The position numbers were made by a program, and so were the translations under genes. Below, piece after piece: positions 1-64,000 of a stretch of 64,000 nucleotides of DNA; within the stretch, counting starts at the first letter, position 1, and every line of letters starts with the position of its first letter. Under the pieces are notes generated by a model that saw nothing but the letters and a program-made list of their open reading frames with translations, had not been told where the DNA came from and ran no database searches. The stretch is from Planctomycetota bacterium (GTDB lineage: Bacteria; Planctomycetota; Planctomycetia; Pirellulales; Lacipirellulaceae). The stretch covers positions 1 through 64,000 of the forward strand of contig JABDGM010000004.1 of NCBI GenBank assembly GCA_013286045.1, written 5' to 3'.

Positions 1-214
1 CACGCGAATTGGGTCGCATGCGCACACTACGAACCCGGTTCCAAATACCTTCGTTTGACGGTATTGGTCGCCGTAAGGCCCATCGCCGAGAAATCTTCGG
101 ACGGCAACGTTTCAAAACTCATGCCGGAAATCAAAGTGCCATCAAACGTAGTTTCTGACACACGTGCTGAGGGGCTGAGTTGCATTCCGAGGCGTGCCTG
201 GAGGCCGCTAACAC

Positions 215-510
215 TCAGCGCCTAAGCGCCTAAGGTGGGCGTGACATTTGCCGCGAGTGAAGCGCGAAATGTCCATGACCCTTGAGGCGAATCTGCCGCC
301 CCAGGAGCGCTCACACAATCCATTTCTCATATGCCAAGAACCCAAGCCACGATGCGGTATCGGCTTCGACGAGCAGATCGCCCTTACCCACGTGTCCGGT
401 GCGCACCGACAGCGATTTGTTTTGAATGACAATCGTGGCTTGCCGTCTTTCGGCCCCCCCGGGAACGTGAAGTGGTAAGTGGCGTTGAGCACATGGGATT
501 TGTTCGGCTG
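215..510 (-). pseudogene. Remnant of an SCP2/sterol-carrier-like domain protein (frameshift plus internal stop)
   Basis: Minus strand reads LNATYHFTFPG, then after a frameshift at a 7-C run (about 452-458) ERRQATIVIQNKSLSVRTGHVGKGDLLVEADTASWLGFLAYEKWIV*ALLGRQIRLKG. This has SCP2-like spacing with TGA where Trp is expected. Confidence 0.5.
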
Positions 511-632
511 AAATACTCGTGGTAAGCCCTGTAGAAATCCCTCAATCGTCCGCGGCCTCAATCGCCACGACGGTCGTTGCGGTTGTCCTATCACGACGTC
601 GTTAACTCGCTTGGGATACGGCTGTAGGCAGA

Positions 633-1664
633 CTACAAATGCGGCGGCGGCCCGATTGACTGACGTATCTCAAGCTGGACCGGGACTCGGTGAAGCAATT
701 GTTTTGGTCTGCGATTTGTGCGGATTTGCTCAATGAGTAGCTCAGACGCCGTGCGACCGATTGTGAGAATATCCTGTCGAACCACGCTCAATGGTGGGGC
801 GACGTACTCGGCAAAAGGGGCGTCGTCGAACATCACAAGCGAGAGGTCGGTTGGCGTTCGTAAGTTTCGATCGTTTAGTGCGCGTAGAGCTCCCAGTGCA
901 TTTTGATTGCTTAACGCCAGCAACGCGGTCAGTTCCGGATGTGTTTTCAGAAGTTCACACGCCGCGTGAAAACCAGACTCTTCACTGAAATCGCTCCCAC
1001 GAATGAGGGACTTGTTGAACTTGATGTCGTTGGCTGTTAGAGCGCGCTTATAGCCGAGAATTCGCTCATTATTGGAAGAAGTGCCAGGGCGCCCCTGAAG
1101 ACATCCTATTTGCCGATGTCCCTTTGCAATCAGGGCACTTGTGGCGGCATGGGAGCCGATCGCATTTTCGGCGGCGACTGTCGGAAGAGCGATGTCTGGA
1201 AACCAACGATCGACAACTACTACGGGCGTGCCGCTGCGTTCTAGTTCTCGCCAGTAGGGCGTTACCTGGCCAACGGGGCAGACGATCAATCCCTCCACTC
1301 GCCTCGACTTGAGTTGCGAAAGCGTTTCCTCTTCCAGGTCTTCAGAACCGTGACTGTCGGTCAATATCGTGGACAGGCCGTAACGCTTCGTATGAATTAC
1401 CACCTCACGCGCAACGGCGGCGAAAAATGGATTGGACGCGTCGGGTACCAAGAGCCCGATCGCTCCACTTCGTTGTGCTCGGAGCGATTGCGCAACGTGG
1501 CTAGCTTGGAATCCCAGTTTTTTCGCCGCTTGAAGAATCGCTTGCTCGGTTTTTTCGCTTATTCGGCACTCGCGCGCCTTTCCAGCTAATGCCCGCGAAG
1601 CGGTCGACACGGATACTTCCGCCAGAGTCGCGACTTGCTCGAGCGTTGTATGTGAGGTTGCCAT
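633..1664 (-). CDS. LacI/PurR family transcriptional regulator
   Basis: N-terminal HTH (TTLEQVATLAEVSVSTASRALAGK) and periplasmic-binding-like effector domain (GAIGLLVPDASNPFFAAVAREV). Confidence 0.93.
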   Translation of the reverse strand: MATSHTTLEQVATLAEVSVSTASRALAGKARECRISEKTEQAILQAAKKLGFQASHVAQSLRAQRSGAIGLLVPDASNPFFAAVAREVVIHTKRYGLSTILTDSHGSEDLEEETLSQLKSRRVEGLIVCPVGQVTPYWRELERSGTPVVVVDRWFPDIALPTVAAENAIGSHAATSALIAKGHRQIGCLQGRPGTSSNNERILGYKRALTANDIKFNKSLIRGSDFSEESGFHAACELLKTHPELTALLALSNQNALGALRALNDRNLRTPTDLSLVMFDDAPFAEYVAPPLSVVRQDILTIGRTASELLIEQIRTNRRPKQLLHRVPVQLEIRQSIGPPPHL

Positions 1665-2213
1665 CTCTCGTGTTGTTCTGCTTCAGCGGTAATCGATGGA
1701 CAAACTGAACTGCGTCCGGGGGAGCGGTGCTACCAACTGGGTTTCCATCGGGCGGCCAGAAACTCAAACTGACGTTTTTCAGCCGCTGAGTCTCGCAGCG
1801 CTATGCACTAATGCCGTCCGTTGCTACAAAGTCGCATGGCGGCGAAAATCCACTCGGAGATTTTTCTGGAATTGCGATAAGGTCCGAAATAATTCGACAG
1901 TCGCCAGGAAAAGATTTGAGGAATTGTGACGAACGATTGCCGGCCGCTGGGCGTGGCATCTCAACGACGCGAAATGAGGCAGAGACGCTGAGAGGCAGCC
2001 ACCAGCGAATTGCGGTCGGTTCGGAACCTTAGGGAGTCAAAAGACTTGCGGCGTTTTGCGAGAGAGGTTCAAAAAATCTTGGGCGCTACCTTGCGGGATT
2101 ATCGCTGCTCGAACGACTACATTAGCAGTATTGAGCGAGTAGCAATTCGTTATCACGCAACACTTTCAATCATCTTGCAACACGCGACATACTTTTCCTC
2201 GTGGAGTTAACGA

Positions 2214-2816
2214 TTGACGGACGCTGAACTGCTGCAAGCCGCTCGCAGTGGGGATGCCGAGGCTTGGCGGAGTTTATATCAACGCTATTTGCCCGCCGTA
2301 TGGCGCCAAGCGTACGCGCGCATATCGGACATCCACGCGGCGGAGGACGTCTCGTCGGAAGTTATGCTCGCATTACTGCGCAACATCCGCGAATTTAAGA
2401 TTGATTCGCCAAATATCGGCGGTTGGTTGCGGTCGGTTGTCGAATTCAAGGCGGCCGATCACTTTCGCAAATTGGTTCGAAATCGCGACCACTTGCAAGA
2501 ATTTGCGAGGCAGCCGAACGATCGCGAAGTTGCGATGCCTAGCGCCCCATTGGAAACGGGCGAAACGCGCAGCCTTGTGCTCCAGGCGTTAGATCAGTTG
2601 CCGCCGCGGCAGCGTGAAGTTTTGGAATGCAAATACTTGGAGGCACTGAGCGTTCGCGACATTGCCTCGCGCGTGGGTGAAACCGAGAAAGCGGTGGAAT
2701 CGCTCTTGTATCGTGCACGTTTGGAATTTCGTCGGCTTTACGAACCGTTGACGGCTTCCGGGCCTTCAGGTGTTTCGCCGCCTGTAGCAAAAGTCGACGA
2801 TGAATCTGCTTCTTAA
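2214..2816 (+). CDS. RNA polymerase sigma factor, ECF / sigma-70 family
   Basis: Sigma-70 region 2 and region 4 (LDQLPPRQREVLECKYLEALSVRDIASRVGETEKAVESLLYRARLEFR); TTG start. Confidence 0.9.
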   Translation: MTDAELLQAARSGDAEAWRSLYQRYLPAVWRQAYARISDIHAAEDVSSEVMLALLRNIREFKIDSPNIGGWLRSVVEFKAADHFRKLVRNRDHLQEFARQPNDREVAMPSAPLETGETRSLVLQALDQLPPRQREVLECKYLEALSVRDIASRVGETEKAVESLLYRARLEFRRLYEPLTASGPSGVSPPVAKVDDESAS

Positions 2817-2829
2817 TTGATTCGCCATC

Positions 2830-4965
2830 ATGGCAGAACAACCTGTCCAACCCGACGCTGTAGACGATGATCAGCTTACGCGGCTGCTCGCGTCTGCCTA
2901 CGGCGCGCCGGCCATACGCCATGAGTACAGGCAGGACTTGGCAGGGCGGTTGGACCATGAGTTCGCGGCAAGTTTTCCGATCGTCGACCGTAAAGGTACG
3001 CCGAAATCGGTTCTGAGCGGCGCGAGCGAAGGCGTAGCGGATAGTGCCGCGGTAGAGGCGCCGCAGGTATTAAAGCTCAAACCGCGGCGTAGGAGGTTGG
3101 CAATCGCGGTGGCCGCTTCGATTTTGCTTGCAGTGGCGGCGGTGACAGATCCGCCAGCGTTCGCGGCGGCGCTGCACGTGCTGGTGACGACGTTCAAAGA
3201 AGTTGTCAACGCAGTTCGCGGCAATGATTCTGCTACAGGGGACGTGAATTCAGGCTCGGCGAGTGCTGGCCGAAACTTCGACAACATTGGAAAGAGTGAG
3301 CCCGTCGATCCGGCCGCGGCGCCCGAGCCAAGTTCGACGGAAACTGTGGTGGCATCTGCTCCGAAAGCTGAGACGGCGAATAAGGAAGACAAGTCGCCCG
3401 CGAGAATTAAGGCGGCGCACGAAATACTCAACCAACCTGAATGGAATGCGTTCGACAAGCCACTGGCGGAGGCGGAGTTGTCGCAGCGACTTGACGATGA
3501 ACTTAGCAAGATCTGGGCAGCGAATGGCATTCAGCCGGTCGAAAAAGCGACAGATGCCGAGTTTATGCGACGCCTCTACCTCGACCTGACCGGGCGAATT
3601 CCTAGTGTTAGTGAAGCTGAGGATTTTTTAGAGGACCCCGCGCCAAACCGACGCGAGCGACTGGTCGATCGGTTGCTCGTGCACCGGGATCACGCCACTC
3701 ATCTCGCCGGCGTGTGGCGTACCATCCTGTTGCCCGATGGTGTTGACCTGAGCCGACTCGGCGGCACCGCGAAATTTGATCAGTGGCTGGCGGATCGGTT
3801 CGCCGCCAACGTACGTTACGATCAGATTGTGCGCGAATTGATCCTCGCTCAAGGAAGAGTTTCGGAGTCCGGGCCGTTGCTGTTCTATGCCGCGCTGAAG
3901 CTCAATCCGGAAGAATTGGCGGCGCGAACTTCCCGTGCTTTCCTGGGTGTCCGCATGGATTGCGCACAATGCCACGACCATCCGTTCGACCAACAGCTAT
4001 CGCAGCACGACTTCTGGGGATTTGCGGCGTTCTTCGCGCGCATATCGCGGCCGCAGGGCAAGATGGAAGCAACGTCGCCCGTACTCCAGGTGCGCGACAA
4101 CGACCGCGGCGAAGTGAAGATCCCGCAATCGGATGAGGTAGTACCGCCGCGATTGCCACAAGCGGCCGCCGACGCGCAAGATTCGATCGAAGGGCCCGGG
4201 CGGCGCCAGCAACTTGCTGAGTGGCTCACTTCCCCGCACAACGGTCAGTTTGCGAAGGCGATTGTGAATCGCGTATGGGCGAATTTGTTCGGCCGCGGGT
4301 TGGTCGAACCGGTCGATGATATGCGATCCGCTAACCAGCCCATCGCGCCCGCGGTTCTCGATATTCTGAGCCGCGATTTCGTAGCTAGCGGCTTCGACCT
4401 GCGTCGTTTACACCGAGCCATTGTTCTAACGAAAACGTATCAGCTTTCGAGCCGCTCGAAGGACAATGATCCGGCGCGAGGCATCCAATTCGCCCAAATG
4501 AATGTCAAAAGCTTTACCGCGGAGCAGCTTTACGACTGCATCGCCGTCGCGACCAGGCAATCCCAAGTTGCTGCGGGGCCAGCGGATGTACCGGGGCTTG
4601 AGCGGTTTGGCGATATGAGTCGCCAAGAGTTCATCTCCCAGTTTCGTGCTCCGGATGGGCAGCCGACCGATTATCACGCGGGAATTCCACAAGCGCTAAC
4701 CTTGATGCATGGAAGTTTGATTCACGATGCCACCGACTTGGCCTCCAGCGGGCTGCTAAAATCACTTGAAGCGCCATTCTTTACCGATTCGCAGCGTGTC
4801 GACACGTTGTTTCTTTCCACTTTGTCCCGGTACCCTGAGGCAAAGGAACGGGAAGTCATGCTAAAAGCTGTGTCGGCCGCAACAACAGATTTGGAACGGC
4901 AACAGGCTTTGGGCGATGTGCTGTGGGCGCTTTTAAATAGCGCAGAGTTTACATTCAATCACTAA
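2830..4965 (+). CDS. DUF1549/DUF1553 domain protein with anti-sigma-like N-terminus and TM segment
   Basis: N-terminal cytosolic part, TM (RRRLAIAVAASILLAVAAV), then DUF1549 (EFMRRLYLDLTGRIPSVSEAEDFL) and DUF1553 (RQQLAEWLTSPHNGQFAKAIVNRVWANLFGRGLVEPVDDMR). Confidence 0.9.
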   Translation: MAEQPVQPDAVDDDQLTRLLASAYGAPAIRHEYRQDLAGRLDHEFAASFPIVDRKGTPKSVLSGASEGVADSAAVEAPQVLKLKPRRRRLAIAVAASILLAVAAVTDPPAFAAALHVLVTTFKEVVNAVRGNDSATGDVNSGSASAGRNFDNIGKSEPVDPAAAPEPSSTETVVASAPKAETANKEDKSPARIKAAHEILNQPEWNAFDKPLAEAELSQRLDDELSKIWAANGIQPVEKATDAEFMRRLYLDLTGRIPSVSEAEDFLEDPAPNRRERLVDRLLVHRDHATHLAGVWRTILLPDGVDLSRLGGTAKFDQWLADRFAANVRYDQIVRELILAQGRVSESGPLLFYAALKLNPEELAARTSRAFLGVRMDCAQCHDHPFDQQLSQHDFWGFAAFFARISRPQGKMEATSPVLQVRDNDRGEVKIPQSDEVVPPRLPQAAADAQDSIEGPGRRQQLAEWLTSPHNGQFAKAIVNRVWANLFGRGLVEPVDDMRSANQPIAPAVLDILSRDFVASGFDLRRLHRAIVLTKTYQLSSRSKDNDPARGIQFAQMNVKSFTAEQLYDCIAVATRQSQVAAGPADVPGLERFGDMSRQEFISQFRAPDGQPTDYHAGIPQALTLMHGSLIHDATDLASSGLLKSLEAPFFTDSQRVDTLFLSTLSRYPEAKEREVMLKAVSAATTDLERQQALGDVLWALLNSAEFTFNH

Positions 4966-5016
4966 CCGCGATGCGTTTGCTCAGTACGAATTGATTCTTT
5001 CTCTAAAAGGCACAGC

Positions 5017-6363
5017 ATGGTCAATTTGAATTTGATCGACAGGCGACGATGGCTGAAATCGCTTGGCGGCTGTGCCTGCGGCGTGAGCGTCAGCGGCTGG
5101 CTTCCGGCATTAGCAGAGCAGATAGCGAGCGATCCGCGACGACGGCGGCATTGTATCTTGTTGTGGATGGCCGGCGGGCCGAGCCAAATGGATACCTTTG
5201 ACATGAAGCCGGGCCACGAGAACGGCGGCGAATTCAAAGAGACTTCGACCAACGTTCCCGGCGTTCGATTCAGCGAGCATTTACCACAACTGGCCGAGCA
5301 CGCCGATAAGCTCGCAATTATTCGCAGCCTTAGCACGAAAGAAGGAGACCATGAGCGCGGTGCCTATCTAATGCGGACGGGCCAGCGGCCGATGAGCGCG
5401 ATCGATTATCCTTCAGTGGCGGCCGCACTTGGTAAAGAACTTGCGCTCGCTGACGACAGCCTGCCCCCGTACATCAGCGTCGCGCCGTATCGCGGGCCGG
5501 GTCGGGGTGGATTTGGTCCTGGCTTTCTCGGGCCGAAATTTGCGCCGCTGGTGGTGGACAGCTTTGGCATGTCAGCGCTTACAAGAGATATATCTTCCGG
5601 CAGCGCTTACGCCGAGCTAAAAGTCGATGCGATCAAACCGCCACAGGGTATTTCCGCAGATCAATCGGAGCGGCGGCTCGACTTATGGAAGTCCTTGGAA
5701 GATGAGTTTGTAGGCTCTCACCCGGCCGCCGCGCCGCAGTCGCACCGTACCGTGTATGACAACGCCCTGCGAATGATTCATAGCGAATCGGCTACGGCGT
5801 TCGACTTGTCCCAGGAGCCTGCCAAGGTTCGTGACGCCTACGGCAAAGGTGTCTTTGGTCAAGGGTGCTTGCTCGCGCGCCGTCTAGTCGAGCGCGGCGT
5901 GCCGTTTGTCGAGGTCTCGCTTAGTTCTTCTATCGCAGGCGGAGCTGGTTGGGATACCCACAGCAATAACTTCGACGTAGTGAAGGCACTATCGGCCGAA
6001 TTGGATTCCGGCTGGGCAACGCTCATGGCAGATTTATCGGAACGTGGCCTTCTTGAGCAGACGACGATCGTTTGGATGGGTGAGTTCGGGCGCACACCGC
6101 GCATTAACGCGCAAGCAGGTCGCGACCATTTTCCGCGAGCTTGGTCTTGCGTACTGGCGGGCGGTGGCATCGCCGGAGGCCAGGCTTATGGACGAACGAG
6201 TGCGGACGGAACGACGGTGGAAGAAAATCAAGTCAACGTGACAGACGTTTTGGCAACGCTTTGCGCGGCGCTCGGAGTCGCGCCGAGTACGGAGAATGAT
6301 TCCAATACGGGGCGACCCATCAAGATCGTCGATGGTTCGCCCATCAAGCAATTGTTGGCGTAA
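5017..6363 (+). CDS. DUF1501 domain-containing protein
   Basis: RRRWLKSLGGCACG twin-Arg-like start; HCILLWMAGGPSQMDTFDMKPG; TTIVWMGEFGRTPRINAQAGRDHFPRAWS. Confidence 0.92.
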   Translation: MVNLNLIDRRRWLKSLGGCACGVSVSGWLPALAEQIASDPRRRRHCILLWMAGGPSQMDTFDMKPGHENGGEFKETSTNVPGVRFSEHLPQLAEHADKLAIIRSLSTKEGDHERGAYLMRTGQRPMSAIDYPSVAAALGKELALADDSLPPYISVAPYRGPGRGGFGPGFLGPKFAPLVVDSFGMSALTRDISSGSAYAELKVDAIKPPQGISADQSERRLDLWKSLEDEFVGSHPAAAPQSHRTVYDNALRMIHSESATAFDLSQEPAKVRDAYGKGVFGQGCLLARRLVERGVPFVEVSLSSSIAGGAGWDTHSNNFDVVKALSAELDSGWATLMADLSERGLLEQTTIVWMGEFGRTPRINAQAGRDHFPRAWSCVLAGGGIAGGQAYGRTSADGTTVEENQVNVTDVLATLCAALGVAPSTENDSNTGRPIKIVDGSPIKQLLA

Positions 6364-6384
6364 CGGTAGATTGATACGAGAGAA

Positions 6385-8133
6385 TTGGCGGCGGCAACCA
6401 CGATGTTGGTGCGAACAAGAATCATTGGCCTTGCGATTGCACTTTGCAGTCGACAGCTTGTGGACGCCGCGCCGCCGGCCCGGCCGGACCCAGCCAGTTC
6501 GTCGCCGATTGCGACTTGCAAAGTACAGATGATTGCGGTGCCGCGACCTCGGAATGTCGAACCCGGCATTCCGGTTATGATGGAGGACGATCCCTCGACC
6601 GCTAATCCGCTGACAAATTATGAGCGTACTCCACTAGGCGATTGGCGGATTCCCGCCCCGGCGGATCGCAAAAATCCTTGGGTTCGATTGCTTTTGTTAG
6701 CGCCCAAACGCCCAGTTGTGATCGATGTCGCGGTGCGCATTGATGACAAGTCGTTTCGTGAAGCACGCAACGATTGGATCGACCGTGTGATCGCCGACTC
6801 AAAATCGGCGTCAAACGATTCCGAGCCCCCTAAGCATGGTCTAGAGATCACCGACACGGCAATCTCTAAAACGCCTTCCGCATCAACTGAAACGGCAGCG
6901 AAGGACATCAAAAAGACCAAAGGCGACGAAAAGCCGAAACCTGAAAAGTCGCCGGGCGTCGCCGCGGTTGCTCGCAGCGCGCCGACAATGCGCGAACGAT
7001 TGCATGACTATCTTGCCACGACGGGCGGCGGGGCGAGTCGCGACGAAGTAAGTTGGTTAGTTGCCGAGAGTGACTCTGGACCGCCAATTGTCATGCTCGA
7101 TCCAAGCTTGTCGTGGCAACGCGCGGGAGAGGAGCCGTTATGGGCGCTTTTGGATCAAAACGGAGATGGCGTGTTATCGGCGAGCGAAATCGAAGAGCGC
7201 GAGTTGATGTTTCGCCGTGCCGACACGGATTCCAACGACGTTGTGGAGATTAGCGAGATCCGCCGCATTGCCAAGCGTCCCGTCAATTTATTGCCGACGA
7301 CTGGTCATTCACTCGTGGTGCTGTTGGATGCAAACACCGACTGGGATTCGCTTGCGAGAAGTGTCGCTCACATATATCAGAGCAGCAACGTCAAGTCGGA
7401 TTCTACGGCACAGAAGTTGACACTTTGTGAGCGTATGGCGCGCGGCGATACTTCACTCGATGGGGAGCAGCTGCGTGGGCTATGTAACGCGGCAGCCGAC
7501 TTAACGTTGCGCGCGGCGTTTTGCACCACCGATTCGAGCGACAAATCAGGCGTCGCGGTGCTTGCTGGTAGACCCGAATTGGTGAAAAGTGGCGGCTTGA
7601 TCGCTGCCAAGCCCGATGTCCTGTCCTTCGATCTGGATGGTGACGTGCTAGAAGTTTCGGCGGGACAGGTATCGGGGGGCGGAAGTGCTCAACCGAGCGA
7701 CGGGCAGCTGGGGATTGGCGCAGTGATCGACGGCTATCCGCTGTTGCGTATGCTTGACTCGGATCAGGATCAACGCTTGACGCTTCGCGAACGCGAAGCG
7801 CTCGGCGGATTGCTCCAATCGCTCGATCGCAATGGCGATGGCCAGGTGACGGCCGTCGAAGTGCCAATTCCGATACGCCTGGGGTTTACCTTGGGACCGC
7901 ACGTGCACGAGCTCTTGCGGTCGCCGGTCGGCGCGGCGCGCACTCTCTCGCCGCACGAGTCGCACGGTGCGCCCAATTGGTTCATCAGCATGGACAAGAA
8001 CCACGATGGCGATATTTCCCGCGCGGAGTTCTTGGGCACGAACGAACAATTCAAACAACTGGACTTAGATGGCGACGGATTGATTAGCGTCGATGAGGCA
8101 CAGAAAGCGCTACCGACAAAATCAACTCGTTGA
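6385..8133 (+). CDS. EF-hand / calcium-binding repeat protein
   Basis: Multiple EF-hand loops: DQNGDGVLSASEIEE, DSDQDQRLTLRERE, DRNGDGQVTAVEV, DKNHDGDISRAEF, DLDGDGLISVDEA. Confidence 0.85.
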   Translation: MAAATTMLVRTRIIGLAIALCSRQLVDAAPPARPDPASSSPIATCKVQMIAVPRPRNVEPGIPVMMEDDPSTANPLTNYERTPLGDWRIPAPADRKNPWVRLLLLAPKRPVVIDVAVRIDDKSFREARNDWIDRVIADSKSASNDSEPPKHGLEITDTAISKTPSASTETAAKDIKKTKGDEKPKPEKSPGVAAVARSAPTMRERLHDYLATTGGGASRDEVSWLVAESDSGPPIVMLDPSLSWQRAGEEPLWALLDQNGDGVLSASEIEERELMFRRADTDSNDVVEISEIRRIAKRPVNLLPTTGHSLVVLLDANTDWDSLARSVAHIYQSSNVKSDSTAQKLTLCERMARGDTSLDGEQLRGLCNAAADLTLRAAFCTTDSSDKSGVAVLAGRPELVKSGGLIAAKPDVLSFDLDGDVLEVSAGQVSGGGSAQPSDGQLGIGAVIDGYPLLRMLDSDQDQRLTLREREALGGLLQSLDRNGDGQVTAVEVPIPIRLGFTLGPHVHELLRSPVGAARTLSPHESHGAPNWFISMDKNHDGDISRAEFLGTNEQFKQLDLDGDGLISVDEAQKALPTKSTR

Positions 8134-8164
8134 AGTATTGAGTTTCCTGCAATTAGGGGCAAGC

Positions 8165-9202
8165 ATGTCCACGGCAAAAGAGAAGATGTTGACCAATCAT
8201 TCCAGCAGCGAAGAAGTAGCCCTCATCGTTGCCGACGTGCACGAAACCTATCGAAAGATTTGCGATGAGTTGTCGGGCACAATCGTGGGCATGAACGATG
8301 TCGTCGAACAATTGATGATTAGCATTGTGTGCCGCGGTCATTGCATCTTGCAGGGCATGCCCGGCTTGGCGAAGACGCTGCTAATTTCGCAGTTGGCGGC
8401 GTTAATGGATCTGTCGTTCCATCGGATTCAGTTCACGCCCGATTTGATGCCGGCAGACATTACGGGTGGCGAAGTTCTCGAAGAAGATCGCACGACTGGC
8501 AAGCGAGTGTTTCGCTTTTTGAAGGGGCCGCTGTTTGCCAATCTTATTTTGGCAGATGAAATTAACCGCACCCCGCCGAAAACACAAAGCGCGCTGCTCG
8601 AAGCAATGGAAGAGCGCCAACTATCGGTCGCTGGCCAGACCTATCCGTTGCCAGAACCTTTCTTCGTTCTTGCGACGCAGAACCCGATCGAAGTGGAAGG
8701 CACCTATCCGCTTCCCGAAGCGCAGCTCGATCGCTTCCTAATGAAGATAAAGGTCACTTACCCATCGCGGGCCGACGAATGGGAAATCTGCCGCCGTCAA
8801 ACGACGGACTATAACTATGCGCTCGAGCATGTTATCGACGTCGAGACGTTGCTGCGGATGCAATCGATCGTCCCCAAAGTGATCGTCGCCGACCAGGTTT
8901 ATGAGGCGGCCATCGACTTGGCGCGGATGACACGGCCGGAAGAAGGAAAGCTGCCCAACGAAATGCGCGACAAAGTGCAATACGGCGCAGGTCCGCGAGC
9001 GAGTATTGCTCTGCTGATGGCGGCAAAGGCGCGGGCACTGTTGCACATGCGGTGCCATGCGACGACTGAAGACGTTTTCGCCGTCGCACCCCCGGTATTG
9101 CGTCACCGCATCATTCCGACATTCAACGCGGAAGCGACAGGACTCGACACCGATGCGATCGTAAAAACGCTCGTCGAACGACATCGCGCGAGTATGAAAT
9201 AG
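8165..9202 (+). CDS. MoxR-family AAA ATPase
   Basis: GMPGLAKT Walker A, ADEINRTPPKTQSALLEAMEE, FVLATQNPIEVEGTYPLPEAQLDRF; start taken as ATG of MSTAKEK. Confidence 0.95.
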   Translation: MSTAKEKMLTNHSSSEEVALIVADVHETYRKICDELSGTIVGMNDVVEQLMISIVCRGHCILQGMPGLAKTLLISQLAALMDLSFHRIQFTPDLMPADITGGEVLEEDRTTGKRVFRFLKGPLFANLILADEINRTPPKTQSALLEAMEERQLSVAGQTYPLPEPFFVLATQNPIEVEGTYPLPEAQLDRFLMKIKVTYPSRADEWEICRRQTTDYNYALEHVIDVETLLRMQSIVPKVIVADQVYEAAIDLARMTRPEEGKLPNEMRDKVQYGAGPRASIALLMAAKARALLHMRCHATTEDVFAVAPPVLRHRIIPTFNAEATGLDTDAIVKTLVERHRASMK

Positions 9203-9233
9203 TTGAAAATGCCTGAGTTTTGGAATTCGTACT

Positions 9234-10283
9234 TTGGATAGCAAGCGCGTCAACAAATTCGTCGCATCGCTGCAGCGCCGCCAAACGCGCGACGCCGGCA
9301 GGAAGCCATGGACTGCTCCAATTCCCGACGATTCCAATTTGCGTGCGGTTTCACCAAAAGCTCGCAGCGACGCTTCAGCAATCTTCGACCCGCTTTTACT
9401 TGCGAAGCTTGGTCGATTAGACCTGATCGCTCAAACCGTAGTCGACGGATTTCTTTCGGGAAAACACCGTTCAACACACAAGGGCGGCTGCACCGACTTC
9501 GCTGAGTTCCGGCCATACTCACGGGGCGACAGCATCCGACTGATCGACTGGCGTCACTTTGCCCGCTCAGACCGGTACTACGTGAAATGCTTCGATGATG
9601 AAACTAATCTTCAGGCGCTTTTGGTCGTCGACGCCAGCGGTTCGATGGGCTTTGGCCTTTCTACGGTGAGCAAATGGCAATACGCACAAATGGCGACCGC
9701 CTGCCTGGCTCACCTGTTGCTTCGGCAACGCGACTCGGTCGGCGCCGCGTTAGTGGGAAGCTCGGTATTGAACTTCGTCAAGCCGCAGCCGCGGGCAAGC
9801 CACCTGGCGCGGGTGCTAACTCTTTTGCAAACGACTCATCCGCAAGGACCGAGCTCTCTGCCGGATATTCTCAACGAGCTGACAACTCGCCTCAAGCGCC
9901 GCGGAATGGTGATTCTGATCTCCGACTGCTTCAGCGATGTGCAGTCGCTAAAACAAAGCCTCGAGCGATTTCGGCATCATGGCCACGACGTCGTTGTGCT
10001 GCAAGTTCTCGCTCCGGAGGAACTGACTTTTCCATTTCGCCGCGAGGCGTTGTTTCAAGACCTCGAATTGAACAAACGACTGCAAATCAATCCGAATTCT
10101 TTGCGCAAAGCGTATCTTGAAGAGTTTCAGAAGTTCATGAGCGAATTGAGCAATGGTTTAACGAGCATCGGCGTGGATCTGATGACGATCACGACTAGCG
10201 ACAATCTTGGGGATGTGTTGGCATACCACCTGCATCGGCGCGCGGCGCAGAATAAGTCTCCGTTGGGAAAAACTCGCGTATGA
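9234..10283 (+). CDS. DUF58 domain-containing protein
   Basis: GCTDFAEFRPYSRGDSIRLIDWRHFARSDRYYVKCFDDE; VWA-like VVDASGSMGFG. Confidence 0.92.
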   Translation: MDSKRVNKFVASLQRRQTRDAGRKPWTAPIPDDSNLRAVSPKARSDASAIFDPLLLAKLGRLDLIAQTVVDGFLSGKHRSTHKGGCTDFAEFRPYSRGDSIRLIDWRHFARSDRYYVKCFDDETNLQALLVVDASGSMGFGLSTVSKWQYAQMATACLAHLLLRQRDSVGAALVGSSVLNFVKPQPRASHLARVLTLLQTTHPQGPSSLPDILNELTTRLKRRGMVILISDCFSDVQSLKQSLERFRHHGHDVVVLQVLAPEELTFPFRREALFQDLELNKRLQINPNSLRKAYLEEFQKFMSELSNGLTSIGVDLMTITTSDNLGDVLAYHLHRRAAQNKSPLGKTRV

Positions 10284-10377
10284 TTATCTCGGTCACGTAG
10301 CCGAGCGATTCTCACTAACCATACACCTTGCAAAGGCATCCAAGCTGTCGAGTTGTGGATTCTGAAAGAACCATTAG

Positions 10378-12588
10378 GTGAGTTTTCTCAACGTTATTTT
10401 TCTGGTTGCATTGCCTCTAGTCGCTGTGCCAGTGGCTCTGCATCTGTACCGGGGTCGTCAGAAAGACGTCGTGCTGTGGGGGGCGATGCAATTCCTCTCG
10501 GCGGCCATGATTAAAGGACGCCGCTTCGAGCGGCTGGAAGAGTGGCTGCTGTTGGCTTTGCGTTTCTTGGCCGTGGTGGCGCTGGTGCTGGCCCTTGCAC
10601 AGCCGATGATTCGCAGCCGCTGGCTGGGAGATCCGACCGATCGCGAGGTTATTGTGATCCTGGACAATTCGCTGTCGATGTCGCGCGAAATCGACGGCTC
10701 CAGCGTGGCTTCGCAGATGAAGGAAAAGGCCCGCGCGCTCGTGGATTCACTTTCCGGAAAAGAAGGCGTGCAAATTCTCTTGGCGGTGGGAAATAATTGG
10801 GCAACCACCGCGGCAATCGGGGCCGATGGGGGCGGTAGGCGCCAGCTGCGCGAAATTGTCGAAGCAGCCGATCCTACCGAAGGTTCAGCGAATCTACTCG
10901 AGTGCTTGCAAGAAGCCGTCAACCTTCACGCCGCTCCGCAACTGAGTGGCCGGCACATCGTGGTCTTCACCGATGCACAAGAAACAAGTTGGCAAGCTGA
11001 AGCTAGCGCCGCATGGCAGCAGCTGGCCGGTAATCGTGCTGCCGCTGCGTTTCCCATTGAAATCGATGTCGTTGAATGCGGACCCGCGACCGCAAAGCTC
11101 GACAACTTGGCGGTCACCGGAGTCGAAACGCAAACGCTCCTCATTCGGCCCGGAGATCGAGTTGATTTCGCAGCAGACATCCAAAACACCGGCGATGTTG
11201 CGACTCCCGCGACGAACGTGAAATGGATCTTGGCTGGCAAAGTTGTATTGGAGTCGCCCGTAGGCCCACTCGAAGCGCACGGCAAGACACAAGTCAAAGC
11301 GACGATTCAAGTATCTGATCCGGGTGTTCATACGCTGACTTGCAGACTCGACCGTCGTGATCAAATTCCGTTAGATCAAGAAAATTCGCTGATTGTTGAG
11401 GTCGCGGATCAGTATCCGGTTCTATTCGTACAGAAAAGCGATAGCGCCAATGATGGGCTCCCGGCAGCGGATTTCTTTGCTGCGGCGCTCGGATTCAAGA
11501 ACAAGCAAACGCAACCGTGGCATTCGATATTCAAACCTGAGGTTGCTCCGCCCTCGACGCTCGATAAAGCGCCGCTGGCGAACTATCGTGCGATCGTCAT
11601 CAATAATGCCGGTGAACTAAGTGGCGCCACGATCGAACGGCTGAGCGCCTACGTTCATGCGGGAGGTGGTCTGTGGATAGCGCTGGGGGATGAAATTGTC
11701 CGAGAGGAATTCAATCGCGATTGGTACAGCGACGGTGATGGCTTAAGCCCGGTGGAGCTTGGCCCACTGGAAGTAATTGATAAAGCCGACGACGTTGCCG
11801 CCACGGTGCATCCACCATCGCGCGATCACCGGGCGACCGCTCAGCTCGCCAATACGACGCAGCTTGATATCGATGAGGCCCGCATTCATCAGTACTGGCA
11901 ATTTGCGAGTCGCAGAATGGGAGGCGATCCGATCGCGACGTTGCTCGATTCGGGCAGCGGGCGGCCATTGGTCGCCGAGAAGTTTGTTGGCCAAGGAAGA
12001 GTGTTGGTGCAAGCGTTTCCGCTTGGTATCGAATGGAGCAACGTGCCCTTACTGAAGTCATACGTCGTGATGGTGCAGGACTGGTTGGGATACATCACGG
12101 CTCCGAAAATGGCGAACTACAATCTGTCTCCCGGCGCTCAAATATCTTTAAGTGTGCCCCAAGCATCTGCGGGCACCGCAGCGACGCTCGTCACGCCGCG
12201 CGGACGTGAGATTTCGCTCACTGCGATAGACAATGAATTGGCCCCAATGTTCCGGTATGCACAAACGCAAGAGCCCGGGAACTATCGCGTACGATTCACC
12301 GGCAGCAACGGGAAGGGCGACGACGTGCCATTTCACGTCGTTCGCGACTCCAGTGAATCTGGACTGCGATCACTCAGCGAAGCGGAGCGGAGCAAGCTTT
12401 TAGCCACAGCTGGGCTTCGCTTTGGGCTCGATGCCCCGGCAGCGGTTAGCACCGTGCGGACCGAACCACGACGAGAACCCTTTTGGGGAGTCCTCTTGGC
12501 TGCGCTCGTGGCGCTGCTCGTGGGAGAACTTTTATTGTCGTCGCGACTCGCGCGCGAGCGCAACGGCCCGGCGGTAACACCTGTTTAA
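10378..12588 (+). CDS. BatA/VWA domain membrane protein
   Basis: N-terminal FLNVIFLVALPLVAVPVALHLYRGRQKDVVLWGAMQFL (BatA-type) and VWA IVILDNSLSMS; GTG start. Confidence 0.88.
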   Translation: MSFLNVIFLVALPLVAVPVALHLYRGRQKDVVLWGAMQFLSAAMIKGRRFERLEEWLLLALRFLAVVALVLALAQPMIRSRWLGDPTDREVIVILDNSLSMSREIDGSSVASQMKEKARALVDSLSGKEGVQILLAVGNNWATTAAIGADGGGRRQLREIVEAADPTEGSANLLECLQEAVNLHAAPQLSGRHIVVFTDAQETSWQAEASAAWQQLAGNRAAAAFPIEIDVVECGPATAKLDNLAVTGVETQTLLIRPGDRVDFAADIQNTGDVATPATNVKWILAGKVVLESPVGPLEAHGKTQVKATIQVSDPGVHTLTCRLDRRDQIPLDQENSLIVEVADQYPVLFVQKSDSANDGLPAADFFAAALGFKNKQTQPWHSIFKPEVAPPSTLDKAPLANYRAIVINNAGELSGATIERLSAYVHAGGGLWIALGDEIVREEFNRDWYSDGDGLSPVELGPLEVIDKADDVAATVHPPSRDHRATAQLANTTQLDIDEARIHQYWQFASRRMGGDPIATLLDSGSGRPLVAEKFVGQGRVLVQAFPLGIEWSNVPLLKSYVVMVQDWLGYITAPKMANYNLSPGAQISLSVPQASAGTAATLVTPRGREISLTAIDNELAPMFRYAQTQEPGNYRVRFTGSNGKGDDVPFHVVRDSSESGLRSLSEAERSKLLATAGLRFGLDAPAAVSTVRTEPRREPFWGVLLAALVALLVGELLLSSRLARERNGPAVTPV

Positions 12589-12606
12589 ACCCTACTTAAT
12601 TCGACT

Positions 12607-15459
12607 ATGCCGACCGGCGGTTCACAAACTCTTGAACGCCTCTCCTGGGAGGGCATGATCGGCGGCAACACTGCGATCTTACTGGGGGTTGCGCTGGCGG
12701 CGATTGCGGGTTGGCTCTTATGGCGCGAGCGGCATGTCATCGGCTTGGGGTGGGTTGTGGTTTTTTGGTTGTTACGGATGGCTGGATTTACTTGCGCGCT
12801 GTGGATGCTCGCCGGCCCCACTCAACTGCGAACCGAGCGATCAACGGCTAATCAATCGGTCGCTATTTTTGCCGACGGCAGCGAGAGCATGGACGTCGTC
12901 GATCAGCTGGACCCGGCAGAGTCGGCTCGCTGGGCGGCTGCGTGCGATTCAAAGTCGCAAGACTCGCCCTTGGTCCGCAGCGATCGGCTGGCCGTGGCAT
13001 TGGGAGCCGCGATCGCAGATTGTCAACAATTCACTACATTTATCAAGGAACACCGCGAGGTTTCGAAGCTCGCGGCTTCGTTTGAAATTCTTGAGGCAGC
13101 GATTGATAGAGCCGCTAAGCATGCCCAGAAAGTGATGGCTTCGATGGGCGGCGCCGACCCGTCGCTTGTCGAGAGAATAAATCGAATCGTTGGCCTACTG
13201 GAGGGCCCGATCGCCCAATCTTCTAAAGCAATTCATGCTGCCCTGGAATCGGAAAATCACACGGCCAGCGCGGATTTCTTGACGCAACCCGATCAGCTGC
13301 TGGACAGTTTGAATAGCGCCCATCGTCGCAGCTTGGGCCTCGCAGACGATCTCGCCCAACAGAACGTTAATCGGAAGTCGAAAACGCCATCAGCTTCTGA
13401 TGCTTTGTCGCGCCGGGAGAAATCGGCGCGCGCGCTCGATGCATTGGAGTCGGAGCTGAAAGGCGGCGCGGCTAGCAAAATGGGCATCGAACGGCTCCGT
13501 TTTGATCGAACTGCCGAACCTGTTTCGGTTGCATCGGGTTGGTCTAAGGCTTTGATTGCAACACCGGCGGAGCAAGTTGCAAACACGGGCACAAACTCCG
13601 GCACAACTCCTGCATCGACAGAAGACTCATCGAGCACGGCCGCCACGAACGTTTCCTCCGTGCTGCAGTATCTATCAACGCATCAAGCTGATCAAAACTT
13701 GCGGATGGCGCTGCTCATCTCGGACGGGCGGCATAACGACGCAAATGCGCCATCACCGTCGGACGTTGCCGCTCAGCTCGGCAGATTGCCCGTGTTTGTC
13801 GTCCCTATCGGCAGCTCGGTGCCGCAGCGCGATCTGGTCCTGCATCGAGTTGAAGCGCCGACAACGGTGACGCAAAAAGATTCGGCCGTCATTGATGTCA
13901 TCGTGAGCGGTTTTGATTGCGAGGGGACGAAGTCGGCCGTCGTCCTGAAGCATAATGGCGAAGAACTCGATCGAAAGCCGATTGAGTTTACTGAGAATCA
14001 AGGCGATTGCCGCGTGCGCTTTAACGTTGCCGCGAAGGAACTCGGTTGGCAGGAATACGTCGTCGAGGTGGAGCCGGTCGCCGGTGAAATCAACACTGCA
14101 AATAACTTTCAGCCCGGATCGTTTGAAGTGGTCCGCGATCATCTCCGCGTGTTGTTGGCAGAGGGAGTGCCGCGATGGGAGTATCGGTACTTAAACCAAC
14201 TGTTCCGACGCGATACGCACGTCGAATTCGATGAGCTCTTGTTTTTCCCCCGGCTGCATGGCAGCGGCAAGTTAGCGGAAAAGCCCGAGTTCCCTACCAA
14301 TGCCGAAGCCTGGGCAAACTACGACGTTGTAATTCTCGGCGACATCGGCCCCGAACAACTTACCGCGAGCAATCAAAGCGGTCTGGACGAATTCGTCCGA
14401 AAACGCGGCGGAAGTCTTATTGTCATTGCGGGGCCAAACGAGATGCCGGCCGGATTCGCCGGACAACCGTTCATGGACCTGCTGCCAGTCGAACGCGCGA
14501 CCGAAGTGTCGCCTCAACAAGGTTACACGCTCGATGTGACGTCGGAGGGCCGATTAAATAGTGCGTTGTTGATCGCCGACTCGGCCGACGAAAGCCGGCA
14601 GGCTTGGGAAAGCATCTATCGCCGCTTCCCGGTCTTTGAACTGTCGCAGTACTGCAAACCAAAGCCATCGGCAAGAACGCTTATCGAAGCGGTGCCGGAC
14701 GGCGCCACACAGGGCAACGATTCGACCAATCATGAAGCGTTTCTGTGTTGGCAACGAGTAGGCGCGGGGCGAGTTGGGTATTTGGCCGCGCCGGATACTT
14801 ATCGATTGCGATGGCGGCTCGGCGATCGCATGCATCACCGCTTTTGGGGACAATTCTTGCGGTGGATCAACGCTGCAAGTGGCGGATCTGGCACCGATAC
14901 CGTTCGACTTGAAACAGATCGCATGCGCTACGCTCCTGGCGAAGACGTTCGGATCACGGCGTGGCTCAAGGACACGACGGGCCGTCCACTCGGCGACGAA
15001 TTGGTCCAAGCTGAAATCAAAACGTTTTCGGGCGAGACGTCTACTGTCGACCTTACGCGCGACCCAGAAGTTGTCGGTCGATATTGTGGCGTTATCAATA
15101 AACTAACGACGGGCGCTTATCAAATTGGTGTGCGCGGCCCAAATATCGCTCAACTGCTTCCGCCGGGCGCAGACAATTCTCGCGCCATTGCCACCATCAC
15201 GGTGCGCGGGTCCTATAGCGTAGAGATGTCGAACACGCAGTGCAATCGTGCGCTTTTGGAGCAAATCGCTCAGATCACCGGCGGCCAGGTCATTCCGCCG
15301 ACCGCGCTAGAAGAAGTTTTTGAACTCGTTTCCTTTACGCCCCAGATCACGGAAACAACCGAGCGCGATCCCTTGTGGAATCGCTGGTCAAACTTGCTGG
15401 TCGTTCTCGGATGCTTGTTCACCGAGTGGACCGTTCGCAAAACGAAAGGGCTCGTGTAA
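12607..15459 (+). CDS. VWA / glutamine-amidotransferase-like membrane protein
   Basis: Follows the BatA gene; VFVVPIGSSVPQRDLVLHRVEAPTTV, RVLLAEGVPRWEYRYLNQLFRRD, DVVILGDIGPEQL. Confidence 0.82.
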   Translation: MPTGGSQTLERLSWEGMIGGNTAILLGVALAAIAGWLLWRERHVIGLGWVVVFWLLRMAGFTCALWMLAGPTQLRTERSTANQSVAIFADGSESMDVVDQLDPAESARWAAACDSKSQDSPLVRSDRLAVALGAAIADCQQFTTFIKEHREVSKLAASFEILEAAIDRAAKHAQKVMASMGGADPSLVERINRIVGLLEGPIAQSSKAIHAALESENHTASADFLTQPDQLLDSLNSAHRRSLGLADDLAQQNVNRKSKTPSASDALSRREKSARALDALESELKGGAASKMGIERLRFDRTAEPVSVASGWSKALIATPAEQVANTGTNSGTTPASTEDSSSTAATNVSSVLQYLSTHQADQNLRMALLISDGRHNDANAPSPSDVAAQLGRLPVFVVPIGSSVPQRDLVLHRVEAPTTVTQKDSAVIDVIVSGFDCEGTKSAVVLKHNGEELDRKPIEFTENQGDCRVRFNVAAKELGWQEYVVEVEPVAGEINTANNFQPGSFEVVRDHLRVLLAEGVPRWEYRYLNQLFRRDTHVEFDELLFFPRLHGSGKLAEKPEFPTNAEAWANYDVVILGDIGPEQLTASNQSGLDEFVRKRGGSLIVIAGPNEMPAGFAGQPFMDLLPVERATEVSPQQGYTLDVTSEGRLNSALLIADSADESRQAWESIYRRFPVFELSQYCKPKPSARTLIEAVPDGATQGNDSTNHEAFLCWQRVGAGRVGYLAAPDTYRLRWRLGDRMHHRFWGQFLRWINAASGGSGTDTVRLETDRMRYAPGEDVRITAWLKDTTGRPLGDELVQAEIKTFSGETSTVDLTRDPEVVGRYCGVINKLTTGAYQIGVRGPNIAQLLPPGADNSRAIATITVRGSYSVEMSNTQCNRALLEQIAQITGGQVIPPTALEEVFELVSFTPQITETTERDPLWNRWSNLLVVLGCLFTEWTVRKTKGLV

Positions 15460-15487
15460 TGCGATTTATCGAGTCGCGGGTGAATCT

Positions 15488-18400
15488 ATGAGCCGGGCGA
15501 ATATCGAGGGCCCAGTTCCCGCACCAGTCCTTCGCAAGCTACACCAAGTGCGACAACGCAAGTTGCTCGTACAAGTGGTAAGTGCGCTCGTGGCGGCGGC
15601 GGCCGTGTTTTTAACGGCAATGAGCGTCGCAATGCTCGTCGATTGGCTGGCGGAACTGTACGATTCTCCGCTCCGTATCTTGCTCACAACGTCTGCTGTC
15701 GTGGCAGCCTTGGTCACGACGGCGGGTTGGCTTCTATTCGCATGGCGCAGGATGCTGCGTCTCGATCGCGTTGCGACCGACATCGACCAACAGATTCCGC
15801 AACTCGAAGAGCGTTGGACAACGATGACCCGATTGGGGGCCGACGCGGCAAATCCAAGTGTCGTTCATCCCGCAATGCTTCGTCGCTTGAGTAGCGAAGC
15901 CTTACGGTGGGAACCGCAGATAGATCCAACTCACGTTACATCGCTGACGGTCTTGCTTCGATCGCTGATCGGTTTGACGGCAATTACGGCGATACTGGGC
16001 ATTGCCGTGCTGATCAACACGCGTCGCACGCTTGTGCTGTTACATAGATTCTGGTGGCCCACAACGTCGATTTCCGAAACTGAGTTAGCGAACCTACCAG
16101 GTAATATCGTCGTGGCCCGCGGGGAAACGCTCGAATTGACTGCTGTCGCCACCGGCGTGCCAGTCGAGCGAGCCAACCTATATGTACGAACCGCAGGTGG
16201 AGACTTGCAAACGTTCGATCTCGTTGCACACGGCCGCGACCGAGTGGATTTTTCTCATCGCGTCGCCGCTGTCGAAAAGCCGATGAGCTATCGATTCCGC
16301 GCCGGCGATGGCCAGAGCGATTGGTACACCGTGGACGTTGCGGACCGACCCGAGATCGAATCGCTAGCGCTAACGTTGACGCCGCCTGCCTACGCGCACC
16401 AAGAGCCGATCAAATTCGACAAGTTGCCCGCCCATGTTTCCGCGCTCCAAGGCAGCGATCTCGACCTCGCCATTCGGCCGAAGACCGCGGTTGAACGCGT
16501 CGATTTGCGAATTGGCAAAGACAAAGTGATTCGGTTGTCTCCCAGCGCCGATGGCTGCTACCGATGGAAAACAACGCTTCAGGACACGTTCACATTCACC
16601 TCGGTCCTCACCGAATCACACGGCCTGACAAATCATCGCCCGCCCGAATGCGCGGTGACGGTCGTTCCTGATCGACCGCCTTCGGTGCGAATTCTTTCGC
16701 CGGATAGCCAGGTCGCCGTGCGACCAGACGATACGGTCAACATCGCATTTACGGCGAATGACGACATAGGTATTGGCAGTGCGGAACTCATCGTTTACGA
16801 CGAGAAAGCGCCTGGTGATTCCGCGCCCCTGGCGACGATTTCGATTCCGCTGGGCGAGCAACAGGGTGCTCGCTCGATTCAACAATCCATCGATCTTAAC
16901 CTGGCGAACTTCAAGGTCGAAGAAGGTTCAGCGCTAAGCTACGAAATCCGTGTTCGCGAAGACCGGGGGCTGCAGCAGCCGTCGGCTAACGATTCATCAG
17001 TCAACAAAGACGATAGCAAACGCGCGCAAGATTCCGGAGACAAGAAATTAGCAGGTGCCGCTCCCAAGCCGTCAGCGCCCTCAACGAACTCAGCGCCAAA
17101 ACCGAGTCAAGCTCCGTCGCAAACTTCGCCTTCTCAAGACCACGCCGCGGCAGTCGATTCGCAAGCAAAGAATGACGCGGCCCAACCTAAGTCTGCGATA
17201 CCCCCCAAGTCGTCAGTATCCGCGGCGAATGAGAAAACTTCAAACGACGTGAAACCCGCGGCACTAGCTCGCAACCCCGGCCAACCATCTCCGTCTTCTA
17301 CACCGCCCGGCGTTCAACCGAATTCGTCACCGGGTGCGGCTTCGAATTCACCACCGGCCCGCGATAAATCGCCCGACTCGATGGCCGTTGAATCCACACC
17401 GAGTACATCTTCTGCACTTCTGGCGACGCCGCCTTCCGCTCAGTCACCTGAAAAGTCGCTTCCCACACGCGACCCTTCGCAAGCGCAAGTCGCGTTGCAG
17501 CACAATCCCGCTTCGTCTCCACTTCCGTCGAATGTCGCAGAGTCCGCAAAGCAATCGCCAAAACCATCGACAGAGAGCAGCCCTGGCCAGCGCGAAGCCT
17601 CGAGCGCTCGGCAAGAAGTGTCGGCGAGCACCACTCCGCACAATCAAAAACCGAGCGAAGCCACGCCGCCTAAACTGAACGGAGACAATACTGTCGCGAA
17701 AGACACGAACGAGCCATCTGCTCATGCTTCCTCAACACCGTCAGCATCCTCCAATAACACAAAGCGAAGCGAGTCTGATGCGCAGCCGAATGCTACTCAG
17801 CAAGCTTCGTCGACACCCGCTAGTGAGCCTTCCAAGCAGGAGGGCGATTCCTCACCGAGCGGTTCTGGCCCACGAGATAGCATGCCGCGTCGGACTCTGG
17901 ATGCGGCGCAAGCCGGCGAGAGCAAGCGTATGCAACTAAAAGTAGACAAATGGGCCGGAAGCTTCTCAGGCCAGCAGCGGGCGAAAGCCGAGATGGCAAT
18001 CGCGCCCGAGCTCGAAGCGCTCGATAAGGCGCTGGCCAGTGGTCAGCAATCGGCCGGCGGCGTGCTCAATGAGCTTAAGAAGAACAGCAAATGGCGCGAC
18101 GAACTCGGCCATGAAGTATCGACCGCCGAGCAAGCAACGGTCGAAGCTCAAGGAATCATCAACAAGCTGAAAAGTCAAAGTAAAGACACCCCTTACTCTT
18201 TCATCGGTCTGCAAGTGATCGACATCGGCATCGCTCACGTCGATCCGGCGAAGAATGATTTCTGGAAAACAATCCAATCCGAAGGCGACGAGCGTCCGGA
18301 GTCGCTTCGCGATGGCTGGCAACATTTAGGCCGCGCTCGCGAACTCGTCGCCGAGCTGCGCGGGCAGTTCGAGCGGGCGCGACGAGATTTCCGCCTCGCA

Positions 18401-20035
18401 GAGACCGTTGAAAAAGTGAAGAAGATGTACCAGGTGTATGTCGAGAATTCTCACGGGCTTTTGGATATCCAGGATAGCGATCCCAAGCGCTACAACCGCA
18501 AGTTGGCCGAATTCGAGCTCGATGACGACTACCTGAAGCGGCTTCAGGAAGTTCTCAAGATGCGGACCGATTTAGAGTCTGAGTTGGCACGAGTTTTGGC
18601 AGCTGACCCACGGCTTTTACGGCGTTACATGGATGGCCTGCGACACCGCGCTGAAAACCTACGCGAGGAATTGGCGAAACTTTCGGCTGACCAGGCGGAT
18701 CTCAACCGTGAAGTTCAAGCATGGGTTGAAGTGGAAGAAGCCAATCGTCCGCAAATGTCGCAAATCATGCTCCAGCACCAGGTTCAAAAGGCGGCGAGGG
18801 TTTCGAGTGCCGCGGGCGAATTGCAGAGTCGTTACCAGGCGTGGCTGCCACTCGACCGGCAAACGAAGGACGCTGACTTGGCGGCTGCCACGAAAACAGT
18901 TCAAGAAGTGGCCAATGCGGCCAGTGAACTGAACGCCCTCGCGGATGCGTTCGTGGCAAAGTCGCCAGAGCTCGACAGCCCGTCCTCGCCGGTCCGAAGA
19001 CAGACATCTCCCACCCCAGCATCAGCACCAACCGTCGATGAAATGATCGCGCGAGGCCAGCAACTCTACGAGCACTTAAATGCGTTGCAAGTTTCCTTAC
19101 GACAGCTTGCGGGGCGCGACCAAGACGCCGAATCTTCTTCGTTTGCGGCGAATCGATTGTTAGACACGCAGCGGCTTGTCGCTTCCACATCCGCTTGGAT
19201 CCGTCAGATGCAGGCCTACAAAGCCGGCAACTACACCGGCGCCGCGGAAGTCGACCAGTATCGGCTCGCAATGAAAACCGACGACCTCACGGGCAAACTC
19301 GGAAAAATCGAGGCGACTTTAGCGGCCGCGTTAGAGCGGAGAGACGGCACACTGCCAGAGCCCATTGCGGTGAAGGCCCGTGAATTTATCGCCGACCTCG
19401 ACAAACAAGCGGCGCCCAATCAGCTCGGCGCAGTGTATGCGCTCCACAGCAAGCAACTGCGGCAAGCCGTTACACGCCAAAAAGCTGCCGGCGAAGCACT
19501 CGCTAACGCAGAGAAGCTTTATGATGAATTGATGCGGCTGACGATCGTGGAACTAGATAAGTTGCCGGTCGAAGATCCCATTTCTCAAGTTCAAGAAGAT
19601 CCAACGCTTGATGAAATGCTCACTGAATTGGAACAAGAATTCTCGGTTGCTGAAACGCTCGGTATTCCGGAGCGTCCGTCGAACTTAAGAATCATCAAAG
19701 ATTGGCTGCAACCGAACAGCGGAGCGAGCGGAGGTGGTGGCAGAACGGCAATGAACCAGTTGCAACGCGATCAACAGCAAGCCCAGAAGCGCCTCGACCG
19801 AGCGTATCGCCAGGCAATTGCGAAGGCGCTGAAAACTGCGACGCCGACGCCTCCCAAGGTCGAATTGCCGAAGGGAGGTAAGATGACCGATTGGAATCGA
19901 CTGGTTTCTCACTTAGGAGATGGACTACGTCAAGGTCGCGACAAATCGCCTCCGGAGCAATATCGCAAGGCGATCGAACAGTATTTCACGCAAATCAGCA
20001 AGGACGCCGCGGACAAAGAAACCCCCGCAAAGTAA
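15488..20035 (+). CDS. Very large DUF4175-like membrane protein with Pro/Ser/Ala-rich insertion
   Basis: Two N-terminal TM segments, long Ig-like and coiled-coil regions; ATG of MSRANIEG chosen; low-complexity insert at about 16975-17880. Confidence 0.75.
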   Translation: MSRANIEGPVPAPVLRKLHQVRQRKLLVQVVSALVAAAAVFLTAMSVAMLVDWLAELYDSPLRILLTTSAVVAALVTTAGWLLFAWRRMLRLDRVATDIDQQIPQLEERWTTMTRLGADAANPSVVHPAMLRRLSSEALRWEPQIDPTHVTSLTVLLRSLIGLTAITAILGIAVLINTRRTLVLLHRFWWPTTSISETELANLPGNIVVARGETLELTAVATGVPVERANLYVRTAGGDLQTFDLVAHGRDRVDFSHRVAAVEKPMSYRFRAGDGQSDWYTVDVADRPEIESLALTLTPPAYAHQEPIKFDKLPAHVSALQGSDLDLAIRPKTAVERVDLRIGKDKVIRLSPSADGCYRWKTTLQDTFTFTSVLTESHGLTNHRPPECAVTVVPDRPPSVRILSPDSQVAVRPDDTVNIAFTANDDIGIGSAELIVYDEKAPGDSAPLATISIPLGEQQGARSIQQSIDLNLANFKVEEGSALSYEIRVREDRGLQQPSANDSSVNKDDSKRAQDSGDKKLAGAAPKPSAPSTNSAPKPSQAPSQTSPSQDHAAAVDSQAKNDAAQPKSAIPPKSSVSAANEKTSNDVKPAALARNPGQPSPSSTPPGVQPNSSPGAASNSPPARDKSPDSMAVESTPSTSSALLATPPSAQSPEKSLPTRDPSQAQVALQHNPASSPLPSNVAESAKQSPKPSTESSPGQREASSARQEVSASTTPHNQKPSEATPPKLNGDNTVAKDTNEPSAHASSTPSASSNNTKRSESDAQPNATQQASSTPASEPSKQEGDSSPSGSGPRDSMPRRTLDAAQAGESKRMQLKVDKWAGSFSGQQRAKAEMAIAPELEALDKALASGQQSAGGVLNELKKNSKWRDELGHEVSTAEQATVEAQGIINKLKSQSKDTPYSFIGLQVIDIGIAHVDPAKNDFWKTIQSEGDERPESLRDGWQHLGRARELVAELRGQFERARRDFRLAETVEKVKKMYQVYVENSHGLLDIQDSDPKRYNRKLAEFELDDDYLKRLQEVLKMRTDLESELARVLAADPRLLRRYMDGLRHRAENLREELAKLSADQADLNREVQAWVEVEEANRPQMSQIMLQHQVQKAARVSSAAGELQSRYQAWLPLDRQTKDADLAAATKTVQEVANAASELNALADAFVAKSPELDSPSSPVRRQTSPTPASAPTVDEMIARGQQLYEHLNALQVSLRQLAGRDQDAESSSFAANRLLDTQRLVASTSAWIRQMQAYKAGNYTGAAEVDQYRLAMKTDDLTGKLGKIEATLAAALERRDGTLPEPIAVKAREFIADLDKQAAPNQLGAVYALHSKQLRQAVTRQKAAGEALANAEKLYDELMRLTIVELDKLPVEDPISQVQEDPTLDEMLTELEQEFSVAETLGIPERPSNLRIIKDWLQPNSGASGGGGRTAMNQLQRDQQQAQKRLDRAYRQAIAKALKTATPTPPKVELPKGGKMTDWNRLVSHLGDGLRQGRDKSPPEQYRKAIEQYFTQISKDAADKETPAK

Positions 20036-20076
20036 AAAACCGCCTGATCGGCAGACCGCTATCCGCACCGAGTAAG

Positions 20077-21291
20077 ATGCCACCAAAGCTTTACCATTTC
20101 GGGTCATTGATCCTCGTCGGCTTGATTGCGAGAGGGGCAGTCGCGGAACGCGACGTTGGCACCGGCGGACCCTACGTTTTGCGCGCCGCCGCGCAACTGA
20201 ATAATTCGCGCGACGACACGCCGGCCAACGTCCTCACACCCGATACGTGGCGACGGGTGGACGGCTCGGTAAACCGCGCGCTCGCCTGGTTGGCGGCGCA
20301 GCAGCAGCCGGACGGTTCGTTTCAAACACTTCCCAATGGTCAGCCGGCCGTAACTTGCTTGTGTGTCCTGGCGTTCATGGCTCACGGGCACGGCCCCAGC
20401 GATGGCGTCTACGGCGCGCGAATCGAGCGGGCAATCGATTACACAGTAAAATGCCAAAAAGAGAACGGACTGATCACGCTCATTGGACCGGATGGTCCGG
20501 AGATCACCCGAGATGTCGAGGCGCTCATTGGCAAATGTGCTGTTTACAATCACGGGATTTCGTCACTCACTTTGGCAGAAGTTTACGGCTCCACCAAGTC
20601 GGTCGATTCGGCGCGCATTGAAAAAGTCATCAATCGCTCCCTCGTGGCAACGCTTACGATGCAGCGCTGGCCCAAAGACAAAGCAGCCGACGTCGGGGGA
20701 TGGCGGTATTTGAATGACTACGACGAAACCGATTCGGACCTTTCGGTGACGGGCTGGCAGTTGAAGTTCCTTCGATCCGCGCGGAATGCAGGGTTCAACG
20801 TGCCGGAACAGCCAATCGACGATGCAGTCGGTTTCGTGCGGCGCTGCTATTCAGCGCGTTTCGGCGGTTTTCAATACGCCTCGAACGGCGCCGATTCACG
20901 CAGCCGAGGCATGGCCGGTGCGGGAATCCTCGCACTCGGGCACGCCGGGTTCCACAATGCGCCTGAAGCGATCAGCTCGGGGAATTGGCTGTTGGCTCAT
21001 GACTTCAGCCAATACAACCAATACCTGCGTTTTAATCCTCGGTTCATCCACGACCGGTATCACTACGGCTTGTTCATGAGCTGCCAAGGAATGTATCAGC
21101 TCGGCGGTAAGTATTGGGAATCGTTTTTTCCGCCAGTCGTTGAAACGCTGCTCGCGAATCAACAATCCAACGGCTCATGGCCGCCCGAGAACCATGAGTA
21201 CGACGCGCAGTTTGGCAGTGCTTATACAACGGCCCTGGCGCTTTTGACTCTCGGCGCTCCCAACCAACTGCTGCCAATCTATCAACGATAA
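20077..21291 (+). CDS. Secreted prenyltransferase/squalene-cyclase repeat (alpha-alpha toroid) protein
   Basis: Signal peptide MPPKLYHFGSLILVGLIARGAVA; repeats SLAWLAAQQQPDGSFQT, NQQSNGSWPPE. Confidence 0.85.
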   Translation: MPPKLYHFGSLILVGLIARGAVAERDVGTGGPYVLRAAAQLNNSRDDTPANVLTPDTWRRVDGSVNRALAWLAAQQQPDGSFQTLPNGQPAVTCLCVLAFMAHGHGPSDGVYGARIERAIDYTVKCQKENGLITLIGPDGPEITRDVEALIGKCAVYNHGISSLTLAEVYGSTKSVDSARIEKVINRSLVATLTMQRWPKDKAADVGGWRYLNDYDETDSDLSVTGWQLKFLRSARNAGFNVPEQPIDDAVGFVRRCYSARFGGFQYASNGADSRSRGMAGAGILALGHAGFHNAPEAISSGNWLLAHDFSQYNQYLRFNPRFIHDRYHYGLFMSCQGMYQLGGKYWESFFPPVVETLLANQQSNGSWPPENHEYDAQFGSAYTTALALLTLGAPNQLLPIYQR

Positions 21292-21319
21292 ATATCTGGA
21301 CCGGTGGCTGATTGTCATC

Positions 21320-22519
21320 ATGTCGTACCAACGAATACTCTCGCGATGGATTTGCTTGGTGGTCGCGATGGCCAGCTGCGCGCAAGTCCACGCTCAACAA
21401 GCGTCCGAAAAGACCTCGGCCCCGGATGCTGAACTGAGCCGCCGCGATCCCGACAGTCCCAGCTCGAATGTGCTTCCCCCGGAAGAATGGCAGCGATTGG
21501 ACCAGGCCGTTGATCGCTCGTTGGCATGGCTTGCAACACAGCAAAATTCGGATGGCTCATTTCCCACGGCATCTTACGGCCAACCTGGTGTTACCAGCTT
21601 GTGCCTGCTCGCGTTCATGGCGAACGGCCATGTACCCGGCGAGGGGCCGTACGGAAATCGTTTGGATAAGGCGACTCGGTTCATCATGTCGTGTCAGAAA
21701 CAGAATGGGCTCGTCACGCTCAACGGCCCAGACGGCGAGCAAATTTCGCGCGATGTCGACGACGACCTGGGCGTAACCGCAGCTTATAACCACGCGATTT
21801 CCTCCCTCACGCTCTCTGAAACGTACGGCATGGCGCGCGCGAAGCGTGCGCCAGAGCATGCGAAGATCATCGATAAGGCCCTGGCGGCAACGTTGGAGAT
21901 GCAGCATTGGAAGAAAGATTTGAAAGCCGACCTTGGCGGGTGGCGGTACATAATCGACGAAGGTGAAAACGATTCCGATTTATCGATCACGGGTTGGCAA
22001 TTGATGTTTCTGCGCTCAGCCCGAAATGCGGGCTTCAATGTTCCGCAGGAACCGATCGACGACGCCATAAAATACGTGCGTCGCACGTTCAGGAGCAAGC
22101 ACCGCACATTTGGATACGAGACGGGCCAATACGCCAACTTTACTCGCGCAATGGCCGGCGCCGGAATCCTCGCGCTCGCTCACGCCGGATATCACAACTC
22201 AATCGAAGCGCGAACAGCCAGTGAGTGGCTGCTCGAAAACACTTGCAACGAATACAACGGCAGCAATGGCGTGAGTTTAGATAGATATCACTACAGTTTG
22301 TTCAACTCCTGCCAGGGAATGTACCAAATGGGAAGCCCGTACTGGGACAAGTTCTTCCCACCGACCGTGGCGTCGCTACTCGCACACCAAAACCCAGACG
22401 GTTCTTGGGACGCCGAAAGCCTGCAGCGAGATCGTCGCTTTGGCAACTCCTACACGACGTCACTCGTCGCTCTATCGCTCGCGGCACCAAATCAGTTTCT
22501 GCCGATATTTCAACGATAA
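21320..22519 (+). CDS. Secreted prenyltransferase/squalene-cyclase repeat protein, tandem paralog of the previous gene
   Basis: RSLAWLATQQNSDGSFPTASYGQPGVTSLCLLAFMANG; near colinear with 20077-21291. Confidence 0.85.
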   Translation: MSYQRILSRWICLVVAMASCAQVHAQQASEKTSAPDAELSRRDPDSPSSNVLPPEEWQRLDQAVDRSLAWLATQQNSDGSFPTASYGQPGVTSLCLLAFMANGHVPGEGPYGNRLDKATRFIMSCQKQNGLVTLNGPDGEQISRDVDDDLGVTAAYNHAISSLTLSETYGMARAKRAPEHAKIIDKALAATLEMQHWKKDLKADLGGWRYIIDEGENDSDLSITGWQLMFLRSARNAGFNVPQEPIDDAIKYVRRTFRSKHRTFGYETGQYANFTRAMAGAGILALAHAGYHNSIEARTASEWLLENTCNEYNGSNGVSLDRYHYSLFNSCQGMYQMGSPYWDKFFPPTVASLLAHQNPDGSWDAESLQRDRRFGNSYTTSLVALSLAAPNQFLPIFQR

Positions 22520-23026
22520 TTTAATTTACTAGTTTGCGGCCTAGGCGCAGAACGATGCGGTCGAAATTGGATATTCCGCGATTTTGAGGCGACGTCGAAT
22601 CCACACGATTGTGTATCGTGTGGTATCAGTAATCGGCCAATGACGGTGCGTCATGGGAGCACTATGCGTCCGACGGGTCCGTGTGTTGTCCGAGAAACGG
22701 TGATTTGTCGGCATATCTCACGGCTAAAGAGTTTGGGTACGCCGCGATAGCGACACGGCTATCGCCTACGCCGTTGCGACCGCCATCGACACGGCACCAG
22801 CGTCCACTGATTGTTGCGCGCCCGAGACGTACACCATGTTCGAGCCCGTCGAGATGAACGGCACGTCGTTCGGGTCGCCGACCTCTTCGTTCACTCAGGC
22901 GGACCTAAGCGTCTTGGCACTGAGGTCCCACCACGACACCGAAGATATTCGTACGCTCGTGGCCAAAATCTTCCCGCCTTAAATCTTAATAACCGCTAGT
23001 TCTTAGACACTGCCGCGTTAATAGCT

Positions 23027-23058
23027 AAAAAAATGCAGGCGTAAAACAAACGCCTGCA
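23027..23058 (-). terminator. Intrinsic terminator at the end of the ubiquitin-like operon
   Basis: Minus strand TGCAGGCGT-TTGTTTT-ACGCCTGCA followed by TTTTTTT. Confidence 0.85.
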
Positions 23059-23066
23059 AGGAAGGA

Positions 23067-23243
23067 TCAACCCGTCCACTCCCTCGGACACATGCTATCC
23101 CAGTCGAGCACCATCGGGCCTCTCGGCTCTGGATCGAAGTTTGCTTCCCACGGATCCGCGATGGTAAAGCCCCGACTTCTGATAGTACCGACTTTCTCAC
23201 CCGTCGCACTCGCCACCGCTTCGTCGATTTCCTGCTGACTCAT
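23067..23243 (-). CDS. 58-aa small protein of unknown function, last gene of the Ubl operon (not in supplied ORF track)
   Basis: ATG at 23243 preceded by AGGAG; MSQQEIDEAVASATGEKVGTIRSRGFTIADPWEANFDPEPRGPMVLDWDSMCPREWTG*; terminator 9 nt downstream. Confidence 0.65.
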   Translation of the reverse strand: MSQQEIDEAVASATGEKVGTIRSRGFTIADPWEANFDPEPRGPMVLDWDSMCPREWTG

Positions 23244-23351
23244 ACCAATCTCCTAAGAACAAGATCAAAAAAAACAAAAGGCGACGGTCCAGCACGGAGC
23301 CAGACGCATCGCCATACAAAAGGCCTCGTCCCGAGGCTAAAACGTTTCAGA

Positions 23352-24023
23352 TTAAAGCGGCCGGCTCACCACGAACTCTGCCGCGAGCAGATTGAACGTG
23401 GTGTCGGCATCAACTTGCTGGCCACGAAGCCAGCGGGCGAACTGATGCACCATCAGCCCTGCTATGTTGGCCGTATAGATCGTGCTGCGGGCCGTGCAAC
23501 GCCCTGGCTCAGCCTCGCTAGCACCGAAAAGCGTAGTCGGGTAATGCCTGCGGGAAGGTTCATTGGCAGCGACAAGCACTCGAATGACTTCACCAAGCAT
23601 GCGACCATCGGCCCAGAAGGTAGTTCTCCTTCCGACAGATCGCCAGATTGCAGCCCGTGTCTCAATGGAATCTACACAGCAGAAGACTACGGCGCCGTCC
23701 TCCGTTTTCGGGCTGAAGCGACCACCTATCGGTGAAACTTCAATGGCGGGGTCCAAACATGCGATTGCGTCTGCCGTAGCATGGACCTTGAGGACTCCGA
23801 CGTCATTCGCCAAATATCCCTGCGTCGTGATATTTGTCTCGTCCACCCGGTCGAAGTCGACCAGCTGCACCTTTTGCACGCCGATTGCTGCGAGCTGCAA
23901 TGCCACCTGACGTCCGATGGCACCGACGCCAATCACTGTCGCCGTAAGTTCAGTGAGCCGATCTGCAGGCACTAGCTCTCGCTGGCGTACAAAGCGGTCG
24001 TTAGAAGTCGCGAATAAAGCCAT
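23352..24023 (-). CDS. ThiF/E1-like adenylyltransferase
   Basis: [55 protein letters not shown] nucleotide-binding core; [30 protein letters not shown]; start overlaps the JAB stop by 23 nt. Confidence 0.93.
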
Positions 24024-24711
24024 GCTCGGCCTCCTCCAGGCTACGATCAAAGTCCGCATATTCGTGCCACGCGTCGAACCAGCCGTGGTCGTGGTCCTGT
24101 TCATGGGGCGAAAACACGCAAGATGCTTGTTTGGTCAAAGTCGCATCCGCCGGCTCGGGCCCAGGAGTTCGTATGTTGGCTTCGTACTCGGCGTGCCATG
24201 CCACGTGATCTGATGCGCCGAAGTCCCATCCGTACTCAATCTCCACGGGTAAGATCGCATCCATGCTCGGCCCGACGTTGTAACGAAGCCGTGCGTACGA
24301 CTCACCACCGCGCGCCAGAATGAACATGATTGCCCAGTCGCTCCGCCCAAACACGCGCTGGAAGGTTGCTTCGTCCGTGCCGCTTGGCTCCGCAGAACGG
24401 CCTGGATGGGTATGAATCCAAATCCGAGCGAACTCTTCAGGTCGCCGGCCGGCTACAACTTGGCGTTCAAAGAACTCGGCTACTGCCACGTCATCGAACT
24501 CGACGTGGACCCAGGTGCACGACTGCGTAACTAGCTCGATATCTTCGACTAGCAGCAGGTCATCTTTCGCTAAGATCCCAAACCCACCGATCTCAGTTTC
24601 ACCGAGGTCACGCAGGAAGAGGAGCTTGGCCCAGGCCGTCGGAGTGAATCGGAGCACCGATGGGCGCCGGATTTTCGGTCGCTGTTTCGTCTTCCCGTTC
24701 TTGATCTTCAT
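24001..24711 (-). CDS. JAB/MPN (JAMM) metallopeptidase
   Basis: JAMM motif: E of [11 protein letters not shown] ... [18 protein letters not shown]; overlaps the 3' end of the E2 gene. Confidence 0.9.
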
Positions 24712-25645
24712 GGCACTTGGTACACCTTTCATCATCTTCGAGGCAGCCAGTGCACACGCGGCGCTGGCAACCTTCGCAAGTTTTGAGACAGGATCGGCAG
24801 AATGGTTCTTCACAATCGGCGCAGCTGCCAACGCAACCGGAGCAGTAGCACTCCTCACACCCACCGCAGGGTGTTTCACACTCCCCGCAAATGGTTTCCT
24901 CACATCGATAGCACGTGTAGCTGTAGTCTTCGCTGACCAACGTGCCGCAGTCAGAGCAGCTCGTCCCGCCCCACAAGCTAAGCTCCACGAAGGGTGATTC
25001 AGAGTTGTAGGTACGGAGAATCGACGTCACGAGCATGAAGAAGTCGAACAGCCGGCCAGCCGTAAGAGCTTGCCGAATGGCGGTGTGTCCATCACCCTCA
25101 CAAAGGACATTGTCCATGACGTGAGGATGCGTCACATTCCGGCGGCTCTCGGCAGGGTGAGGATCTTTGGCAACTACTTCATATGCAGGAGGACCCGTAT
25201 GAAGCGGCCTGGTCCAGTAGAGCTGGATCTCAAATGGACCGAGGTAAACTCCTTCGAGCTCAATTGGGTCCGTCGTAACGGACAGTTGTTTAAGTCCTAG
25301 GTCTAAGCCGAGTTCCGGGAATTCCCTTTCGAGAGACTGAAGGTCGCTGTAGATATCGTTCGCCGTAAGGACGTGATTAGCACGGTTGCGCGAACGACTC
25401 AGCTCTTCACGGATGGCCGTTAAGTGGCTTTCGAGTGAGGGAAGAACGTATACTAAGTCTCGGCACAGTGAGTCTGCCGCCAGATGCCAGCCGCGATATC
25501 GTGCTCGCTTGACCAGCTTGGCGAGTTCGCTCACTCGATCCCAGGACATATTGGGCACTTCGACAGTCGGACTACGACCACGGCGAGCTAGATGCGAATG
25601 GATGGCCATTGCCGCGCGCACGAAGGCCTTTTTAATCATTGGCAT
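24608..25645 (-). CDS. E2-like (UBC-fold) protein fused to C-terminal tandem CxxC zinc-binding array
   Basis: E2-like core [32 protein letters not shown] (candidate catalytic Cys182 at about 25100-25102); C-terminal array of four CxxCx4CxxC units. Confidence 0.82.
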
Positions 25646-25664
25646 AGGAAGAACTCCGGCGCAT

Positions 25665-25701
25665 GAAAAAGCAGGCTGCCAGTCGAAACCAGCAGCCTGC
25701 T
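25665..25701 (-). terminator. Terminator/attenuator-like hairpin between Ubl and E2 genes
   Basis: Perfect 10-bp stem AGCAGGCTGC / GCAGCCTGCT followed on the minus strand by TTTTT. Confidence 0.7.
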
Positions 25702-25727
25702 AAGAGTGTAAGATTGTTCGCTCTGGC

Positions 25728-25970
25728 CTAGGCGGCCAGCAGCAATGAAGCGTTCGCCCCTTCGATTTTAGTTGGCGTCATCGAAACACGATTCCCTTCC
25801 TGAAGCACTTGGTCACGCGCTGCGGGGCGAGAGTCCACGCGAATGAGATAGTTTGATGCCTTTGCGCCGTGCATCTTCGAATCGGAGAGCTGACCTAATG
25901 TGGTTCCTTCTTCGAGCTCGACGTAGTCTGCGAAACCGCCACCGTCGTTGTTAATAAAAAGGACCTTCAT
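25728..25970 (-). CDS. Ubiquitin-like beta-grasp (MoaD/ThiS/PRTRC-C-like) protein, 80 aa
   Basis: [32 protein letters not shown]...[45 protein letters not shown] upstream of ATG. Confidence 0.83.
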
Positions 25971-26048
25971 ACGTAATTCCTTCCATTGGGAAAGTTTTTG
26001 AGATGTAAGTGGATGAGCGCCACGCCGTGTCAACCGGCACCTGAGACA

Positions 26049-26783
26049 CTACACAGCTAGGCCGCACACGGAATCCAGAAGTCCGTGCAGAGCTTGGGAT
26101 CTACTGGGCAGAGCGGCTAGATTCCGTCCCTTCCAGATTTCCGTCATCGCATTGTGAAATCGCCACAGTGTTTTCGCTTCGGCGAATTCCTCATGCGACG
26201 GTTTACGCCATTCTTCAAGTACAGCGGGCACTTGTGTTACGGGCAACACGTTTGCATCGACGGCCCGAATGACGAGGTCGTGTGCAGCTGGATCCGAGAT
26301 CTCTGTGTCCTTGTAATGGCGAATCCGTTCATCTTGCTTACCGCGCAAATCGGCGAGCCTACCTACCGCCGTGTGCACGACGCGTGGCAGGTCTCGCTCA
26401 ATGAAACGGGTATGACGCCTGGCAATCGTGACCTCGGCGGAAAACGCCAAATTATCACAGACGAACACGGCACTACCTAAAGCAATGGCCGCCGGAAAGG
26501 TTTTGTCGTGCGAGTTACGAAGACCGATCACGAGAGCGTAGTCATCGTGAGTCTCACCGTTCACGACTTCCATCAGACCAAAGTAGCGCTGGCCGTCGTT
26601 CCAAAGTGCATTGGCTTGGTTGGCGACGGTCATCCCGTTGCCAATCAGTGTCGATTCGACCTGTTCGAGTAGCCGGTGGTGCGGGACTGGCACCCAAGTT
26701 TCAGACGGCGGCGGCGTAGCGGCCTGCTCTACAACTTTCCGTTCGACGTGCCGGGCGCCGCAATGCAGGATTAAGTCCACCAT
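26049..26783 (-). CDS. DUF932-like protein
   Basis: GLRNSHDKTFPAAIALGSAVFVCDNLAFSAEVTIARRHT; GGAG 7 nt before ATG at 26783. Confidence 0.75.
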   Translation of the reverse strand: MVDLILHCGARHVERKVVEQAATPPPSETWVPVPHHRLLEQVESTLIGNGMTVANQANALWNDGQRYFGLMEVVNGETHDDYALVIGLRNSHDKTFPAAIALGSAVFVCDNLAFSAEVTIARRHTRFIERDLPRVVHTAVGRLADLRGKQDERIRHYKDTEISDPAAHDLVIRAVDANVLPVTQVPAVLEEWRKPSHEEFAEAKTLWRFHNAMTEIWKGRNLAALPSRSQALHGLLDSVCGLAV

Positions 26784-26841
26784 ATATATTGTCTCCAAAA
26801 GTGCTTTTGAGGGGATTTCGACAAACGGTCAGATAAACTGC

Positions 26842-27312
26842 TTAATTCGGCTCGGCCCGAATATGACGTACCGGAGACCGAGAATTTTCAGCTAAGAAGT
26901 CGAGCTCGTCGCTCAGGACTCGGTTGAGTACGAGTTCCTGAAATTCCGGCTGCGGATCGCGATGCTCAGCCGAGAAAAGAACTAGCCAGCAGAAGGCAAG
27001 CAGGACTGCCACAAGTGCGCAACCCCCTGCAAGTTGGATGAGAGAGACGAGCATCGACTCCGTTCGTCGATCGCCAGCAATCTCACGGCGTTCGGCTTCG
27101 AGTTTATCCCATCCCGTGTCGAGCCGGCCCCGCTCGGTTTGAAGGTCATGGTGGACACCAATGATGTCTTTGTGAGCTTGCGCGTCTGCCTCGACGACCT
27201 TTGCCATGGAAGTGTTTTGCTGAGCCTGCCGATCGGCTGCTTCGCGGGCGATTCGCGTAGCAGAGTCGTCACACCCGGTCATCAAGATCAGTAGGATCGG
27301 GATTGATTGCAT
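26842..27312 (-). CDS. Putative lipoprotein with coiled coil and TM segment
   Basis: MQSIPILLILMTGCDD lipobox, charged coiled coil, TM LIQLAGGCALVAVLLAFCWLVLF. Confidence 0.5.
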   Translation of the reverse strand: MQSIPILLILMTGCDDSATRIAREAADRQAQQNTSMAKVVEADAQAHKDIIGVHHDLQTERGRLDTGWDKLEAERREIAGDRRTESMLVSLIQLAGGCALVAVLLAFCWLVLFSAEHRDPQPEFQELVLNRVLSDELDFLAENSRSPVRHIRAEPN

Positions 27313-27460
27313 CAGGTCTTTTTGCTGCACGGTTTCTCCAGCGTGAGAGTAAAATGTGAAGTAACTTCTCGAGTGCGCGGCGCAGACGGATCTCACGTCC
27401 GAGTGCGAACACGGAAGCAAGAAGCCCAATTGCGAGCGCAATGGCGGCGAACATGATCAT
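27269..27460 (-). CDS. Small single-TM protein
   Basis: MIMFAAIALAIGLLASVFALGREIRLRRAL; overlaps the start of the lipoprotein gene. Confidence 0.35.
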   Translation of the reverse strand: MIMFAAIALAIGLLASVFALGREIRLRRALEKLLHILLSRWRNRAAKRPDAINPDPTDLDDRV

Positions 27461-27696
27461 CAGAAACTCCTCTACTGTTTGAGAGGTAAGATGTGGGCAG
27501 CTGCGATCAGAAGCTTCGGTTAGGCAACCGATACTGCTCGGTGCTTGACGATGTGCGGTTCGCTACGCGCGAACCGAGTCATGCCGTTGTTACGGGAAAA
27601 CGGGTGAATTTCGAAGTAGCGATGGCCGAATTCTATGCGGGGCACAACGTTTTCGTTGAGCGGAGTTGCGACGCTGCCTGGAACAACATGTCAAAC

Positions 27697-28632
27697 CTAA
27701 TTAAATCCTGGAAATTCGACATCGTACCTGGATGATAAAACTCCACGTGTTCTGCTGACATTCGACATCGCACTCTGCAACTGTTGCCCTATTGATTTCT
27801 GCTCGTTTATGACGCTCAGTGGCAAGCCTAAAGTGTCACCGGATGCGATTCGAGCCAGGCCCTCGACCAGATACTCGGGACTTGAAGTTTGCCTCTTGCA
27901 CGAAATCATCCTTTTTAACGCGTCTGATAAGTCTTGTATGCAGATGATTGCGTCTTGGTCCACGCCTGCAGCTGGCAATTCGTCAATCGCCGCGACCACA
28001 GATTCGAGTAACCCGATCACTTCGTCATCTCTGGAACCCTGATTAACCGTTGACGCTCGTGTAAAGATTCCTCGTGCGGCGCACCAATAGTTGTACGTGT
28101 TTCTTGCCCGATCGGATTGTAGCGCGTTGCCTTCCCGCAAATCACCATGCGAAACATCGGGCTGAAGGCCATCTGCTGGAATTCTGTTTTGGTTAACCCA
28201 GGTAGGAATAATCGCACTAAGAATTAGCGCAAGCCAGAGGCCGGCGTAGAGTTTTCCTTTCAGGGGCAACCGAATCCAATCGCGGAGATTCGCAGAATAG
28301 TCAAGCGAGGAGCTTGGCGGCTTCTTTGGGGGCGACATGTCGCGCTCATGCACGGCCGCGGTACTATCGTCTTGGCTCTTTTCCGCGTGCTCTTCCGAGC
28401 AACGATGGCTAGCTTGTGCTCCAAGGCTGGCTACATCCGACGAAACACTTCCATGTGACGAACCATCTGCGAAAAGCCCTCTAGCATCTGCCGCTTTATG
28501 CCAGTCCGTCCTGTCCGCTCGGCGGACCATATCTTTGGGCTTGAGTCGACCAGAATCCGCAATTTGCTTTAGATCTGCCGAAGATAGCGGGCCGACTTCG
28601 CGCCCATCGGCTAAGTAATACCACTGCGTCAT
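27697..28632 (-). CDS. GYF_2-domain membrane protein
   Basis: MTQWYYLADGREVGPLSSADLKQIADSGRLKPKDMVRRADRTDWHKAADARGLF; one TM segment. Confidence 0.75.
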   Translation of the reverse strand: MTQWYYLADGREVGPLSSADLKQIADSGRLKPKDMVRRADRTDWHKAADARGLFADGSSHGSVSSDVASLGAQASHRCSEEHAEKSQDDSTAAVHERDMSPPKKPPSSSLDYSANLRDWIRLPLKGKLYAGLWLALILSAIIPTWVNQNRIPADGLQPDVSHGDLREGNALQSDRARNTYNYWCAARGIFTRASTVNQGSRDDEVIGLLESVVAAIDELPAAGVDQDAIICIQDLSDALKRMISCKRQTSSPEYLVEGLARIASGDTLGLPLSVINEQKSIGQQLQSAMSNVSRTRGVLSSRYDVEFPGFN

Positions 28633-28724
28633 AACCGGGTCCTTTGTAGGTGGGTCGAAGGCGAATTCAGGAATGACCACTATAGTTGGAAGACGCTCGG
28701 CATTGCAAACTTTAGTTTGCAGAC

Positions 28725-28931
28725 ATGAACGTGGGAGATGAACTATTTAAAGCACGGAAGGCGGCCGGACTGACGCAAGAAGAGCTCGCGTTCAAAGCCA
28801 ATGTATCTCGCAATTACATCAGCCTGCTCGAGCGAAACGAGAAGTCTCCGACTGTGCAGATGCTACTCAGGCTCTGTAAATCGCTCGGCATACGCGCGTC
28901 GACCATCGTTGCCAGGATCGAGCGGAGCTAG
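28725..28931 (+). CDS. XRE-family HTH regulator
   Basis: LFKARKAAGLTQEELAFKANVSRNYISLLERNEKSPTVQMLLRLCKSLGI. Confidence 0.9.
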   Translation: MNVGDELFKARKAAGLTQEELAFKANVSRNYISLLERNEKSPTVQMLLRLCKSLGIRASTIVARIERS

Positions 28932-29624
28932 TTGAATTAACCACCTTAACCGCGTGGCAGGGCACGCTTTCCCAATCTGAGTTCTGATGTGCATCGGCCG
29001 CTTGACGGTCATGGAGCAGGCTGATTTATTAGGCGCGCGAGGTGATGCAATGCTGTTGGGTTAGAATTCCACGTCAGCGAGTCGGACTAGAATAACTCGG
29101 GCGAGGCAGTAAATTCGCAACTCACGATTGCAATATAGATCCTGATTGCCGTGTAATGAGAAATGAACAAAAACTCGGCGAACGCGTTCATTGGCAACGA
29201 CAGCGTCGTCTACCCCAAACCCATCCCATGGATCGAATCGAAGTGTGGAAATGCTAAGCTACCAATCAATTATTGCGCACTTTGCGATTCGATTTAGCTG
29301 TAGCTCGACCGGTCAATTAGACAACAGCGTGCAACAGTCGTTACTAAACATTGACCGCCGGATATGCCCGTCCGATCGAGGGTCATTCACAGCTGTAAAT
29401 AAATGCGGTTTCGTGAGCCGTCTGTCCCCGAGTGGTTGCCTTGAGCGCTTCGACGAATCCCGCCATCGTGAGATAGCAACGTTTCCACTCTTGAGCAGCG
29501 TGCCGCATCTGCGACACATAATCTAACTAGGTTTACTTCGCCAGATTGTCGCTACCGCGCTGCCGATATGCTGCTAAGCCGCCGGGCTATCACGGAATCT
29601 CAATTTCATACTACACAAGAAAAC

Positions 29625-29646
29625 TGGAGGCGGCGGGAATCGAACC
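29625..29646 (-). repeat. tmRNA/tRNA 3'-end-like fragment (possible relic attachment site)
   Basis: Minus strand GGTTCGATTCCCGCCGCCTCCA matches a typical tmRNA T-arm/acceptor 3' end; no 5' half nearby. Confidence 0.4.
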
Positions 29647-29880
29647 TTCCGCGATTCTCGACGCAACCGACAACGGCGTATGCAATTGCGAAAACTGCCA
29701 TCAGTGCCGCGCTGCACTGGCGCTGCACTTTAATTGCTTCAAGAGTCACTTTCTGGCATCGCTTGACGTTGATTTGCAAAAGGTGATTGAAACGTGGGAC
29801 TGTCTTTCGAAGGAGATTCGGGCAGCGACAGGGGCCTTATGCAGATAAGACCCCAGCCAATCCCGCGCTGCAGGTTCAGG

Positions 29881-30687
29881 CTAGACCTCAGAAGGTATTT
29901 CATCTGTATTCTCTAAGATCGCAGGCGAGGTATTGTTTAACCGAGACTCGATTGATTGGATGAAGCGAATAGAAGCACAAACGTGATTGTAGATAAGCAA
30001 GCTCTCCTCATAGTTGAGGAGGCAGTTATCGTGGGCGAAGCTCTGATTATTTCGTACGTGATTAAACGCCTCAATTGTCGAGATCGACGACTTCAGAATT
30101 CTCTCGGTCATTTGTGACTCTAAGAGCCCCTCGGCGCGGAGAAATTTGATGTACTCGCCGAGTGAGCTATGGACCGGCTTGTCCTTAGCCACGATAAGAC
30201 CGTGTTCGGTACATATCGCCCGGATGTATTTCGCGACGAAGGTGTGTAGCCGATCTAATCCCTGCTCCGGCTCATTGTTCTCGATTGCATCACGAACGGA
30301 TTTTGCCAAGGCGTCGAAGGTCCGGTCATCCGTAATTGGCTGGATTGCATCAAGTTCGGCCACGGGTGCTTCACTTTGCAATCGGGCTACAACCTTCCTA
30401 GCAAAGGCCACTAAGGCCCCGTCGGGATTCTGAAGCGTCGTGGCGTAGTCAACCATTGCCTCCGTTAGGGCCGCGACAATATGATTGGCTTCAACTTCCC
30501 AGAATTTGCGCAGTCGATTGGCTTTAGAACAGCTTGCGTATCGATACTTCGGATCGTCAATATCGCGACGCACGGCGTCTACGATGAATTCACGAAATGT
30601 TCGATCCGAAAAATTCAGTACGTACCCTCCTCCCATATCGAAGAGCTTTTCGAGCTGGCGTTTTTCGAGATAAGTCAAGTCTGCCAT
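29881..30687 (-). CDS. Abortive-infection (Abi_C-like) family protein
   Basis: C-terminal ...KDKPVHSSLGEYIKFLRAEGLLESQMTERILKSSISTIEAFNHVRNNQSFAHDN..., typical of Abi_C (HxR-like NxxxAHD). Confidence 0.7.
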   Translation of the reverse strand: MADLTYLEKRQLEKLFDMGGGYVLNFSDRTFREFIVDAVRRDIDDPKYRYASCSKANRLRKFWEVEANHIVAALTEAMVDYATTLQNPDGALVAFARKVVARLQSEAPVAELDAIQPITDDRTFDALAKSVRDAIENNEPEQGLDRLHTFVAKYIRAICTEHGLIVAKDKPVHSSLGEYIKFLRAEGLLESQMTERILKSSISTIEAFNHVRNNQSFAHDNCLLNYEESLLIYNHVCASIRFIQSIESRLNNTSPAILENTDEIPSEV

Positions 30688-30817
30688 ATAACGGTCCGAT
30701 TGCTTTTGGACATCCAAGGTGCAGATAGGGTTCGGCTCAAAACTAACACTGCTATTCTAAGTAGTTGATTTGATCTGCCACGTCCAACGGTTCGTCCAGC
30801 TCTCGGCCCAGCGACTC

Positions 30818-32212
30818 TTATAGATACCAAGTGACAAGCACGCGTTGCTCATCGGGCTTGAGAATAAAATCATAAAGGGTCGTATCAAAGGCTTGAATGG
30901 CTGTTGCGACGTCTTCATACGATTCCGCCAGGACATATCCAGCAATATCCGTCCATGCGACGCCGGCTTTTTTGCGAAGTGGTAATACCCGGAATTCCGT
31001 CCCTCTGTTGAGAACCTCTAAATCTGTAACCTGCGCTCGGAATGTGCGTTCAGCGATTCTCGTCGTTGCTGATGCTTGTCCTGGAAATTGAGCTTCGACC
31101 CAATCTCTGATTGATCTGGCATCTAAGGGATCGTCTCGGGTTGTGGCATAGGAGCTGAGATAATAAGAATTCGCTGTTTGCTCTGCTTCGCCGCGTGTTA
31201 GCCGAACCCCACGTGCAAGCAAGAACGCGGCGACCGGATCTTGAGTTCCCCAGGACAACAATTCCTTAAGCCAGAAGACAACCCACGGCAGTCCGAGCGA
31301 CTCCCACACGTCGAGTGACATCGGTTGTAATTGACCGTCAGAGATACGTTCATACGCATATCCGATCACGCTGCCTATTCCCCAGCAGCACCGATAGGAA
31401 AACCATGTTCCTACGTACCGATGCCAGTCAGCTATTTGACCTGCCGAAGGGTATTGAGTCGCATCATGACCGAGCCACCATCTAAGGATCGGCTCCCATG
31501 CTTCACGCTCTCCCATATTGAAGCGAGGGATGCCGCCGAGTGCGATGACGACAGACACGACGTAATTGAATTGCTGATCGCGATCCAAAGTGGCATAATC
31601 CTGCCCTTCCGCCATTACTGTTTCGATTTCCGAAAATTCATCAATTAATTGAAATGCAGTCGACGGTGGAAGACCGGTCCTGTAGATGCGGCGACGGCTA
31701 TCACGATCTGGGTAAAGCTGGGGTATGGCAGCACCGCGACGGAGAAACGCGGTTTGCTGGTCTACCGCCGCAAGATGTGATGCGAAAGATGCGTTCCACA
31801 AAGATTGCAAGCGCTCTTCCCAATTTGGGCCCGTCGATAATTCATCAAACTCTACCCTCCCGGCAAGTAGTACTGAATCAATGGTATCGAGTCCCGAAAC
31901 GTCAGTCACAACGCCCGTAGCACTACTCACGCTCACACGTTCCAGCCACAACAAGAATTGCTCTAAGTCCGCGCTTCCTGAATTCAAGCTCCATTGCTGC
32001 CAAACGTCCCGTAGAGCTTCCGCGATAGGACTGCGCGGCACAGTCGGTTCGATTTGCATGACTTCAGCTAGAAGCTCGAAATAACCTCGATTCGCACGAT
32101 CTGGGTTTGATCTACTCAGAAGGGGTGGGAGGAGTACGAGTGTGCGCCCTTCTGTCGCAACGCCTGGTCGGCCAGCTCGTCCTGCTAAATTCCGAAATTC
32201 GGATGCGCGCAC
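30818..32212 (-). pseudogene. C-terminal fragment of a Ski2-like/DEAD-box superfamily II helicase (N-terminal ATPase core missing)
   Basis: Begins at motif VI: VRASEFRNLAGRAGRPG; no Walker A/B in this frame before it; upstream frame runs into the DUF1580 gene. Confidence 0.75.
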
Positions 32213-32589
32213 CGATGGGGGATTTGCAGTCCCAGCCTTATGCTTCGAGAAGCCGGAGTTTCCTTGAGTTTTACGCGTACCAATTTGGTACCTCGTTCGT
32301 CGAGCTCACGTTCAACCTGCGCTTGCGCTTTGCCGGGGCCAAAAGTATTTGTAGGCCGCACGTTTTGGCCGCTGGCGGCAGTTAAAGCTTCGAGGAAGCG
32401 TTGTAGCGCTTCTACGCTGGTACAGGTCGTGTTGCCCACTACGATCGTTTCCAGAAAGACATTTTTTAAACCGAACTTAGCCCAATTTTTCAAGGTTCCG
32501 GGATAAGGCTGCTTGTCTCGTCGCCGTTTGGGCAGCAGCTTCGTTGCGTCCGACAGCGTGATCACGTTCTCAGTTAAAATGTCGATCAT
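32185..32589 (-). CDS. DUF1580-like protein
   Basis: MIDILTENVITLSDATKLLPKRRRDKQPYPGTLKNWAKFGLKNVFLETIVVGNTTCTSVEALQRFLEALTAA. Confidence 0.75.
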   Translation of the reverse strand: MIDILTENVITLSDATKLLPKRRRDKQPYPGTLKNWAKFGLKNVFLETIVVGNTTCTSVEALQRFLEALTAASGQNVRPTNTFGPGKAQAQVERELDERGTKLVRVKLKETPASRSIRLGLQIPHRCAHPNFGI

Positions 32590-32676
32590 GTTTGCTCATG
32601 CGCCCGTTTGCTGGTTCAGGCGCGAGCATAACCCCCCTTTTCTCCCTTGAAAAACTAAATGAGGGGAAACTTTCGG

Positions 32677-33801
32677 CTAGAGATTGAGACGAACTTTTTT
32701 GCCTCGTCCTGAGTCGATTACATTGCGTAGTTCGCCCGGCAAACGTCTTTTAAGGTCGACGAGCTTCTCGTGCTTCCCAAAAACGTCGGGTCGCTGGTCT
32801 TTGAGCCTTGGAAAACTGATGCCCCCGGGATTTCGCCTGAGGTCGTCGAGCAGATAAGCGGCCTGAGGTTCGACCTTAAAGGCTTTCCCATCGAGCATCA
32901 CATCGCCCGTCTGTATACGCACACTCAGCCGAGCAGCCCCACCGAGTGCGGACGACACCGCCGTCTCGAAGAGCATATCAACGCACTCAATAAGAGCGAC
33001 TCTAAGATTAGCGAGAATATCTCGCTTTTTCAGTAGATCTGCTAAAGGCTGAAGAGCATCTGAGCCGAGCCCTACCGCTGACCAGTAGTGCTCCACATTT
33101 GACCGCCATAGACTGTGTGGCGCGAGATCACCCGGCTCTCGTTCGACGTGAATGATATCCATAGCGTTGTCCGCTGGACGGCTAAAATCGCTTAACTCAT
33201 TGTCGCCAATGGTCGCTAGCGGATTCATCTGGGGCGCCGAGTATCCATCCACTCGTAGCACCGGATACTGATTTAAAAATGGCTGTTGGAAAATGTAGAT
33301 GTCTGGTCTGCATAATCCTTCTTCCAGTGCACGCCCTAGCCCGATCCAACTAAGTTCGCCGCTAAAGACCTGCTGAATCGCTGCGTCTATACGTTCCCGG
33401 CGCGGAGCGACCAGAATTTCTACAATGGAGCGCCTAAGTGCATCAGGCTCATCGCTTTCCCCACTTGCAAGCTCATCAAACAATCGATTCAGCTCTTCCC
33501 CGTCAGATTCATGGTTAACTCTCAGCTCCTCCGCATGAGCGAAGATGGTATGAGAAGCCTTGCCCGCGCCGCCTTCCAGATTCAAACAGTGCGCGTAAAG
33601 GGATCGCAAGGCACTGAATGCCAGCTGCGACTGGGAGGGCCCATCATTTTCAAAGTTGCCATTTAAGCGACTCGGAAAATCCACTAATGCGGATTGCACG
33701 GAGTGGAATAGAAATCGAGCAAAGCTGCGTCCACAGTAAAGGGCGGCAACTTTTCGATTGGACTCAGCAGTAATCTCATACTCGTGTGATGTTGCGTTCA
33801 C
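32677..33801 (-). CDS. Uncharacterised protein, integrase-proximal
   Basis: Intact 374-aa ORF between the integrase and DUF1580 genes; no recognised domain. Confidence 0.6.
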   Translation of the reverse strand: MNATSHEYEITAESNRKVAALYCGRSFARFLFHSVQSALVDFPSRLNGNFENDGPSQSQLAFSALRSLYAHCLNLEGGAGKASHTIFAHAEELRVNHESDGEELNRLFDELASGESDEPDALRRSIVEILVAPRRERIDAAIQQVFSGELSWIGLGRALEEGLCRPDIYIFQQPFLNQYPVLRVDGYSAPQMNPLATIGDNELSDFSRPADNAMDIIHVEREPGDLAPHSLWRSNVEHYWSAVGLGSDALQPLADLLKKRDILANLRVALIECVDMLFETAVSSALGGAARLSVRIQTGDVMLDGKAFKVEPQAAYLLDDLRRNPGGISFPRLKDQRPDVFGKHEKLVDLKRRLPGELRNVIDSGRGKKVRLNL

Positions 33802-33856
33802 TTTTCGTCCTTGTCACAGAGAATAGTTATTGGTGAGCTACCTCTGGTAGCCGCGT

Positions 33857-35086
33857 TTATCCGACCTCTCGGGCGATGCGCAGACCCAAATCGGTTTGCC
33901 GTTCGGCGTATACTTCCGTCACATCGGCCCGCTTGTGTCCGAGCGCCACTTGCGACCCTTCTAGGCCGTACAAGCGGCGAAGTTCCGTGGCGCGGCTGTG
34001 GCGCAACTGCAAGGGGAACCAATGTGGAATTCCACCGGCCCCTTCTCGCTGCCGCGTCCGATTAACACGCTGGATTGCGTATGTGATAGCTCGGGCGTAG
34101 GAGTGTCTGTCATATCGGTCCCGTTTTGCGCGTCTGGACTCACATCGGGGCTTCCGCCGACGTTGCGAGGGCGTCAGCGGGGTGCGTCGCTTGCTCCGTC
34201 TTTCTTCAGACCTCCACGCTTCTGCCTCTCGCGGGCTGAAGAGATAGGATCTGGCATCTCTGTTCAAAAATGGACGAATTAAGGCCTGCGCTTTTTGTCC
34301 TAAATAGATATAGCGGTCTTGTTCGCGCCACTTATTCTTGTGATGTTCCGGACAATAGATCCACACGTCGCCACTCTGGTCAATTTCACAGCTCCGCATC
34401 GCGACGACTTCGGATGGTCGCATTGCCGCCAGTTGTTGCAACTGGATCATGGCCGCCATTTGCGGCGATACTACTTTCAAAACGGCATCAATATACATCT
34501 GTGGAACGGGTTTCACCGGAGGCGCCTCACGTGCCGTCGTCCTCCCAAACTTCAGCGGGCTGACGGTGCGAAGCCCTTCATATACCGAGGAAGGGATCAA
34601 CTCTTCGCTGACCGCCCACTTAACTGCTCGCCGAATTCGATTGACCCGCCGATTAATGACATTCCGGGACAGCTTCCCCTCGTCGACCATACTTTGGCGT
34701 ACGACCTTGAGTGACAGCGGACCGAAGTCACGACCCGGGGTCCGTCGATAGAGCTTACGAAGAGGTCGAAGAGCGTACTTCATCTGCTGCAGCTCACCCG
34801 TTGGGCAGCTGTTGACATCGACGTAATAGGTCTCTGCAAATCTGATATAGAAAAGCAGCACCTCGTTGACGGTGCGCTCAGCAGAGGGCTGGCGGACAGC
34901 GGCCTCTTGAGTCGAGCGTTGATTCAGCCCTGATCGCCATTCGGCGAGGGCTCGCTCGTAACGTTCGTAGCTTTCCTCGGACCCGTGCGGGCCAAGATAG
35001 CGGTCACGTCCCGCGATGCGGACTACCGCTTGACCTGAAGCCTTATGCAGGCAATACGATGGAACTTTCGACTGTCTTTTGGACAT
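33857..35086 (-). CDS. Tyrosine recombinase/integrase (integrase B)
   Basis: QLAAMRPSEVVAMRSCEID, HSRATELRRLYGLEGSQVALGHKRADVTEVYAERQ; start moved inside the att/tRNA-derived MQVRILPSALD reading. Confidence 0.88.
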   Translation of the reverse strand: MSKRQSKVPSYCLHKASGQAVVRIAGRDRYLGPHGSEESYERYERALAEWRSGLNQRSTQEAAVRQPSAERTVNEVLLFYIRFAETYYVDVNSCPTGELQQMKYALRPLRKLYRRTPGRDFGPLSLKVVRQSMVDEGKLSRNVINRRVNRIRRAVKWAVSEELIPSSVYEGLRTVSPLKFGRTTAREAPPVKPVPQMYIDAVLKVVSPQMAAMIQLQQLAAMRPSEVVAMRSCEIDQSGDVWIYCPEHHKNKWREQDRYIYLGQKAQALIRPFLNRDARSYLFSPREAEAWRSEERRSKRRTPLTPSQRRRKPRCESRRAKRDRYDRHSYARAITYAIQRVNRTRQREGAGGIPHWFPLQLRHSRATELRRLYGLEGSQVALGHKRADVTEVYAERQTDLGLRIAREVG

Positions 35087-35197
35087 TGCGACTCCGATGT
35101 CGTCGATCCTCCGTAAATTACGGAGGAATCTAAACAAGGTGAGACCGCACTGCCCAAATTGCCAGTCGCGATAACTACCTACAAAATACCAATATAC

Positions 35198-35245
35198 GTC
35201 TAGCGCGCTCGGCAGGATTCGAACCTGCAACCCCTGGTTCCGAAG
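35198..35245. repeat. 48-bp direct repeat, displaced tRNA-Arg 3' part (att)
   Basis: gtctagcgcgctcggcaggattcgaacctgcaacccctggttccgaag, identical to 43337-43384. Confidence 0.95.
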
Positions 35246-35345
35246 TGTCCTGTCGCAGCGCTCATAGGATTCTGACAGAGTATTTACCGGGAATTGCGCT
35301 AGGTAGCTACATCCCGATTGGCGCTAGACACGTCTTAAAACCACG

Positions 35346-35381
35346 AAAAGTAGGTACAGCTTTTGGGTTGTACCTACTTTT
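35346..35381. terminator. Strong hairpin next to att (bidirectional terminator candidate)
   Basis: AAAAGTAGGTACA-gcttttgggt-TGTACCTACTTTT, T-rich on the + side. Confidence 0.7.
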
Positions 35382-35402
35382 TCTTTTTGGCTCCCATTCA
35401 CT

Positions 35403-36029
35403 GTGAACCACACGGTTGCCGCTAGCGTACAAATTCCCAGCGCGCCAAACGCACTGGGCGCGCTGCCCCCTGATCGTCGTCAGCGTGGCTCAATAACCCT
35501 GGAGAATGTTACTAATGAGAGAACGTCAGTGTCTGAAATTCTGCGAATCATGCCGGGACCGGGAACACCCGGTTACGAGTTAGTCAGCCCCCGCGCGTTG
35601 AAAGTGTGGATTTCTCTTTTCCACCACTCACAAAAATTTGGGAACGGTTACGGCGGGCATTGGAACCTTGGGGATTTATCCGTGGGTTCTGGTTGTAATG
35701 TCAACACGGCTAGTTCCGCGTTGAATGAACTAGCCGCACTCGGTTGGGTTAAGAAGAGCCAGCAACGTCACGCCAGCGGAACGTATGGCGGGTTTCTCTA
35801 CGAATTGCGTGAGCCGTATACAAGTTTAAGTGAAGCCGCCAGCGCCAAGTATTTAGACAAGATTGAAGAGCAACGGGAGCGACTCGCCGAACGGGAGCGA
35901 CTTGTGACAGAGGCAGCACAACCGATCACAAATAATTGTGAGCCGTCGAATGAGGATCAGGGGAATACAGAGACAGTACGTCCGGACACAGAAGATTGTG
36001 AGCCGTGCGATCAGGATGGCGCGTGGTAG
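35403..36029 (+). CDS. Helix-turn-helix protein (mobile-element regulator/replication-type)
   Basis: WNLGDLSVGSGCNVNTASSALNELAALGWVKKSQQRHASGTYGGFLYEL; GTG start. Confidence 0.55.
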   Translation: MNHTVAASVQIPSAPNALGALPPDRRQRGSITLENVTNERTSVSEILRIMPGPGTPGYELVSPRALKVWISLFHHSQKFGNGYGGHWNLGDLSVGSGCNVNTASSALNELAALGWVKKSQQRHASGTYGGFLYELREPYTSLSEAASAKYLDKIEEQRERLAERERLVTEAAQPITNNCEPSNEDQGNTETVRPDTEDCEPCDQDGAW

Positions 36030-36076
36030 CAGGCTACCGGGGGCGCGCACGTCGCACCCCGGCATTTTGTTCGCGC

Positions 36077-36352
36077 CTAGGCTGCGTCCTGCCTGTCTGG
36101 TGACGGATACGCAGGAATATATTCCGCTGCCCCCGGTTTCTGTTTGCGATCAGCCCGATACTTCGCGGATCGGTAGCGTTGATCCTCTGCTTTTTTAAAT
36201 CGCTTTTGGAGTCCATCTACGGCGACCGCCTCTGAGTCCTCGGACTCCAGTTGCGTTTTCAAGGCAGTCATTGCAGCAATCCAAACCTTCAGGCATTGAT
36301 CGTGCATAGGTGCTGCGTCTACTGGGAGTGAGCACACAGGACAGTTATTCAT
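36077..36352 (-). CDS. Small zinc-ribbon-like hypothetical protein
   Basis: MNNCPVCSLPVDAAPMHDQCLKVW; downstream of 36349-37080. Confidence 0.5.
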   Translation of the reverse strand: MNNCPVCSLPVDAAPMHDQCLKVWIAAMTALKTQLESEDSEAVAVDGLQKRFKKAEDQRYRSAKYRADRKQKPGAAEYIPAYPSPDRQDAA

Positions 36353-37080
36353 TGTTGGACTCGGATCGGGCAACCGCAGTAGTTGCACGTTTGCGAAGTG
36401 TCATTAACTAATTTCCTACAAGCCTTGCACTGCGTTCGCTTCCCAAAAAAAACATAGCCACAACTGCAAAGCCGAACGCTGTTCTGGTGCTGCGCGCCGC
36501 ATCCTTTGCACGTCTTCACAGGCTTTTTTGTAGGGGGAATGTAAAGCTGATATCCGCACGCTGTACAAACTGCTACGGCGCTCTTTTCGAGACTTCCGCA
36601 GTTCGGGCAGAATCGTCTACCCCTTGGTGTTCCAGCGGATGGTTTGCGCGGACGGTTTGCTCTCGCTAGTTCGCGGTCGGCTTTCGCTTGTTCCCGGTAA
36701 GCTGCGCGCTCCGCTTTCGCTTGTTCCCGGTCGGCTTGGCGGTTTGCTTTTGCCAGTTCCCAGGCAGCTTGACGGTCAGCTTTCGCTTGTTCCCAGGCAG
36801 CTTCGCGCTCCGCTTTCGCTAGTTCGCGGGCAGCTTTGGCAGACTGCTTGGCTTGCTCCCGGCGGTTTGCTTTTGCCAGTTCCCGGGCAGCTTTGGCAGA
36901 CTGCTTGGCTTGCTCCCGTGCTTCGCGCTCTTCAATCTTCCTGGCAACTTTGGCTTGCGCCTGATCTCTTACACGCTGCATATATAGCCACACACAACCG
37001 TCGTGAAGTTGCGTGGGTCCGATCAACACGCGTGAGCATTCTTCTCCGCAGTATTCGCAGATGGCGTAGCTATCGGGCAT
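36349..37080 (-). CDS. Coiled-coil repeat protein with multiple CxxC zinc ribbons
   Basis: CEYCGEEC N-terminus; repeats of REQAKADRxAAWELAKANR; CPNCG...CTACG, CKGCG...CSCG, CKACR...CNYCG. Confidence 0.65.
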   Translation of the reverse strand: MPDSYAICEYCGEECSRVLIGPTQLHDGCVWLYMQRVRDQAQAKVARKIEEREAREQAKQSAKAARELAKANRREQAKQSAKAARELAKAEREAAWEQAKADRQAAWELAKANRQADREQAKAERAAYREQAKADRELARANRPRKPSAGTPRGRRFCPNCGSLEKSAVAVCTACGYQLYIPPTKKPVKTCKGCGAQHQNSVRLCSCGYVFFGKRTQCKACRKLVNDTSQTCNYCGCPIRVQQ

Positions 37081-37352
37081 TAGGCACGCTCATCCGCAGC
37101 CTTATCGAGCGCACGACGCGCCAAAGTACTAACACGTACTGCGTCCTCAAAGTTGTGAAACCGCCCGATCTCGACCACCCACTTATTCGATTCGGCGTCC
37201 CAGCGTACGCCGGAAGCCGTTGAAATTTTGGTTGCTTCCGCAGTCGCGATTAGTTTGTTGTTTTCATTCATAAAATTAAAACGACGGGCGCTAACGGACT
37301 CTGGTAGTAGTCCGTCAGCAGCACCGCCGCTCCGCCCCCTGGTCAACCTAGC

Positions 37353-37568
37353 TCAATGATTTTGTAACGGATTTACTTCAGGTTGCTGCAACCCGTTGCT
37401 CTTGATCCGCTGCAATTCGGCTTTTCCACGATCATCTAGTCGATTTTGGCTATTTAACCATTCGAGATACTCGACTTGCTGGCGCTCTGAGGCTGGACCT
37501 TGGTCCCAACAGGAGGAAGGTACAGGTGCTTTAAATTCGTCTGCAGTAGTGTTGGATTTGTTAGCCAT
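37353..37568 (-). CDS. Hypothetical small protein of integrative element
   Basis: In a tight minus-strand gene series (37080-37899). Confidence 0.4.
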   Translation of the reverse strand: MANKSNTTADEFKAPVPSSCWDQGPASERQQVEYLEWLNSQNRLDDRGKAELQRIKSNGLQQPEVNPLQNH

Positions 37569-37899
37569 TGATAGGTACCCCCTCTAAGTCGAGTAGTTTT
37601 TCACAATAGTGGATTATGTTTTCGTGATCCTGGTCTGCCTTGGCTTCCGCTAACTTCTGGTAGTAGAAGGATCGCTTGCGCTCCGTCTCCGCAGCATCGG
37701 CTTGGCGCTTTTGCTCTGCTTGCTTCACTGCGTCCCTAGCGCGGCTGGCTGCCAACAAAAATGAGTTCCTGCGCGCAGCTTGCTCCAGAGTTCGTTCGTC
37801 AAATTCACCATTACGGCAAACTATATGACGCTGGTCTACCAGCGATTGCAGGACTGCTGGCGAAAGCTTCAGCCGTGCGGCTGCTGAATTCAGGTCCAT
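37561..37899 (-). CDS. Hypothetical coiled-coil protein with HTH-like N-terminus
   Basis: MDLNSAAARLKLSPAVLQSLVDQRHIVCRNGEFDERTLEQAARRN. Confidence 0.5.
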   Translation of the reverse strand: MDLNSAAARLKLSPAVLQSLVDQRHIVCRNGEFDERTLEQAARRNSFLLAASRARDAVKQAEQKRQADAAETERKRSFYYQKLAEAKADQDHENIIHYCEKLLDLEGVPING

Positions 37900-37977
37900 A
37901 GATACCCCAAGTACTGATTGTGTAATCGCGTACTTGCGGTAATGGCTGCCGATCCGACAGGGCAGCTAGAAATCTGG

Positions 37978-38145
37978 TTATTGTTGGCTGCGCCGAACCC
38001 AGTTACTGCGAACAAACTTTGCCACAGCTTCCCGAACCATTGCCGAGAATGCTACCCCGTCTTGCTCAGCAAGCTTTCGAAGCAGGATTGCGTGTGGCTC
38101 GGGTATTTGGCAGCAGACGCGCTGCATTGGTCGGTGTGTTCTCAT
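37978..38145 (-). CDS. 55-aa ribbon-helix-helix (CopG-like) protein (not in supplied ORF track)
   Basis: GGGGGA upstream; MRTHRPMQRVCCQIPEPHAILLRKLAEQDGVAFSAMVREAVAKFVRSNWVRRSQQ*. Confidence 0.6.
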   Translation of the reverse strand: MRTHRPMQRVCCQIPEPHAILLRKLAEQDGVAFSAMVREAVAKFVRSNWVRRSQQ

Positions 38146-38699
38146 TTGTTGTCCCCCGTTGATATGCGAATCTGCATATCAATAATTAGAAACCAAGATG
38201 GGAGTTACGTTAATAGTAAACATGCTGCGCGATAAGTTGTTGCGGGCGGACTACTTACTTAAACTTTGCCCCGTGCCGGGGCGAGAGTTCCAAAAAATTG
38301 GTAGTAAAAAATCCAGAATTGCAAACGCCCCGGGGCACTAAAACCGCAAGTGAGGCGAGCTAAATGAAAGGCACGAGCGGGCGCGCGATGGGGTGGGTAT
38401 CCCGGGTTTAGCTTTTCACTGACAGCCCGCCTAACGTTCCGGCGCTGCTGTAGGCGCTCGCAAATGGGCGCGCACGATCAGGGATACATTGGCGCGGGGA
38501 CTCGGGAGCGGGTTTGCTGGGGCTCGGGCGCTGGGAACTGGTCAACAATCGACCGCACCAAACCATCGCGGTAGGTGCTGCCATAGCTCCAGGCGTCTCA
38601 GGTACGTCAAAAATCCTACAGGATTATTGACCAACTGCGCGCTAAGTGTAATAATGCCACCAGAGTTAGCCGATATAACGGCAAATAGGAGCTTAAATC

Positions 38700-39383
38700 A
38701 TGGGTCGCAACTGCGTTTCATACCTACGGGTCAGTGGAGCTTCTCAGATCGACGGAGACGGATTCACCCGCCAACGCCAAGCAATCGAGCGCTACTGCAA
38801 AGGGAACGAACTGCGGATAGTGGGCGAGTTCCAAGATGCTGGGGTCTCGGGGACGAATGAGCTTTGCGACCGTGACGGACTCCAGGCGCTCATAGAACGC
38901 ATCGCTGGGAATCACGTGCGGGTTGTCGTGGTCGAGAACGCGAGCCGTCTGGCGCGTGACCTAATGATTCAGGAAACGATCTTGGATCAGTTCCGCAAAC
39001 TCGGGGTTACGGTCCTAGGTGCGGACGGTACCGATCTAACCGTGAGCGATGACAACCCTACTCTAGTCCTCATTCGACAAATTCTCGGGGCGGTGGCGCA
39101 ATTCGATAAGGCTTGCACGGTTGCCAAGCTGAAGACCGCCAGAGCCCGTATACGCAACCGTGGCGAGCGCTGTGACGGTCGTAAGCCCTTTGGAGACCGT
39201 GAAGGGGAAGCGGAGACCCTGGAGCGTATCAAGCAGCTACGGCGCAAACCACGTGGCGCGCAGAGACTGACTTTCGAGCAGGTAGCCGACAAGCTTAATC
39301 GAGAGAAGCGCCCAACGCGTGCTGGGGGCGCATGGACCAAGGGAAGCGTACACGCGATCTGCAAGCGCCTGGAATTGGCGTAG
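38700..39383 (+). CDS. Serine recombinase/resolvase
   Basis: CVSYLRVSGASQIDGDGFTRQRQAIERYC, VVVVENASRLARDLMIQETILDQF. Confidence 0.92.
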   Translation: MGRNCVSYLRVSGASQIDGDGFTRQRQAIERYCKGNELRIVGEFQDAGVSGTNELCDRDGLQALIERIAGNHVRVVVVENASRLARDLMIQETILDQFRKLGVTVLGADGTDLTVSDDNPTLVLIRQILGAVAQFDKACTVAKLKTARARIRNRGERCDGRKPFGDREGEAETLERIKQLRRKPRGAQRLTFEQVADKLNREKRPTRAGGAWTKGSVHAICKRLELA

Positions 39384-39689
39384 GCTCCCGCGACTTCTAC
39401 CGCCTGAGTGTAGCGCTTTTTGCGCCTCAATTGCACACGGTAACGGAATCTGCGCCCGAGGCGTCTGCCGAGCGCATCACTGAGTACGGCAGTTCCCTGC
39501 GCCCCTGCGCGCCATAGTTAACTAGTTCTGCAAACTTTTGCCGAGATGCACCCAAAGCACACTGCTAAAGCATGCCCCAGCGAAGTCGCATAACTCTTCC
39601 ACGGATGATTCTTTTTCCAGGATGGTTCAAAGTCTGTCTTCAGTGACCACTACTTTCACTACTTTCAAGCACTCCTTTCACTGAGCGCA

Positions 39690-39755
39690 CTGCTACCCAC
39701 CACCCACTCCGCTCACACCCCCCTATATGTATAGGGGGTGGAGGGAGTGGTGGTA
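39690..39755. repeat. Long imperfect inverted repeat centred on CCCCCTATA-tg-TATAGGGGG
   Basis: Perfect core at 39719-39738 with imperfect arms (CACCACCCACTCC / GGAGGGAGTGGTGG). Confidence 0.75.
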
Positions 39756-39818
39756 GTGCTCGTGGTACAGGTCAATACAATCAGCGAAGTGAAAGGACTG
39801 GTCCACACGTCTCTGCGG

Positions 39819-41153
39819 TTAATCCTTCCATTGGAAAGCCTTGATGGGACTCTTCCGGTAGGTGACCGACTTTTGTACTTCCTCAAGCTTCCCGGCTTCT
39901 AAGAGCAAAGGAAACAGCTTTTTCCATCGTCGCGTGGAGATACCAGCCAGTTCACCAAGTGCGCTCTGACTTTGCGCCCCATGCTCCTCCGAAGCAACGC
40001 GCACCCTAGAGAATTCTTCCGTAAGCTGTTCCTCAGCCTTCGCGGCTTTCCTGTCGTCCTTGTCAGACTGCTGCTGCGCTTCCTCTTGCTTGTAGTATTC
40101 ACCGTCCCTAACTGCTGCGGTCTTCCAAATTGCAGCTTCCCGTGGTCCCGATGGATCACCTTCGTTGCAGTTCAGCGCCCACTTGGAACAGCTACCGTCG
40201 CTACCCCCTAGGTCCATCCACAACGCGTGGAAACCGTCTCCCTTATATCGCTCCCGCCTGGACAGCAACATCCACTGGCGGAAGTGCTCAGCAGCGCCAG
40301 CGCCAGCTAGATCATCTATATCGGGTGCAGTATTGCCGTCCCAAGTCTTCTTAATATGGTGACAGCAAATTGGCGTAGCATCGTGCTTTTCGACCATATC
40401 CGTCAGTCGGGAGTAAATCTCGACCATCTTCGGTGCATTGGCGAATTCATCGCCGGAAATCATTTTGAGTAGGTTGTCAAAAATCACGACTTCCGGCTTC
40501 CCGCTTAATATGATTCGCTCGCAAGCCATCATGTCTTCCATATTCTCGATGCGCGGTACGCAGTCGTCCCAATGGAAGTGCGCCCGTACATCGTCCCGCG
40601 TGAGTTCCTTGCCCTTAAGAATTCGGAACACAGATTCTTCCAACAACCCGCCCTTGCTTTCGCCCGCGAGCAGCAGAACGCGCCTAGGGCGGTCTACTGG
40701 GAAGCGTCCTAGGAATGGTTTGCCACTCGCTAGGGAAAGCGCAAGGTCCACAGCAATCGAAGACTTCAACGTCTTTTTCTTGCCGCCAAGAATGAATGAC
40801 CGCCGTTCCGCAAGCACGCCGTCAATGATGTACTTCGGCTTGTACTTGGGCTTGGCTAGTTCGTCGATGTCCCGCGCATTAAATTTGCCGAACCGTTCGT
40901 AACTAGTTTCACCCTTAGGCTTGGCGGGCTCAGGGATATAATTAGAAGCCTTGGAAGTCGATGGTTCCCCGCCATCATTCTGAGAGTCTGGAACCCACGA
41001 CCATTCTTGTACGTCGTGTTCGTCCCAGTCGGTTGTCCACAGAAGTTTCCATCCGCCCGGCAACTGAGCGCCGGCGGGTGGGGACTCGGGCATCGGTCCC
41101 GGGTCCGCATACGTTTCCTTCGTCTGTGCTCCCGTAATTGTGGGAGCGTTCAT
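39819..41153 (-). CDS. RepA/AAA_25-type ATPase (plasmid replication helicase-like)
   Basis: SFILGGKKKTLKSSIAVDLALSLASGKPFLG Walker A, EVVIFDNLLKMISG, ATPICCHHIKKT. Confidence 0.82.
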   Translation of the reverse strand: MNAPTITGAQTKETYADPGPMPESPPAGAQLPGGWKLLWTTDWDEHDVQEWSWVPDSQNDGGEPSTSKASNYIPEPAKPKGETSYERFGKFNARDIDELAKPKYKPKYIIDGVLAERRSFILGGKKKTLKSSIAVDLALSLASGKPFLGRFPVDRPRRVLLLAGESKGGLLEESVFRILKGKELTRDDVRAHFHWDDCVPRIENMEDMMACERIILSGKPEVVIFDNLLKMISGDEFANAPKMVEIYSRLTDMVEKHDATPICCHHIKKTWDGNTAPDIDDLAGAGAAEHFRQWMLLSRRERYKGDGFHALWMDLGGSDGSCSKWALNCNEGDPSGPREAAIWKTAAVRDGEYYKQEEAQQQSDKDDRKAAKAEEQLTEEFSRVRVASEEHGAQSQSALGELAGISTRRWKKLFPLLLEAGKLEEVQKSVTYRKSPIKAFQWKD

Positions 41154-41389
41154 TATTTAGCACCTCCGCCGATAACGGCTGTGTTAGATGCTTCGCGCTG
41201 CGCAATCCATTCGCGGAGTGATCGGGTTGAAAACCGTATGCCCTTCTTGCCGGCGCGTAGCCTGATAAATGGAATCTCGTTCGCTTTCCGCATGTCGTAT
41301 AGCGTTTTCGAGCTAACGTCTAGGAGTTTGCAAGCTTCGCTGATATTCACCAGCAAGGGCTCGGGGGTTTGGTTTGTTGCGACCATTAG
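41153..41389 (-). CDS. Helix-turn-helix (MerR/excisionase-type) DNA-binding protein
   Basis: LLVNISEACKLLDVSSKTLYDMRKANEIPFIRLRAGKKGIRFSTRSLREWI. Confidence 0.8.
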   Translation of the reverse strand, partial: LMVATNQTPEPLLVNISEACKLLDVSSKTLYDMRKANEIPFIRLRAGKKGIRFSTRSLREWIAQREASNTAVIGGGAK

Positions 41390-41668
41390 CAACACCTCAG
41401 TGTGAGTGATTAGGAGTGGATAAATACCTGATACGCCTAATTGTACGCGCGGGGATTCGATTCCGTAGAGCAAGATTCTGCACGGGTGCTATGCGGGTTC
41501 ACATACGTGTAACTAAAAACACAAACTCAATTTTTGCTCTAAAAAATTATCTGAGAATTTTTCTAGGGTCGATACGCGGGGGCGCGTATAGTCTGTTGTT
41601 CACGTTTCCAGGATGCCTGTTTCAATGCGCACGACGCGCCAATATGGCGACCGCTGATCTTCGTTACG

Positions 41669-41887
41669 ATGTCCGATCCTCAAAAACCTCAAAAACCTCT
41701 GGGACCGATCCAATCGGATACCGTCTATCCGCTACAGGTCTTCTGCGCTTTGTCAGGGCTCGAAGCAGCTTCACTCCGAAAAATGCGGGATAATGGCTTT
41801 AAGGTTCTACGCGTTGGCAAGTGTTCCTACATCGTCGGTTGTGAGTTCCTGAACTACGTTATCCAGCATGGCAAACCAGTAACTTGA
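41669..41887 (+). CDS. Small excisionase-like protein
   Basis: VFCALSGLEAASLRKMRDNGFKVLRVGKCSYIVGCEFLNYVI; precedes the integrase. Confidence 0.5.
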   Translation: MSDPQKPQKPLGPIQSDTVYPLQVFCALSGLEAASLRKMRDNGFKVLRVGKCSYIVGCEFLNYVIQHGKPVT

Positions 41888-41972
41888 CCCCATGCGCCGG
41901 ATTGTGCGAACATACCGGAGTCAAAGCTCCCGCAAGGGGGTACCTAGCAGGAAAACTCAATCGATACGGCAG

Positions 41973-42062
41973 CGCCATTGCGTATGCCGGTGCGCGGAAA
42001 CCGTAAGGACCGCAAGGCAATCTAGGTTGCCTGACAGCGCCGGCGCTCGCGATGGCGTTTTT
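41973..42062 (+). promoter_or_regulatory. Highly structured leader upstream of integrase A
   Basis: Nested helices: CGCCATTGCG/CGCGATGGCG, GCCG/CGGC + GCGC/GCGC, AGGCAA-tctagg-TTGCCT, then TTTTTG. Confidence 0.4.
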
Positions 42063-42079
42063 GTTTGTAGGTACCTCCT

Positions 42080-43336
42080 ATGAGTCAGAAGAAACCCAAG
42101 GTTCCAAAGGTGCGAGTAGTGCGTCCTAGTGGACGCGGTATCGAATTACGTTACACCGATCGCGAGACAAAAAAAGAGATACGACTAGCAACCGGCACTA
42201 CTGACGAATCGGCGATTGAGGACCAGAAGAAACAACTGGAAGCCAAACTGCTCCTAGGTATCGATGCCAAGCCCAAGAAACGCGTAGGCGGTCCCCACAT
42301 GCCATGGGCGGACTTCCGCGAACGGTTCCGAGAATTGCACCTACACGCGCTTCGCGAAGATTCCAGGGAAGCGGTAGAAGTCCGACTGAATGTGGCAGAG
42401 CGAATCGCAAAACCTCGCACGCTATCCGATATGGCGAACGCGGAGACGTTGCACGATCTCCAGGTAAAGCTACTGGAGGGCGCGGAAAGCACAGTAGGAC
42501 CAAAGGGCAAGAAACGCAATCGCGGTCCCCGATCTCCGCACACGGTAAAGTCCTATATGGTCGCGGTGCTGACGGCGCTGAATTGGGCGCGCGATGAGAT
42601 GCAATGGCTGCAATCAGTTCCCAAGGTTCGCAAGGTTAAGGTTTCAAAACTGAAGCATGCCAAGGGGCGGGCAATCTGTGAGGAAGAGTTTGACCGCGTT
42701 CTCGAAAAGGTAAAGGACGTAGTAGGTGCTGAAGCTGAAGAGTCCTGGAAATATCTTTTGCGTGGACTCTGGGAAAGCAGTTTGCGAATTGATGAGTTGC
42801 TACATCTCCATTGGTCCGACGGGCAGTACATTGTTCCGCAGTGGAGCAAAGGCAAATTGCCGGTGCTGCTGATCCCTGCGCCCATGCAGAAGAATGACAC
42901 TGAGGAAAGCATACCGCTGTTACCTACCTTGGAAGCGGTGCTGCTCGAAACCCCCAAGGCGCAGCGGTTCGGATGGATTTTCAATCCTTTGAGTTTGCAA
43001 ACGAAGCTGGGACGTAAGGTGCGGCATCAGCGCCCTAGCGCCGAATGGGTTAGCCGGATTCTCTGTCGGATCGGTGCGAAGGCTGGGGTTATCGTCCAAG
43101 CGGCAAAGGGGGAAGGCAAACCGAAGTTTGCCAGCGCCCATGATCTCCGCCGAAGCTGTGCCGAGAGACTGGCTAACGCGGGAGTCCCAGAGCGGGAAGT
43201 TGCCAAGGTTCTCCGCCATGCGGACGTAGAGACTACTCGCAAGTACTACGCGCCGGGGACCGTCCAAGAGTCCGCTGGCATCATTCGCAAGCAGTTGAAT
43301 GTACCTAGGTACATTGCCAAGTCGGAATCGTCGTAA
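42080..43336 (+). CDS. Tyrosine recombinase/integrase (integrase A)
   Basis: HDLRRSCAERLANAGVPEREVAKVLRHADVETTRKYYAP; stop codon immediately abuts the att repeat. Confidence 0.92.
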   Translation: MSQKKPKVPKVRVVRPSGRGIELRYTDRETKKEIRLATGTTDESAIEDQKKQLEAKLLLGIDAKPKKRVGGPHMPWADFRERFRELHLHALREDSREAVEVRLNVAERIAKPRTLSDMANAETLHDLQVKLLEGAESTVGPKGKKRNRGPRSPHTVKSYMVAVLTALNWARDEMQWLQSVPKVRKVKVSKLKHAKGRAICEEEFDRVLEKVKDVVGAEAEESWKYLLRGLWESSLRIDELLHLHWSDGQYIVPQWSKGKLPVLLIPAPMQKNDTEESIPLLPTLEAVLLETPKAQRFGWIFNPLSLQTKLGRKVRHQRPSAEWVSRILCRIGAKAGVIVQAAKGEGKPKFASAHDLRRSCAERLANAGVPEREVAKVLRHADVETTRKYYAPGTVQESAGIIRKQLNVPRYIAKSESS

Positions 43337-43384
43337 GTCTAGCGCGCTCGGCAGGATTCGAACCTGCAACCCCTGGTTCCGAAG
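43337..43384. repeat. 48-bp direct repeat, att at the tRNA-Arg 3' part
   Basis: Identical to 35198-35245. Confidence 0.95.
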
Positions 43385-43416
43385 ACCAGTGCTCTATCCA
43401 ATTGAGCTACGAACGC
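43343..43416 (-). tRNA. tRNA-Arg (anticodon TCG)
   Basis: GCGTTCGTAGCTCAATTGGATAGAGCACTGGTCTTCGGAACCAGGGGTTGCAGGTTCGAATCCTGCCGAGCGCG folds as a cloverleaf; CCA not encoded. Confidence 0.93.
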
Positions 43417-43713
43417 GAATGCCTTGAAGTACACAAGATTCTGAGTTTATGAATGCGTTCAAAAAAGTGACTGCACATCCATTTATACGCCCAATGGTTG
43501 GCATTTCAGCAGAATCTTCCATCCTACCGGACCAGTGAGCGTGCGATGCCTACCTATTCTAGCCGCCGGACGTGGACCAAGAAACCCGGCACGCCCTGCC
43601 CCGACTTCCCACTTTTTCGGCATGCCAGGGGATGCTGGAAAAAAGTGCGTGAGAAATTGATACACTTCGGCGAGATTGCCAATGACCCAATAGCACACAG
43701 GTTAGTTTGGCAT

Positions 43714-44256
43714 CTATAGTGCGCTTGACCGTTTTGGCAAAACTAAGCGGCGATGGATGCCGAACACGGCTATTGCACCAGCGGGCCAGGTGAACCATGG
43801 CCAAACATCTAGGCTCGCCAGCCTTCGTTCGCCAGCGTCGATCGTGAAATGGACTTGGAAGGCCGTTTGCTGTGCGGAACAGTTAATCTCAGTATTCCAC
43901 TCGCCGGGCGCCGGCAAATCGACGAGCGCCGCGCTTAAGAGTTTGTTTGTCGCTGCATCGTTCGTTGCGACGGCGTGAATCGTTCGGCACGGCGCTCCGG
44001 TACTCGTGAGCGTGACGATTATTTGAGTGTTTGGGATAGGCTTACCAGTTTCGGCGTCCTGAACCAGGATGCTAATGTCGATTGGCCCGGCGCGCAGTGG
44101 ATCGGGTGACGCGAAGACGGAAATTCGGTAAGCGCCATGGCGCTCCATCATAACGATCCTGCCGCCATCCGCCAGCGCGGGTGCGATACACAGCGCGAGC
44201 GTTAGAAAACTCGACATCAGCATAAAGGCAGGTGATCGCATACACACCCAACGCAA
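43714..44256 (-). CDS. FixH/YtkA-like secreted or membrane protein
   Basis: GAYRISVFASPDPLRAGPIDISILVQDAETGKPIPNTQIIVTL; adjacent to the oxidase assembly gene. Confidence 0.55.
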   Translation of the reverse strand: MRWVCMRSPAFMLMSSFLTLALCIAPALADGGRIVMMERHGAYRISVFASPDPLRAGPIDISILVQDAETGKPIPNTQIIVTLTSTGAPCRTIHAVATNDAATNKLLSAALVDLPAPGEWNTEINCSAQQTAFQVHFTIDAGERRLASLDVWPWFTWPAGAIAVFGIHRRLVLPKRSSAL

Positions 44257-46584
44257 TCAATTAACCAGTGATGGCAAGGTGCCGCGCATTTCCATCGGCT
44301 GAAGCACGATCCACACTCCGCAGGCAAACAACAGGCAAATCAGTAACGCCCACGGAGTGAAAGCTTTCGCAGCCTGCGAAAGCCGCGCGGCATTCGCTTC
44401 GGAAATACGAAAGCCTGTGTACAGCGACAGAAGTAGACCGAAATCAAGCATGAGCATTTCGAAGTGCGGAATCCATTCGGAAGGTGTGCGACAGCACGCG
44501 CACTGTAAAATCGGTGGGCCTAGCACATTCCACCCATGGTCCTCCGCGAAGCGCTGTGTCGCTGGGATGATCGTGTCCCAGCTCGCGAACAGATGAAAGC
44601 AATAATGGGCGAGCCACATGCCGAGACCGATTGGAATAAGAGCGAACGAATAGCGAACGGCGATCGTCCGCGAGTCGTCGGTCAATTTCCCCCAATAGCG
44701 GCTCATGGTACCCGCAATGTTTACCGTGAGCACAGGCAACAGCACGATCGCAAAGCCGTAATATATTGTTGTGACAAACAATCGCGACGGTTTGCCCGAA
44801 AGTATTCCCAATTGATCCTGCCACCGCAGCACGGGCTCAGTCATTCCAGCAGCGTTGGCAAATGCGCCGAAGACGAGCACCAGGACGAGCGCAGCGAGGT
44901 CTGGCCGCTGCGTAAATCGACCGATACCGGAGCGTTTTGGATCGCTCCAAAGGGTGGCGCCGGGAACCGTTGCGAGTATGCCTACATTCTCATGCGGGCA
45001 GGCGTGAACGCAGTCGAGGCAGAAGGTGCAATCTAGATTCCCGTGCTTGCGGGGCTGAAAAAGTTCGAGTCCACAACCCGCAACTGCCGCGCCGCCCCGG
45101 ATGCACTCCTTTGTATCGCACGTTGAGCAAACCGCGGGGGCTCGTACTTTCACTTCTAACGGCGAGATGAGCGATTGCACGAAGTTGAACTGGCCGATCG
45201 GACAGACAAATTTGCAGAAGGCGGCACCTGCAAAAAAACTGTCAACGATAAATGCGGCCGCGAAGTAAGCGATCGCGATCCAGGCCGTTATCCAAGGACT
45301 GCTCCACAGCGAGAACGCTTCGTAGCTCCACAAAAACAGCGCAATTAAACCGACTGCTAACCATTTGCTGCGCAACCAGTTCGGCCAGGGACGTCCGCCC
45401 GGGAGCCAGCGGCGGGCCAAACTGCGCGGGAGCGTGAAGGGGCACGCCATGCAGAAAAAATTACCCGCCACGAGCAAACTCAAAATCAACAGGCCGCGCC
45501 AATGAATCCAGGGCAAAACGCCCGCCAGGTTCAGTGGACTGATTTGCGGACCTGTCAGCCCGTCGAAGATGACGAGCGCGGCGAGCAATCCCATGAGGGT
45601 TTGCAAAAGCGGGCGCGAAAACCTCCACCGCAGAAAGCGGCCGATTAAAGGAACGTGGAGAAGATCGAACGCTGGCCGTGTTGATGCGACCGGCCGCGCG
45701 CCGATGATCGGTAGTTGGGCGAGAGTCGCGAGGCGCTTTCGCTTGGCGAGGCGAGTCTTCTCTGCACTTGTCGAACCAAATAAATAGCTGACGCTAATCC
45801 AAAACAGCGGCAACAAAAAAGCCACCGATCCGGGCACCCACATCAGGACACCGGCCGCTACCTGATCATCGAGTGCAGATAGCCCATCCAGGCGCGGCAC
45901 GTTGGAGTAATACGGATACAGCACGCTCGGCGAAAAGCATAACCAGGCCGCCAACAATGTGTTTTGTGCGTCCGCCAGAAGCAAATAGGGAAACAAAAGC
46001 GCTTTGGACCACGTCGGACGGCTTGGATAAGGTCGCACTACGGGATACCAAAACAAGAGAGCGGTCGCCACGAAGCAAAGATGCTCGACCACGTGCCAAT
46101 CTGTTTGATTCAAACCCAGCTCATAGCCGTACGGCGTGTGCCAGAACCACGTGGTGGAGACAAATAGGGGCCATGCGACGAATGGATGCGTAAGATGAAT
46201 GAATGCTTTACGTAGCGTGCGCGAGCGCAAGAGCGGCGCGATCCAATATATTCGAATGGGGGCCGGCAAGCCGCGGAGCATCGGCAACAGCGGCCAGCCG
46301 AGCCAGATTAGCGGCGGCGCGACCATCATCAGCAGCAGGTGCTGCAGCATGTGAACTTGCAGTAATAGCGCGGCGAACGGCTCGATCGGCGACGCGAGGG
46401 CGAGATAGACTGCCGTGAGGCCGCCGAGAAACGCGGCTGGCCGGCCGCCATGCCATCGCACTGGATCACGCCGGCGCAGCGACCGCCAGCCGAGCAAATA
46501 CACGGCGGCTGTTACGATTAACGACGCAGCAAGCCAAGGGGCGAGTGGCCACGAGCGCAGGGCAGCTTGGAGCGTCGGGCTCAT
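44257..46584 (-). CDS. CtaG-type cytochrome oxidase assembly domain fused to NapH/CcoG-like ferredoxin domain
   Basis: CtaG-like HMLQHLLLMMVAPPLIWLGWPL; C-terminal CKFVCPIGQFNFVQSL and CTFCLDCVHACPHENVGIL. Confidence 0.85.
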   Translation of the reverse strand: MSPTLQAALRSWPLAPWLAASLIVTAAVYLLGWRSLRRRDPVRWHGGRPAAFLGGLTAVYLALASPIEPFAALLLQVHMLQHLLLMMVAPPLIWLGWPLLPMLRGLPAPIRIYWIAPLLRSRTLRKAFIHLTHPFVAWPLFVSTTWFWHTPYGYELGLNQTDWHVVEHLCFVATALLFWYPVVRPYPSRPTWSKALLFPYLLLADAQNTLLAAWLCFSPSVLYPYYSNVPRLDGLSALDDQVAAGVLMWVPGSVAFLLPLFWISVSYLFGSTSAEKTRLAKRKRLATLAQLPIIGARPVASTRPAFDLLHVPLIGRFLRWRFSRPLLQTLMGLLAALVIFDGLTGPQISPLNLAGVLPWIHWRGLLILSLLVAGNFFCMACPFTLPRSLARRWLPGGRPWPNWLRSKWLAVGLIALFLWSYEAFSLWSSPWITAWIAIAYFAAAFIVDSFFAGAAFCKFVCPIGQFNFVQSLISPLEVKVRAPAVCSTCDTKECIRGGAAVAGCGLELFQPRKHGNLDCTFCLDCVHACPHENVGILATVPGATLWSDPKRSGIGRFTQRPDLAALVLVLVFGAFANAAGMTEPVLRWQDQLGILSGKPSRLFVTTIYYGFAIVLLPVLTVNIAGTMSRYWGKLTDDSRTIAVRYSFALIPIGLGMWLAHYCFHLFASWDTIIPATQRFAEDHGWNVLGPPILQCACCRTPSEWIPHFEMLMLDFGLLLSLYTGFRISEANAARLSQAAKAFTPWALLICLLFACGVWIVLQPMEMRGTLPSLVN

Positions 46585-46591
46585 AAAGTTG

Positions 46592-48079
46592 TCATTCGTG
46601 CGCGCCTGGCGCGGTTACAATCGGCGTCTCAGCGGCGCCGGCAGGCAATTGGTCCTCGGGCCGCAAGCTGACCAAGAAGTCGACCAGTACGGTCATCTCA
46701 TTCGCGCTCATTTGCTTGCCATACGCGGGCATGTTGCCGCCGCCGGGCGTGCCGTTACTGACTTGATCGATTAACTGGTTCGCCGTCATTCGAGTGCCGA
46801 CATTGCTAAGATCGGGCCCGCGGCGGCCGCCAACTCCGTCGAGCGCGTGGCAGTTGCGGCAGTTTTTGTATTGGAATACGACTGCGCCTTGTAACTCGAC
46901 CGGCGAGCGCTCTTTCACAAAATTCTCGGGCACCGGGTCACCGCTCCAAGCAGTCATTTTCGGCGACCAGGGCGCGGTAGCTCCTTCGTAGGTAAGGGCT
47001 CCGAGCGCCGTATATGCAACGATCACAAACAGCACGGCGGCAGGTCGGCGACTGGGTGCTCTTTCACCCCGGTTGCTGATAAACGGCACCAGAAAAAGGA
47101 TCGCAATGACGATCACCGGAAATACGAGCATGATAAAAGTCTCAACGCTCGGCGGGCTGAGTGAGAGCAAACCGAATAGCCACAAAAACGGCCACTCGGG
47201 GCGCGGGTTCGCGCCGGCAAGCGTGGGGTCGGGTGGCGCGGTCGGACCTTTAGGTCCAACAATCGCGGCGATTGCAACCACCACGATCACAGCCAACGAC
47301 GAAAACAGAACGTCTTTTAGAATGGCATCGCCCAAGAATGGCACGCCGCGCTTGAGTTCCTCGTGGTACGTGGCGTCGTACGTATTAGGATCCACGACTT
47401 GTCCCGCTACGGGCGGCGTACTGACGCCGCACTTCAGCACCAGCCAAAGATGGACCGCCAAAAATGCGATCAGCGCTCCCGGGATTACAAAAACGTGCAG
47501 TGCGAAGAACCGGCTTAGCGAATCGCCGCCGATGATCTCACCGCCGAGAAGTAAATGCACGATCCGCGGGCCGATTACCGGCACTCGGCCCGCCATCGAA
47601 CCGGCGACCGCGAGTCCCCAGTAAGCGTCCGGGTCCCAGCGCAGTATCTGCCCCGAGAAAAACATGCCCATCGTGCAGATGAGCAGGAAAACTCCTAGCA
47701 CCCAAGTGAGTTCGCGCGGGTACTTGTACGCACCGTGCATGAATACCTGAGTCATGTGGACAAGCAGCAGCACGACCATACCAGAACCGGCGTAGTAGTG
47801 CAGCGCTCGCAAATACCAGCCGAGTGGCTGCTGGTAATTCAGATACAGCAAGCTCTCGTACGCTTTGTCGGCCGCCGGGACATAGACGAGGGCGAGCCCG
47901 ATGCCCGTGAGAATCTGGATCAGAAATAGCGTCATTGCCGCGCTGCCGAAAACATACCACCATCCTAGCGGACCTTCGATCTCGCGCGGCACGGGATGCC
48001 GCATCATCGGCATCAGCGTATCGCTGATGCCGAGGCGGACATCGAACCAGCGACCAATTTGTTTGAGCAAATTAAACAT
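46592..48079 (-). CDS. Cytochrome b (b6/bc type) with C-terminal cytochrome c domain
   Basis: LRALHYYAGSGMVVLLLVHMTQVFMHGAYKYPRELTWVLGV; C-terminal CRNCHALDGVGGRRGPDLSNVG. Confidence 0.93.
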   Translation of the reverse strand: MFNLLKQIGRWFDVRLGISDTLMPMMRHPVPREIEGPLGWWYVFGSAAMTLFLIQILTGIGLALVYVPAADKAYESLLYLNYQQPLGWYLRALHYYAGSGMVVLLLVHMTQVFMHGAYKYPRELTWVLGVFLLICTMGMFFSGQILRWDPDAYWGLAVAGSMAGRVPVIGPRIVHLLLGGEIIGGDSLSRFFALHVFVIPGALIAFLAVHLWLVLKCGVSTPPVAGQVVDPNTYDATYHEELKRGVPFLGDAILKDVLFSSLAVIVVVAIAAIVGPKGPTAPPDPTLAGANPRPEWPFLWLFGLLSLSPPSVETFIMLVFPVIVIAILFLVPFISNRGERAPSRRPAAVLFVIVAYTALGALTYEGATAPWSPKMTAWSGDPVPENFVKERSPVELQGAVVFQYKNCRNCHALDGVGGRRGPDLSNVGTRMTANQLIDQVSNGTPGGGNMPAYGKQMSANEMTVLVDFLVSLRPEDQLPAGAAETPIVTAPGAHE

Positions 48080-48656
48080 GGACCGAACTGTCTGTGCAGC
48101 GCTTCGCGCTTGCCGTTAGCGTGTCCTGAAGAGTTGGATAGTGGGGGGCCTGAATCTGCAATCGACCTTTTTCAATTCGCCACTCGCAATGGAACATGCC
48201 TCGCGGCGGTGGACCAGAAGCCCTCTCTCCATCCGCGTAGTACACGCCGCCATGGCAGGGGCACATGAAGAGGCCGGACTGTGGAAACCAAGACACTGGG
48301 CAACCCAAATGAGCGCAGTTGACCGACAGCACGCGAAATTGATCCGCCCCTTCTTCGTTCTTGCCTTCGTTGCGCGCGTACACGCCGGTGAGTGCAGTAA
48401 CTCCATCCCACGGTTGCCGCAGCGGATTGTCGAAGTTCACCCGGCGCGTTTGATTCAGTGGAAACGCACCCACAGCCCCAAGGTCCACCCAAAATACTGA
48501 GCGCTTTCGTAGCCCGAAAAAGTAACCGACGACCGGGACGCTTAAAACGACGGCCGCTATCGTGGCAAGAATCGCCGAAAGCCAGCGCAGAAATGTGCGG
48601 CGGCCCGGTCGTGGTGCATCGGTCGCGGTTATGTCTTGGGAGGTAACGTCCATCAC
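48072..48656 (-). CDS. Rieske iron-sulfur protein
   Basis: CAHLGCPVSW...CPCHGGVYYADG. Confidence 0.93.
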   Translation of the reverse strand: MMDVTSQDITATDAPRPGRRTFLRWLSAILATIAAVVLSVPVVGYFFGLRKRSVFWVDLGAVGAFPLNQTRRVNFDNPLRQPWDGVTALTGVYARNEGKNEEGADQFRVLSVNCAHLGCPVSWFPQSGLFMCPCHGGVYYADGERASGPPPRGMFHCEWRIEKGRLQIQAPHYPTLQDTLTASAKRCTDSSVHV

Positions 48657-48679
48657 TCGTTTGTTCTAAAAAATAGGAC

Positions 48680-49465
48680 TCAATGTTGCTCGGCCACAGC
48701 AGTGCTGCCTACCGATCGCCATTGGGCGAGTAGCGCGACAAGATCGTCAATTTCCGCCGTGCTGATTGGTTCATATTCGGCAGTGCGGCCGCGTTTTTCC
48801 GCGTAGGTTGGCATACCAAGATCGGGGCGCCCGGTGATGATGATACGTCGAAGCGCTTGATTACTGATGAGCGCGAGGAAGGCAGGCGCGTTGATCGCAC
48901 CAGGACCCGAGCGGTTTCCTTGCGATCCCGAGCCATCCGGTCCGTGGCAGCCGGCGCACGCGCGCTGATATATGGCCAGCCGGCGCGTATGCTCCTCCAC
49001 TGCTGGAATAGTTTGGGGCTCGTTTGTGATGGCATACGCAGGCGGCGAGTGATCAAGCGGCGCCTCCGACTTCCAGTGGGATTTAACTCCCTCGGCGAGC
49101 AGCTTCACTTGTTTGTCGGTGAGCGAACCACCGTTTACGGTGGCGAATGCAGGCATGAGTGTGCCCGCTCGACCGTCACCGATCACTCGGTGCAGCTCGT
49201 CTTCGGGAATAATTGCCACAAATAGAGGATCGTTAAGCGGCGGAGCTGGGCCCAGTTTTCCGGTGGCTCCGTGACAGCCGGCGCAGTTGGTCGTGTAAAG
49301 CTGATCAAAATTAGCGATCTGTTCGGGACTGACTGGCAGATCGGCTTGATCGGGCTTGCCCGACAGATTGCAACCGCCCGCGTTCAACAGAATCATGCCA
49401 ACGACGGCGCTAAGCCGCAACGCGAATCGAAAGCTGCAAATGTGGTTTAACGAATGGTAATTCAC
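48680..49465 (-). CDS. Di-haem cytochrome c
   Basis: Two CxxCH motifs (CAGCHGATG, CAGCHGPDG), lipobox-like NAGGC; GTG start. Confidence 0.88.
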   Translation of the reverse strand: MNYHSLNHICSFRFALRLSAVVGMILLNAGGCNLSGKPDQADLPVSPEQIANFDQLYTTNCAGCHGATGKLGPAPPLNDPLFVAIIPEDELHRVIGDGRAGTLMPAFATVNGGSLTDKQVKLLAEGVKSHWKSEAPLDHSPPAYAITNEPQTIPAVEEHTRRLAIYQRACAGCHGPDGSGSQGNRSGPGAINAPAFLALISNQALRRIIITGRPDLGMPTYAEKRGRTAEYEPISTAEIDDLVALLAQWRSVGSTAVAEQH

Positions 49466-49485
49466 GATCGCACTTCGTCCCGCGA

Positions 49486-50775
49486 CTAATTGCCTACAAA
49501 GTCGGCTCGTTGACCTTCGCCCGCAGGCGGAATGTAGACTTCTTCCGAACGTAAAATGACAATCGCCGCCACGATTCCAAACACAAATTGTGAGGCGACA
49601 AACCAAGGCCAATCGACTCGCTCTTGGAGAACTGGATTCATGATGCCCATCATTCCGTAGCTTAGCGCCGTCCAAAGCAGCGGCATGAGCAAACCGCCCC
49701 AAGCAAGCGTTCCTGAGATTTTTGGCACGCGCGGCAACACGATGGCGAACGCCAGCCCAAAGCTGAGCGAAAGGATCGCGTGAATGATGAGTGCCGCCAC
49801 GAACCAATCTGGGTGATATGCTTCCAGAACGTCCGCTGTAGATTGCGCACCTTCGGGCGTCGTCATCGCGGCGAGCAAGTTGACCGGATACCAAATACCA
49901 TGACCGACGGCGAGACTCCAAAGGATAGCCGGGATCGGCATTGCCAATCCGCCGACGGCGCCTCCTACAAGGCCCGCCAGGATTCGACCGCGGTTTTCGA
50001 GCAGCATGAACACAATCGCGGCGACGACGCCGAAGATCAATTGCGAGATCACAAACCAGAACCAGGCGATGCCATCGCGGACCGCTGGGTTCATCACGCT
50101 GAATGCAATGTAGCTTGCGGCGGTCCACAACAGTGGCATCAGCAGCGCTCCCCAAGCGAGCGGCTTGCGAAAATCGGGCAGCATCGGCAACAAGACTCCG
50201 TAGATCAAGCCCAGGACGAGCGACACCACAATATGAATAAAGATACCGGCGATCAGCAGCCCAGGATTGAACTGCTCGAGTTCACTGGCGCTCATGCTGC
50301 CAACACCCGGAATCACCATGCCGGCCAACAGATTCACGGGCCACCAAATCCCGTGACCGCTCAACAATCCATACACAAGCACCGGCAACGGCATCAGCAA
50401 ACCACCGACGAAACCACCTTTGACACCAGCCGACACCGGGTGGACTTTCACCGGCAGCCGCAAGCGATAGCCGGGCAGACCGTGGCGCAGCCGCTGGACT
50501 TCACCAGGAGCAGGAACAATTGGCTGCGGCCGAAGCGCTGGTTCGACGCGAGGCTCGTGCCAGTGGCCGCGGCCCGGTAAGAGCTGCGAGATCCACATTC
50601 CCAAACCGATGACGAACACGACGCCACCAACCAGCAGAAATGCGAGGCTCGCCGCGATCCCCATTGCCATTAGCGCGATCCCCAGGGCCAGCACCAGCGG
50701 CGCGACCGTTGGCTTAGGCATTTCGATCGCCGGCGAGGATGCAGAATTATCTGCTAAGTGTGATTCGTCGATCAT
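49486..50775 (-). CDS. Membrane protein with internal tandem duplication
   Basis: Two homologous blocks: GGLLMPLPVLVYGLLSGHGIWWPVNLLAGM... and GGLAMPIPAILWSLAVGHGIWYPVNLLAAM... Confidence 0.8.
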   Translation of the reverse strand: MIDESHLADNSASSPAIEMPKPTVAPLVLALGIALMAMGIAASLAFLLVGGVVFVIGLGMWISQLLPGRGHWHEPRVEPALRPQPIVPAPGEVQRLRHGLPGYRLRLPVKVHPVSAGVKGGFVGGLLMPLPVLVYGLLSGHGIWWPVNLLAGMVIPGVGSMSASELEQFNPGLLIAGIFIHIVVSLVLGLIYGVLLPMLPDFRKPLAWGALLMPLLWTAASYIAFSVMNPAVRDGIAWFWFVISQLIFGVVAAIVFMLLENRGRILAGLVGGAVGGLAMPIPAILWSLAVGHGIWYPVNLLAAMTTPEGAQSTADVLEAYHPDWFVAALIIHAILSLSFGLAFAIVLPRVPKISGTLAWGGLLMPLLWTALSYGMMGIMNPVLQERVDWPWFVASQFVFGIVAAIVILRSEEVYIPPAGEGQRADFVGN

Positions 50776-51392
50776 GCCCCGCTGCTCCGGCTAGCCACAT
50801 ACACCACCAGGAACACGACAATCCAAACCGCATCGACAAAGTGCCAATACCAGGCGACCAGCTCAACGCCATTGCGAAACTTTTCTGTCAGCTCGCGTCC
50901 GATCGCCAGAACGAGGACGATCAGCATGGCGACAATTCCAACGGTAACGTGCAGGCCGTGAAATCCGACGAGCGTGTAATAGGTCGACCCAAACAGATTG
51001 CGGCCGATCGTGAGATGGTGATCGACAATAAGGGTACGCCACTCGATGGCGGTTCCCAACAGGAACACGATTCCGAGTGCCGCCGTTCCAGCCAATAGAA
51101 ATAGGAAACGTTTCTGTTCGCCGCGATGGAGGGAGCGTTCGGCAAAATGAATCACGACGCTGCTCGATAAGAGGCAGATCGTCGTGGCGATGACCAGGGG
51201 GAGCGACAGCGCTTGTGCCGGCGTTGGGCCAACCGTGTCCTTGCCCATGAACGCCACGTAGGTGGCGATCAGTGTGCAAAAGAACGCGACTTCGGAAAGC
51301 AGAAAGCTCGCCATGCCCCATTGGGCCGGCTTGAGCATTCGCTCCGGCGCTATCGGCGGCGGTACGGGCAGATCGCTGGCAGGTTGAGTCAT
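50772..51392 (-). CDS. Cytochrome c oxidase subunit III
   Basis: WGMASFLLSEVAFFCTLIATYVAF, TLVGFHGLHVTVG, WYWHFVDAVWIVVFLVVYV. Confidence 0.92.
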   Translation of the reverse strand: MTQPASDLPVPPPIAPERMLKPAQWGMASFLLSEVAFFCTLIATYVAFMGKDTVGPTPAQALSLPLVIATTICLLSSSVVIHFAERSLHRGEQKRFLFLLAGTAALGIVFLLGTAIEWRTLIVDHHLTIGRNLFGSTYYTLVGFHGLHVTVGIVAMLIVLVLAIGRELTEKFRNGVELVAWYWHFVDAVWIVVFLVVYVASRSSGA

Positions 51393-51422
51393 GGCTATTC
51401 GTTTCTACCTAAACTGAGCTGG

Positions 51423-53099
51423 CTATTCATACTGCCAATCGGGGTCTTCAGGGTGTTTCAAGTCCCACAACGGTCGGCGACTGTGAACGGTCGGCACTTC
51501 TTCGAAGTTATAGGAGGGCGGCGGCGAGGTGGTCATCCACTCAAGCGTCCAGGCATCCCAGGGGTCGTCGCCGGCCGGCTTGCCTTTCCACAACGAAGTA
51601 ATAAGGTTGTAGACCAAGATTGCGTAGCTCGGTACCTGAATGAGAGCGCCAAGCGTGCTGAGCTGGTTCCAAATCTCCCAACCGTGGCCCGCGTCGTACG
51701 TGTAAATCCTGCGCGGCATTCCGAGCACGCCCGAAATGTGCATCGGACCAAATGTGAGAATGAATCCGATGTACAAGAGCCAGAATTGCCAGCGGGCAAG
51801 TCGCTCCGACAGCATCCGGCCCGTAACCTTCGGGTACCAGTAATGAATACCAGCGAACGTGCCAAAGAGCGTGCCGCCGATCAGCACCCAATGGAAGTGC
51901 CCCACCACGAAGTAGCTGTCCGAAAGTTGGAAATCGAACGGCGCGGCGCCGAGCATAATGCCGGTGAGGCCACCGATGAGGAACATCGACAAAAAGCCGA
52001 ATGAAAATAGCATCGGCGACGCGAACCAAATTCGTCCCCCGTACATCGTCGCCAGCCAGTTAAAAAACTTAATACCGGTGGGGATTGATACCAAAAACGT
52101 GGCCACAGCGAAAAAGAGATCGGGCATCCGTCCCATGCCAACGCAAAACATATGATGAGCCCACACGCTCAAGCTAATGAACGCGATTCCCATGGTGGCG
52201 GCGGCCATGAATTCGTAACCGAACAGGACTTTGCGCGAGAACACCGGGATAATTTCGGAGACCATTCCGAACACCGGCAGAATCAAAATGTAAACCTCGG
52301 GATGACCGAAGAACCAGAACAAGTGCTGCCATAAATATGCCGATCCGCCATTAGGCACATCGAAGAAATGCGCCCCGAGCTGACGGTCGAAAATGATCAT
52401 GGTGAGGGCGGCCGTGAGCGGCGGAATGGCCAGTAAGATCTGAAACGATGTCCACAGCATCGTCCACACGAAGAAGGGCACCTTCCGCAGCGTCATCCCG
52501 GGTGCGCGCATTCCCAAAATGGTGGCGATGAAGTTAACGCCGCCAGCGATCGTGCCGATGCCGCTGACGATTAGCCCCAGCGCCCAGAAGTCCGTCGCAG
52601 CACCGCGCGAAAAAGTATTTGAAGTGAGCGGGGCGTAAGCGAACCACCCCACGGCCGGCGCGCCGCCCGTGATGTAGCTCATGTAAACCATCACGCCGCC
52701 GAACAGCGTGACCCAGAAGCCAAATGCGTTAAGCCGCGGGAATGCCATGTCGCGGGCGCCGATCATCAGCGGTACGAAATAATTGCCGATCCCGATCAGG
52801 ATCGGCATGCCGACGAAAAACACCATCGTCGTGCCGTGCATTGTGAATAGCTGGTTGAATGTGTCCTGATCGAGCACCTTCGAGCGCGGATAAAACAGTT
52901 GCCACCGCATTAAAATTGCTTCGATGCCGCCGATCACCAGGAACACAATGCTCATCACCACGTACATGATGCCGATCTTCTTATGATCGACCGTGGTTGC
53001 CCACTCATGCGCCTGGGCGGTCCAGCCCATATTCATCGCAACGTCGGCCGGGCGGTCGGCGAGTTCGATGCCGCGAGGTTGTTCAACCAGTGATGACAT
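51423..53099 (-). CDS. Cytochrome c oxidase subunit I
   Basis: WQHLFWFFGHPEVYILILPVFGMVSEIIPVFSRK, SVWAHHMFCVGMG, VVGHFHWVLIGG. Confidence 0.97.
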   Translation of the reverse strand: MSSLVEQPRGIELADRPADVAMNMGWTAQAHEWATTVDHKKIGIMYVVMSIVFLVIGGIEAILMRWQLFYPRSKVLDQDTFNQLFTMHGTTMVFFVGMPILIGIGNYFVPLMIGARDMAFPRLNAFGFWVTLFGGVMVYMSYITGGAPAVGWFAYAPLTSNTFSRGAATDFWALGLIVSGIGTIAGGVNFIATILGMRAPGMTLRKVPFFVWTMLWTSFQILLAIPPLTAALTMIIFDRQLGAHFFDVPNGGSAYLWQHLFWFFGHPEVYILILPVFGMVSEIIPVFSRKVLFGYEFMAAATMGIAFISLSVWAHHMFCVGMGRMPDLFFAVATFLVSIPTGIKFFNWLATMYGGRIWFASPMLFSFGFLSMFLIGGLTGIMLGAAPFDFQLSDSYFVVGHFHWVLIGGTLFGTFAGIHYWYPKVTGRMLSERLARWQFWLLYIGFILTFGPMHISGVLGMPRRIYTYDAGHGWEIWNQLSTLGALIQVPSYAILVYNLITSLWKGKPAGDDPWDAWTLEWMTTSPPPSYNFEEVPTVHSRRPLWDLKHPEDPDWQYE

Positions 53100-53125
53100 G
53101 TTCGTGGCCGAGCGCGCGCGGAGTC

Positions 53126-54094
53126 TTAGCGAAGTGAAAGCAGATAACGGACGATTAATTGCTGATCGCGCTCCGTAAGTCCAAACGCGGGCATCAGGCA
53201 GCCGGGTTTTATTGGTTGGGGGTCGCGAACCCAATCCGCGAGCGTTTCGGGCGTGTTCTCAATGATGCCCGACGCGAGCGTCTGGCGACTCATCAAATGA
53301 GTTAGGTCCGGTGCATAGGTGCCGCGGGCAGGCGTGCCGCGCACGGCATGGCAATTCACGCACGACTGAGCCAGGAACTTTGCCCTCCCATCTGCGACTG
53401 CCGACTCTTCGAGGGCTGCCTTGGATTCATTGGCGAGCCACCGTTCAAACTCCTCGGGCGTGTCGACATTCACGCGCAGCAACATATTCGCGTGCTGCGC
53501 CCCGCAAAACTCTGCACATTGGCCGAGCTGCAGCCCTGGTTCCTTCGTTTCAAGCATCAAGGAGTTCACGCGACCGGGAATCAGGTCCACCTTGCCAGCA
53601 AGCCGCGGCACCCAATAGCTGTGACAGACGTCGGCCGATTTCAGCGTCAAATACACGGGCCGCATAGTGTCGTCGTCACTGACGGGCATGTGCAATTCGT
53701 TGGCCGTGACAAAACCCAAGATTCGCCCGTCGTAGGATTCGTACACATACTCCCACCACCATTGATGCCCGATCACGTTGACAAACAGTGTGTTGTCACC
53801 TGGCTTCGACTTTGGTTGCGTCTTCTCGACATCCCACAGCGTGCGCGTGGTCACGAGCACAAGAAAGAACACGATCAGTGTCGGCGCGGCAGTCCACGCA
53901 ACTTCAATCGGCATGCTGCCGTAGACCTGCGGCGGCTCGCCCGTTTGCTCCACTCGCGGCTGGCGAAATCGCCAAACCGAATAGAGGAGCACGCCTTCGA
54001 CAACGACAAAGATCAGCCCAGTGACGACGAAGGTGAGAATCGCCAGGTCGACGATCGAATGAGCGCCGGGCGAGGCCGGCGCGAAGATCGACAT
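53126..54094 (-). CDS. Cytochrome c oxidase subunit II with C-terminal cytochrome c domain
   Basis: CuA site GQCAEFCGAQHANMLLRV; CxxCH CVNCHAVRGTPARG. Confidence 0.94.
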   Translation of the reverse strand: MSIFAPASPGAHSIVDLAILTFVVTGLIFVVVEGVLLYSVWRFRQPRVEQTGEPPQVYGSMPIEVAWTAAPTLIVFFLVLVTTRTLWDVEKTQPKSKPGDNTLFVNVIGHQWWWEYVYESYDGRILGFVTANELHMPVSDDDTMRPVYLTLKSADVCHSYWVPRLAGKVDLIPGRVNSLMLETKEPGLQLGQCAEFCGAQHANMLLRVNVDTPEEFERWLANESKAALEESAVADGRAKFLAQSCVNCHAVRGTPARGTYAPDLTHLMSRQTLASGIIENTPETLADWVRDPQPIKPGCLMPAFGLTERDQQLIVRYLLSLR

Positions 54095-54278
54095 GTTTCC
54101 CGGCGATCCCCGGACTGCAGCGAGCAGAGCGCATTGGCCAATAACATCCACGTGATCAATCCCTCAGATCTCGCGCTCGCCCGTTGATTGGCAGTATATC
54201 GATTAAGTCGGGCTGTGCAATCGACCGCGCTGACGTCTAATTCGACGCGCAGCCGATTTCTACAATCCTTGTTCGCTA

Positions 54279-55616
54279 CTAAATTGCATCGACCGTGCGC
54301 GTTTCGCGAGCAAGCTCGACTTTCTCGCTATCCAGGTTGATTTTGACGATATCGGGCGTAAAAAAAAATGCGAACGTCCAGTCGATCATGATCCGTAGCC
54401 GCCGGCTCCAGCCTGGCATCTGCATTAAGTAATATGTCCGCCGAATAAACCACGCTGGAACGCCGCGCACCCTCGCCTTAATTAACGTGGCGAACCCTTT
54501 GCTGTGGCCAAGCGAACCCATCATTCCTAGTGTGTCGTAAATAAACGGCTGTGGCGTTTTGCCATCGAGCGCGCCGACGATGTTTCCAGCCAGAACTTTC
54601 GCCTCTCGTATTGCATGCTGCGCGAGACCTGGATACGGCTTGCCGTCGGGCCCCGGAACGGACGCGCAATCCCCCATAGCCCATACCTCGGGATGGCTCT
54701 TGCACCGCATGGTGCCTTCAACCACGATATGGCCGCGCCGGTCCTTATCCACCGGTAACTCGGCGACAACCGGGCTAGGCACTACACCCGCCGCGAGAAC
54801 AATCGTGTCCGTTTCAATAATCTCGCTTGGCAGGCGTACACTGCCAGGTTCGATCGCCTCAACTCTCGAGTTAGTCCGAATCTCCGCTCCCCGCCGCCGT
54901 CGGAGAACATCGGTCCCATACGCAGCCAGTTTCGGGTCGATTTCCGGCATGAGACGATCCGTCGCCTGCAGCAAAATGAACCGCACTTCGTCTCGATTAA
55001 CGTGTTTGTAGAGCGGTGCAATCCCATCCGCAAATCCGGTCAGCTCACCAAAGAGTTCGACGCCGACCAATCCGCCGCCGATGATAATGAAAGTGAGCTG
55101 TCGCTGCTTCCGGACAGCGTCGCGCTCCACGTCGGCCCGCTCGAACCTTTCAATGATGTGACTGCGAAGCAGGAATGCGTCGGCAAGTGTCTTGAATGTG
55201 AAGGCGTTCTCGGAGCCGGGAATCATTGTTCGGTTCGTCATCGCTCCCAGCGCAATCACGAGTTGGTTGTACGGCACCTCGGCCGTTTCACCCCCATCGC
55301 TTAGCACAGCGACATGCCGCTCCAAGTCGATGCGCTCGACTGTCGCCTCGACAAAGCGCGTCGTCCGCAAGAACGCTCGGATCGGAAAAGAGCAATGGCG
55401 GATATCTAGTGCGCCGGAGCAAACCTCGAACAACATTGGCGTCATCACTAGAAAATTGTCGCGGCTCACGAGAACGATCTCGATGTCCCGCCGGCGCTTG
55501 CAGAGCCGTTCCAAATGACGGGCCGTCGCGACGCCGCCGAAACCCCCGCCAAGAATCACGATCCTGGTTTTCGACGACTGATCAGCGCCGGCGTTCCGTA
55601 GTTGTTCGCTGCTCAA
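54279..55616 (-). CDS. Type II NADH dehydrogenase-like FAD oxidoreductase
   Basis: IVILGGGFGGVATARHLERL, IIIGGGLVGVELFGEL, VWAMGDCASVPGPDGKPYPGLAQHAIREAKVL. Confidence 0.92.
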   Translation of the reverse strand: MSSEQLRNAGADQSSKTRIVILGGGFGGVATARHLERLCKRRRDIEIVLVSRDNFLVMTPMLFEVCSGALDIRHCSFPIRAFLRTTRFVEATVERIDLERHVAVLSDGGETAEVPYNQLVIALGAMTNRTMIPGSENAFTFKTLADAFLLRSHIIERFERADVERDAVRKQRQLTFIIIGGGLVGVELFGELTGFADGIAPLYKHVNRDEVRFILLQATDRLMPEIDPKLAAYGTDVLRRRRGAEIRTNSRVEAIEPGSVRLPSEIIETDTIVLAAGVVPSPVVAELPVDKDRRGHIVVEGTMRCKSHPEVWAMGDCASVPGPDGKPYPGLAQHAIREAKVLAGNIVGALDGKTPQPFIYDTLGMMGSLGHSKGFATLIKARVRGVPAWFIRRTYYLMQMPGWSRRLRIMIDWTFAFFFTPDIVKINLDSEKVELARETRTVDAI

Positions 55617-55908
55617 GATGGACCTCGCTCGATCGGCGACAAATTAACCCATCGTGCGACTGCAGGAACCAGGGCTGTCGCCGTGAACACGGTGCAATTC
55701 ACTAGCCGATTGCTCATTGGAGACGCTTTCGACTGATCCGATCAAGTGTTCCTTTGCGTTTTCGCTGCCGTTGTGAACTAATTGTGGGGGAGCACGTTTA
55801 TTTTCTCTTGGCTTAGCGTCTGCAAGTGAACGTCAATTGCTTTAAATAGACGAAGAATCCGAGTGGTCCTACGTACCCAATCGGCACCGGCCGGCAAGCC
55901 TCGCAGCT

Positions 55909-56721
55909 CTAACGCCACGTGCCATGGCATTGGTGAATACCATAGCTGAGAGCGGGCGGAGATATTCCGCTGTACCAATAGCTGGATGGCGGACCGAGAT
56001 ACACCCGCATCGGAATCTTCGCGCGATACTTGGCCGGATTGCGCCGCCAAACGCGAGTGACGAAAGCGGGCCCTGTCGCTTCGAGAGGATCGTCGTAAGC
56101 CAGGATCTCACTATCAGGACAATCGAGGCAAGCTTTAAGACAATCTTCCCACAGCGGATGCTGGGCGCAACTTGCGAGAAAATATTGCCCGCAAAAACTT
56201 TGATAGGCAGGGTTGTCCGATTCAGCCGGAATCAACAACGTGCAATCCGCTATCAAATCGTCCACGGCTTTGAACATGCGAAAATCCAGGTCTGCATACA
56301 CGCCGCCATGAACAAACAGGACCATGTAGCGAAACATATCGATCCGCATGATCGGCTTCGGCATGATCTGGAATGCGTGCCAGTATTGCGGGAAGTGCTT
56401 CTGAACGAATGACGCAATTTCATCATCCGTCCACAGCCGATGTTCCCACGGCGGCGACGGATGCAGCCGAGTCACCGCGTCGCGATTGCTACGCCAGAAC
56501 TGCGGGACCTGGCTCGTTCGCCACGTTTGGTGAAAGATCAGCGGAATATGACGGGCGAGATTCGAACGCTCGTAGTCCGAAAAATGAACGAGCTGGTCCG
56601 GATCCGAAATATACTCGCCGCTCGTACTGGCTTGCTCGATCTCGCGCTGCCATTTGCGCTGCAAGAACAAGCGCAATAGCCACGGACACCGTTTCCCCAG
56701 GAAGCTGACGATTGACCGCAT
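55909..56721 (-). CDS. DXD-type sugar-binding glycosyltransferase
   Basis: IPLIFHQTWRTSQVPQFW, WTDDEIASFV, RIDMFRYMVLFVHGGVYADLDF. Confidence 0.88.
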   Translation of the reverse strand: MRSIVSFLGKRCPWLLRLFLQRKWQREIEQASTSGEYISDPDQLVHFSDYERSNLARHIPLIFHQTWRTSQVPQFWRSNRDAVTRLHPSPPWEHRLWTDDEIASFVQKHFPQYWHAFQIMPKPIMRIDMFRYMVLFVHGGVYADLDFRMFKAVDDLIADCTLLIPAESDNPAYQSFCGQYFLASCAQHPLWEDCLKACLDCPDSEILAYDDPLEATGPAFVTRVWRRNPAKYRAKIPMRVYLGPPSSYWYSGISPPALSYGIHQCHGTWR

Positions 56722-57169
56722 CGCAATACTCGCGGACCCATCCAACTACAAACAAGAAGATCAATTCTACTGGCAGCGTGCCACTGCTACCAATACGCTG
56801 CCTGGGCAGCGTCGCTCCCTAGGGGGGTTTTTGCGCACGACGATGAAAGGAGCGATTGACAAAGTTGGAAACTCGGCTTGGCCCAGATTTCGGTCGTCGT
56901 TTTGCAGTATACGATCCCCACGTCGCGTGGCAAGCAAAAACGCTGAAAGGCCTTGTTTTTAAGCGTGCAGCCAGCGACCCTTCTTTGCCAATCGTGTCGA
57001 TCGGCGCCTTTTACCAGCACATGTTCCGGACCCGCAGCCTTTGCCGTTGTCTAAAAATGCACGGCGCACGTATTAGCGGTCGCTATGTCTTCTGATACGA
57101 GCTCACTATCATTGGCGGCGTAGTATTCGGGTGGTTGTTCCGGTAGCGCGGCAAGCGCAGATCTTATTC

Positions 57170-58495
57170 ATGACGCAAGGAATCAAAAGCAATGAGCTGC
57201 AAATCACCAATAGGCGGCAAGGTCATATTCTAACGAACATCAACGTGTGGTCGCCCGATTCAAAATGGATCGTTTACGACACACGCTCCGACCCGGCCGG
57301 CGAAAAGTTCGACGCCTCCACGATCGAAATGGTGAACGTCGAATCGCGCGAAGGCAGGGATATCTATCGATCGCAGAACGGCGCCCACTGCGGCGTCGCG
57401 ACCTTCAGCACGACAAAGAACTGCGTAGCGTTTATTCTTGGACCCGAACATCCAACCAGCGATTGGCAATACTCTCCGTGGCATCGGCAAGGCGTGCTGG
57501 TCGAAGTCGAGAAGCCAGGCGTTGCTGTTCCGCTCGATGCGCGCAATATCACACCGCCATTTACGCCAGGCGCGCTGCGCGGTGGCACGCACGTGCACGT
57601 ATTTCATCCCTCTGGCGACTTGTTGAGCTTTACCTACGAAGATCATGTCTTGGCTAGCCGTCGCGCAGAGCCCAGCTCGGCCGATGTTCAATTAAGTCAA
57701 CGCAACGTCGGGGTCAGCGTCCTCGCGCATCCCGTCCATGTTCCGCACGACCATCCGCGAAATCACGATGGTGCGGCGTTCTCAGTTTTGGCAACCCAAA
57801 CCGTCAACCACCCTCGCCCTGGCTCCGATGAAATCTCGCGCGCGTGCGAGGAAGGCTGGGTTGGTTCCAGCGGCTATCTCCGACCAGACGGCTCTCGGCA
57901 GTGCCTAGCAATCGCATTTCACGGAACCGTGATCTCTGCCAAGGGCGACCCATTTGTTGAGGTCTTTCTCGTCGATCTGCCAGACGACCTCACACGCGCC
58001 GGCGATCGCACACTCGAAGGAACAGCCACCACATCTCCCGCTCCGCCGCGCGGCACCCAGCAACGCCGCCTCACCTATACAGAGAACCGCAAGTATCCCG
58101 GCCTGCAAGGCGTGAGGCACTGGCTTCGCAGCTCGCCAGACGGATCGCAAATCGCGTTCTTGATGCGGGACGACAACGGCGTCATCCAAATCTGGGTGAT
58201 CTCGCCCAATGGCGGCGAGCCTCGACAAGTTACCGTCGGCGACTTTGACGTTGCCTCGGCGTTCAGCTGGAGTCCGAGCGGAGATCGGATCGCTTACGTT
58301 GCAGACAACAGCGTCTTTACAACAGATATTGCTTCGGGCGAAACCGTACGACGAACGGAACGCAGTGATAGTAGCTCAGCCCCACGTCCCGAAGCCTGCG
58401 TTTTCTCCCCGGATGGAAGTAGAATCGCCTACGTGCGCCGCGTGGCTTCCGGTGCCGGCGATTTCAATCAAATCTTCGTAGTAACGCTTCCTTAG
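57170..58495 (+). CDS. TolB/WD40-like protein (DUF3748-like)
   Basis: NINVWSPDSKWIVYDTRSDP, PHDHPRNHDGAAFSVL, SPDGSQIAFLMRDDNG. Confidence 0.78.
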   Translation: MTQGIKSNELQITNRRQGHILTNINVWSPDSKWIVYDTRSDPAGEKFDASTIEMVNVESREGRDIYRSQNGAHCGVATFSTTKNCVAFILGPEHPTSDWQYSPWHRQGVLVEVEKPGVAVPLDARNITPPFTPGALRGGTHVHVFHPSGDLLSFTYEDHVLASRRAEPSSADVQLSQRNVGVSVLAHPVHVPHDHPRNHDGAAFSVLATQTVNHPRPGSDEISRACEEGWVGSSGYLRPDGSRQCLAIAFHGTVISAKGDPFVEVFLVDLPDDLTRAGDRTLEGTATTSPAPPRGTQQRRLTYTENRKYPGLQGVRHWLRSSPDGSQIAFLMRDDNGVIQIWVISPNGGEPRQVTVGDFDVASAFSWSPSGDRIAYVADNSVFTTDIASGETVRRTERSDSSSAPRPEACVFSPDGSRIAYVRRVASGAGDFNQIFVVTLP

Positions 58496-58537
58496 CGCAC
58501 GGCATTCACAAGCTTTGGCCAGCGACGCTGCTTACAT

Positions 58538-59965
58538 TCATCGCGGCTTCAATTTCAATCGCTCGACCGCGCTTCGAGCCACTTCATGCTTCATGAACAG
58601 CCGCCAAATCAACCCGGTGCGCACGTTTTCAATCGCGAGCAGCATCGGCCCTTCATCGATACCCAAGTTCTCATCCTGCCCGAACGGTGGCGACACGCTG
58701 AAAGAATCAACGAACGCATACCCACCTTTCTCTGGATCGCGCCAAGCCAGCGGCTGCCCGTGAATGTCCGTCAATGATTTATACTCACGCAGCGCGGCCA
58801 TGCTCTCCCTGGGTGTGAACATAATCGCCGAACCGGCCCCGTACGGCGGCAGTACACCATTGTGCCAGTTTTCGTTGTCGCTAACGCTCGGCCGCACATC
58901 AGCCACCACGTAGTGATCGCGAAACGCGCACGGCGCCACGCCCCAGCGATTTTCGCTGAGCGTGGGAAATTGTGAACTAACCTCGATACACCGCTGCCGC
59001 TGCGTCAGCGCCGCGCGACGCGAATTCTCGAACCAATCCACTGCAGTGCTCGATTCGCCGAACGCCGTCGGATCATCGGCCCCGAGATGCCGGTAGTCGA
59101 TCCAGCAGTGCGAAAAAAAATAGGTGAACAGCGAGCCGTTCCAGGAAACCACATACGGCGGCATCTCGCCATGCCGTTTGACGATTCGCTTTGTGTGATA
59201 ATACGTCGCCGGCTCCAGCGCATGCTTGTCGTTCGGCGATCCAACGGCCAAAAAATAAGTCAGCCGCTCTTCATCGCTGCACCATTCCCAATGGTTCTTG
59301 TGAAAATCGCCCGGCCCATCCACGCCACGATCGCTTTTCGCTTGCCACCCCATCGTTAGGTAGCCAGCCTTTTCGTCAAACATCCCACGCCAATCCGCAT
59401 CGGCGATCAAAGTGTCGGCCAGCTTCGCCACCTCGCCGCCGAAATAAACGGCTGCAGTCATCACCCCCGCTTGCAACAGCGAATGGTCGACCGTGCTCGC
59501 CGTCAGCTCATAGTGATGCTTCGTTTTACTGAAATCCGGAAGTCCGCCGTTCTCGCCATTAACGAAGTGGAAGTAAATCCCCAGCTTCTTGTTGTCTTTC
59601 CGATCGACCAGCGCGTGAAGAATCGTTTTCGCTCGCTCCTCCCCTTCTAGCTTGCTGATCCAGCCACGTTCCACACCGATCGGCAACGACGACAACTGAA
59701 ACCCAACCGCCGCCGTGCTGCAAATCGTGTCGCTCGTCTTGTCCTTGGCGAGCATCGTCGGCTTCCCGACTTCGTTCCAAAAATATTGAAAGCAGCCTTT
59801 CTCGATCGCGTCGAGCAGCTTCTCATCGTCGGCCGAAAACTCATACTTCGAGGCGGCCAACGTCTCGGCCGTCGCCTCAATGGCCGGTTCCGCGGCAATC
59901 AGAGTAGTCGGCGTCAAACAAATCGCAACGGCCGCCGCTCGCAGCCAGCCTGTTGATCGCTTCAT
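58538..59965 (-). CDS. Glucoamylase-like protein (COG5368-type)
   Basis: EKGCFQYFWNEVGKPTMLAKDKTSDTICSTAAVGFQLSSLPIGVERGW; SLFTYFFSHCWIDYRHLG. Confidence 0.85.
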   Translation of the reverse strand: MKRSTGWLRAAAVAICLTPTTLIAAEPAIEATAETLAASKYEFSADDEKLLDAIEKGCFQYFWNEVGKPTMLAKDKTSDTICSTAAVGFQLSSLPIGVERGWISKLEGEERAKTILHALVDRKDNKKLGIYFHFVNGENGGLPDFSKTKHHYELTASTVDHSLLQAGVMTAAVYFGGEVAKLADTLIADADWRGMFDEKAGYLTMGWQAKSDRGVDGPGDFHKNHWEWCSDEERLTYFLAVGSPNDKHALEPATYYHTKRIVKRHGEMPPYVVSWNGSLFTYFFSHCWIDYRHLGADDPTAFGESSTAVDWFENSRRAALTQRQRCIEVSSQFPTLSENRWGVAPCAFRDHYVVADVRPSVSDNENWHNGVLPPYGAGSAIMFTPRESMAALREYKSLTDIHGQPLAWRDPEKGGYAFVDSFSVSPPFGQDENLGIDEGPMLLAIENVRTGLIWRLFMKHEVARSAVERLKLKPR

Positions 59966-60023
59966 CGCTTCGCCCGTTCTACGCGTTATGCGACTATGAA
60001 ATCGCGTCCGTTCAAATTCAAAT

Positions 60024-60058
60024 AAAAAGGGGACGTTCGCTTTTCAACGAACGTCCCC
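60024..60058 (-). terminator. Intrinsic terminator
   Basis: GGGGACGTTCG / CGAACGTCCCC perfect 11-bp stem followed by TTTTT on the minus strand. Confidence 0.85.
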
Positions 60059-60095
60059 AAATTCATTCACTACAAATATTTGGCAACATCAACGC

Positions 60096-60842
60096 TTAGC
60101 TGCGACGACGGCCCAATCCGATCATGCCTACAAGGCCGACCAGCGTCAGGCCAATCGTGGCCGGTTCCGGCACGACGGTCTGCATGCTGAAGTCGTCGAT
60201 GAACGCCGAGGGATCAGGATTCGGCTGCGAGAACATATTGAGCGCCGAGAAAACGCCACGCACGAACAACGTTCCCGCCGGCGCGGTTCCCTGCACCGCG
60301 TACAGCTGCGCGTTATAGCCAGGTAGGCCCGTGCCTGGGGTCAAAGACGGCCCGACGTTCGTAGTCACACTGCTGAGAACGCCGTTAGCGCGATTGTTAT
60401 CGTTGTCGAACTCAATCGTCAGCAATGTCTGAGTTGGCGACCCAGGCAAAAGACCCGAATAATTGGAGCCCGCACCAATATAACCCGAGAACTGATACGT
60501 CAAGCCAGGCACACCGACGACGTCTTGATACATGTTCAAGTTGGCGTAGTCGCCCGTAATGTTGTTGCCTTGAAACGCTTTCACGAAGCCATGAAAGTCG
60601 TTAGGGCTGGTGTCGACACCAACCTGGGTAAAATTCTCGATCGTAATCAAATCGGTCGTTGGACCGCTGTTCGTTTTAAATTCATCAAGCGTCCAGACGT
60701 TCGGCGTTTGACCCGATGCGCCGGTCGGCTTGTTATCGAGATCGCCGTTGAGCAGCAAATTCACAGCACTGCTTCGCCCGGCTAGCGCGGTCAAAACGAC
60801 TAGCGCCGTTAGAAAGGTGAAACAAACTCTCATCATCTTCAT
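60096..60842 (-). CDS. PEP-CTERM sorting-domain protein
   Basis: Signal peptide; C-terminal VPEPATIGLTLVGLVGMIGLGRRRS; GGAGG upstream of ATG. Confidence 0.92.
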   Translation of the reverse strand: MKMMRVCFTFLTALVVLTALAGRSSAVNLLLNGDLDNKPTGASGQTPNVWTLDEFKTNSGPTTDLITIENFTQVGVDTSPNDFHGFVKAFQGNNITGDYANLNMYQDVVGVPGLTYQFSGYIGAGSNYSGLLPGSPTQTLLTIEFDNDNNRANGVLSSVTTNVGPSLTPGTGLPGYNAQLYAVQGTAPAGTLFVRGVFSALNMFSQPNPDPSAFIDDFSMQTVVPEPATIGLTLVGLVGMIGLGRRRS

Positions 60843-60945
60843 TAGAATCGCCTCCAAAAAAACCCGAATTGAAAATCACGGTGAAGTGCGGCAGTCATAC
60901 ATTGAGCTGCCAATCGCCGCTTCTTTCTTCCTGTCGCAATATCGT

Positions 60946-62139
60946 TTAGGCAACCGGCCCACGCTTACCGCGCAAGCCAGTGATCGCCAGCAAACCCATT
61001 GTAATCAACGTCAAGCTGGCCGGTTCAGGCACCGCGCTACCCGCCAGAGCCGACCCGAAGCCGGTCCCAGCCAAGTCGCCGTTAAAATCAAAATTTGAGA
61101 ACAGATCCGTCGCGGAATCATTCGGACTATTCGCGGCACCCAGGTTCTGAGCCCGGAACATGATTTGCGTATCGCTCGGAAGTCCTTGCCAGGTATTGTC
61201 GAAAGGCAATGCTCCGCTCGTCATCACGGCCCCGCCGTTGATACTGATGCGGTATTCCATCGTTCCGGCCGTCACCACATTCGGATCGTTCTGAATGTCC
61301 GGCTTGGTGGTATCCGCGAGCACCGGCGGCGTGTAAATCATGCGAATTCGCACGGTATCGCCCACATGATACACGGCCCCGCCTCCCGAGCCTTGCCCAA
61401 ACGCACTCCGCCAGGTGTCGTAGTCAGCCTGGTCGATCACATCCATGCTCGCGCCGTCATTGTTGCCGTTTGCGCGAAAGTCGGTCGTCGACCCGAGCGT
61501 ATCTCGCCAAACCACATAGTCCGCCGCGTCGACAGTACCGTTATGGTTGTAGTCACCCAGCGGACCGCTGCCACCAAATGAATAAGCCGGCACCACACCG
61601 CCGAAGATCGTCCCAATCGAACCGGGGCCCGACGTGTAGAACCCATCGTTGGAAGTCACATCGAAAATCTCGTTGCCAATCGAAGTCGACTTGAAATAAA
61701 CGCCGGCTTCCTTCCGGACCGACGCATTCGCCGTCGTCATCTTCAAATCGAACGCAATATCAAATGGCTGCCGCCGCGAAAAAATATGGCCCGTGTTGTT
61801 TTCACTTACCGTCGCGAGTCGCATCACGTGCTCATCGCGAACGAACGTTCCGCCGTCGCCCGTACCAGCGGCACCCGTGATGCCCGTCTCGGCAAGCGAA
61901 TAGGAAGTCGGAAACGGTGTGATGTGTTGCGCGGCCGGAGAGACTACCGTAGTCGGCGTGGGATTGCCGGCTTGCGTCCACGTTTGCGTGATCGTCGTCG
62001 GATATAGGTCGCTGTAGTCCGTGTAAGGAAAAGTTATCAGCTCATCCGGCACGTACAAGCTTTGAGCTTGAGTCGATAGAGCGAATAACGCGCTGCAACA
62101 AAAGACGACAATCCGAGTTGTCCGAGTAGATGGCATCAC
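60946..62139 (-). CDS. Dockerin-like plus PEP-CTERM protein
   Basis: GDYNHNGTVDAADYVVWRDTLG ... VPEPASLTLITMGLLAITGLRGKRG. Confidence 0.9.
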   Translation of the reverse strand: MMPSTRTTRIVVFCCSALFALSTQAQSLYVPDELITFPYTDYSDLYPTTITQTWTQAGNPTPTTVVSPAAQHITPFPTSYSLAETGITGAAGTGDGGTFVRDEHVMRLATVSENNTGHIFSRRQPFDIAFDLKMTTANASVRKEAGVYFKSTSIGNEIFDVTSNDGFYTSGPGSIGTIFGGVVPAYSFGGSGPLGDYNHNGTVDAADYVVWRDTLGSTTDFRANGNNDGASMDVIDQADYDTWRSAFGQGSGGGAVYHVGDTVRIRMIYTPPVLADTTKPDIQNDPNVVTAGTMEYRISINGGAVMTSGALPFDNTWQGLPSDTQIMFRAQNLGAANSPNDSATDLFSNFDFNGDLAGTGFGSALAGSAVPEPASLTLITMGLLAITGLRGKRGPVA

Positions 62140-62332
62140 TGCAGAACCTCAACCGAAAGAAGACCAACCAGTGCGCTTGGATATTCAACCGAAACGATCA
62201 GAGCATAAAGCTTCGCTGCAAGCGCTTTCATCCGCTGCTCCAGCTTAATCCCTCACTCTAACCTTTGTCAATAATTCCGGCTTGAAAACAGAAAAAATTA
62301 CCTAAAACATCCGCATGTATAGGGAAAGACGG

Positions 62333-63418
62333 CTAATAATCGCCGCTCACGATTTCGCCGTCCGCCTTATTACCGAGCCGATTGAACAGCTCCCGGTCAA
62401 TATCATAACTGAGGAAGTGCACGCCCCCGTCTGCCATGGCGGCGTTAATCCCGCCGGAATGGGCTGCACCAAATTGGAAGTGAATGGCCCCAAACTGCTG
62501 GGTCTCTTCTATTTTGTCCTCAGCACTTTCGCCATCTTGCGCGAGCGGAAAGATAGTGCATCGAAGCTGGTCGTAGTCCCAGCCATCCGCCCAGCCTAGG
62601 TTGTCCGATACGATGTCCCCGTTCTCGTAATGATCCGAAGGTACTCGCTTCTCGGCAACCATCATCGTCTTACTAGTTCCGTCCGTGATTTTCTGGATCG
62701 TGCACAACTTGGTATAGCCCATATGCGTTTTGGACGCATACATAAAATCGCAACGTTGAAATATTCCGCGATAGATCAATGGCGTGTTATTGATCATAAT
62801 ACTAATCGGTGGCATTCCTGGTCCGTTCAGAGCCGAACTTCCCCAAAAACATTCGGGATAGTGGCTCGTGGGATTGTTCAAATAGTCATCGAACGAAGGT
62901 GTCAGATTCGGGTCCGATCGGACCGGCCCAGCCGTTACACCAGCGTAGTCCGTTAAAGAAACTCCCCCGGGTCGCACTGCGGGAGCGCGACGCGACGGAC
63001 AGTTGTAGATGGGAATCACTATCGCCTTCATTTGGGTCCAGTCGACGATGTTCTGCACCGCACCCTCTTCCAAGTAAGGCGTGATCTGGAACTGCCATCC
63101 TAGCCCTTGCTCGGTCGGTCCATTGACAGGGCCTTTGGGCGGGTTGTTAATGTTGTAATCTTTTAAGAAATGTGTGATATCGGGATTCGGCTCCGTCCCA
63201 CCGAGCGGAAAGAACTTCATCGCATCATAAAAGTTATGAATCGATAACCCGATGTTCTTGAGATTGTTCTTACACTGCGTCCGCCGCGCCGCTTCGCGCG
63301 CCGCCTGGATCGCCGGTAACAACAGCGCGACCAAAATTCCAATGATCGCAATCACGACGAGAAGCTCGACCAGCGTGAACCCACGCTTGCCTCGCAGTTG
63401 CTTGTCCGCCATGGCCAA
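62333..63418 (-). CDS. DUF1559 prepilin-like protein
   Basis: [52 protein letters not shown]. Confidence 0.96.
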
Positions 63419-63518
63419 GACTCCGCTGTAAAAAAGATGAGGGGCGACAAAGAGACCGCCTCAAACCGCATTCTATGCCCGCGCTGCAAACGTTGCAAGC
63501 GCTTTCAGTCCTATTTGT

Positions 63519-64000
63519 TTAGGCTTTTTCTTGAATCCGTTGGCCGCCAAAACGGCCCGATTCCCGACGCCGTTTGCAAAAAACCAGCGTACCCACTGCG
63601 GAAATGATGAGTGCCAACACGCCAGGCTCCGGAACTCGCGCCCCAGCCCCCAACCCCGAGCTCCCCACATGCTCGCGCCACACCACGTAGTCCTGCATGT
63701 CCACTACGCCGTCGTTGTTCCCATCCGCGGCCAGCGAATTCACCGACCCGTAAGTCGAGCGCCAATAATCGTAATCCGCGCTGTTCACGACCCCATCGCC
63801 GTTGTAATCCCCCGCGATGAACACCGTATCGAGCGCGGCCTTCACTTCCGGTTGATTAGCAAACAACGCACTCTGCCGATCCGAACCGTCCAAGTAAGCC
63901 ATGAGAGCCATCGTCGAAAGCGCGATGTTCCAGTTATCGTTCGTCGAGGGAACCGTTGAAGGGCTCGTCGCACCCGTCACCCAGATCGCCGAATCCGCAA
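63519..64000 (-). CDS. Dockerin-like plus PEP-CTERM protein, 5' end beyond window
   Basis: GDYNGDGVVNSADYDYWRSTYG ... VPEPGVLALIISAVGTLVFCKRRR. Confidence 0.8.
   Translation of the reverse strand, partial: ADSAIWVTGATSPSTVPSTNDNWNIALSTMALMAYLDGSDRQSALFANQPEVKAALDTVFIAGDYNGDGVVNSADYDYWRSTYGSVNSLAADGNNDGVVDMQDYVVWREHVGSSGLGAGARVPEPGVLALIISAVGTLVFCKRRRESGRFGGQRIQEKA

Follow-up and report, generated by a model that had tools for sequence, protein, structure and literature searches.

The Islander collection (PMC4383910) lists 3,919 islands and recognises the tandem array as a category, in which every island has its own fragment and its own integrase; 125 of its tandems hold two or more islands and 4 hold three or more. 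A review of ICEs, IMEs and CIMEs (PMC5704250) describes how elements whose integrases are distantly related accrete at a shared target. At the locus analysed here, a single tRNA-Arg(TCG) gene has very probably received two site-specific integrative elements in tandem, first element B and then element A.

The tRNA-Arg(TCG) target and element A

The window, by which we mean the whole 64,000-nt stretch of DNA that was analysed, lies on contig C4, which is 88.6 kb long; the genome measures 4.4 Mb in 253 contigs and is 59% complete. Its longest exact repeat is a 48-bp pair at 35198-35245 and 43337-43384, spaced 8,139 bp apart, with identity extending on neither side; the maximum among 20 Markov-shuffled windows was 18 bp. 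ARAGORN and Rfam detect a single complete tRNA gene across the window, the minus-strand tRNA-Arg(TCG) at 43342-43416, and the repeat consists of positions 33-75 of this tRNA plus 5 bp downstream. The original prediction had described the pair as running from the anticodon loop to past the tRNA 3' end, and this is correct, the identity being exact over all 48 bp; every coordinate that it gave was confirmed. The proximal att copy (43337-43384) lies within the complete tRNA, the integration target, whose 3' half would be supplied by element A. The distal copy of A (35198-35245) is 100% identical to it and is a tRNA-Arg 3' half with no 5' half; it would also be the 3' half that element B had contributed. 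When the interval 35198-43384 was deleted in silico, a complete tRNA-Arg was kept. This interval, element A, would measure 8,139 bp as a circle and has the features of an Islander-type island, namely a complete tRNA, an identical displaced fragment in the same orientation and an integrase inside the interval. The short intergenic stretch beside the distal att site holds GCGCTAGAC (35321-35329), which repeats exactly, in inverted form, the GTCTAGCGC found at the outer edge of that site (35198) and is a possible integrase arm site.

That the two copies go back to an ancient duplication of the tRNA, without an element in between, is highly improbable. Two complete tRNA-Arg(TCG) genes do lie 2.3 kb apart in genome G007, but the left copy here comprises only positions 33-75 at 100% identity, so that the lack of a 5' half already speaks against a duplication; moreover, an integrase stands at the border of the interval, and the genes within are those of a mobile element. 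The original prediction had named independent tRNA copies at 35198 and 43337 as the finding that would count against it; what lies on the left is a 3' half, and related genomes mostly have one complete tRNA-Arg(TCG) around the gene, with two in one genome.

The integrase of element A, IntA (42080-43336, plus strand; PF00589, E = 2.7e-13; phrog_1 integrase), is a tyrosine recombinase whose C-terminal end faces the tRNA and which carries the R, H-x-x-R, H and Y catalytic motifs (R/H-R/H/Y). Its stop codon (43334-43336) touches position 43337, confirming that it ends at the right copy. Judged from its sequence, an HTH_17/excisionase-type DNA-binding protein (41153-41473, minus strand; PF12728; TIGR01764 above cut-off; phrog_66 excisionase) is the likely excision factor of A; its HTH also weakly matches a family of small terminases (PHROGs, E = 0.0023). 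The AAA_25 (RepA-like) ATPase at 39819-41153 (minus strand; PF13481, E = 1.6e-23; phage primase/helicase families) is a probable replicative helicase, for which a search for plasmid relatives gave one weak match and the phage matches were weak primase/helicases. The element further encodes a small serine recombinase (resolvase) at 38700-39383 (plus strand; PF00239, E = 7.7e-27), a weak HTH_36 or replication-initiation-like protein at 35403-36029 (plus strand; PF13730, E = 0.0011, below cut-off; phrog_270, E = 3.7e-4), a repetitive zinc-ribbon protein of unknown function at 36349-37080 (minus strand; weak zinc-ribbon matches below cut-off) and small unknown proteins. The internal repeats of the zinc-ribbon gene include 33-bp imperfect tandem repeats at 36660-36930. 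No phage structural or packaging genes were detected in element A, its PHROGs matches being to integration and replication functions. Among the element A proteins searched in Pfam there was no match to relaxase, coupling or type IV secretion functions, so that element A is not classed as an IME or ICE.

The position of IntA at its tRNA recurs in relatives, where about 20 of 30 IntA-family loci have an opposite-strand tRNA facing the integrase C-terminus within ~140 bp. The targets of the family are Arg (TCG, ACG, CCT, TCT), Asp, Leu, Cys, Ser, Gln, Pro and Lys. The far end of the element is a 46-bp tRNA-Asp fragment 15 kb away in G028 and a 45-bp tRNA-Arg(TCG) fragment 70 kb away in G026, and several related genomes hold a displaced 43-55-bp tRNA-Arg(TCG) 3'-half copy 9-70 kb from the complete gene. 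Elements also occupy tRNA-Arg(TCG) in G003, G015, G018 and G023, which makes the gene a hot spot for this family. The G023 element at this gene likewise encodes an AAA_25 ATPase, together with an ORF resembling a resolvase by eye. The G015 element (C1:5542283-5553247; L083, L084) is 11 kb long with a 55-bp att copy and by eye resembles a filamentous prophage in having Rep-like and Zot-like genes. In G009, a displaced tRNA-Arg(TCG) 5' half (positions 1-41) lies at C10:24477-24517 (L132) and points to an island at the opposite end of the tRNA. A comparison of flank synteny at the nucleotide level in ten relatives (genus to family level) gave neither a tRNA-linked block nor an empty site with these flanks, the relatives being too diverged.

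IntB and the neighbouring DUF1580 gene

To the left of the distal att copy lies IntB (33857-35086, minus strand; PF00589), a tyrosine recombinase assigned to the presumably older element B, with catalytic residues invariant in the family alignment and unrelated to IntA by BLAST. Its ATG at 35086 lies 112 bp to the left of the distal copy, as predicted, and the distance to 35203, which corresponds to the tRNA end, is 117 bp, fitting a family distance of about 121 bp. A complete tRNA precedes the integrase start on the same strand in 44 of 66 IntB-family loci in related genomes and in 62 of 76 loci in a separate collection, two samples that overlap and of which the collection is nearly all titled Planctomycetota. 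For the collection scan a tighter subset of the IntB alignment was used, the broad alignment being too variable. The median distance from the complete tRNA end to the integrase start is 121-122 bp in both samples. Only a tRNA 3' half, at equal distance, is found in 13/66 and 5/76 loci, respectively, and random 350-bp control stretches contain such a half at a frequency of 0.2%. Since IntB lies 117 bp from a tRNA half, it would once have stood beside a whole tRNA and have been displaced by A.

The IntB family is Planctomycetota-wide and different from the IntA family. It uses >20 tRNA isoacceptors, and the isotype changes on a FastTree tree, at least 39 in number, make the family a possible natural series for studying how integrases switch targets. 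Most B-family elements read at length have a 40-45-bp att fragment at the far end and span 7.6-37 kb. Independent tandems are present in G049 (tRNA-Asn) and G021 (tRNA-Ala), in which a tRNA, IntB, the element, a 43-bp tRNA half and a second IntB follow one another. The sequential insertion at one tRNA gene that the original prediction had proposed is supported by the matching tRNA geometry of both integrase families in relatives and by the same tandem in these two other genomes. In G041 (C1:887501-898955; L311), two inverted IntB genes have equal identity to the query, one adjoining a complete tRNA-Pro and the other a tRNA-Pro 3' half.

The repeat, the single complete tRNA, its clean restoration on removal of A and the conserved gene-to-tRNA geometry of both families are all directly observed. 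As to which element came first, how they inserted and whether they are active today, we infer the following course. B would have entered first through IntB, with crossover in the segment from the anticodon loop to the 3' end, and the 3' half brought by B would have rebuilt the tRNA. A would then have entered the rebuilt tRNA through IntA, displacing B together with B's tRNA 3' half and so creating the 48-bp direct repeat. IntA could excise A, probably helped by the HTH protein at 41153-41473, to give an 8,139-bp circle and a restored tRNA beside IntB.

A DUF1580 gene (32185-32589, minus strand; PF07618) lies 1,349 bp downstream of IntB on the same strand, with an unknown ORF (32677-33801, minus strand), which has no Pfam match, between the two. 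Such a gene occurs within 6 kb of 63 of 91 IntB-family genes, in all cases downstream, in 56 on the same strand and usually at 0.5-2 kb, and near none of 34 IntA-family genes, with a chance expectation of ~0.4%; the count relied on is Pfam-based, and that from the collection scan is approximate. The C-terminal tail of the window protein extends beyond the usual family end. Its model is confident over residues 1-70 and predicts a helix, helix, beta-hairpin, helix arrangement, an order that would be that of winged-HTH excision factors. A fold search with the model against the PDB returned nothing at E < 0.001, the best matches being TraN DNA-binding proteins at E ~0.5, and a DUF1580 profile likewise found no match there; in the literature searched, no paper mentions the family. 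From its context and its winged-HTH-like model, DUF1580 is a candidate excision or directionality factor of element B, a role that we infer from context because no solved structure matches significantly. We see an even chance that IntB and DUF1580 together make up an integration/excision module that occurs throughout the Planctomycetota, with a start spacing of ~121 bp kept across >20 isoacceptors and DUF1580 as the directionality factor.

The left side of element B and the copies on contig C7

From IntB to ~23.3 kb the genes are of mobile type (HamB-like helicase part, Abi_C, DUF932, ThiF), and left of 22.5 kb they look chromosomal (MoxR, PSCyt2/PSD1). The HamB-like (Hachiman) helicase gene (30818-32212, minus strand; weak PADLOC HamB matches) consists of a C-terminal part for which no N-terminal part was found, and is probably a broken remnant. 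It overlaps the unusual tail of the DUF1580 frame, which suggests a deletion joining the two. The Abi_C-domain protein (29881-30717, minus strand; PF14355, E = 8.9e-11) is a candidate for phage defence. The stretch 23352-27441 encodes a ThiF/E1-like protein, a DUF932 protein and a small protein that is ubiquitin-like by eye (25728-26033); it resembles the ubiquitin-like conjugation clusters of mobile elements, its PRTRC_ThiF match being weak. At 29619-29646 there is an exact 28-bp copy of the 3' end of the tmRNA gene (contig C129), an orphan att-type fragment that lies within the region of element B and includes ~5 bp of the tmRNA downstream flank.

The original prediction had noted no third att copy further left and had advised a wider search for one. 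Within the window its observation stands, as the best match in C4:1-33.8 kb, degenerate copies included, lay within the shuffle range; the wider search did yield two more tRNA-Arg(TCG) 3'-half copies on contig C7 of the same genome (L006, L008). One, at C7:42149-42207, shares 59 identical bp with 43328-43386; the other, at C7:17087-17130, matches at 43 of 44 positions. They are 25 kb apart and neither has a complete tRNA. A third integrase, IntC (C7:41428-42141), truncated and apparently frameshifted, adjoins the C7:42149-42207 copy. By the tandem-array criterion of an own integrase and an own fragment, A has both, and B has an integrase and candidate outer fragments on C7.

The stack may comprise at least three layers, with element C (C7:17087-42207, with its broken IntC) outermost, B extending from C7:42149 across the contig gap to C4:35245, and A innermost, a possibility that we regard with slightly more doubt than belief. 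The copies agree in orientation and in the tRNA position at which they end, and all lack a 5' half; each layer would then have its integrase at the tRNA-proximal end, and IntB needs one more distal copy, which C7 supplies. IntC homologs lie directly beside a complete tRNA-Arg(TCG) in G010, G027, G033 and G035, with full-length ORFs of ~400 aa in three of the four. However, no join of C7 to C4 by end overlap was found, the right end of C7 and the left end of C4 sharing only an inverted 207-bp repeat, C4:1-22.5 kb resembles an ordinary planctomycete chromosome, and B would have to exceed 68 kb, compared with 7.6-37 kb in other B-family elements. Alternatively, B is a decayed element of 6-12 kb with its left end near 22.5-29.6 kb and its outer att lost, and the C7 copies are relics of rearrangement elsewhere; we give this reading about even odds. 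It would agree with a G+C dip at 28-34 kb, with the mobile-type genes (ThiF, DUF932, Abi_C, HamB fragment) that occupy 23.3-33 kb and with the mosaic history shown by the tmRNA 3'-end copy at 29619-29646, but it requires both that the outer att was lost and that the two C7 copies arose separately.

Comparison with known systems

What deserves further attention is the spacing rule of IntB and its partnership with DUF1580. The near-fixed distance between IntB and its tRNA locates island boundaries and counts displaced (stacked) elements in a little-studied phylum, and the IntB-DUF1580 neighbourhood gives the DUF1580 family a testable function. Like RdfS, a winged-HTH directionality factor (PMC11963761), DUF1580 is a small winged-HTH-like protein, by its model, encoded with a tyrosine integrase; unlike factors of the RdfS type, it matches no solved excisionase significantly in either sequence or fold.

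As in ICE/IME accretion, distantly related integrases share a single target, although the search of element A yielded neither a relaxase nor a transfer gene. The locus differs from the Islander tandems in its planctomycete-like host, in having two unrelated integrase families with opposite orientation to the tRNA, and in an outer fragment that was not located. It resembles them in the tRNA that is split and restored, the displaced 3' fragment, the tyrosine integrase and the anticodon-loop crossover class, and the stacked A/B pair is an ordinary, already known kind of tRNA accretion.
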